The position numbers were made by a program, and so were the translations under genes. 35,489 nt of DNA from an uncultured Flavobacteriaceae bacterium (GTDB lineage Bacteria; Bacteroidota; Bacteroidia; Flavobacteriales; Flavobacteriaceae). How positions within the stretch are numbered: position 1 is the stretch's first letter; every line of letters begins with the position of its first letter. Under the pieces are notes generated by a model that had not been told where the DNA came from, ran no database searches, and worked only from the letters and a program-made list of their open reading frames with translations. Positions 1-35,489 of this stretch are shown here, piece by piece. The stretch is taken from the NCBI GenBank assembly GCA_913020075.1, contig CAJWAE010000013.1, positions 1 through 35,489 on the forward strand, in the 5' to 3' direction.

Positions 1-63
1 ATTGAGTTATTATCAAAACAATGGTCAAATATTGATGGATTGCTATTAAAAAAAACAATTTAA
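1..63 (+). CDS. 3' end of an unidentified gene entering from the left edge
   Basis: Frame 1 is open from the first base to a TAA at 61-63 and would give the last 20 residues of a protein, ending in LLLKKTI. The composition is protein-like (ELLSKQW, IDGLLL), but 20 codons are too few to identify a family, and open frames of this length occur by chance in AT-rich DNA. No other open frame at the edge looks better. Confidence 0.3.
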   Translation: MELLSKQWSNIDGLLLKKTI

Positions 64-173
64 ATTAAATTTTATCAAAAATTTGAAACCCTTTTATAAG
101 AAATATAGTGTAATTATATTATTGTAAAAGTTTTAATTAAATCCTGTTTATCCAAACAAAGTCTCTTATATAA

Positions 174-320
174 GGTGTTTATTCCAGTGAGCTTAAAGAA
201 AAGTATTTAGGGAAAGGGATTGAAGCATTAATAAGTAATGCTTTGACAGGGAAGAATATTTTTTTTGCCAAAAACGCTGTCTTAAGTTTAACAAATATTA
301 AACCAATAGGATGTTTTTAA
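174..320 (+). pseudogene. Remnant of a thioredoxin/redoxin-family protein (C-terminal tail only)
   Basis: An open stretch with no start codon, bounded by a TAA at 171-173 and ended by a TAA at 318-320, reads as a typical C-terminal tail of Bacteroidota redoxin-like (AhpC/TSA-type) proteins. It has a VYSSELKEKYLGKGIEALI helix followed by a short insertion and a terminal IGCF, resembling the family's usual 'ALDALLAG...IGC' ending. The catalytic CxxC thioredoxin core is not present upstream in any frame, so this is probably a decayed or deleted gene, not a working one. Alternatively it may be a frameshifted tail of the gene at the left edge. The family assignment rests on remembered similarity of the tail and is tentative. 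The rest of 64-361 is AT-rich with no other feature that I can see. Confidence 0.35.
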
Positions 321-361
321 CATTATTGTTTTATTGAAAAACACACAACAAACAAATTTTT

Positions 362-712
362 TTAATTTAAATTATAGTTATTCAATAATTTGTAACGCAG
401 ATTGTTTTTTAATTTATTTTGATTTACAAAAACAATATCTTTCAAAGAGATAAATTCTTCTTTTGTAAATACTAGCATCAGATTAATTTGACTTGTAGGA
501 ATAGGAATTTTTCTTTTGCATTGAGGGTGACATGATAATTCACATTGCCAATAGTCAATATTTACTGATTTAATATATTCCTTAAAGCTATTTAGTTCAT
601 CTAAGGTAAGTTCTAGATATATATTTTTGAAACTCAAAGAAAATATACCACATTGACAGGAAGCTAGATATCCATCGGGATGATTAATTATAATTCTACT
701 TTTTAAGCACAT
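362..712 (-). CDS. Small Cys-rich DUF6686-like protein
   Basis: This is a soluble protein of 116 residues with no signal peptide or membrane segment. Six cysteines stand out: C2, C19 and C21 in a CxC pair, and C57, C61 and C65 in a CxxxCxxxC run followed by a basic RKIPIPT strand. That layout suggests a metal, haem or Fe-S site in the cytoplasm. It resembles the small Bacteroidota family DUF6686 (N-terminal MC, a CxxC-like pair, a helix ending in L-E-L-T-x-x-E, then the R-K/N-I-x-I strand). It lies 45 bp after the TonB receptor stop on the same strand and is probably the last gene of the iron-uptake operon. Function is unknown. A role in handling the imported metal, or as a sensor, is inferred only from position and cysteines. 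Confidence 0.7.
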   Translation of the reverse strand: MCLKSRIIINHPDGYLASCQCGIFSLSFKNIYLELTLDELNSFKEYIKSVNIDYWQCELSCHPQCKRKIPIPTSQINLMLVFTKEEFISLKDIVFVNQNKLKNNLRYKLLNNYNLN

Positions 713-757
713 ATTTGTTAGGTTTTAAACCATATAAACGTTTAAGTTAACTGGAAA

Positions 758-3187
758 TTAAATTTTGTATTGTAATGTTATATAATATGTTTTTGGGGCA
801 GCAGGAATTATCCCTGGGCCAGGGTATCCTGTGGCTCGTCTTGTAAAATACTTTGTATTTAACAGATTATTAACTCCAGCTTCAATTCTAAAACGTCTAA
901 ACAAAAAAGATGAAGAAAAATCCATAATTTTATAGGAAGGAATAAGACCTATTAGACCACTTAAATTACCCTCTACAGCATTTGATGAATCCGTAAACTG
1001 ACTTGATAAATAACTATATTGCAGATTCATTAAAAGGTTCTTATATCCAAACTTAAGACCTGTTTTCAAATTTTGATTAGGAACAAATTCTACTTTTTTT
1101 CCTTTTACCCCTGATTCTTTTGATCGTGTATATTTAGAATCAATTATTGAGAAGTTTATGAAATAATTCAATACAATTGGAGAATTAGGTTTTGAAATAA
1201 GAGGCTTAAGATTAAAGTCTAATAATGATTCTACACCATAAATTTGTGCATCTCCAACATTACCCCTTTCACTTTTTATATTACCATCAGGAAGAACTCT
1301 TTGAATAAATCCAATACGATTATTATAGTTTAAATTAAAAAAGCTTAAATCAAAAGATAAAAAGTCTTTTAAAACACCTCTAAACCCAATATCAGAAGTG
1401 AATCCTTTCTCGTCAGATATGTTTGGATTTATTATATAGGAAGGGTTAAAAATACTAATATCAGCAAACGTAACAGACCTGTAATTTTGAGAGATATTTA
1501 AATATGCTTCTAAAGAAGGTGAGATCTTATGGCTCGTGCCTATACCAGCTAAAACGAAAACTCTTTTTCGAATATCATTTTCAAGAACACTTTGATCAAA
1601 AATAACATTTCCAGCTCCATCTCGATTTATTCTTTTATAAGTTCCGTCACTTTGTGTTTTTATATATTCAAATCTAACACCAGGGGTTAATGAAAAGCGA
1701 TCATTTAAATAAAAAATATTTTCTGAAAAAAGAGAGATATTCTCATTAGGGTATTCATACGAAGATTGAAAATTATAAAACGGGAATAAATCTTTTTTAA
1801 ATAAGAAATTTGCGTCTTTTCCAGAAGAACCTGGGCCTTGTTCAGATGTATTATATGATTTATAATATTTTGACCCAACTAATAAAACTGATTTTTTATT
1901 TAAAAAGGAATAATTTTTCACCCAACGCCCCTCTAAACCGAAATTATTGAAATCACCTTTGATAAGATCTCTTTCCGAAAGGGGATCTTCTTGACTGACT
2001 CGATTACTTCTAAATCCAAGAGAATTTCGTGTTGCATCCAAGCCAAAAAAGTTAAAACTAAGTTTAGAATTATTTAAAAATTCATGCTCAAATTTGACAC
2101 TGTATAGCAACCAATCCAAGCTAAACCAATTTCTGGAACGATTACTTTGAGAGAAATCTTCTGAAAACATAGCATCTGTTAATCCGCCAGCTTGTTGAGC
2201 AAGATAATTCAAATAAGTTATTTCAGCAGAAACTTTAGTTTTTTCACTTAATTGATATCCAATATTTAAAAAGTAATTTGAAGAAACAAATTTGGAATTT
2301 GCTCTAAATCCATCTCCTTTTTTCATATTAAAAAAAGTGAGATAGCTCCATTTTCCAATAGTTCCATTTGCTTCTGTGTAATTAGTAAATAGATTGTTTG
2401 AGCCGATTGTATTTCTTGTTTTTAGCTCAAAGGGTTTTTCCAGATTTGCCTCACGAAAAATAAAATTTACCAACCCTCCAAATTGAGTTCCATATTGTAA
2501 TGAAGCCGCTCCTCTTAGTATTTGAATTTCACTTAGTGCTTCTGCAGGTGGAGTATAATAGCTTTCAGGATATCCTAAAACATCAGCACTAATATCATAT
2601 CCATTTTGGCGAGTATTAAAATTTGAGGTTCTGTTTGGATCCAAACCTCTGCCTCCTATATGAAGTTGAAGACCAGCATCATCATTTTGATAGATATTTA
2701 AACCTGCTACTTGACTATAAACTTGTCTTGAATTATTTGTAGCAAGGTTTGCCATAGATTGTTCTATATTTATTACTTCATTTTTTTTTCCTGCATATAT
2801 AGATGTTCCCTTGTAGTCTTCAAGGCGAGTTAATTCAAATTTTCTTTTTTTTCGAGCATTTATAATTACTTCTGATAAATTTTGAATTTGATTTGGAAAT
2901 TCAATAACAACTTTGTAAACTCCTTTAAATGAATAAGTTTTTTCAATAATAGGAAAGCTATTGGCAACAAAGAATAATGTATTTTTTTCTTTTTTTAGAT
3001 TTAACTCAAAGTATTCCCCAAAATTTATCGAAGTGAGATAGCCCAAATTTTTCTCATAAATTTCTATTACTTCTTTTTCATCAAATGAACCAGAAACAAT
3101 AGCTTTTCCTTTGAGTATGTTCTGACCCAATGAAATAAACGGAATAGCCCATAAAATAAAACCGTTAAAAACCTTTAATCTCATCAT
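758..3187 (-). CDS. TonB-dependent outer-membrane receptor (FecA/siderophore type)
   Basis: The 809-residue protein starts with a signal peptide ending near LGQN (residues 1-22), followed by a short beta domain like the carboxypeptidase-regulatory-like N-domains of Bacteroidota receptors (about 23-105). A plug domain follows, with the landmarks IQILRGAASLQYGTQ and GGLVNFI (about 145-250), and then a 22-strand-type barrel running to an aromatic-rich end (YYITLQYKI). It should import a metal chelate or haem across the outer membrane using TonB energy. Its ATG overlaps the upstream HTTM gene by 23 bp, which implies translational coupling. With imelysin and DUF4856 lipoproteins in the same operon, iron or haem is the likely cargo. 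The substrate cannot be read from the sequence. Confidence 0.93.
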   Translation of the reverse strand: MMRLKVFNGFILWAIPFISLGQNILKGKAIVSGSFDEKEVIEIYEKNLGYLTSINFGEYFELNLKKEKNTLFFVANSFPIIEKTYSFKGVYKVVIEFPNQIQNLSEVIINARKKRKFELTRLEDYKGTSIYAGKKNEVINIEQSMANLATNNSRQVYSQVAGLNIYQNDDAGLQLHIGGRGLDPNRTSNFNTRQNGYDISADVLGYPESYYTPPAEALSEIQILRGAASLQYGTQFGGLVNFIFREANLEKPFELKTRNTIGSNNLFTNYTEANGTIGKWSYLTFFNMKKGDGFRANSKFVSSNYFLNIGYQLSEKTKVSAEITYLNYLAQQAGGLTDAMFSEDFSQSNRSRNWFSLDWLLYSVKFEHEFLNNSKLSFNFFGLDATRNSLGFRSNRVSQEDPLSERDLIKGDFNNFGLEGRWVKNYSFLNKKSVLLVGSKYYKSYNTSEQGPGSSGKDANFLFKKDLFPFYNFQSSYEYPNENISLFSENIFYLNDRFSLTPGVRFEYIKTQSDGTYKRINRDGAGNVIFDQSVLENDIRKRVFVLAGIGTSHKISPSLEAYLNISQNYRSVTFADISIFNPSYIINPNISDEKGFTSDIGFRGVLKDFLSFDLSFFNLNYNNRIGFIQRVLPDGNIKSERGNVGDAQIYGVESLLDFNLKPLISKPNSPIVLNYFINFSIIDSKYTRSKESGVKGKKVEFVPNQNLKTGLKFGYKNLLMNLQYSYLSSQFTDSSNAVEGNLSGLIGLIPSYKIMDFSSSFLFRRFRIEAGVNNLLNTKYFTRRATGYPGPGIIPAAPKTYYITLQYKI

Positions 3188-4535
3188 TTAGAGGTAATAC
3201 CCATTTTTTATGTTTAAATGACTCATTTTTCTTATACAAATCAACTTTATTATCTATAAATCTTTTACTAGAACGTCCATTAAGGCCAACATAACTATCT
3301 GCAAAAACCTGAATATTTTTATGCCCTTGACCTTTAAAATGGTCACCTAAATAGTGTGCATATTCTATTATGAAATCAGGTTGAAAGCTCATTTGCTTTT
3401 CTTGAAAAGCAGTTAAAAAGTCTGAATTTTCAACATAAAATGCCTTTTTAGATATACTATCTATTATTTTGAAATTGGTGTACCCTTTTTTTTCGATTAA
3501 CATTACACGCCAAGAAAATCGATAACCCTGTTCATTCCAAAAAAGCTCTCCGGGATAAAGCATATATCTGAACGGGAATAATAATTGAAAAATAAAAAAA
3601 GGTATTAAAAGATATTTCAAATAATATTGTGATCGATTTGTTTTGAATTGAATAATCTTTATTGTTTCTATTTTTGGAAGTGACTGTCTGATGTACTTTA
3701 AGAAGATATTAATAACATTTATAATTTTATGATGTAGAGAGGAATCAAAAAATATAAATGCGCTAAAAATCATAATATAAGGGAACATACCTATTGGGAA
3801 AAGAGCTTTGGTAAGTAGGTGAAAAATTACTACAAGAATAAATCCAATTAATCTAGTTTTTCTATTTATAAGAAGAAAAGGAATTGCTAAATCATAAATC
3901 ATACCTCCCCAGCTCATTAGGTAATGAATCCATTTTAATTGCAGAATTGAACCAATCAGAGGTAAGTCGTATTTTGATGGAAGCCACATTGACAAAGGCA
4001 TAGCTTTTAGTATCCAATCAGAATTTATTTTTGCTAAACCGGAATAAAAATAAATTATACAGATAAGCAGCTTTATACTATCAACAGTCCATTTAGGAAT
4101 TTTTTCACATGTTGTCTGACTCAAATAATTATCTAATGAATAAAATCTATTTGCAGGTAAAAAACACATTAAAAAAGAAAGAATACTTATAAAATAGTAA
4201 TGATTTAAATAAGTAGTTTTATCAATTAACTCAATATAAGTAAAACTAACAAAAAAGATTATTATTGATATTCTGTACTTTAGTCCCAATGCGATAAATA
4301 ATGAAGATAAGGCACAGATAATAAATAAAAGATAAGTTGAATCACCAAGACTTTGAATCCAATCAAAACCAAAATATTTGAAATGAAATTTGGGATCTAT
4401 ATATAAAGTTTTTATCCAGCCTTTACTCCAAAAACGAGCTAAGCTATAAAACATAAGAAGTCCAAACATGATTCGAAAAACGGCAAGTTTGGAAGAATCA
4501 GTATAGTCGTTTTCTAAATATGTTTTTAAATTCAT
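3165..4535 (-). CDS. HTTM-domain, vitamin K-dependent gamma-carboxylase-like membrane protein
   Basis: The 456-residue protein has an N-terminal HTTM domain (about 1-310) with several hydrophobic helices and the family landmarks LAVFRIMFGLLMF, FYSGLAKIN and WLP. A soluble C-terminal part resembles the second half of vitamin K-dependent gamma-glutamyl carboxylase: FSWRVMLIEKKG, then LTAFQEKQM with PDFI and a YAHYL helix, then GLNGR at 417-421 and IDNKVDL. In animals this family carboxylates Glu side chains to Gla using reduced vitamin K, CO2 and O2. Bacterial homologues are mostly uncharacterised. The start is 5 bp after the imelysin stop, and the end overlaps the TonB receptor start, so it is firmly inside the operon. 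Carboxylase activity is inference; domain identity is confident. Confidence 0.9.
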   Translation of the reverse strand: MNLKTYLENDYTDSSKLAVFRIMFGLLMFYSLARFWSKGWIKTLYIDPKFHFKYFGFDWIQSLGDSTYLLFIICALSSLFIALGLKYRISIIIFFVSFTYIELIDKTTYLNHYYFISILSFLMCFLPANRFYSLDNYLSQTTCEKIPKWTVDSIKLLICIIYFYSGLAKINSDWILKAMPLSMWLPSKYDLPLIGSILQLKWIHYLMSWGGMIYDLAIPFLLINRKTRLIGFILVVIFHLLTKALFPIGMFPYIMIFSAFIFFDSSLHHKIINVINIFLKYIRQSLPKIETIKIIQFKTNRSQYYLKYLLIPFFIFQLLFPFRYMLYPGELFWNEQGYRFSWRVMLIEKKGYTNFKIIDSISKKAFYVENSDFLTAFQEKQMSFQPDFIIEYAHYLGDHFKGQGHKNIQVFADSYVGLNGRSSKRFIDNKVDLYKKNESFKHKKWVLPLNDEIKGF

Positions 4536-4540
4536 GAGAA

Positions 4541-5713
4541 TTAGTCACCATCTGCATCGGCGTAATCAACATTTATGTTCAAAGTTTGAAGCATATCTAC
4601 TTTTAAAAGAACTACAACTGCTTGTATGCTGTCGTAGGTGATTAACATTGCAGTATTATCATTATTAATTTGAGTAACAAAACTATCGCTTAGTTCATTA
4701 ACTTTCTCAACAGCCAAAGCTAATTTAGACAAAATATCATCACCTAAACCCACATTGTTTGCATCAGTATTTAAATGTGATAAATAAGCTTGAAAACTCT
4801 TACCTATTAAAGATTCGTTTTCAAAAGCATTTCCAACAAAAAAGTTTTTGACAGCATCTAAGGACTCAAGTGCTAAAACTTTAGAAAAAGATCTACTATA
4901 ATATCCCTCAACTTTATTAGGAAGCTTATTAACTGAAAAAACACCAGCAGGAATACCAAATTTGTTAGCTCGTAAGCCTTTTTCAAAATAATAAATAAAG
5001 TCATTAGACAGCTTATTAATACTTGAAGTAGCTGTATTTTCTGAAGAAGCAACAAATTCGTCTCTGAAAGTTTGCCAGTCTTCGTAAACTATAGTCGACT
5101 TAGAAATCATTTTATCTATTAAGTCGATTAGGTATTTATAATGATTACTATCCACAACTTGATATTTCTCAAGTATTTCATCATCATTTATTCCTATTCC
5201 ATATAACATGAAGTCTAAAGCAGGAAATCCTTGAGTAGCATAATTATTGGGATTTTCTAAGTCATATTCACCTAAATTTATATTGGTTGTTATCCTATCT
5301 TCGTTTACAGGATAAACATTCATATGGGATAAAAAATATATTTCTTCAGCTTTTCCGACATTAAACATCTCGACATGTTGCCATGTTTTGTATGCCAATA
5401 ACCATTTTTCTCTAATTACTGAAAGTTTCTCTTGTGTAGCATTTTCATTTAATTCAATAATTTGCTCTCTTAAAATAGCTAAATCGGCTGTAAGTTTTTT
5501 ATAACTAGGAACAATAATACTATCTGCCCAAAAAGCTAGCATTTCTTCTCTATTGAAAGAAATAGTGACAGATTCATTATTTTGTGTAGTATTTTTTGAT
5601 ATTAAGCTTTCAGTAGGATCAATTGAATTGACTTCCTCAGACTGGTCATCCTCGGATGAACAAGAAAAAGCAATAATAAATAGTGTTAGGCAAAAGGCTA
5701 CATTTTTAAGCAT
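4541..5713 (-). CDS. Imelysin-family lipoprotein (iron-associated, periplasmic or surface)
   Basis: The 390-residue protein has a lipobox (FSC, Cys18) followed by an acidic linker rich in Asp and Glu (about 20-50). The imelysin-type helical fold then shows WQHVEMFNVG (111-120) and TQGFPALDFMLYG (160-172). The classical GxHxxE metal motif of IrpA/imelysin is replaced here by G-F-P-A-L-D, so the His and Glu are missing, as I believe is common in the Bacteroidota branch. The C-terminus is very acidic (VDYADADGD). Imelysins are linked to iron uptake, and the neighbours (TonB receptor, DUF4856) agree. The gene lies 104 bp after DUF4856, separated by an inverted repeat, and 5 bp before the HTTM gene. 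It is probably an accessory binding protein for the receptor, with an unknown ligand. Confidence 0.9.
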   Translation of the reverse strand: MLKNVAFCLTLFIIAFSCSSEDDQSEEVNSIDPTESLISKNTTQNNESVTISFNREEMLAFWADSIIVPSYKKLTADLAILREQIIELNENATQEKLSVIREKWLLAYKTWQHVEMFNVGKAEEIYFLSHMNVYPVNEDRITTNINLGEYDLENPNNYATQGFPALDFMLYGIGINDDEILEKYQVVDSNHYKYLIDLIDKMISKSTIVYEDWQTFRDEFVASSENTATSSINKLSNDFIYYFEKGLRANKFGIPAGVFSVNKLPNKVEGYYSRSFSKVLALESLDAVKNFFVGNAFENESLIGKSFQAYLSHLNTDANNVGLGDDILSKLALAVEKVNELSDSFVTQINNDNTAMLITYDSIQAVVVLLKVDMLQTLNINVDYADADGD

Positions 5714-5739
5714 CTTAATTATTATTTAGGAAGTTCAAA

Positions 5740-5795
5740 TGATTTTTGGGTTTTTAGAAAATGAAACTTTATGGTTATAAACCTCCCAAAAATCA
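5740..5795 (-). promoter_or_regulatory. Long-range hairpin between DUF4856 and imelysin genes
   Basis: A perfect 11-bp inverted repeat (TGATTTTTGGG at 5740-5750 and CCCAAAAATCA at 5785-5795) encloses a 34-base loop. The loop holds a smaller dyad, GGTT-TAT-AACC on the transcribed strand. It lies in the only sizeable gap of the operon. There is no long U-run after the stem on the minus strand, so it is more likely a processing or stability element, or a partial attenuator, than a strong terminator. Confidence 0.5.
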
Positions 5796-5817
5796 CTTAG
5801 AACAGACCTTTTTAGTT

Positions 5818-7041
5818 TTAGTTAGTCGCTGGCAAACCAGTTTTTGCATCGATTTCAGTAGCCATAGCTTTAAGTTCATCTTCAGTTCTATCCCAGAAAC
5901 CGTCACCCGCAGACAATCTTTCTAAAAATGCATTAACTTCTGCATTTGTAAAATATGCAGCACCATTAGCATCTTTAGTAAACTGTAAGCTTAATATAAA
6001 CCCATATCCTTCTGATAAAGCATGAAAAGCATCAGCCATTTTACCTTCAGTTATATTCTTTCCTCCACCTCTTAAATAGAAGGCTGCTTTATATCCAATA
6101 ACTTTAGATAATTCAGATTTTATTATCGCTGCTTGCTCATCGCGAAGAGTATAATTTTTTGCAACAATTGCAGCTCTACCAAGAGCAAAAGCATCATATA
6201 TATTTTTTGAAATTCCAGGCTCGTTACTTTCAACTTTTTTCAAGTATTTATTAAGAAGAACTCCTTTCCCGAGAGCTGGAAAGGCCTGATTATCTTGACC
6301 ATATAAATATCCAAAACCTTCATCCCAATAATGTTCCATTTTAGTAACATTAGCTTCTGTAGCACCAGGACTTGTATAGGCAAAATCGCCAGCGTCATTA
6401 CCAGCTTGAGCAGCATCTAATTTTTCTGTTTTATCCAAATATCCATTTACAATTTGATCTAAAGCCATTGCGCCAATCAATCCTTTGGTAAAAATCTGAT
6501 TAATTTCCATTCCTTTAGCATTTACGCGAACTGACCTTCCGCCAGTACCAGGGTCTGTTACTTGTCCAGCAACACCTTTGGAACCATTGGTATTCCAGAC
6601 AGGAAAAACAACAGATGTTGCCTCTGTTATCCAACCATCAAATAAAGACTTCACAGTTGCAGAGCCGCCATAACTAGCAGTTTTACTTCTAACAGTTTTC
6701 CCTGATGTATCTAATGTTGTATCAGTAAAACCAGTTCCAAGGCTAAACATTGCATCTATTTGAGTTTGAGTATAAGTTTCTGTTTTCAAAGCAGAGTAAA
6801 TTTCACTTGCCATTTTTACTCTAGCAGTTTGACCTGAGTAGTATACAGTTGATACACCTCCTCTTGTAAAAGAATAAGCATCTGGAGGAAGAACAGTTTC
6901 TACTGTTTCAACTACAGTCACTGTTTCTCCCGGAGTTTCTACTATTTTTTCTACAGTTTGATATTCAATAATTGTTTCAGGCTCTTTAGCGCAACTTACA
7001 ATCGCTAAAACACATAATAATAAGGTTAGTCTTTTTTTCAT
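5818..7041 (-). CDS. DUF4856-domain lipoprotein
   Basis: The ATG at 7041 is preferred over an in-frame TTG at 7062 because it places a clean lipoprotein signal at the N-terminus (MKKRLTLLLCVLAIVSC, Cys17). A Glu/Thr/Val-rich linker follows (about 20-50), with repeated ETV and VE units. The DUF4856 domain begins at about residue 53 with YSFTRGGVSTVYYSGQTARVKM and continues to the end (407 residues). The family has no known enzymatic role, but it is typically encoded beside imelysins and TonB receptors in Bacteroidota, and it is thought to act at the cell surface or periplasm in metal acquisition. It is the first gene of the operon, behind a well-formed promoter at 7080-7110. The Glu-rich linker is notable next to a gamma-carboxylase homologue. 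Confidence 0.9.
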   Translation of the reverse strand: MKKRLTLLLCVLAIVSCAKEPETIIEYQTVEKIVETPGETVTVVETVETVLPPDAYSFTRGGVSTVYYSGQTARVKMASEIYSALKTETYTQTQIDAMFSLGTGFTDTTLDTSGKTVRSKTASYGGSATVKSLFDGWITEATSVVFPVWNTNGSKGVAGQVTDPGTGGRSVRVNAKGMEINQIFTKGLIGAMALDQIVNGYLDKTEKLDAAQAGNDAGDFAYTSPGATEANVTKMEHYWDEGFGYLYGQDNQAFPALGKGVLLNKYLKKVESNEPGISKNIYDAFALGRAAIVAKNYTLRDEQAAIIKSELSKVIGYKAAFYLRGGGKNITEGKMADAFHALSEGYGFILSLQFTKDANGAAYFTNAEVNAFLERLSAGDGFWDRTEDELKAMATEIDAKTGLPATN

Positions 7042-7079
7042 GGTTATCTTATTTATATTCAATCTAAATTAATATAGTG

Positions 7080-7110
7080 CAAATATAAAATCCTCTTTGA
7101 GAAAAACAAA
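7080..7110 (-). promoter_or_regulatory. Bacteroidota housekeeping-type promoter for the iron-uptake operon
   Basis: Read on the minus strand, TTTG (7110-7107) is followed by exactly 19 bases and then TATATTTG (7087-7080). This matches the Bacteroidota consensus TTTG-N19-TAnnTTTG completely. Transcription would start about 7 bases further on, leaving a leader of roughly 30 bases before the ATG at 7041. This supports DUF4856 as first gene. I could not pick out a convincing Fur box. Confidence 0.75.
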
Positions 7111-7201
7111 GTTTATTTAGACTAATTTTAAATAAAGAGCTTAAGGTCTGTTTTATCTCTCTTTTTAAAGATAAAATTAAAGAAGAAAACGTTTAATAAA
7201 T

Positions 7202-9601
7202 CTATTTTTTAGGAACAAGTAGGGTTCTTTTATATGCCTTAGAAATGATTTTTTCTTTGGAATAGTACATCGGAAAATAAGTATTCTCAGTCCAATTTTT
7301 AAACAAATTGTTGTAAAAAATACTTTCAGGATTTCCCGATTGACCAGGAGAATTAGTTCCAACGGAAGCATCCCAATCACCAGTTGTAACAATCATGCGA
7401 AAACTAGCACCGCTTGTTTGGTTATCATTACTCCCTGTTGATCCAGGTGTGTAAGCGTTTCCACCCCTTGGTAAAGGACCTAAATTTAGCTTTTCTGAAA
7501 CGTTAGGAGATGAGACACCTCCCAAAGCATGTAGCATTGAAATATGCTTATATTTAGGCTGTCCGTATTGCCAATTTTTTAAATCATTACCGAGTTTTAA
7601 TTTTAAGTTTTCAATTGCATTTTGAAAAGTTTCTTTTAAAAATGCATCTCTTTCCTTTATCGAATTTATAACAAAAGAGGAACGGTTAGGAGCTTCAATC
7701 CAGTCTATAATTCTTTTTAATTGAAGGCTAGTAATAAAGGGTTTTGCCTGATCAGGAATAAATTTTTGACGGGCTATTTCCTTAATTTCATTTTCCCAGG
7801 CAACATAAATCCCAGCGGCAATAGAATTTGGCTCTAAACGAAAATCCCAATTCATTAAACGATTTCTTTGCTGACTCATAAAAGGGGAGAATCTTAACGT
7901 TTTTAAAAGGGGCACAAGAGATCTTGCTGGCAATGAAGTAACATCAATTTGAAGTGCCTTCATATCTAACATTGTTAAGTTGTTTTTTGATTCTAAAACT
8001 TCGTTTACTCTGTCTCCTCGATAGGGATCTGACCACGAAAATCCAATTGCATCCCAATGTGAGTAATCTTCGGGGGTTACATTTTGATTAGCAGTAGCTA
8101 TAAACCCTTTTTTAGGATTTATATCGTTGGGCTTCTCTTTAATAGGGAGATACTTTTCCCATTCATATCGGCCATCACCAGGAACAGGAACTAAACCACT
8201 AAAGTTTCTACGAACCGGCGCTATTCCAACTGCTTGCCAGCCAATATTTCCTTTTTTATCTGCCCATATCATATTTTCACCAGGGATATAGCTATAGGTA
8301 CAAGCCTCTTGAAACTCCTCCCAAGTCTCTGCTTGATCCATCCTTAGAGAAGCTAGATATGGAGAACCACCGGATTCAAGCCATGCACAACGCACCGCAA
8401 AAGCCTTTAACGCTTTTTCATTAATATAGGTAACCGGACCATGATGCGAATAATACAATTTTACTTTTTTGGATTTCTCTCCCTTTACATCTATAGTCTC
8501 TTCAATTATTTCAAAATCCATCCAAACGCCATTACTCTTATATTGTGATGGATTTTTTGGATTTAATTCATATTGATATAAGTCCTCGCCATCGGTTCTA
8601 AAAACAGTTAAACCCCAAGCACCAGAATTATTATGTCCAATAGAAATTCCTGGTATTTCTGGTTCACCGCCACCGATAACATTCCAACCAGGAGCAACTA
8701 AATGTGCCATATATCGTAAAGAGGGTACTGCAATTCTTCGATGAGGGTCGTTTGCCATATAAGTATGACCATCTTTTGTTTTGGATCCATCTACTACCCA
8801 ATTATTACTTCCCAACTCCAAAGAATCTTGGGACAAGTCATTATAGCGATTCATTATAGCCATAGCATTAGACTTACGATAATCTTTTTGAAGATGTTCT
8901 TCTTCGAAACGAACAGGTTTTCTGAAGGCAAAATAAGGAGCCAAAATATCTTCAAACAATAGGGAAGTATCAATACTTTTATCTAAATCAATATTTGGTT
9001 CTTTAGGGTGAAACCATATCAATTCTTTTACTTTTTCTGCACCTAAAAGAGCAACAGCTCTTCCAATCTGTAATTCTTGACCAATATTTCCTAAAAGACC
9101 TTGATGTCTTGAAATTACAACTTCTGGAGTCCATTTTTGAGGGATAATATTAAGCATTTTAAAAGGCAGAGGAAGTTTTTCAGGGGTTTTTATAATTGTT
9201 CCTATGTAGCTATTTACACCATCTACATAAGATTCTATGATGGCTTTTCCCTCGGGATGATAGTGATTTAGTTCTTTAGTCATATCACCACGATATTTAA
9301 AAAGCCGTGTTCCGATATCCCTATTTAATTCTTTGACACCTAATATTTCAGCTACAGTTCCGGTGGCCTGTCTTCTCCATATTTCAAATTGAAACAAACG
9401 ATCATGTGCAGCCGCATAACCTTGAGCAAAAAAGAGATCACGCTGGTTTTGTGCGTAAATATGGTTTATTCCCCATTGATCTCTTATAATATCTACTGAG
9501 TCCTCTAATCCATCAATAACCTTTTTTTCATTTAAAAAAGTTGTTTTGTCAGCGGTACAAGCGAAAAATAAGAGAGCAGTTAAAAAAGCTGAAAGGCGCA
9601 T
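7202..9601 (-). CDS. Penicillin acylase-family (Ntn) amidohydrolase, lipoprotein
   Basis: The 799-residue protein has a lipobox near FFAC (Cys15) and the full penicillin G acylase/AHL acylase architecture. The alpha-chain region (about 30-235) contains DQWGINHIYA and FAQGYAAAHDRLFQFE. The beta chain starts at a Ser nucleophile, S265, in LGSNNWVV. NDPH lies at 284-287 and further conserved beta-chain blocks follow. These enzymes self-cleave to expose the N-terminal Ser and hydrolyse N-acyl bonds in acylated amino acids, homoserine lactones or beta-lactams. Here it probably works in the periplasm or at the surface. It follows the M81 peptidase by 17 bp in the same operon, which suggests joint breakdown of N-blocked peptides. 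The exact substrate is unknown. A signalling-molecule (AHL) acylase role is an alternative. Confidence 0.92.
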   Translation of the reverse strand: MRLSAFLTALLFFACTADKTTFLNEKKVIDGLEDSVDIIRDQWGINHIYAQNQRDLFFAQGYAAAHDRLFQFEIWRRQATGTVAEILGVKELNRDIGTRLFKYRGDMTKELNHYHPEGKAIIESYVDGVNSYIGTIIKTPEKLPLPFKMLNIIPQKWTPEVVISRHQGLLGNIGQELQIGRAVALLGAEKVKELIWFHPKEPNIDLDKSIDTSLLFEDILAPYFAFRKPVRFEEEHLQKDYRKSNAMAIMNRYNDLSQDSLELGSNNWVVDGSKTKDGHTYMANDPHRRIAVPSLRYMAHLVAPGWNVIGGGEPEIPGISIGHNNSGAWGLTVFRTDGEDLYQYELNPKNPSQYKSNGVWMDFEIIEETIDVKGEKSKKVKLYYSHHGPVTYINEKALKAFAVRCAWLESGGSPYLASLRMDQAETWEEFQEACTYSYIPGENMIWADKKGNIGWQAVGIAPVRRNFSGLVPVPGDGRYEWEKYLPIKEKPNDINPKKGFIATANQNVTPEDYSHWDAIGFSWSDPYRGDRVNEVLESKNNLTMLDMKALQIDVTSLPARSLVPLLKTLRFSPFMSQQRNRLMNWDFRLEPNSIAAGIYVAWENEIKEIARQKFIPDQAKPFITSLQLKRIIDWIEAPNRSSFVINSIKERDAFLKETFQNAIENLKLKLGNDLKNWQYGQPKYKHISMLHALGGVSSPNVSEKLNLGPLPRGGNAYTPGSTGSNDNQTSGASFRMIVTTGDWDASVGTNSPGQSGNPESIFYNNLFKNWTENTYFPMYYSKEKIISKAYKRTLLVPKK

Positions 9602-9618
9602 AGTATTTTTTTCAATAA

Positions 9619-11193
9619 TTATTGAACATCTGAGGCAGAAATATAATGTGTTTTTAAATCCACATTTTCCATGTCTTTATCTAAGGGAAACATGGGTCGT
9701 TTAATACGCTTATATCCCAAGCGCTCAAGATCTTGATCAACACCCCCAGGGGTAAGCGCCATTATCCAGTCTCCTCGCAAATCATACAGTTCAGGAACTA
9801 GATATCCGATTTTAACTACTACTATATCTGCCTTACGAGGAGAAAGTCCCAACTGAGTAAAGTCTTTTTCACGGTGGTAAGGTTTTCGCTTTTTTGTAAC
9901 AATTACCCGAATGCTACCTACCCGAATAACTGCTTCTGTTTCAGCATGAATATCTCCTTTATAAATAGCCTCAACTTTACCATTAAGTAATAAAGGAGGG
10001 GCAAAGCGGTCATCAACTTGAGCACCTACTTTTGCGGAAACTTTCCCGCCTATCCCTACTTTTTCAGCAGCAATAATCATTTCAGGACCGGGTATAGATG
10101 CATAGATCAGATTAGGACCTGAGGCCTTTTGAAAAGCCTTATTATTTAATAATTTTTGAAGTGTCCATGTAACATCACCAGCACCTCCTGCAGTTGGATT
10201 ATCTCCCATATCACTAATTATATAGGGTTTTTTGGAAGATTTCAAAGCTAAGGAAAGGCTTTTTTCTAAGTTGGCTGTCGGCGCCACAAATTCAAAGTCA
10301 TCTCTAACTTTCCAAAAGTATTCTGCTAAAGTCTCTGCACTTTCAGACACTTGTTTTTTATTATCCCCGGTCACCATTACTACTGCATGATTTCTGGGTT
10401 CATCTGCCCAAGCATATCCAATCCATATAGCCGCATCAATAACACCTTTCTTTTTAGTAAGTGGTTCAATTTGAGCATAAAGACTTTTTCCAGGTTCTAT
10501 TCGAGTACTTGTTTTTTCTCCTGGAAGTAAAATAGGAACAGGGATCCAAGCCTTGTATTTTGGTTTTCCTTTTCCAGATGTTAAACGTTCTAATAAATTA
10601 TCAACTGCACGTTGTTTTGATTGTAGGGCGTCTTCATGAGGGGCCATGCGGTAACAGGTTATTAAATCAGTATGCTTAGCTAGGCGCTCAGATACGTTTC
10701 CATGTAAATCCATTGAGGTTGAAATAAGAGTTTTTGTTCCAATGAGATTTCTAATTTGAGTAATAAAATCCCCTTCAGGATCGTCAAGACCCTCAACACT
10801 CATAGCACCGTGAATATCAAAAAACAAACCATCATAGGGCATTTTTTCCTTTAAAAGGCTTAGAGTTTTTCCGACCAAAGAATCATAGGCTTTTCGAGTT
10901 ACCACTCCTCCCGGTAGTGCATGACCCCTTAAAGTGGGAATCCATTGTGCAGCTTGCCTTTGAGGACTGTCTTCACTTAAAAAAGGATAGTATTTAAAAA
11001 CATCATTTCCTACTCTTGCTAAAAAGGCTTCTACTTCTGTTTTGGCAGGAGAAAAAGTACTAGATTCAATTGCTAGTCCTGCAATAGCAATCTTGGGTTT
11101 CCAGGATTTTTTTGATTTAGTACAAGATTGAGAATAGACTAATAATATTAGCACTATTAAAATCGAAAATTTGCTTTGAAATGAAAAACACAT
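9619..11193 (-). CDS. M81-family (MlrC-like) metallopeptidase, lipoprotein
   Basis: The 524-residue protein has a lipobox (SQSC, Cys24), then the M81/DUF1485 N-domain with IAGLAIESSTFSP, FFDIHGAM (125-131), MDLHGN (161-166) and MAPHED (183-188). These carry the likely metal ligands D162, H164 and H186. The C-terminal domain shows the hallmark SDMGDNPTAGGAGD block. MlrC of Sphingomonas cleaves linear microcystin products, and other members act on small or D-amino-acid-containing peptides. It is the first gene of a leftward pair with the penicillin acylase, behind a promoter at 11257-11286. Export as a lipoprotein is a notable difference from soluble MlrC. It probably trims unusual peptides outside the cytoplasm; the substrate is inferred only from family. 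Confidence 0.92.
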   Translation of the reverse strand: MCFSFQSKFSILIVLILLVYSQSCTKSKKSWKPKIAIAGLAIESSTFSPAKTEVEAFLARVGNDVFKYYPFLSEDSPQRQAAQWIPTLRGHALPGGVVTRKAYDSLVGKTLSLLKEKMPYDGLFFDIHGAMSVEGLDDPEGDFITQIRNLIGTKTLISTSMDLHGNVSERLAKHTDLITCYRMAPHEDALQSKQRAVDNLLERLTSGKGKPKYKAWIPVPILLPGEKTSTRIEPGKSLYAQIEPLTKKKGVIDAAIWIGYAWADEPRNHAVVMVTGDNKKQVSESAETLAEYFWKVRDDFEFVAPTANLEKSLSLALKSSKKPYIISDMGDNPTAGGAGDVTWTLQKLLNNKAFQKASGPNLIYASIPGPEMIIAAEKVGIGGKVSAKVGAQVDDRFAPPLLLNGKVEAIYKGDIHAETEAVIRVGSIRVIVTKKRKPYHREKDFTQLGLSPRKADIVVVKIGYLVPELYDLRGDWIMALTPGGVDQDLERLGYKRIKRPMFPLDKDMENVDLKTHYISASDVQ

Positions 11194-11209
11194 ATTAAAA
11201 AAGTTAATT

Positions 11210-11286
11210 TAAAGATACAGACTTTTAATGATTTAGTTTTAAGATCTTATTTCAGACAAAATTAGGTTGTATTTATATTTAACAAA
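11210..11286 (-). promoter_or_regulatory. Promoter elements upstream of the M81-penicillin acylase pair
   Basis: On the minus strand, TTTG (11286-11283) is followed by an 18-base spacer and TAATTTTG (11264-11257), one base short of the usual Bacteroidota spacing. A second -7-like box, TATCTTTA (11217-11210), lies 17 bases from the ATG. Either could serve the leftward operon. The rightward MFS gene starts at 11367, but I see no good consensus box for it in the same gap. Confidence 0.5.
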
Positions 11287-11366
11287 CACGATGTAATTTC
11301 CTTTTAAATGAGTTTTATTAATTGATTATCTTAGATGGAATTTAAAACAAATAGCATCTTTATATA

Positions 11367-12695
11367 ATGAAAAAAGTATTCTACTGGTCATTAGTTGCTG
11401 CTTTGGCGGGACTACTTTTCGGATTTGACACTGTTGTTATCTCAGGAGCAGATAAAAAACTACAAAATTTATGGCAATCTTCAGATGCATTTCACGGATC
11501 AGTTGTTATGGCTATGGCACTTTGGGGAACAGTTGTAGGAGCTATCTTTGGAGCAATTCCTACGCAGCGATTGGGAAGAAAAAAAACACTGCTCTGGGTT
11601 GGGCTATTTTATACGATTTCTGCAGTAGGCTCTGCTTTTGCCAATGACCCTATTACCTTTGCAGTCATGCGCTTTATAGGTGGACTAGGAGTTGGAACGT
11701 CAACCATAGCAGCACCTGCTTATATCTCTGAAATAGCACCTGCAAAATATAGAGGCCGGCTAGTTGGCCTATATCAATTAAGTTTAGTTTCTGGAATCTT
11801 GTTGGCTTTTATTTCAAATTATTTACTCAGTGATTTAGGAGAAAATGCATGGCGATGGATGATGGGGGTTGAATCTTTCCCGGCTATTATTTTTACGGTT
11901 TTATGCTTTGGTATACCTAAAAGCCCTCGCTGGTTAATCTCCAATGGATCCATTGAAGAGGCAAAAGCTGTTTTTTTGGAAGTCGATCCTGATGGCTCAT
12001 TTGAGAAACTTCTTTCTGAGGCGAATGATAATTTGAATAAAGAGATTAAAAATGAATCTCTTTTTAATCCTAAGTATCGCTTTACTTTAAAGCTTGCATT
12101 TTTAATAGCGTTCTTTAATCAACTTTCTGGAATCAATGCATTTCTTTACTATGCTCCTAGAATTTTTGAAGAAGGCGGGCTTGGAGAAAGTGCTTCACTC
12201 CTAAGTAGTGTAGGGATTGGAGTAACAAATTTAATTTTTACGCTAGTTGGAATTTCTTTAATTGACAAACAAGGTAGGCGTCAATTAATGTATTATGGAT
12301 CTATCGGTTACATAATTTCGCTAAGTTTAGTAGCGTGTGCCTTTTTCTTTCAATGGGGAGGATTGTTAATCCCAATATTTTTATTTCTATTCATTGCATC
12401 ACATGCAATTGGACAAGGGGCAATCATTTGGGTCTATATTTCAGAAATTTTCCCAAATCATCTTCGTAATTCAGGCCAAGCCTTTGGGGTCAGTGTTCAT
12501 TGGATTTTAGCTGCTATAATACCGTCTTTTGTGCCTTTACTTTTCGCAAGTATAGGTGCAGGAGTTGTCTTTTCTGTTTTTGCTTTTTTCATGGTTTTAC
12601 AGCTCGTATTTGTTCACCTTATGATGCCTGAAACTCGTGGAATAACTTTGGAGGAACTTAGCCAAAAACTTATTTCAGATAAAAACAAAAAGTAA
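11367..12695 (+). CDS. MFS transporter, sugar-porter family
   Basis: The 442-residue protein has 12 predicted membrane helices and nearly all sugar-porter (XylE/GLUT) signatures: GLLFGFDTVVISGA in helix 1, RLGRKK after helix 2, PAYISEIAPAKYRGRL, PKSPRWL before the central loop, FNQLSGINAFLYYAP in helix 7, DKQGRR, and PETRGITLEELS at the C-terminus. It should move a hexose- or polyol-like solute across the inner membrane with H+. It faces away from the M81/penicillin acylase operon and precedes the dipeptide epimerase by 124 bp, so the transported compound may belong to the same catabolic route, for example an amino sugar or a sugar-peptide fragment. This last point is inference. Confidence 0.93.
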   Translation: MKKVFYWSLVAALAGLLFGFDTVVISGADKKLQNLWQSSDAFHGSVVMAMALWGTVVGAIFGAIPTQRLGRKKTLLWVGLFYTISAVGSAFANDPITFAVMRFIGGLGVGTSTIAAPAYISEIAPAKYRGRLVGLYQLSLVSGILLAFISNYLLSDLGENAWRWMMGVESFPAIIFTVLCFGIPKSPRWLISNGSIEEAKAVFLEVDPDGSFEKLLSEANDNLNKEIKNESLFNPKYRFTLKLAFLIAFFNQLSGINAFLYYAPRIFEEGGLGESASLLSSVGIGVTNLIFTLVGISLIDKQGRRQLMYYGSIGYIISLSLVACAFFFQWGGLLIPIFLFLFIASHAIGQGAIIWVYISEIFPNHLRNSGQAFGVSVHWILAAIIPSFVPLLFASIGAGVVFSVFAFFMVLQLVFVHLMMPETRGITLEELSQKLISDKNKK

Positions 12696-12771
12696 AATTT
12701 TTTAATCGTGCTTTTTCTTTTATGCAAATCCTCCAAAAGCATTTTTGTTAATACTGCATTTTTAAAAAACA

Positions 12772-12779
12772 TAATTTTG
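12772..12779 (+). promoter_or_regulatory. Probable -7 promoter element for the epimerase-DUF1611 pair
   Basis: TAATTTTG matches TAnnTTTG exactly and lies about 40 bases before the ATG at 12820. The nearest upstream TTTG is 24 bases away, so the -33 element is poorly placed. It would allow the two-gene unit to be transcribed separately from the MFS gene. Confidence 0.4.
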
Positions 12780-12819
12780 AATTGTTATATTTTATATATT
12801 AGATTTTAATTTAAAAAAA

Positions 12820-13869
12820 ATGCAATTTAATTTTTATAAAGTTAGTCTAAAGAAACGTTTCCCTTTGGCAATTAGTAGAGGTGTTCATAATCATTCAGAA
12901 AACCTTTTTGTTCGTTATGAAAATGACGGTTTAGTGGGCTGGGGAGAAGGTGCTCCAGGATCAACAGAAGGAGCAACTTCTGTAGAAGAAATCCAAACTG
13001 TTTTGGAAACCTTTATAGCAACTGGAATTGAAGGCTACTCTATTCAGGAGCTATATGATCGAGCAAGAGAGATGGGCATTCCTCCCTGCGCTTATGTCGC
13101 TTTAGACACAGCTTTTTGGGATTGGACTGCTAAAAAAGCGCAACTTCCTTTACGACAGATTTTAGGATTTCCAAAAGCGCATACGCCCACATCGATTACA
13201 ATTGGTATTAATCCGCCTGAAGTCGTTAAGCAGAGAATCCCCTTACTTTTGGATGGGACGACCGTCAAATCATTAAAAATAAAATTAGGGTCTCCTGAGG
13301 GAATTGAAGCAGATAAAGAGATGTTTACTCAAGTTCATGAGAGTTCTAAGGATTATTCTATTAAAATTCGTGTAGATGCTAATGGAGGATGGGATGTTGC
13401 TCAAGCCCAACATATGATGCAATGGTTAGCCGATAGAAAAGTCGACTATATAGAACAGCCCCTTAAAGAAGGTGAAGAAGATGGTTTAAAAACACTTTAT
13501 AACAATAGAGCTTTACCTATCTACGTAGATGAGTCTTGCCGCTTTTCACAGAGTATTCCCAGTTTTGCAGACTATGTAGATGGAGTAAATATGAAATTAA
13601 TGAAATGTGGAGGCATTACAGAAGCTCTTCGTATTATTGGAACTGCAAGGGCTCATGGATTAAAAACAATGATTGGCTGCATGAGTGAATCTTCAGTATC
13701 AATAGCAGCAGCAGCAGCATTAACAGGAGGAATTGACCATATTGACTTGGACTCTCATTACAATTTATTACCAGATCCTTCAGAAGGAGCACCCATGGTT
13801 GATGGTGTAACTCTTCCTTCAGACATTCCAGGGCATGGCGCATCACTCAAAACAAAATTTTATGCTTAA
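12820..13869 (+). CDS. Dipeptide epimerase / N-acyl-glutamate racemase-like enolase-superfamily enzyme
   Basis: The 349-residue cytosolic enzyme carries the muconate-lactonizing-type motifs. K153-x-K155 sits on strand 2, the metal ligands are D186 (RVDANGG), E212 (YIEQP) and D237 (VDES), and K259 lies on the opposite face (NMKLMKCGG). A DxD pair, D309-x-D311, corresponds to the motif that holds the dipeptide amino group in L-Ala-D/L-Glu epimerases. It should invert a C-alpha centre, classically in L-Ala-D-Glu from peptidoglycan. Its stop overlaps the start of the DUF1611 gene by 8 bp. The same pairing has been reported as DgcA-DgcN, where the enolase-superfamily member racemises N-acetyl-D-glutamate. 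The DxD motif argues for a dipeptide, the neighbour for N-acetyl-Glu. Confidence 0.9.
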   Translation: MQFNFYKVSLKKRFPLAISRGVHNHSENLFVRYENDGLVGWGEGAPGSTEGATSVEEIQTVLETFIATGIEGYSIQELYDRAREMGIPPCAYVALDTAFWDWTAKKAQLPLRQILGFPKAHTPTSITIGINPPEVVKQRIPLLLDGTTVKSLKIKLGSPEGIEADKEMFTQVHESSKDYSIKIRVDANGGWDVAQAQHMMQWLADRKVDYIEQPLKEGEEDGLKTLYNNRALPIYVDESCRFSQSIPSFADYVDGVNMKLMKCGGITEALRIIGTARAHGLKTMIGCMSESSVSIAAAAALTGGIDHIDLDSHYNLLPDPSEGAPMVDGVTLPSDIPGHGASLKTKFYA

Positions 13870-14902
13870 ATCTAATCAAAAGGTTGCTGTTTATATGGAA
13901 GGCCACGTAAACAGTGATTTCGGTAAAATGGGAATGGGGGTAGTAAGATATTTAAAAAACCCTATTATTGGGGTTATTGACAGTAAATTTGGGGGTAAAA
14001 GCATGAGTGATTTTATGAATACGCTGAAAGATGTTCCTATTCTTAAGACACTCGATGAAGCGATACAAAGAGGAGCTGAGGTTTTAGTTTTAGGAATTGC
14101 TCCTTCAGGAGGAAAGATTCCTGAATCATGGAATTTCACCATTGAAGCAGCTTTAAAATCGGGTTTGAGTATAGTCAACGGACTTCATGATTTATTGAAT
14201 CCTCAATGGAAAAGTAAAATTAAAGACCCAAAAAAACAATGGATTTGGGATGTTAGAATCCCTCCTTTTACTCCCTCAATAGCAACTGGCCAAGCTGCTA
14301 AATTAAAGAATAAACGGGTGTTGTTTATTGGAACGGATATGGCAGTAGGTAAAATGACAGCAGGCTTAGAGCTTTATTCATACCTTCAAGAAAAACAAGC
14401 AAACGTTGGTTTTATAGCTACTGGACAAATTGGAATAACTATAACAGGAAAAGGGATTCCTCTAGATGCATATATAGTTGACCATGCTTGTGGTGCTGTG
14501 GAGCAAATAGTTATGCAAGAAGCAAATAAAAAAATCCTTATTATTGAGGGACAAGGCTCTTTGCTTCACCCTGGAAGCACAGCCACTTTACCACTAATGC
14601 GAGGAAGTTGCCCTACTCATTTAGTATTGTGCCATCGAGCAGATAAAAACAGACTTCGTAGTCCTGAACACATTGTCATTCCAGACTTAAAAGAGTTTAT
14701 TGCTTTAAATGAAGCATTAACAACAGTTTTAGGCACTTTTCCAAAAGCAAAAGTTATTGGAGTTGCTATAAATACGAGTAAGTTGTCTAATAAACAGGCA
14801 AAAGAATATGTTTCTCAACTTAGCGAGGAATTAGGATTACCAGTTACAGATCCCGTACGCTATAATATGAAGACAATAGGAGATTGTATTTTAAAAAATT
14901 AA
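13862..14902 (+). CDS. DUF1611 P-loop protein (DgcN-like; D-glutamate N-acetyltransferase candidate)
   Basis: The chosen ATG overlaps the epimerase stop (ATGCTTAA), giving 346 residues. An in-frame ATG at 13835 would add nine residues that look like read-through of the epimerase end. The N-domain begins with VAVYMEGHV, and the DUF1611 signature follows: IATGQAAKL, a P-loop GTDMAVGKMT (157-166), FIATGQIGI, VDHACGA and IEGQGSLLHP. The DUF1611 member DgcN has been described as an N-acetyltransferase acting on D-glutamate, working with the racemase DgcA. The tight coupling to the epimerase here fits that model well. Substrate and acyl donor are inferred. A nucleotide-dependent ligase or kinase-like role cannot be excluded from the P-loop alone. 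Confidence 0.88.
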   Translation: MLKSNQKVAVYMEGHVNSDFGKMGMGVVRYLKNPIIGVIDSKFGGKSMSDFMNTLKDVPILKTLDEAIQRGAEVLVLGIAPSGGKIPESWNFTIEAALKSGLSIVNGLHDLLNPQWKSKIKDPKKQWIWDVRIPPFTPSIATGQAAKLKNKRVLFIGTDMAVGKMTAGLELYSYLQEKQANVGFIATGQIGITITGKGIPLDAYIVDHACGAVEQIVMQEANKKILIIEGQGSLLHPGSTATLPLMRGSCPTHLVLCHRADKNRLRSPEHIVIPDLKEFIALNEALTTVLGTFPKAKVIGVAINTSKLSNKQAKEYVSQLSEELGLPVTDPVRYNMKTIGDCILKN

Positions 14903-15819
14903 TACATTTTGGTTCGGTCTACTTGCTGAGGAATCGGTAGATTTTTCTCAATGCATTGATAACAATGTAGTACCTGTTGAATGCTTTCTTTAGGATAAGT
15001 TAAACTTGCTATATGAGGTGTCAGATTAACCTTTGGGTGAAGCCAAAGCAAACTTTCCTTAGGCAGAGGCTCTTGTTCAAAAACATCCAAAAATACACCG
15101 CTTAAAAGACCTTCATCTAAGGCTTTAAAGATGTCATTTTCTACCTGAACACTCCCTCTAGAAACATTTATGAGATAGGTGGGTTCTTTTAGTTTTTTAA
15201 AAAGGTTATAGTTTAAAAGAGCATGTGTTTTGGGTGTATATGGAACTAAGCAAACAAGCACATTAATTTTAGAAAGAAACTCTTCAAGTTCATCTCCTGA
15301 ATAGGACGGGAAACTCGTCTTTTTGGGGGAATTACTAAAACCAGAAACCTTAAAACCTAGATACTTTAATTTTAAAGCAGCATCCATTCCCAAGTGACCA
15401 GTTCCCAAAAAACCTATCTTTAATTGTCGCTCATTAAACTCAAATTGAGCCCAGTGTTTTTGTTTTTGTGCCTTTTGAAAATCATACATAGAACGCTGAT
15501 GGTTTAATATCGCCATCAAAATATAGTTACTCATTGAAAATGCCATTTGAGGGTCAATAACTCTACAAATTGGAATATGGGAGGGAATGGTATTATCTTT
15601 TAAGACATGATCTACCCCAGCACCCATAGAAAAAACTAGCTTTAAATTTTTAAAACGCACTAGAGAACCTATAGGTTGCTTCCAAACCATTGCGAACATT
15701 ACTTCTTCAGGGTGTTCACCATTAAGGCCAATTTGAATATTTATGTGTGGTGCAACTCTTTCTAAATTTTCTTTCCATTGTTGAGTTGGTTCAGGTGGAG
15801 CAATAATTACACAGCGCAT
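14899..15819 (-). CDS. D-2-hydroxyacid dehydrogenase (GhrA-like, NAD(P)-dependent)
   Basis: The 306-residue cytosolic enzyme has the Rossmann motif GTGHLG (G139-x-G141-x-x-G144) and the catalytic Arg-Glu-His set of the family: R221 in NVSRGS, E250 in DVFEQEPL and H269 in LTPHIAS. It interconverts 2-oxoacids and D-2-hydroxyacids. The short N-domain and overall length resemble glyoxylate/hydroxypyruvate reductase A. It converges on DUF1611 with a 4-bp overlap at the stops. In this setting it could reduce 2-oxo acids formed from D-amino acids, such as 2-oxoglutarate-like products. The exact substrate cannot be read. A TATCTTTA box at 15842-15849 is its probable -7 element. Confidence 0.9.
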   Translation of the reverse strand: MRCVIIAPPEPTQQWKENLERVAPHINIQIGLNGEHPEEVMFAMVWKQPIGSLVRFKNLKLVFSMGAGVDHVLKDNTIPSHIPICRVIDPQMAFSMSNYILMAILNHQRSMYDFQKAQKQKHWAQFEFNERQLKIGFLGTGHLGMDAALKLKYLGFKVSGFSNSPKKTSFPSYSGDELEEFLSKINVLVCLVPYTPKTHALLNYNLFKKLKEPTYLINVSRGSVQVENDIFKALDEGLLSGVFLDVFEQEPLPKESLLWLHPKVNLTPHIASLTYPKESIQQVLHCYQCIEKNLPIPQQVDRTKMY

Positions 15820-15841
15820 TTTTTTTACTTTTATAGGAAAA

Positions 15842-15849
15842 TAAAGATA
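15842..15849 (-). promoter_or_regulatory. Candidate -7 element (TATCTTTA) of the D-2-hydroxyacid dehydrogenase gene
   Basis: On the minus strand TATCTTTA lies 22 bases before the ATG. The same octamer is found at similar distances before several other genes in the window (about 11210, 22354 and the 25538/25563 pair), which supports its being a promoter core of the TAnnTTTR type. No clear TTTG lies at -33. Confidence 0.4.
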
Positions 15850-15921
15850 GTTTAAAATGTGTATTTGAGGTATGTAAATATTTATCAGGACATTATATAA
15901 ATATTACTTTAAAACATACAT

Positions 15922-15944
15922 AGCTTAGAGTAAGCTTTTTTTTT
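15922..15944 (+). terminator. Rho-independent terminator-like hairpin on the plus strand
   Basis: AGCTTA, a GAG loop and TAAGCT form a perfect 6-bp stem followed by nine T residues (15936-15944). The polarity fits a rightward transcript, although the two flanking genes are both leftward. It may stop read-through from the epimerase-DUF1611 unit. On the minus strand the stem is not followed by a good U-run. Confidence 0.4.
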
Positions 15945-15993
15945 AGCAAAAATAGTTTCGTATATTTTTACTAGGCCTTTAGAATCTAATAGA

Positions 15994-16443
15994 TTATTTA
16001 CAATGGTAATCAGCAGCTCGAGTTGCAATTTGATTGTTTGGTTTAACATTTACTTTATAGCCTAAAGAATTTGCCCACCCTTTTGCAGCTGAAATAAGTT
16101 TATGTGATTTAAAGTTTTCATCTTCATTGTAATCCATATCAATTTCAATTTTAATTGATATTTTCTGAGAAATCCACTCAGCTAAGTCAATACTGAATTC
16201 GGCTTCTCTCCATAAGCGAGTCCACATATCTCGATTAATATCCATTTGAGTTTTGCTTAAAATATAATGAACTCCCCTTGATCCTAATCGATAAGCTATT
16301 ACTGTAGCGTATAAAGTCTGCTTGTTGATATTTTGTGAATCTGTTCCAATATGAATCTCTGCATATGGATATTTTTTAATTACCTCCAAGGTGTGATTTA
16401 CAGGATCTATAGTTTGGCCAGAGATGTCTTTAAATAATAACAT
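15994..16443 (-). CDS. YkuK-family (DUF458) RNase H-like protein
   Basis: The 149-residue cytosolic protein opens an RNase H-like fold with AEIHIGTDSQN (28-38), which carries the first acidic residue. Further acidic positions follow, in FSIDLAEW and IEIDMDYNEDENF. The KSHKLISAAKGWANSLGY helix near the C-terminus is typical of B. subtilis YkuK and its relatives. The length (about 150) is normal for the family. Its cellular role is not established; nuclease activity is suggested only by fold. It stands alone between the dehydrogenase and the divergent ABA4-like gene, with a 54-bp gap at its 5' side that must carry both promoters. Confidence 0.88.
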   Translation of the reverse strand: MLLFKDISGQTIDPVNHTLEVIKKYPYAEIHIGTDSQNINKQTLYATVIAYRLGSRGVHYILSKTQMDINRDMWTRLWREAEFSIDLAEWISQKISIKIEIDMDYNEDENFKSHKLISAAKGWANSLGYKVNVKPNNQIATRAADYHCK

Positions 16444-16497
16444 AGCACCAACTAAATTAAAAATACTAATTTGCTTAATGGTATTTAATTGCTTTTT

Positions 16498-16929
16498 ATG
16501 ACAGAAATTTTATTTAACATCTGTAATACCCTAATGATATTAGTCTGGGGATTTATTCTTTTTGCACCTAACATTTCTTTTTCTAAACAACTTATTGCAT
16601 TTCCTTGGGTTCCAATTGGGATTAGTTTTTTTTATACTTATTTTTTGATAATTTCTGGAGGTATTTCGGAGGCTGATTTAACCTCTATTTTGGGGATAAC
16701 AACGTTATTTCAAAATGCAACCACTGAATCTGCAGCCGCAGGGTGGCTTCATTATTTAGCTTTTGATTTTTGGGTTGGAACCTGGATTATTCGTCATAGC
16801 CAAAAGCACTTTATCCGACATTGGATGATCATACTTCCACTTATATTTACTTTTATGTTAGGACCAGTTGGTGTTTTAATCTATGGAGTTATTTATGCCG
16901 CAAAAACTCAATTTAAGAAGGCCAAATAA
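16498..16929 (+). CDS. ABA4-like (DUF4281) membrane protein
   Basis: An ATG at 16498 is preferred to a TTG at 16489. The 143-residue protein has four membrane helices and the ABA4-like family motifs: FPWVPIGISFFYTYF, AAAGWLHYLAFDFWVGTWIIRHSQ, and LGPVGVLIYGVI. Plant ABA4 is required for neoxanthin formation, so a role in carotenoid or membrane-lipid chemistry has been proposed for the family. Nothing in the neighbouring genes points to carotenoids. It converges on the OsmC gene with a 17-bp overlap. The function in this organism is unknown. Confidence 0.85.
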   Translation: MTEILFNICNTLMILVWGFILFAPNISFSKQLIAFPWVPIGISFFYTYFLIISGGISEADLTSILGITTLFQNATTESAAAGWLHYLAFDFWVGTWIIRHSQKHFIRHWMIILPLIFTFMLGPVGVLIYGVIYAAKTQFKKAK

Positions 16930-17317
16930 AAGTAATTGATTGTTTTAAATCTGGATGAAGCGAATTTGCTACAGGACAAGTTAAGGCAGCTTTTTCTAAA
17001 ATCTTTTCTGTCTTAGCTCCAAAAGAAGATAAAAAACAGACCTTAACTTTAATCTCAGAAATACGTCTAGGTTGTTCATCCATTATTTTTTGAACTTCCG
17101 CAAAGGTCCCTTCTATATTTATTCCTAAATCACGAGCTTTTATTCCCATAATGGTAATTAAGCATGAAGCCAAAGCAGTCGCTAAGGTGTCTGTTGGAGA
17201 AAACGCCTCTCCTTTTCCTTGATTATCAAGAGGAGCGTCGGTAATTAGTTTTTTCTCAGAAGCTAAGTGTACAGCTGTAGTTCTTAGGTTTCCTAAATAG
17301 GTTACTTTACTTGTCAT
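16913..17317 (-). CDS. OsmC-family peroxiredoxin-like protein
   Basis: The 134-residue cytosolic protein has the OsmC fold with both conserved cysteines, C52 in ALASCLITI and C114 in ALTCPVANSLHPD. OsmC/Ohr proteins reduce organic hydroperoxides through these two thiols. The FSPTDTLATALASC helix start is canonical, and the sequence is closer to the OsmC-like YhfA subfamily than to Ohr. It lies back to back with the ABA4-like gene with overlapping 3' ends. It is probably a stand-alone stress gene, unrelated to the peptide-catabolic genes around it. Confidence 0.9.
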   Translation of the reverse strand: MTSKVTYLGNLRTTAVHLASEKKLITDAPLDNQGKGEAFSPTDTLATALASCLITIMGIKARDLGINIEGTFAEVQKIMDEQPRRISEIKVKVCFLSSFGAKTEKILEKAALTCPVANSLHPDLKQSITFIWPS

Positions 17318-17430
17318 AATGTTATGTGTTTATAAATAAGCTTCTAATTTGTGGATAATGAAATACTTAATCAAAAATAAGTAACTTTAAAGAAGTATTA
17401 TGTAATTTAGAAACAACTAGTTTAATAAAA

Positions 17431-17601
17431 TTGAAATTAAGAGGTGTTTTAAAAGGATTATTTTTGTTGTTTACCATCCTCTGTGGATTGGTTGCAGGAA
17501 TAATGTACAACAAACTTTCTTTTATTGACTGGCCATATATAATAGTAGGGCTTGTCTTTCTTATTTTAGCCCTAGCAATTCCTTTTAAAAAAAATGTTTA
17601 A
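17431..17601 (+). CDS. Small two-helix membrane protein, hypothetical
   Basis: A 56-residue frame begins at TTG (17431) and ends at TAA (17599-17601), 15 bp before the amidohydrolase ATG. It has two convincing hydrophobic segments, GLFLLFTILCGLVAGIMY and WPYIIVGLVFLILALAI, separated by a short polar loop, and a basic end FKKNV. No ATG is available at the 5' side (the frame is open back to 17371), so the start codon is uncertain. The hydrophobic pattern and close spacing to the next gene suggest a real, co-transcribed membrane peptide. No family is recognised. Confidence 0.5.
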   Translation: MKLRGVLKGLFLLFTILCGLVAGIMYNKLSFIDWPYIIVGLVFLILALAIPFKKNV

Positions 17602-17616
17602 CCTATTAAATAAAAA

Positions 17617-19047
17617 ATGAAAAAATTAATTATACTTTTTTTGGCCTTTGGAGCTATATCGACTCTTTCTGCTCAAAATAAAAAAGACTTAAAAAATGAG
17701 GTTATTGCTAGTGTGGAAAATCAAAGCGAACAATTAATTAATATTAGCGATACCATTTGGGCAGCAGCAGAGGTTGCTTTTCAAGAAAAGATTTCCTCAA
17801 AAACCCTAATAGAATATGCTAAATCTAATGGTTTTATAGTAGAAGAGGGAGTTGCAGAAACTCCCACGGCTTTTGTAGCAACCTATGGATCTGGTAAACC
17901 TGTAATAGGTATTCTAGGAGAGTTCGATGCACTCCCAGGACTTTCTCAAAAAGCAACACCACAGAAATTAGCTTTAAAAAAAGGATCTGCTGGTCACGGT
18001 TGTGGACATAATCTATTTGGCACGGCAAGTTTGGGGGCAGCAGTAGCAATTAAAAATTTAATAGCGGAAGGTAAGTTAAAAGGAACCATTAAATTTTTTG
18101 GAACACCTGCAGAAGAAAAATTTTTTGGAAAACTCTGGATGGCTCGTGCGGGTTTATTTGATGACTTAGATGCTTGTGTTGATTGGCATCCTGCAGACCA
18201 TACAGAAGCAGACGTTCAAAGCTCTTTGGCACTCGTTGATTTTAGAGTAGAATTTTTTGGACAAACGGCTCATGCTTCTGCTGATCCCTGGAACGGACGA
18301 AGCGCCTCAGATGCTCTAGAATTATACACTCACGGAATAAACTCATATCGGGAGCACATTAAACCCACAGTTCGAATACACTATCATATCCAAGACGGAG
18401 GCCAAGTAGTTAATGTTGTTCCAGATTATTCTCGCTTATGGGTTCGTGTTCGCGACACAAAAAGAAAAGGAATGAACGAAGTGTATCAGCAGGTAATGAA
18501 AATGGCAGAAGGAGCAGCTATTTTAGCCAATGTAGATTATAAAATTAATTTAATTTCTGGGATTCATGAAATTTTACCCAACCGATCAGGAGGGGAAGCT
18601 GTTCAAAAGAACCTAGAGCAGTTAGGTGATATTAGTTATACTCCAGAAGAACAAGATTTTGCCTATAAAATTCAAGAAGCTACATCAAAACCCCAAATAG
18701 GAATTAATGGAAAAATCTCCCCACTAAAACCTACTGCTGAACATCCTATGGGAGGATCAACAGATGTTGGAGATGTTAGTTTTCTTGTCCCAGTAGTTCG
18801 CTTAGGAGTAACTGTAGCACCTGAGGGAACGCCATGGCATTCATGGGCTGTAGTGGCAAGCGGAGGAATGTCTATTGGCCATAAAGGAATGGTTTATGCG
18901 GCTAAAGCTTTAAGCATGACTATGGTGGATTTATTTTCAGATAAGACTTTATTGAAATCCGTAAAAGAGGAATTTGTAATGCGGAAGGGAGACTATGTAT
19001 ACGAAGCATTATTGCCTTCAGGGCCTCCTCCATTAGATCCAGAATAA
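17617..19047 (+). CDS. Exported M20-family amidohydrolase (AbgB-like)
   Basis: The 476-residue protein has a Sec signal peptide (residues 1-20, ending LSAQ), so it works in the periplasm. M20 metal-binding residues are visible: C129 and H131 in GHGCGHN, the E166-E167 pair in PAEE, and H191 in DWHP. The dimerisation-domain block FFGQTAHASADPWNGRSA is present. The sequence is closest to the AbgB branch, which cleaves p-aminobenzoyl-glutamate and similar N-acyl-amino acids. In this setting it may release amino acids such as Glu from N-acyl or aryl conjugates. A small membrane-protein frame lies just upstream, and the alanine symporter converges on its 3' end 15 bp away. Confidence 0.92.
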   Translation: MKKLIILFLAFGAISTLSAQNKKDLKNEVIASVENQSEQLINISDTIWAAAEVAFQEKISSKTLIEYAKSNGFIVEEGVAETPTAFVATYGSGKPVIGILGEFDALPGLSQKATPQKLALKKGSAGHGCGHNLFGTASLGAAVAIKNLIAEGKLKGTIKFFGTPAEEKFFGKLWMARAGLFDDLDACVDWHPADHTEADVQSSLALVDFRVEFFGQTAHASADPWNGRSASDALELYTHGINSYREHIKPTVRIHYHIQDGGQVVNVVPDYSRLWVRVRDTKRKGMNEVYQQVMKMAEGAAILANVDYKINLISGIHEILPNRSGGEAVQKNLEQLGDISYTPEEQDFAYKIQEATSKPQIGINGKISPLKPTAEHPMGGSTDVGDVSFLVPVVRLGVTVAPEGTPWHSWAVVASGGMSIGHKGMVYAAKALSMTMVDLFSDKTLLKSVKEEFVMRKGDYVYEALLPSGPPPLDPE

Positions 19048-19062
19048 AATTGAGTTATTCTA

Positions 19063-20412
19063 TTACGGCATCCATTTGCGTTCCTGCATTTCTTTTTTGA
19101 CTCTTTTGGACAAATAAACTATTGAAATCATATTTGGAATACACATTAGTGCAAAAGCAAGATCAATAATACCAATAACCACTTCTACAGTTACTAGGGC
19201 CGAAAGAACAATACTGAAAATATAAAAATAATTGTAATATTTTCCCCATCGCTTTTTTGTGAGATATCCAAAACATTTCACGCCATAATAAGAGTAGGTA
19301 AATAGCGTAGAAACTCCAAATACAAAAACCATTAAGAGTAATAATTGATCTCCAAAACCAAAAAACAATCGCCTAAAGGCCTCTAGAGTGAGTATAATCC
19401 CATTTAACTCCTCTACCTTATATGCCCCACTGATTATTACTATAAGTCCTGTTATGGAACACACTAAAACCGTATCTAGTAAGGGGCCTAACATGGCGAC
19501 AAGACCTTCATCAGTTCCTTTTTTACTTTGTGATTGACCATGGAACATAGGCGCATTACCAACACCACTTTCATTAGAAAAAACGGCTCGTCTAACTCCT
19601 AAAATGACCAAACCCCAAAAGCCTCCTGTTACCGCAGTATTTATATCAAAAGCACTTGAAAAAATTAAACTGAAAGTTGGTATGATCTTTTCAAAGTTTG
19701 AAAGCAACATAAAAACCCCCATGAAAAAGTATAATCCAACCATAATAGGAACTAAACTTGAAGTAACCTTTACAATAGACTTAAGTCCACCGAAAATAAC
19801 GAAAGCACTCACCAAGGATAGTATAATTCCTAAAATGAGCTTCCACTTAAATTCACCTAAGGCAATAAAGGAATCAGGATTAACTACATCCATAAAAGTT
19901 TGGGTTAATTGATTCGCTGTAAATGCTGGAAGCACTCCAAAGAGTCCTGCAATTGAAAACCAAACAGCTAGCGGCTTACCCCATTTTTTTATTCCTAATT
20001 GCATGTAGTACATAGGACCTCCTAAAGGATCTCCATTGGGTTCATTTACACGAAGCTGTACGGCCAAAGCAGATGAATAGAACTTTATAATCATCCCAAT
20101 AATTGCAGTAAGCCACATCCAAACCAATACTCCTGGACCTCCCATATGAATAGCAATTGCCACTCCTGAAATATTTCCTAGCCCAACTGTAGCGGCTAAA
20201 ACCGCAGATAATGCCTGAAAACGAGAAATTCCTTGATTTTTTTCTTTGGTTAACAGTAATTTAAAAGCAGTTTTTATTTTAAGAAGAGGATATCCCTTGC
20301 TTTGAATACAAAGATAAATTCCCCCTCCAATTACAGAAATTATCATTAACCACTCTAAAGGGTTAATTAAGTTTTGTAAGATTAATTCGAGCTTTGAAAT
20401 CCATTGGTTCAT
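19063..20412 (-). CDS. Alanine/glycine:cation symporter (AGCS family)
   Basis: The ATG at 20412 (MNQWISKLEL) is preferred; the frame extends 15 codons upstream, but that part is poor coding sequence. The 449-residue protein has about 10-11 helices and clear AGCS motifs: ATVGLGNISGVA, NGDPLGGPMYYMQLG, and the family signature GVRRAVFSNESGVGNAPMFHG. It imports alanine or glycine with Na+ across the inner membrane, and several members also accept the D-isomers. It sits back to back with the Tat-exported aminotransferase (65-bp divergent gap) and converges with the amidohydrolase. Uptake of amino acids released by the exported hydrolases is a reasonable role. Confidence 0.93.
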   Translation of the reverse strand: MNQWISKLELILQNLINPLEWLMIISVIGGGIYLCIQSKGYPLLKIKTAFKLLLTKEKNQGISRFQALSAVLAATVGLGNISGVAIAIHMGGPGVLVWMWLTAIIGMIIKFYSSALAVQLRVNEPNGDPLGGPMYYMQLGIKKWGKPLAVWFSIAGLFGVLPAFTANQLTQTFMDVVNPDSFIALGEFKWKLILGIILSLVSAFVIFGGLKSIVKVTSSLVPIMVGLYFFMGVFMLLSNFEKIIPTFSLIFSSAFDINTAVTGGFWGLVILGVRRAVFSNESGVGNAPMFHGQSQSKKGTDEGLVAMLGPLLDTVLVCSITGLIVIISGAYKVEELNGIILTLEAFRRLFFGFGDQLLLLMVFVFGVSTLFTYSYYGVKCFGYLTKKRWGKYYNYFYIFSIVLSALVTVEVVIGIIDLAFALMCIPNMISIVYLSKRVKKEMQERKWMP

Positions 20413-20477
20413 CTCGAAAAATAGGATTAAATTTTGTTTTAATATAAAAAAAAACAAACTTTATAAAAAACATAGAC

Positions 20478-21590
20478 ATGCAAACAAGAAGAGACTGGTT
20501 GCGATCCTCTATAGGAATAGGAGGATTGATCTTAGCGCCCCCAAGTATACTTTCGGCTAAAGAAAAATTAAATTTTCAACCTAGAAGCATAGACTCAATC
20601 ATTCGATTAAGCTCGAATGAAAATCCTTATGGCCCCTCTAAAAGGGTGCAAGAGAGAATTAAAAACTCCTTTGTTCATGGATGCCGCTACCCTTACGCAT
20701 ACTCGGATGAATTGGCAGAACAATTAGCAAAAAAACACGGTGTTTCTCCAGAATCAATTATCGTAACAGGAGGCTCTACTGAAGGGTTAAAAATTACTGG
20801 ATTAACTTTTGCTTCTAAAGGAGGTGAGATCATTTCTGGGCAACCCACTTTTTTAGCAATGATGAATTATGCAAAACAATGGGGAGCTACAATCAATTGG
20901 GTCCCTGTAGGTGAAGATAAAGGCTATGATTTAGATGAAATAGAAAAAAGAATTACCTCTAAAACTAAATTAATTTTTTTATGTAATCCAAACAATCCAA
21001 CAGGAACATTAGTTCCGGCAAAAAGATTAGTTGATTTTTGCGATGCTGCAAGTAAAGAAACTATTGTATTCTCCGATGAAGCCTATTATGATTTTATTGA
21101 AACGCCTAATTATCCTAGTCTCGTTGATGCTGTTAAAAGAGGAGATAATGTGATTGTTTCTAAAACCTTTTCAAAAGTGTATGGAATGGCAGGACTTCGA
21201 GTAGGCTACTTAATTGCTAAACCTGATTTAGCTGCCCAGATAAGAAAAAACATAGTAGCTATGAGTAATGTTTTAGCAATTGAAGCAGCTAAAGAAGCAC
21301 TTCAAGATGACTCATTTTATCAGTTTTCGCTTAATAAAAACAGAGAAGCTAAAGCTCGAATTTATAAACTTTTAGACCATCTAAATCTTGATTATGTGAC
21401 TTCTCACACAAATTTTATTTTTTTCCATTCTAAAAAAGATATACGTGAGTTGGGTCCAGCAATGCTCAAAAAAGGGGTTCGTATTGGTCGTCCATTCCCA
21501 CCATTCTATGACTGGTGTAGAGTCAGCTCAGGAACTTTAGAAGAAGTGGATATTTTTATTAAAGGAATGTTAGAGGTTTATGGAGCTTAA
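20478..21590 (+). CDS. Tat-exported class I/II aminotransferase (histidinol-phosphate aminotransferase-like)
   Basis: The N-terminus MQTRRDWLRSSIGIGG... carries a twin-arginine motif and a hydrophobic stretch ending near ILSAKE (about 27), so this PLP enzyme is probably folded with its cofactor in the cytoplasm and exported by Tat. The aminotransferase fold follows: SSNENPYGP (45-53), TGGSTEGLK, FLCNPNNPTG (167-176), D200 in FSDEAYYDF, the PLP lysine K233 in SKTFSKVYGMAGLRVGY, and R241. Close relatives act on histidinol phosphate or aromatic and other amino acids. As a periplasmic enzyme without a histidine operon around it, biosynthesis of His is unlikely. The substrate is unknown; processing of D- or L-amino acids released outside the cytoplasm is possible. 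Confidence 0.9.
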   Translation: MQTRRDWLRSSIGIGGLILAPPSILSAKEKLNFQPRSIDSIIRLSSNENPYGPSKRVQERIKNSFVHGCRYPYAYSDELAEQLAKKHGVSPESIIVTGGSTEGLKITGLTFASKGGEIISGQPTFLAMMNYAKQWGATINWVPVGEDKGYDLDEIEKRITSKTKLIFLCNPNNPTGTLVPAKRLVDFCDAASKETIVFSDEAYYDFIETPNYPSLVDAVKRGDNVIVSKTFSKVYGMAGLRVGYLIAKPDLAAQIRKNIVAMSNVLAIEAAKEALQDDSFYQFSLNKNREAKARIYKLLDHLNLDYVTSHTNFIFFHSKKDIRELGPAMLKKGVRIGRPFPPFYDWCRVSSGTLEEVDIFIKGMLEVYGA

Positions 21591-21592
21591 TA

Positions 21593-22264
21593 TTATTTTT
21601 CCTTAACTATGATATAGGTTGCTTTTACTCCAGTTGCAAGATTCCATCGGTTGGAACCAATAAGGTTTCCTTTGTCGTCAAAAACACGTACTTCCGCAGT
21701 ATTTGGTCCAGCAGAACCCTGATTTAAGGCAACAAAATCAATTTTATTAAATCCTAAGACTAAATCTAGGGAAATACTCTTAAAGCGCTCCTGAAGTAAA
21801 ACAAAAGGAACAACCTCTTTGTCATTAAGCATTATTTTAATCAAATCTCCGTCTGGAGATTCATGATCACGAACTGCAATCTGAACAAACTTTCCATTAT
21901 TTCTAAAATCTCCTAAATATTGATCGACCTTAAACTTATTTGGATTTTTTTCCCCTTCCCCTCCACGATTTAGTCTTTTTAAATATTGTTTTCCTGGATC
22001 TAAAAACTGTTCGGCATTTCCAAATTTTATAGGGGAGTTGTTTAAATCTCTTTTAGGGTACTTAAAATCAACGGATGGACTAAAGAAGTCTTCAGATAAA
22101 AATTCTTTTTTCTCTTTGGGTCTCAGAAGGCTTGGCCCTTTGTTCTCTGCAGGTGGAATAACTATTTTTGAGTTCTGACTGGATTCAACGCTTAGTTGAG
22201 ACCAAGCATTTGAAATACCAATTCCGGATAATAAAAAGTAAAGTAGAAGTATTTTCTTTAACAT
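21593..22264 (-). CDS. Secreted protein of unknown function
   Basis: The start is set at ATG 22264, because a promoter-like box at 22284-22291 would place the transcript start near an upstream in-frame TTG (22279). The 223-residue protein has a Sec signal peptide ending about NAWSQ. A Pro/Lys-rich linker (about 25-105) follows, then a compact C-terminal beta-rich domain with the landmarks YLGDFRNNGKFVQIAVRDHESPDGD, GFNKIDFVALNQGSAGPNTAEV and WNLATGVKATYIIVK. The domain looks like a conserved flavobacterial periplasmic or surface fold, perhaps a carbohydrate- or protein-binding sandwich. I do not recognise a named family. It ends 3 bp from the stop of the aminotransferase gene. Confidence 0.8.
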   Translation of the reverse strand: MLKKILLLYFLLSGIGISNAWSQLSVESSQNSKIVIPPAENKGPSLLRPKEKKEFLSEDFFSPSVDFKYPKRDLNNSPIKFGNAEQFLDPGKQYLKRLNRGGEGEKNPNKFKVDQYLGDFRNNGKFVQIAVRDHESPDGDLIKIMLNDKEVVPFVLLQERFKSISLDLVLGFNKIDFVALNQGSAGPNTAEVRVFDDKGNLIGSNRWNLATGVKATYIIVKEK

Positions 22265-22283
22265 TATAAATTTTGCCAATAAA

Positions 22284-22291
22284 CAAACCTA
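22284..22291 (-). promoter_or_regulatory. -7 promoter element of the secreted-protein gene
   Basis: TAGGTTTG on the minus strand matches TAnnTTTG exactly, 19 bases before the ATG at 22264. A weak CTTG lies 20 bases further upstream. The position argues against the longer TTG start of the downstream gene. Confidence 0.45.
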
Positions 22292-22353
22292 GTAGGAATT
22301 CAGCTTAAACTCAAGCGTTTTAACAAAATTTAATATAAATAGGTGATTTTATT

Positions 22354-22361
22354 TATCTTTA
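22354..22361 (+). promoter_or_regulatory. Candidate -7 element (TATCTTTA) of the Na+ symporter gene
   Basis: TATCTTTA lies 25 bases before the ATG of the sodium:solute symporter. It is the same octamer seen before the dehydrogenase, NupC and GH16 genes. No TTTG is present at the expected -33 position. Confidence 0.4.
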
Positions 22362-22385
22362 AGCACAAACAAAATGAATTGACTT

Positions 22386-24194
22386 ATGCAAATTGCAACT
22401 ATAGACTGGATAATAATTTTTATATTTTTTGCAATCTCTTTAGGAATAGGAATTTATGTTTCTAAAACTTCAGGGAAAAGTGCTAATGATTTTTTCTTAT
22501 CTGGAAGAACCATGCCTTGGTGGCTTTTGGGGCTGTCTATGGTAGCAACTACTTTTTCAACAGATACTCCTAACTTAGTAACTGACCTTGTTCGAACAAA
22601 GGGTGTTTCAGGAAATTGGGTATGGTGGGCTTTTCTTATTACAGGTTTGCTTACGGTATTTGTGTATGCTAAACTTTGGAGAAAATCAAATGTTAATACG
22701 GATTTAGAATTCTATGAATTACGATACGGAGGAGCTCCAGCAGCATTTTTACGCAAGTTCAGAGCAATCTATTTAGGGGTTATATTTAATGTAATAACGA
22801 TGTCTGCAGTAACTTTAGCTGCTATAAAAATCGGAGGAATCATGCTTGGCCTAGAACCTTGGCAAACTGTAATTACTGCGGGATTAGTTACGGTTGTTTT
22901 CAGTGCAATTGGAGGATTTAAGGGAGTAGTTTATACGGATGTTATTCTCTTTTTTGTTGCAATGGGAGGGGCTATAGGTGCTGCTTATTATTTGGTAAAT
23001 CTTCCCGAGGTTGGAGGAATGCAAGCCTTATTGACAAATGTAAATGTTGTAGATAAAATTTCTATTTTACCTGATTTTGGAAATAAAGAAGCGGTTATCA
23101 CATTACTTATTATTCCTCTGGCTGTTCAGTGGTGGAGTTCTTGGTATCCAGGAGCAGAACCCGGGGGAGGGGGATATATAGCACAGCGTATGTTGGCAGC
23201 TAAAGATGAAAATCATGCAATCGGTGCTACTTTATTTTTTAATATTATGCACTATGCATTGCGTCCATGGCCATGGATTCTAGTTGCCTTAGCATCACTT
23301 GTGGTTTTTCCAGATTTAGCTAGTTTACAAAAAGCTTTTCCTAATATTCCCGCAGATAAACTAGGTCATGATTTAGCCTATTCTGCTATGTTGACCAAAC
23401 TCCCTACCGGGCTTTTGGGATTAGTATTAGCTTCATTAATCTCAGCCTATATGAGTACTATTTCCACTCAACTTAATTGGGGATCTTCTTATATAGTTTA
23501 CGATTTTTATAAAAGACAAATTAACCCTGATGCATCCGAAAAAAGATTAGTAGCCGTTGGACGATTATCAACTGTAGTCCTTATGATTTTAAGCACACTT
23601 TTAGCCCTATTGTTACAAAATGCGATGCAACTCTTCAACTTACTTTTGGTCTTTGGCGCAGGAACAGGTTTAATTTTTATACTCAGATGGTTTTGGTGGA
23701 GAATTAATGCATGGAGTGAAATATCTGCAATGATTGCTTCTGGGGTAATTTCTTTATTAATAACAATTCCTTCGATCAAGGCAATTTTATTTGGTTCAGT
23801 TGGAGTATTTCCAAGCTGGGCAGAGTTTCCTTTTGTTGTTTTAGTTACATCTGCCGTTTGGCTTTTAGTCACTTTTGTTACCCCTGCAGAGGATATAAGT
23901 GTTTTGCGTTCTTTTTATAAAAAAACACAACCAGGTGGACCGGGATGGTCAAAAGTTTTAAGAGAAGCTAAAGCCGATAAAGAGGAAATAGAAGAAAATG
24001 ATGCACCATGGAGCGTGCCCTCTGGAATAGTGGCAATGCTATTGGGTTGTCTGATGATTTATAGTACAATGTTTGCTACAGGATATTATATTTATGGAAA
24101 TTATGATCTAGCTTTTCCATTGACTGGAATAGTATTTGTATCAGGGTATTTCCTAATTAAAACCTGGAAAAAAGTAAAAGCTAATGTGCTTTAA
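22386..24194 (+). CDS. Sodium:solute symporter (SSS family)
   Basis: The 602-residue inner-membrane protein has about 13-14 helices. It shows the SSS opening FFLSGRTMPWWLLGLSMVATTFSTDTP, the helix VYTDVILFFVAMGGAIG, and TGLLGLVLASLISAYMSTISTQLNWGSSY in the Na+-binding helix region. The length exceeds that of the glucose and proline members because of extra C-terminal helices. It imports an unidentified small solute with Na+, such as a sugar, amino acid, or nucleoside-like compound. The NupC gene converges on it, 4 bp from its stop. The substrate cannot be assigned from sequence. Because it lacks neighbours of a clear sugar pathway, an amino-acid or amino-sugar solute is a fair guess. Confidence 0.92.
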   Translation: MQIATIDWIIIFIFFAISLGIGIYVSKTSGKSANDFFLSGRTMPWWLLGLSMVATTFSTDTPNLVTDLVRTKGVSGNWVWWAFLITGLLTVFVYAKLWRKSNVNTDLEFYELRYGGAPAAFLRKFRAIYLGVIFNVITMSAVTLAAIKIGGIMLGLEPWQTVITAGLVTVVFSAIGGFKGVVYTDVILFFVAMGGAIGAAYYLVNLPEVGGMQALLTNVNVVDKISILPDFGNKEAVITLLIIPLAVQWWSSWYPGAEPGGGGYIAQRMLAAKDENHAIGATLFFNIMHYALRPWPWILVALASLVVFPDLASLQKAFPNIPADKLGHDLAYSAMLTKLPTGLLGLVLASLISAYMSTISTQLNWGSSYIVYDFYKRQINPDASEKRLVAVGRLSTVVLMILSTLLALLLQNAMQLFNLLLVFGAGTGLIFILRWFWWRINAWSEISAMIASGVISLLITIPSIKAILFGSVGVFPSWAEFPFVVLVTSAVWLLVTFVTPAEDISVLRSFYKKTQPGGPGWSKVLREAKADKEEIEENDAPWSVPSGIVAMLLGCLMIYSTMFATGYYIYGNYDLAFPLTGIVFVSGYFLIKTWKKVKANVL

Positions 24195-24198
24195 AAAT

Positions 24199-25518
24199 CT
24201 ATCCTAATATAATTCCAGCTATTGTAGCAGACATTAAAGATACTAATGATCCGGCAATCATTGCTTTAAGTCCAAGTTCAGTTAGTGTTTTTTTTATTTT
24301 AGGAGCAATGATTCCAATACCTCCTATTTGAATGCCTATGGAAGCAAAATTTGCAAAACCACAAAGCATATAAGTTGCCATAATTACTGATTTTTGATAA
24401 CTAAAATGTAAAGCACTAGAACTATCTTTTAAATCAACTAATTGTGTGTAACCTACAAATTCGCTAGCGGCTAATTTAATTCCTAAAAGCTGACCCATAA
24501 TTGTAATATCTTCTCTAGCTACACCAATCAACCACATTAGTGGAGCAAAGAGATGTCCTAAAATAAACTCTATGGAAAAGCTATCATAAACTGTATTAGA
24601 CATGATCCATGAATTAATTCCTAAGAGATCGCCAATTCCTGAAAAAATACTATTCAGCATAGCAATAAGAGCTATAAAAACTAACAGCATGGCGGCAACA
24701 TTTACAGCCATTTTTATTCCCTCATTGGTTCCTATGGAAATAGCAGAAAGAAAATTTTCACCAATCTTGTCATTAGAAACCTGAATATCAGTTGCTATTT
24801 CTTCTGTCTGTGGATAGATAATTTTTGAGATCACAATAGCTCCTGGTGCTGCCATAACAGATGCTGCTAATAGGCTTTTAGCAAATTCTAAGCGAAGAAC
24901 AGGGTCATCTCCCCCTAAAAATCCGATATAAGCACCTAAAACACTTCCTGCAACTGTTGCCATTCCTCCAACCATGACTAAAAAAATTTCGGAACGGTTC
25001 ATTTTTTCAAGATACCCCTTGATTAGAAGGGGAGCTTCGGTTTGACCCAAAAAGATATTCCCAGCTACCGAAAGACTTTCAGCGCCTGATATTTTAAAAA
25101 GCTTGGTTAAACCCCATGCTAGAAAACCAACAACCCTCTGAATGATTCCAAAATAATATAAAATTGAACTCAGCGCTGAAAAGAAAATAATAACAGGGAG
25201 CGCTTGAAACACAAAAATAAAACCATACTTATTAATATCTCCAAATTCCCCTAAAAGCATCTTAGTTCCTGCACCCGTATATTCCAAAACCTTAATAAAA
25301 AAGTTACCCATTGTCTCAAAAATACTTTTAACAAAACTTATTTTAAGTACCCCAATAGCAATAATCACTTGAATCAATAAACCTAATCCTACTGTTTTCC
25401 ATGCAATTTGTTTGCGATTATTACTAAATAGGTATGCTATAAAAAGAAGCACAAGCATTCCTAGGGCTCCTCTTAACAAAGACTCTACTGAAAAACCGGC
25501 ATTTTGAATTAATTCCAT
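24199..25518 (-). CDS. nupC: NupC-type concentrative nucleoside transporter
   Basis: The 439-residue inner-membrane protein carries CNT-family signatures: GNIFLGQTEAPLLIKGYL with the substrate-contacting QTEAP, the MATVAGSVLGAYIGFLG helix, the NEGIKMAVNVAAML segment and a C-terminal ANFASIGIQIGGIG. Such proteins import nucleosides with Na+ or H+. The gene shares a 65-bp gap with the divergent GH16 gene, which holds two TATCTTTA boxes in mirror arrangement about 20 bases from each start codon. This suggests shared or mutually exclusive expression with the glucanase. The symbol is given on family grounds; specificity among nucleosides is not resolved. Confidence 0.92.
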   Translation of the reverse strand: MELIQNAGFSVESLLRGALGMLVLLFIAYLFSNNRKQIAWKTVGLGLLIQVIIAIGVLKISFVKSIFETMGNFFIKVLEYTGAGTKMLLGEFGDINKYGFIFVFQALPVIIFFSALSSILYYFGIIQRVVGFLAWGLTKLFKISGAESLSVAGNIFLGQTEAPLLIKGYLEKMNRSEIFLVMVGGMATVAGSVLGAYIGFLGGDDPVLRLEFAKSLLAASVMAAPGAIVISKIIYPQTEEIATDIQVSNDKIGENFLSAISIGTNEGIKMAVNVAAMLLVFIALIAMLNSIFSGIGDLLGINSWIMSNTVYDSFSIEFILGHLFAPLMWLIGVAREDITIMGQLLGIKLAASEFVGYTQLVDLKDSSSALHFSYQKSVIMATYMLCGFANFASIGIQIGGIGIIAPKIKKTLTELGLKAMIAGSLVSLMSATIAGIILG

Positions 25519-25537
25519 TTATTGTTTTGAGATGGGC

Positions 25538-25563
25538 TAAAGATAACAAAACGTATATCTTTA
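25538..25563. promoter_or_regulatory. Symmetric divergent promoter/operator between NupC and GH16 genes
   Basis: TAAAGATA (25538-25545) and TATCTTTA (25556-25563) form a perfect 8-bp inverted repeat around a 10-base spacer. Each arm, read outward, is a TATCTTTA box 19-20 bases from its start codon (NupC at 25518, GH16 at 25584). It can act as two facing -7 elements or as a dimeric operator. Both starts would be covered by one bound protein. Confidence 0.55.
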
Positions 25564-25583
25564 CGCTTAATAATAGTTTTCTT

Positions 25584-26417
25584 ATGAATCGTATATTAAA
25601 AGCATTTGTAATATTATTTATTTCAAGTTGTCAATCAGATGGCTCAACCAGTGACTCGCAAACACTAACATCTCAAAACTTAATTGATACATCTATTGAG
25701 CAAACAAAAGAACTTAAATTAGTTTGGTCTGATGAGTTTGAGGGGACCTCATTAAATTTAGATAACTGGAGTTTTGAATTGGGGGATGGGTGTCCAAGCC
25801 TGTGTGGATGGGGGAATAATGAATTACAAATTTATACCGATAAGAACCATCGTCTTGAAGACGGAGTGTTAGTCATTTCAGCTAAAAAAGACGATCAAGG
25901 ATATTTCACATCTTCCAGAATCATAACTAAAGCAAAACAAGAATTTCAATATGGAAGAATTGAAACTAGGATTAAAGTTCCCTCAGGAGCAGGCCTATGG
26001 CCAGCTTTTTGGGCCTTAGGGAATGATATAGATACCAATTCATGGCCAGATTGTGGTGAAATTGATATTATGGAATATGTTGGACGAAAACCAGGGGAAG
26101 TATTTACCTCTATCCACACAAGAAGCAGTTATGGAAATACCATAAATACTCAAACTATTCCTTCCCCGAACATAGAAGATGATTTCCATGTATATGCCAT
26201 TGAATGGAATGAATACTTTATTGAATTCTTTTTAGATGAAAACAAGGTTTATACTTACTCTCCTCAGATAAAAAACAAAGATACCTGGCCTTTTAATAAG
26301 CCTTTTTTTGTTATTTTAAACCTAGCTATTGGAGGAAATTTTGGAGGTCCTGTTGCAAATAATATTACGTTTCCTAAAGATTATTTCATTGATTACGTTC
26401 GTGTATATCAATATTAG
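25584..26417 (+). CDS. GH16 family glycoside hydrolase (laminarinase-like), lipoprotein
   Basis: The ATG at 25584 is preferred to an upstream TTG because it gives a lipoprotein signal directly (LFISSC, Cys16). After a Ser/Thr/Gln linker (about 17-43), the 277-residue protein shows the GH16 sandwich: LVWSDEFEG, NNELQIYTDKN, GRIETRIKVPSGAGLWPAFW and the catalytic motif E159-I-D161-I-M-E164, with E159 the likely nucleophile and E164 the acid/base. The C-terminus has PFFVILNLAIGGNFGG and DYVRVYQY. This pattern is typical of beta-1,3- or mixed-linkage glucanases acting on laminarin, a common marine substrate. It is anchored to the outer membrane or surface. No SusC/SusD pair is adjacent; the divergent gene is NupC. 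Confidence 0.92.
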   Translation: MNRILKAFVILFISSCQSDGSTSDSQTLTSQNLIDTSIEQTKELKLVWSDEFEGTSLNLDNWSFELGDGCPSLCGWGNNELQIYTDKNHRLEDGVLVISAKKDDQGYFTSSRIITKAKQEFQYGRIETRIKVPSGAGLWPAFWALGNDIDTNSWPDCGEIDIMEYVGRKPGEVFTSIHTRSSYGNTINTQTIPSPNIEDDFHVYAIEWNEYFIEFFLDENKVYTYSPQIKNKDTWPFNKPFFVILNLAIGGNFGGPVANNITFPKDYFIDYVRVYQY

Positions 26418-26428
26418 AGAATGACCTA

Positions 26429-26572
26429 TTAAAATTCCGATTCTAATATTTCTTCAATCATATCTCTTGCAGTCATTAGCTTTATTTTATGAACACTATT
26501 TTTGTATTCATTGTTTTTAATTTTTGTGCTAATCAATTTGAGGATTTCTTTTGCGGAAGTGTCAGTTTTCAT
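26429..26572 (-). CDS. Small 47-residue protein coupled to pirin
   Basis: The ATG (26572-26570) lies two bases after the pirin stop codon, and a TAA ends the frame at 26429-26431. The product starts MKTDTSAKEILKLI and ends MIEEILESEF. It is highly charged and predicted to be all helix, with an amphipathic C-terminal half. The close, same-strand placement and clean codon composition support a real, translationally coupled gene. The plus-strand frame that overlaps it is rich in Phe, Cys and Ile and looks like a shadow. No family is recognised; a partner or regulator of pirin is a guess. Confidence 0.6.
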   Translation of the reverse strand: MKTDTSAKEILKLISTKIKNNEYKNSVHKIKLMTARDMIEEILESEF

Positions 26573-26574
26573 AA

Positions 26575-27288
26575 TTATATATTCATTGGGATTTCAATTA
26601 ATAAAATTCTTGTTCCTGGCATTATGGTGATTGAAAATGTTTCAATATCCCAAAGCCCTAAAGCATCTCTTTTTGATAATGACTCTTGAGCAATTTCTGC
26701 ATTGCCTTCAATTATAAAAATATAAATTCCGTTTCCTTTTTTGTGAAGCTCGTAGCTTAGTTGCGTTTGCTTTTCAAAATCACCGAGGTGCAACCATGCG
26801 TCTTGATGAATCCACATTCCCGGACCTTGCTGGTCAGGAGTAATTATAGGATAGAAAGAGTTTATTTTTTTTAAATCTCTAATATTTTTTTGATCATACC
26901 GTGGAGTTACATTTTGCTTATTAGGAAAAATCCAAAGCTGAAGCAGATTTAAATTTTTATTTTTATTTTTATTGTATTCACTATGATATACTCCAGACCC
27001 AGCGCTCATAACCTGGATTTCACCTGCCTCAATAGCGCCCACATTATCCATACTGTCTTTATGTTCCAAAGCACCCTCTAAAGGAATAGTGATTATTTCC
27101 ATATTATCATGTGGATGAGTTCCAAAGCCCATTCCCGGTGAGATTACATCATCGTTTAAAACTCGAAGTGCACCAAATTGAATTCTATCTGCATCAAAAT
27201 AATTTGCAAAACTAAAGGAGTGTTTTGCATAAAGCCAATCGTGTATGGCCTCTCCTCTTTTGTTAGCAGGGTGAAATACTTTTTCCAT
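26575..27288 (-). CDS. Pirin-family bicupin protein
   Basis: The 237-residue cytosolic protein has the N-terminal cupin of pirins, with the metal ligands H58 and H60 (THPHDNME) and H102 and E104 (YHSEYN), matching the His-His-His-Glu iron site of human pirin. DDVISPGMGFGTHPH and VMSAGSGVYHSE are signature blocks. Members act as quercetinases or as regulators that bind metabolic enzymes. The C-terminal cupin is more divergent, as usual. It is followed at once by a 47-residue coupled gene. A TACATTTG box at 27331-27338 is its probable -7 promoter element. Confidence 0.92.
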   Translation of the reverse strand: MEKVFHPANKRGEAIHDWLYAKHSFSFANYFDADRIQFGALRVLNDDVISPGMGFGTHPHDNMEIITIPLEGALEHKDSMDNVGAIEAGEIQVMSAGSGVYHSEYNKNKNKNLNLLQLWIFPNKQNVTPRYDQKNIRDLKKINSFYPIITPDQQGPGMWIHQDAWLHLGDFEKQTQLSYELHKKGNGIYIFIIEGNAEIAQESLSKRDALGLWDIETFSITIMPGTRILLIEIPMNI

Positions 27289-27330
27289 AATTTTTTAGGA
27301 GCCGCAATTAAAAACAAACTGTTGTAGGTA

Positions 27331-27338
27331 CAAATGTA
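27331..27338 (-). promoter_or_regulatory. -7 promoter element of the pirin gene
   Basis: TACATTTG on the minus strand matches TAnnTTTG exactly and lies about 42 bases before the pirin ATG. It is just past the stop of the upstream gene, so pirin and its small partner are probably transcribed independently. No TTTG is seen at -33. Confidence 0.4.
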
Positions 27339-27342
27339 TCAT

Positions 27343-27591
27343 TTATTTTTGAAGTTTTTCTTTGTCTTGAGGTTTTTGCTTTTTAGCAATGACATCAATT
27401 AGTTCTCTTTTAGCGTTGAGGTATTCAATCAGGGTTTTTATTTTTGTCTCATTTTTCCTTTTTTCGGCTAATTTTCCTTTTTCCTCTGCTATAGTATTTT
27501 TTATTTCCACATAGGTACTCACAATAAAACCTATAACAATAGCTATACAGGCGATATAAGCAACAATTTCTTCGGCATTAGAGAGGTACAT
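27343..27591 (-). CDS. Small membrane-anchored coiled-coil protein, hypothetical
   Basis: The ATG at 27591 is chosen over an upstream TTG (27612). The 82-residue protein has one N-terminal membrane helix (about residues 8-27, VAYIACIAIVIGFIVSTYV), followed by a highly charged Lys/Glu-rich segment (about 28-82) with heptad-like spacing, suggesting a cytoplasmic coiled coil. It is the typical layout of small envelope scaffolding or transporter-associated proteins, but no family is recognised. It diverges from the TonB receptor gene and ends just before the pirin promoter box. Confidence 0.65.
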   Translation of the reverse strand: MYLSNAEEIVAYIACIAIVIGFIVSTYVEIKNTIAEEKGKLAEKRKNETKIKTLIEYLNAKRELIDVIAKKQKPQDKEKLQK

Positions 27592-27599
27592 AAATGAGT

Positions 27600-27607
27600 T
27601 ATATTTG
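27600..27607 (+). promoter_or_regulatory. -7 promoter element of the second TonB receptor gene
   Basis: TATATTTG matches TAnnTTTG exactly, 26 bases before the ATG at 27634. A -33 TTTG is absent. The box overlaps the 5' end of the divergent small membrane-protein gene. Confidence 0.4.
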
Positions 27608-27633
27608 AACAAATTTAAAAATTACTTAGTAAC

Positions 27634-29673
27634 ATGCATAAAGGCATAATAAGATTTTGGAATAAAGGGTTGTTAGGACTTTTTTTTTTGATTAATACAA
27701 CAGCTCAAGCTCAGAATATAACTCAAACTTCTACAGTTACCCTTGATGAAATTTTCCTTAAAGCTACAAAAATAGTTACACCAAGGTTGGAATTACCCTA
27801 TACCCTTAGCGCATTAAACTTTTCTAATACGCAACAGATCTATCAACAGCTTTCTTTACAAGAATACTTAGGAGCAGTCCCTGGATTATTTTCTCTTAAT
27901 TCGACTAATTATGCCCAAGACCTTCGTATTTCTATTCGTGGATTTGGAGCTCGATCAGCTTTTGGTATTCGTGGGATTAAAATTATTGTAGATGGAATTC
28001 CAGAGACAACTCCAGACGGGCAAGGTCAACTGGATAATCTTCCTCTTGGCTTGATACAAAACTTGGAAATACTTCGAGGCCCTTCAGCAAGTTTATATGG
28101 CAATGCTTCTGGGGGTGTTATTTATATAAACACATTAGATAGTATGGATACAGAATCCACCCGTTTTAGAACTACTTTTGGATCCTATGGTCTTCAAACT
28201 TTTCAATTGACCACTCAGTTAAAAAACCAAAAAACAACTGCTTTACTTTATTTAAATAAGACTAATTCAGATGGTTATAGAGGAAATAGTGGTTTAGAAC
28301 AAAATTTATTTAATGCCAAAATAAAGCATGTGTTTAATCCAAAATCTTCTGTTAATATTCAAATTAATTACACAAATAGTCCCAGAGCTGAAGACAGTGG
28401 TGGATTAACTTTAGACGAAGCAAAAGCGGATAGAGTCCAAGCCAGAAAACGTAATATAGATTATGACACTTTTGAGTCTGTAGACCAATTCAAGATCGGT
28501 TTAAATTGGATTCAATCTTTTGGAAGTCAATGGAAATTAGAGAGCTATGGATTTTATTCGACTCGGGATTTTTATGGAAAACTTCCTTTTGAGAATGGTG
28601 GGATTATTGATTTATATCGAAATTATTATGGATTAGGTTCGCGATTGACCTATAAAGACCAAAGAGGAACCCTACTTCACAGCTTGCAATTAGGAACAGA
28701 AACTGCTATACAAAGAGATCAGCGTGATCGGTATCAAAATCTAAAAGGAAGCCAAGGAAATTTAACTTTCTCTCAAGAGGAGAGCTTCGGAGGTCTTGGA
28801 TTTTATGTCTTAGATGAATTAAAATGGGAGAAGGTTCTATTAAGAACTAGCTTACGATTTGATCATCAAAATGTTGGAGCAGATTCGGTAATAGAAAATC
28901 AAATTTATAGCGTACTAAATCCAAGTTTAGGCTTGAGCTACTCTTTAACAAAACAACAGAGGATTTTCTTTAATTTTTCTACAAGTTTTGAAACTCCTAC
29001 TTTAAGTGAGCTTTCTTCAAGGCCCAATGGACTAGAAGGATTGAATTTAGATTTAGCTCCTTCTAGAGCTATAAATTATGAAATTGGATGGAAAGCACTA
29101 CGAAATAATGGGAGATTGGAAGCGAACGTATTTTACATTGAAAGTTCAAATGAAATCCTACCTTATGAGTTAGAAGCTTTTCCTGGACGTTCTTTTTATA
29201 GAAATACGGGAGCAACACAGCGGATAGGATTAGAAGTTTACGGCTACTATCAGTTAAAAAACTGGCAGTTGGAATTAAGTATGACTCAAGCTAAATATCA
29301 ATTTAAGGGAACCAAAGAAAATCCAAGTAACCTCGAGGGTAAACAATTACCAGGGATTCCTGGCAGTCAGTTTTTTATTCAATTTGGCTATCAATCGTTA
29401 AAAGCTTGGCAATTGCAATTAAGCCTCGAACATATAGGCGATTTCTTTGCTAATAATAATAATACAGTTAAAATTAGTGCTTATCAGAAAGTACGCCTTC
29501 AAGGAAAAAAAGCATTTAACTTTTCATGGGGAGAAATTTTTGTTTTTGGAGGAATTCAAAACCTATTAAACACCCAATATTTTGATAATATTCGTCTTAA
29601 TGCTTTTGGCGCAAGACACTATGAACCCGCTCCAGGGAGAAATTTATTTGGAGGAATTCAATTTGCACTATAA
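27634..29673 (+). CDS. TonB-dependent outer-membrane receptor (siderophore/vitamin type)
   Basis: The 679-residue protein has a signal peptide ending about TTAQAQ and a plug domain with SIRGFGARSAFGIRGIKIIVDGIPETTPDGQGQLDN and LEILRGPSASLYGNASGGVIYI (about 95-165). A barrel follows, with the family box FETPTLSELSSRPNG and a terminal Phe-rich strand (LFGGIQFAL). It lacks the carboxypeptidase-regulatory N-domain of SusC-type proteins, so it resembles siderophore or cofactor receptors, not polysaccharide transporters. No SusD follows. It precedes the PBP4-type carboxypeptidase by 107 bp. The cargo is unknown; a peptide, siderophore or metal complex is possible. Confidence 0.92.
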   Translation: MHKGIIRFWNKGLLGLFFLINTTAQAQNITQTSTVTLDEIFLKATKIVTPRLELPYTLSALNFSNTQQIYQQLSLQEYLGAVPGLFSLNSTNYAQDLRISIRGFGARSAFGIRGIKIIVDGIPETTPDGQGQLDNLPLGLIQNLEILRGPSASLYGNASGGVIYINTLDSMDTESTRFRTTFGSYGLQTFQLTTQLKNQKTTALLYLNKTNSDGYRGNSGLEQNLFNAKIKHVFNPKSSVNIQINYTNSPRAEDSGGLTLDEAKADRVQARKRNIDYDTFESVDQFKIGLNWIQSFGSQWKLESYGFYSTRDFYGKLPFENGGIIDLYRNYYGLGSRLTYKDQRGTLLHSLQLGTETAIQRDQRDRYQNLKGSQGNLTFSQEESFGGLGFYVLDELKWEKVLLRTSLRFDHQNVGADSVIENQIYSVLNPSLGLSYSLTKQQRIFFNFSTSFETPTLSELSSRPNGLEGLNLDLAPSRAINYEIGWKALRNNGRLEANVFYIESSNEILPYELEAFPGRSFYRNTGATQRIGLEVYGYYQLKNWQLELSMTQAKYQFKGTKENPSNLEGKQLPGIPGSQFFIQFGYQSLKAWQLQLSLEHIGDFFANNNNTVKISAYQKVRLQGKKAFNFSWGEIFVFGGIQNLLNTQYFDNIRLNAFGARHYEPAPGRNLFGGIQFAL

Positions 29674-29780
29674 TTTATATTAATGTTAATTTGAAGTATT
29701 TAATAAATGCTGATTACTTATCTAATTTTTAAAGTCGTGTCATGATTACGATTAGAACTCTTTTTTAATATTTTTAAACG

Positions 29781-31058
29781 ATGAAAAAGGCAATATTTTT
29801 TTTAATTATTTTAGGGGGGTACACTGTTTCAGCCCAGAAGATTTCTGATAGGAAAATTGAGCGAAAACTAAGTAAAATTGAAGCTTTTAATAATGCCCAT
29901 ATTGCCATTAGCATATCTTCATTAGAAGATGACAAAGCTCAAGTTTCTTTTCAGGACAATAAATATATGACACCCGCTTCTAACATAAAACTTCTTACAT
30001 TTTTAGCAGCTTCTCAGAAGTATGATAGTCTTCCTACTCTTTACTACAATTCGATCAATGACAGTGTGATGCAGTTTAAATCCTCTGGCTATCCTCTTTT
30101 ATTTCATCCCTTTTATCCAGACGATGTATTAGCAAATTTTTTTAAAAAAAAGCAATATTTCAAATATGTTGCTCCCAATAGAGCCTTTGATGGTCTTGGC
30201 GAGGGATGGGCATGGGACGACTATAACTACTATCATGCTGCTCAAAAGAGTTCTTTTCCTATTTATGGAAATGTAGTTGAAGGAACAATAGTTAATGGTA
30301 AACTTCGAACAATCCCAGAATTATGGGAGTTAAAAAGCAAAATAGATACTACAAAAACTGCCTTTTCACGTTTGCAAAACAAAAATGAATTTCTAATAAA
30401 TCCCAAGCAATGGAAAAATAGGGACACCTTATACCGTCCTTTTATAGCTAGTGATTCTTTATTTGTCAAGCTTTTAGAACAAGCAACTGGAAATTTAGTA
30501 AAAATTCATAGTCAGCTAAATAAAAACATTCCTTGGAAAACCCTTTATTCAGAAAAAGAAGATTTAATATTTAAAGCTCTTTTACAAGACAGTGATAATG
30601 GGATAGCAGAGGCACTACTTTTAATGCTTTCTGAGACATATTTTGGTGAAATGCAAACAAAAAAAGTGATAGATACCATCCAAAGGCAATGGAAACCTTG
30701 GCTTCCTGACCCTATAGAATGGGTAGATGGTTCGGGGGTATCTAGATACAATATGTTGACTCCTAGAACCCTAGTGAGGGTTCTTCAAGAAATTCACAAA
30801 ACTGTTGGATGGGAAATCATCCAGGCTTACTTTCCAAGGGGAGGTACATCAAAAACTTTAAAAAAGTACGAAGGCACGCAGTTTTATGCTAAAACAGGAA
30901 CACTTCGCCACAATCACAATCTTTCAGGATATTTGTTCAATCCTAAAAAGAAAATTTATGTGTTTTCTATAATGGTTAACCACCACACTGCCTCTACATC
31001 AGAAGTTCGCAGAGGAATCTCAGAGCTTTTACATTGGTTTGATCAAAAACTCAACTAA
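29781..31058 (+). CDS. dacB: PBP4-type D-alanyl-D-alanine carboxypeptidase/endopeptidase (S13 family)
   Basis: The 425-residue periplasmic protein has a Sec signal peptide (residues 1-19) and the three penicillin-binding motifs: S67-x-x-K70 in TPASNIK, S271-D-N273 in DSDNGIAEAL, and K371-T-G373 in YAKTGTL. The block WVDGSGVSRYNMLTPR is typical of S13. It removes terminal D-Ala or cuts cross-links in peptidoglycan, releasing D-alanine and stem peptides. The insert domain before motif 2 is shorter than in E. coli PBP4. Its 3' end is 5 bp from the converging dipeptidase stop. Together with the dipeptidase and the AGCS transporter it fits D-amino-acid recycling from cell wall. Confidence 0.9.
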   Translation: MKKAIFFLIILGGYTVSAQKISDRKIERKLSKIEAFNNAHIAISISSLEDDKAQVSFQDNKYMTPASNIKLLTFLAASQKYDSLPTLYYNSINDSVMQFKSSGYPLLFHPFYPDDVLANFFKKKQYFKYVAPNRAFDGLGEGWAWDDYNYYHAAQKSSFPIYGNVVEGTIVNGKLRTIPELWELKSKIDTTKTAFSRLQNKNEFLINPKQWKNRDTLYRPFIASDSLFVKLLEQATGNLVKIHSQLNKNIPWKTLYSEKEDLIFKALLQDSDNGIAEALLLMLSETYFGEMQTKKVIDTIQRQWKPWLPDPIEWVDGSGVSRYNMLTPRTLVRVLQEIHKTVGWEIIQAYFPRGGTSKTLKKYEGTQFYAKTGTLRHNHNLSGYLFNPKKKIYVFSIMVNHHTASTSEVRRGISELLHWFDQKLN

Positions 31059-31063
31059 GGGCG

Positions 31064-32263
31064 CTATTGTTTTTTTTGAAGCTCTTGGGCTATAACTTCT
31101 ACACGACTCAGCACACGAAGCAGGTTACCACTCCAGATTTTACCAATTTCCTCTTCACTGTAGCCTCTTTTTACTAACTCTAGCGTTATGTTAAAAGTTT
31201 CAGAAGCATCACGCCAACCTTCAATTCCTCCACCACCGTCAAAGTCAGAACTGATGCCAACATGATCCACTCCAATTTTGTTTTTGATATAATCGATATG
31301 ATCCACAAAATCAGAAACATCTACAGCGGGAAATAGTGCCTTAATTTTTTGTTGATCTGTATCTGGATTTTGCTTTAAAATTGAATCTCTCCCTTTTGTG
31401 AATCTTTCATGTTTTTTTTTATTGACAAATGCAGCAAGAGCAACAGTTTGAACGACTCCCCCACTTTCTTTTATCCATTCCAATTGTTGATCGTCTAGAT
31501 TTCTTGGGTGATCTGATAGCACTCTAGCTGAAGAGTGTGATGCAATCACTGGAGCTTTTGAATGTAAAATAGTTTGTCTAATTGCTTCTTTTGAGGGATG
31601 TGAAATATCTACCATAATACCATAATAATTCATTAACTCAATAGCTTTCTTCCCTAGTTCACTAATTCCATTGTGTTTAGCAGTGTTGTCAAACTCACCA
31701 GTATTGGAATCCGAAAACTGGTTGTGTCCATTATGAGCAAGTGACATATAACGGGCACCTAAATCAAAATAACGTTTTACTTCAGATAAATCCTCTCCAA
31801 TAGGATATGCATTTTCCACTCCAATCATAGCAACTTTTTTTCCAATTTTCCTAAGACTGTCAACATCAGCAGCAGTTCTAGCCAATGCAATTTTATTAGG
31901 AGCATATTTTTGTGTGAATCTATTAATGGCATCAAATTTTTCTTGCGCATTCTCCCCAGCTTTTTTATAACCCTGTGGTGTAAGATCACCTTGCCCGGTA
32001 TAAACAATCAACCAAGATACATCAAGTGCTCCTTTTATCATTTTAGGAAGATTTACCTGCGTATCTGTATCCATACTATAATTAAGACTATCTGTAAAAT
32101 TTTTTATATCAATATCATTATGGGTATCTAAAGTGGTTGTTCTTAAGTGAATAAGTTGTGCTTTTTGGATTATGTCCACTTCATTTTTTTCAGGGTTTTC
32201 TGACTTACAGCCAAAAGTAAATGATATTACAAATAAGGAAAGGATTAATTTTTTCATTTTCAT
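31064..32263 (-). CDS. M19 membrane dipeptidase (renal dipeptidase type), lipoprotein
   Basis: The 399-residue lipoprotein (lipobox FTFGC, Cys19) has the full M19 binuclear zinc set: H48-x-D50 in DTHNDID, E150 in GVENAYP, H222 in DISHPS, H243 in ASHSSAR and D340 in SSDFDGGGG. The enzyme hydrolyses dipeptides and is unusual in accepting D-residues at the C-terminal position. An alternative ATG two codons in (32257) gives the same mature protein. It should produce free amino acids, including D-forms, outside the cytoplasm, complementing the PBP4-type enzyme next to it and the alanine symporter in the window. Confidence 0.93.
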   Translation of the reverse strand: MKMKKLILSLFVISFTFGCKSENPEKNEVDIIQKAQLIHLRTTTLDTHNDIDIKNFTDSLNYSMDTDTQVNLPKMIKGALDVSWLIVYTGQGDLTPQGYKKAGENAQEKFDAINRFTQKYAPNKIALARTAADVDSLRKIGKKVAMIGVENAYPIGEDLSEVKRYFDLGARYMSLAHNGHNQFSDSNTGEFDNTAKHNGISELGKKAIELMNYYGIMVDISHPSKEAIRQTILHSKAPVIASHSSARVLSDHPRNLDDQQLEWIKESGGVVQTVALAAFVNKKKHERFTKGRDSILKQNPDTDQQKIKALFPAVDVSDFVDHIDYIKNKIGVDHVGISSDFDGGGGIEGWRDASETFNITLELVKRGYSEEEIGKIWSGNLLRVLSRVEVIAQELQKKQ

Positions 32264-32427
32264 TGAATTTTTTTAAAGGTAGAAAATATAATTCTTAAAA
32301 AAAGAGACTTAAAGCTTCAATTGTGAATAACTCCAGGCGGTATTAAACTCCTGAGACATCTATATAATATAACTAAATCCTTTTTTTGAGTTAGTAAGAT
32401 AGTGTTTTTTCAACAAAAAATAGACTT

Positions 32428-32443
32428 TGGCATGGTACTTGCA
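32428..32443 (+). promoter_or_regulatory. Sigma-54 (RpoN) -24/-12 promoter
   Basis: TGGCATG, four bases (GTAC) and TTGCA match the consensus TGGCACG-N4-TTGCW at all positions but one. The invariant GG (32429-32430) and GC (32441-32442) are separated by exactly 10 bases. Transcription would start about 12 bases after the GC, giving a leader of roughly 110 bases before the lipoprotein ATG. Activation would need an NtrC-type enhancer-binding protein. Two CTCC(A/T)G repeats at 32331 and 32348 are possible but weak upstream sites. I see nothing else in 32264-32562 apart from the dyad listed next. Confidence 0.7.
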
Positions 32444-32470
32444 ATTATCTTAAAGATGTGGAAGTTGAGT

Positions 32471-32483
32471 TGAGTTAAACTCA
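32471..32483 (+). promoter_or_regulatory. Palindrome in the 5' leader of the large lipoprotein gene
   Basis: TGAGTT-A-AACTCA is a perfect 6-bp dyad about 17 bases into the predicted sigma-54 transcript. It could form a small 5' hairpin that protects the mRNA or bind a regulator. It is short enough to occur by chance. Confidence 0.35.
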
Positions 32484-32562
32484 GTACTGGAGACCGTAAA
32501 GAGTATTGGCCAACGAAACAGAAACAAAATTTAATATTTAATTTAATTTAATTTTTATCAAA

Positions 32563-34764
32563 ATGAAAAAAGGTTTATTCTCAATTTTGGCAAGTGCACT
32601 CTTAGTAGTGGGATGTCAAAATTACGACGATCAGTTTGATAACCTAGAAACACAAATCAATGCACTTGCTTCTGTAGTTGCTGGTTTGTCTCAGGTTCAA
32701 TCTGATATTTCTGCCCTATCAAACACAGTTGCTTCATTGCAAACTAGTGTTGCTAGCTCTGCAACAGGAGATGCTGCATTAGCTGACGGGTTAGCAGACT
32801 TAGCAACATCTGTAGCTGCTGTACAAGAAAGTACTGCTTCTGCTGCTAGTTCTGCAGATGTTCAAGCTATTACTGATGCTGTTTCTGCAAATCAAGCTGA
32901 TTTAGCTGAGTTATTAGCTAATTCTTCTGTATTTTCAGGAGACGTTAATATTACTTCACCTGCAACTCTTGCTGCTTTTAAAGCAATGGGCTCCAGTCTT
33001 GCAATTGTAAATGGTAATGTAAATATTGCTACTACTGCTGATATGGTTCATGCAGATGTTCAGGCTGTTGTAGATGAAATTTTAACAGTTACTAAAGATT
33101 TCAAATACACATCTCATGCATCAGCATATACTGAAACAACGTTTAACAAATTATCTGGAGTTGTTACATTAACTCTCAAACAAGGTGGTGGTTATAAAGC
33201 TCAAACTTTAGCTTCTGCAACTAATATTATTTTAGATGACACATGGAAGAGTACAGTTCTTATCGTTGACTTTAGAGCTTTAACTAGTGTTACTAATCTT
33301 AATAATGAAAGTCAAGCTTCTGGTTATTTGAAATTCGACAAAGCAACTGAAATGCACTTAACTAAATTGGCTTTATATCCTGGTAGTCTTAATCTTCAAG
33401 TTAAAAAAGGTGGTGTTGTTGACCTTTCTGCTTTTGATGATTTAAATGCTGCAGGTACTGCTGTTGGTTCTAGTTTTGCATTCAGTATTGATGGACCAGC
33501 TTCTGTTGCTCTATCTACTGTTTCAGACGGAACAATCACACTTGCAAATGTTGGAACTGCAACTATTTCTGGATTTATCGGAAACACTGTTGTAGGAACT
33601 GGAGTTGATAACTTAACTGTTACAGGTGCTGTTAGTATAGATCTTACTAATGCTACAGATTTAGCATCAGTTAACATTACAGGTGCAAAAGATTCTGACC
33701 CAGTAACTCTTGCTGCTATGACTGCTGCTCAAACTTTAGCTAACGTTGGTCCTGCCATTACTCTTAATTCTGGTGACTTAATAACAGCTACAATTGCAGG
33801 TTTTACAGGTGCAATTTCATCTGGTGTTGCTCAGACTAACTTAGAAACTTTAACTATATCTGCGAATACAGGTACTAATGGTTTAACAGTTAGTGGTAAT
33901 AATGACTTAACTTCATTAGTAGTTACTGGTGCTACAATTGGCGATGTAAGTGTAACAAACAATACTGACTTAGAAACTGTAACTTTTGATCATACTACTT
34001 CAGTAGCTACCGCATCTAAAGCAGCAATAGTCACTATTACAGGAAACACTAATTTGACTAATCTTGTTTGGAGTGCTGATGATGTTAAGACTCTTGCTGT
34101 AACAGGAAACACTGCATTAGCAGTGGTTAATTTTGCTGGTTTGAAGGATATGGGTACATCTGCTTCAGGTGCTATAACAGTTAAAACAAATGCTCTTGTT
34201 GCTAGTTCATTCAAAGACGCATTTGATGCTACAGCTGCTTCAGGTGCTGTTCAGGCAGATACAGGTGCATTCGTAACAGGTTCTGGTATGGCGAGTATGA
34301 AAATATTCTTGACAGCTGTATTAGCATCTTCAACTAGTGATGTTGCAGTTTATTTTGATACTCTTGAACTAGTATCAACTCAAGCATCAGCTGGTGCAGT
34401 TTATACAGAAAATTCTTCTTATACAAATAGTGTTACTGGAAATACAAGTAATGCTTATGCATACCAAACAGCTCAAGTTCTTGCTTCTGGTCCAACAGTA
34501 AGAGAATCAAAAACATATCAGGCTACTGTTGCTTTTAATGCTTTACATGCACCATTAGCAGGTGCTAATGGTGAAGGTTTTACTATGGTATATGGAGGTG
34601 TAAGTAAATTATTTAGTTATACAACTGCTGACACTTCATTGACTGGATTAATCAATACTATAAATACTGCAACAGATTATGGAACAGGGATAACTTTAAC
34701 TGCTGCTCTTGATGGTGATCACAGATCACTTCAGACGATAGTTTATACTGATAGTAGTGGTGCT
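32563..34764 (+). CDS. Large surface lipoprotein with coiled coil and beta-repeat domain (3' end lost at contig join)
   Basis: At least 734 residues are present. The lipoprotein signal MKKGLFSILASALLVVGC (Cys18) is followed by a heptad-rich coiled coil (about 24-115) and a long Thr/Ala/Val-rich part with repeats such as GNVNI, NLTVTGAV, LTSLVVTGATIGDVSVTNN and TGNTNLTNLVW, which look like short beta-helix turns. Codons are strongly biased to GCT, ACT and GTT compared with neighbours, as in a highly expressed gene. The reading frame continues to a stop at 34845, but the last 27 or so codons (GCC AVAEPP...) come from unrelated GC-rich DNA, so the true C-terminus is missing. It is probably an abundant surface or adhesive protein. 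It is expressed from a sigma-54 promoter. Confidence 0.8.
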
Positions 34765-34775
34765 GCTGCGTCTGC
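34758..34775. other. Chimeric junction: bacterial to eukaryotic-like DNA
   Basis: Base composition changes abruptly from AT-rich to GC-rich within about 20 bases, in the middle of the lipoprotein gene. The switch occurs at a GCTGCTGC run that exists in the bacterial codons and could act as overlap in assembly. From here to the end the sequence codes for a eukaryotic-type protein. No insertion sequence, target duplication or integrase lies nearby. Confidence 0.85.
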
Positions 34776-35489
34776 CGGCTGTTGCGCTGTGGCTGAGCCA
34801 CCACGCTGGCGCGTGCGATGCTTCGCCGTGTTGTTTGGCTTGTAAGCTTTGGCGCTCTCGGGAAGCTTTCGGGCAACGACCAGCCGCCGTTCCCGCGCTC
34901 GTTGTGAGCTTCCGCGACTTTCCGGGGCTTGAGCTTTTTGGCGACGGTTCGCAGCATGACGTGGCGGAGTTCTGTGGCTGTCTGCTCGACGCATTGCGCG
35001 ATCGCGAGGTTGCAGCGGAACGTTTTGCGCATTGGACCGGTGTTGTCTTGGGCGCTGCCAAGGTTTCGCACGTAGAACGCCTCTTCGGCTTCGTGCTCGA
35101 GCAGCGCAGCCGCTGCCACGCCTGTGGCGACTCCGCGGCGACGGTCGTGCGGCACGATTGCGATCGTTTGTTGCGCCTGCCCGTGCCGGTTTCCAAGGAG
35201 CGAGACCGCGTGTGGACCACGACGGAGTTGTACTACGCGCGGGCCGCGCCGTCGGAGGCGCAGCTGGACTGTCACAGGTGCGGCTCGCGGACGGCGCATC
35301 GCGAGCAAACGCACTTGCTAACGCAGCCCAATGTGCTGCTGTTGTTGGTTCAGCGGCGGAATCAAGGCGGCACGCGGTTCTCGCGTCACGCCGTGCAGCC
35401 GGAAGCGGTGCTGACTTTGCCAGGGCATGATCGTTACGAGCTCGCTGCCGTTGTCTACCACCAGGGGCCCGGCGCGGAGAGCGGACACT
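34763..35489 (+). CDS. Fragment of a eukaryotic ubiquitin-specific protease (USP, peptidase C19)
   Basis: One frame is open for the full 727 bases with no ATG and no stop, so it is internal to a gene. It shows the USP order of motifs: a Cys-rich start (CCLACKL), then FGDGSQHDVAEFCGCLLDAL (Gln/His box helix, from 34934), a zinc-ribbon with CxxC at 35114-35125 and CxxC at 35270-35281, a LLTQPNVLLLLVQRR strand corresponding to the family's 'P-x-V-L-x-x-x-x-R-F', and RYELAAVVYHQGPGAESGH with the catalytic His at 35486-35488 as the last full codon. The catalytic Cys box would lie upstream of the join. USPs remove ubiquitin from proteins in eukaryotes and have no place in Flavobacteria. The source is probably a GC-rich protist or alga. 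Confidence 0.85.
   Translation, partial: MLRLPAVALWLSHHAGACDASPCCLACKLWRSREAFGQRPAAVPALVVSFRDFPGLELFGDGSQHDVAEFCGCLLDALRDREVAAERFAHWTGVVLGAAKVSHVERLFGFVLEQRSRCHACGDSAATVVRHDCDRLLRLPVPVSKERDRVWTTTELYYARAAPSEAQLDCHRCGSRTAHREQTHLLTQPNVLLLLVQRRNQGGTRFSRHAVQPEAVLTLPGHDRYELAAVVYHQGPGAESGH

Follow-up and report, generated by a model that had tools for sequence, protein, structure and literature searches.

A eukaryotic-type ubiquitin protease gene fragment at the end of a flavobacterial contig is most likely a technical chimera

The end of a contig in the draft genome of an uncultured Flavobacteriaceae bacterium is, with a probability of about 0.96, chimeric: a piece of a eukaryotic-type ubiquitin-specific protease (USP) gene has been joined to the bacterial contig by a technical error. 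The window, i.e., the whole stretch of DNA that was analysed, is the entire contig C13 of 35,489 bases, and its final base is the contig end. We infer that the join is technical and not biological because the Pfam domain UCH was not found in the relatives searched, a bacterial lipoprotein-like gene is cut short, and foreign DNA lies at other ends; this last, genome-wide observation within the same draft genome is the strongest support. The USP piece is thus most likely artefactual, and no new gene of the bacterium need be assumed. The draft genome consists of 102 contigs (1.70 Mb) and is rated 85.6% complete and 3.5% contaminated, figures that are not alarming, which speaks against a chimera, and that give no flag of the foreign contig end.

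Results

The terminal part of the window (34,770-35,489, plus strand; G+C 0.652) carries the eukaryotic-type USP gene fragment, read in a frame that is open throughout 34,760-35,488. The Pfam UCH profile (PF00443) matches this frame with an E value of 2.4e-10 and 40.9 bits, above the curated cut-off of 23.9 bits, with residues 60-243 aligned to positions 83-214 of the 254 in the profile. A PDB search returned two matches, the better one to USP35 (5txk; E 3.5e-4), colinear over residues 38-243 up to the His box, and the second to USP1 (E 0.14). The preliminary description had read USP landmarks in order up to the contig end, and the Pfam match and the colinearity with USP35 bear this out: on the plus strand follow QHDVAEF (34,952-34,972), the two CxxC pairs of the finger zinc ribbon, CHAC (35,114-35,125) and CHRC (35,270-35,281), then YELAAVV (35,435-35,455) and, as the last complete codons, SGH (35,480-35,488). 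The stretch YELAAVVYHQGPGAESGH (35,435-35,488) constitutes the His box and aligns where the match to USP35 ends. No catalytic Cys box was found in the USP frame: the profile match begins only at position 83, and a search with two Cys-box-like patterns gave no match. The Cys box is missing through truncation at the join, and the USP match, which has no domain start, terminates at the His box together with the contig.

GC-rich DNA leaves long frames open, and the likeness to a USP might be a chance effect of such a frame. One minus-strand frame of the GC-rich segment is open as well, and when the bases of the segment were shuffled, an open forward frame survived in 20 of 2000 trials. The open frame alone is weak evidence in DNA this rich in G+C; the profile match is decisive. 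Against a chance origin stand the Pfam E value, the colinear USP35 match and the order of the landmarks, so that chance similarity, vanishingly improbable, was rejected on the Pfam and PDB matches. The preliminary description took the intron-free frame to suit a compact or intron-poor eukaryote, which may be so, although a single exon can span 0.7 kb.

The composition of the window changes abruptly, from a G+C content of 0.340 over 1-34,750 to 0.652 over 34,768-35,489, and the sharp switch from AT-rich bacterial to GC-rich DNA that had been noted from the sequence was thus confirmed. The best single change point is 34,759, on a plateau of near-equal scores from 34,753 to 34,765. Combining this plateau with the sequence common to the relative L015, we place the join zone, TGGTGCTGCTGC, at 34,758-34,769 on the plus strand, within which the exact breakpoint is not resolvable. 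The DNA of L015 has the same TGGTGCTGCTGC and then diverges from the window; at the protein level the window reads YTDSSGAAAS where L015 has YTYSNGAAATTSS, and then changes. Since L015 has the word before diverging, TGGTGCTGCTGC belongs to the bacterial side and marks where the bacterial part ends. The GCTGCTGC overlap proposed earlier as the site of joining may be a candidate, its word being established for the bacterial side alone. A 30-mer spanning the join had no exact match in genome_contigs or viral_contigs, collections from which the genome itself is possibly left out.

Upstream of the join lies the 5' part of a bacterial gene (32,563-34,769, plus strand), which starts with MKKGLFSILASALLVVGC, has homologs in the genus and, judged by eye, encodes a putative lipoprotein. 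Its frame runs on from 32,563 to a stop at 34,843-34,845 and differs from that of the USP, hence no fusion protein is encoded and the junction of the two genes exists solely at the DNA level. Of the earlier claim that the USP piece is fused to a flavobacterial gene, the junction in DNA therefore stands, and a protein fusion is rejected on the frame mismatch and the stop. Of the 37 other genomes of the genus, 16 have a homolog of the lipoprotein. L005 encodes it in a frame of 980 aa that extends beyond the join position, and the L015 copy, which lacks its 5' end, continues for 229 residues beyond it; both run on in bacterial sequence and finish in a GWL-type C terminus. As the copies of relatives extend beyond the join position, the window gene is truncated there. 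A search of the rest of the genome for the missing C-terminal part, with the L015 tail as query, gave no match, a result that says little in so divergent a family.

The lipoprotein family is divergent, and its gene is cut by a contig end in L007, L012, L014, L015 and L016. Among the 16 other genomes that have a match, there are five in which it comes within 10 bases of a contig end. The gene therefore seems hard to assemble, and assemblies tend to break inside it, a point in favour of a chimeric end here.

The UCH domain was found in one of 38 genomes of the genus and in one of 395 genomes of the phylum, on this contig both times; it is thus absent from the 37 other genus genomes and the 394 other phylum genomes searched, and it was found in none of 14 control genomes. 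Within its own genome it occurs a single time, on this contig. The join is accordingly absent from the relatives searched: no UCH was found in the 37 genomes, and in L005 and L015 the lipoprotein gene continues. A literature search on deubiquitinases and transfer to bacteria found nothing.

USP-type genes occur in giant viruses and some intracellular bacteria, and the GC-rich piece might have come from such a virus or from another, USP-bearing bacterium; the contig would still be a chimera, with a different donor. The donor searches covered prokaryotic or viral collections. A pattern search of IMG/VR gave no match, and in the GTDB contigs 40 stretches match a peptide pattern and none encodes a relative, both searches reaching close relatives only; among phages and plasmids no related sequence was found at the protein or the DNA level. 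These results, together with the eukaryotic look of the Cys-rich pieces on contigs C65 and C12 described below, which would fit a eukaryote in the sample, make a viral or bacterial donor improbable.

A technical join predicts foreign DNA at other contig ends too. We took 300-base terminal stretches from the starts of 101 contigs and the ends of 80 (183 of 204 ends when both ends of C13 are counted) and rated them by a third-order Markov score, for which the bacterial part of the window served as training set. Eight of the 181 terminal stretches scored lower than any of 688 interior windows, and three gave a flat, uninformative score; in a comparison set of inner stretches 6 of 362 fell below that minimum, a figure partly due to the extended foreign pieces on C12 and C65 themselves. 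Two of the eight outlier ends are clear, namely the start of C65 and the end of C12, so that foreign pieces are present at other ends of the same assembly.

The start of C65 (L204, G000:C65) carries a Cys-rich frame of 1.4 kb at 3-1379 with four stretches matching PF07699 (Ephrin_rec_like, E 1.9e-16); beyond 1.4 kb the contig is AT-rich and its frames look bacterial by eye. The end of C12 carries about 1.7 kb of GC-richer DNA with a Cys-rich open frame that matches PF07699 only at E 0.016 and has stretches that look transmembrane by eye. We presume both Cys-rich pieces to be protist-like. Significant eukaryotic-type Pfam matches are confined to the window end and C65, and the foreign reading of C12 draws on its composition, a truncated gene and the weak match to PF07699. 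The latter lies at the nqrC-like locus (L205, G000:C12:32495-36494; 1617-3311, minus strand), where the GC-richer foreign piece cuts the gene and replaces its N terminus, and the FMN-binding domain is retained (FMN_bind PF04205, E 2.1e-15). We take this FMN_bind gene to be nqrC; nqrD/E-like frames adjoin it. In five relatives (L210-L214) about 36 residues precede the motif (S/A)NVRKEKMQNIL, and the C12 match starts only there. The three foreign pieces differ in G+C (0.65 at the window end, mostly 0.5-0.6 on C12 and 0.44-0.49 on C65) and therefore need not share one donor.

A second nqrC-like copy, which has its N terminus and is cut by the contig end, lies at the end of C5 (L048) and is 74.8% identical to the C12 copy over 139 aa. 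Elsewhere in the genus, 34 genomes have one match each and three have none. Given this second copy, against one per genome in the genus, the bin seems to mix DNA of more than one related bacterium.

Horizontal transfer would mean that all or part of a USP gene passed from a eukaryote to the bacterium and was inserted in its lipoprotein gene. The assembly is contiguous over the join and the USP homology is real, as this reading requires. The piece, however, is without the Cys box and out of frame, retains 65% G+C and terminates with the contig; the search of the 37 other genus genomes revealed no UCH; and foreign DNA lies at other contig ends, once within the nqrC-like gene. Out-of-frame pieces of unrelated genes that recur at contig tips and interrupt a lipoprotein gene and an nqrC-like gene are what is expected of chimeric molecules or assembly errors and not of horizontal transfer, which we regard as very unlikely. 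We give hardly any credence to the related idea that the eukaryotic pieces (USP and Cys-rich, receptor-like) were gained from a cohabiting protist, with a surface gene and a respiratory gene as the sites of insertion.

Six other contig ends are outliers by the Markov score. The start of C35 (L077; 3-521, minus strand) has 0.5-0.7 kb of GC-richer DNA with a 173-aa frame; neither of the two frames at this outlier end has a Pfam match, and it is possibly a piece of another bacterium. At the start of C17 (L039; 1-507, minus strand) an epimerase-family fragment of higher G+C adjoins AT-rich sequence. The outlier end of C25 has two frames, neither with a Pfam match; judged by eye, a frame at about 4150-5000 (L206) resembles the beginning of a glycoside hydrolase of family 3 and seems to pass into unrelated sequence, a possible further join. 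The remaining outlier ends are the starts of C23 and C76 and the end of C8. Ribosomal RNA as the explanation of five GC-richer stretches (L055, L077, L065, L039 and L079) was rejected, as a search against Rfam gave no match for any of them.

Discussion

We propose that the putative lipoprotein gene was cut at or near TGGTGCTGCTGC and that the cut gene was joined to an unrelated eukaryotic-type USP piece in library preparation, amplification or assembly, with the assembly running out 0.7 kb past the join. A word of about 12 bases is shorter than the k-mers usual in short-read assemblers. If the shared word is of about 12 bases only, a chimeric molecule or read carried into a low-coverage contig tip would therefore be a slightly better fit than an error of the assembly graph alone. 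The preliminary description had arrived at an assembly or amplification chimera from the letters of the window, with genuine horizontal transfer as the less likely alternative. The chimera reading is now supported by the distribution of UCH, the truncated lipoprotein gene and the foreign ends of C65 and C12, and the low rank given to transfer holds for a piece that is truncated, out of frame and not found in the relatives searched.

The finding carries a warning, since databases could come to list such a piece as a deubiquitinase of bacteria or as a case of transfer from a eukaryote to a bacterium. If genuine, the join would represent a recent cross-domain transfer; the evidence points firmly against this.

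Compared with eukaryotic USPs (PF00443; USP35, 5txk), the fragment shares the QHDVAEF helix, the two finger CxxC pairs and YELxAVV...SGH in the same order. In contrast to them, it comprises the middle of the domain only, without the Cys box and with nothing beyond the His box, and its place is the tip of a bacterial contig, where its frame differs from that of the adjacent gene. Draft and metagenome-assembled genomes are known to contain chimeric contigs, the error class that GUNC (PMC8201837) addresses. Like these, C13 joins genes of unrelated lineages end to end, its composition switches abruptly close to the contig end, and nothing distinguishes it from them; here the partner is eukaryotic-type, and several ends of one genome are affected.
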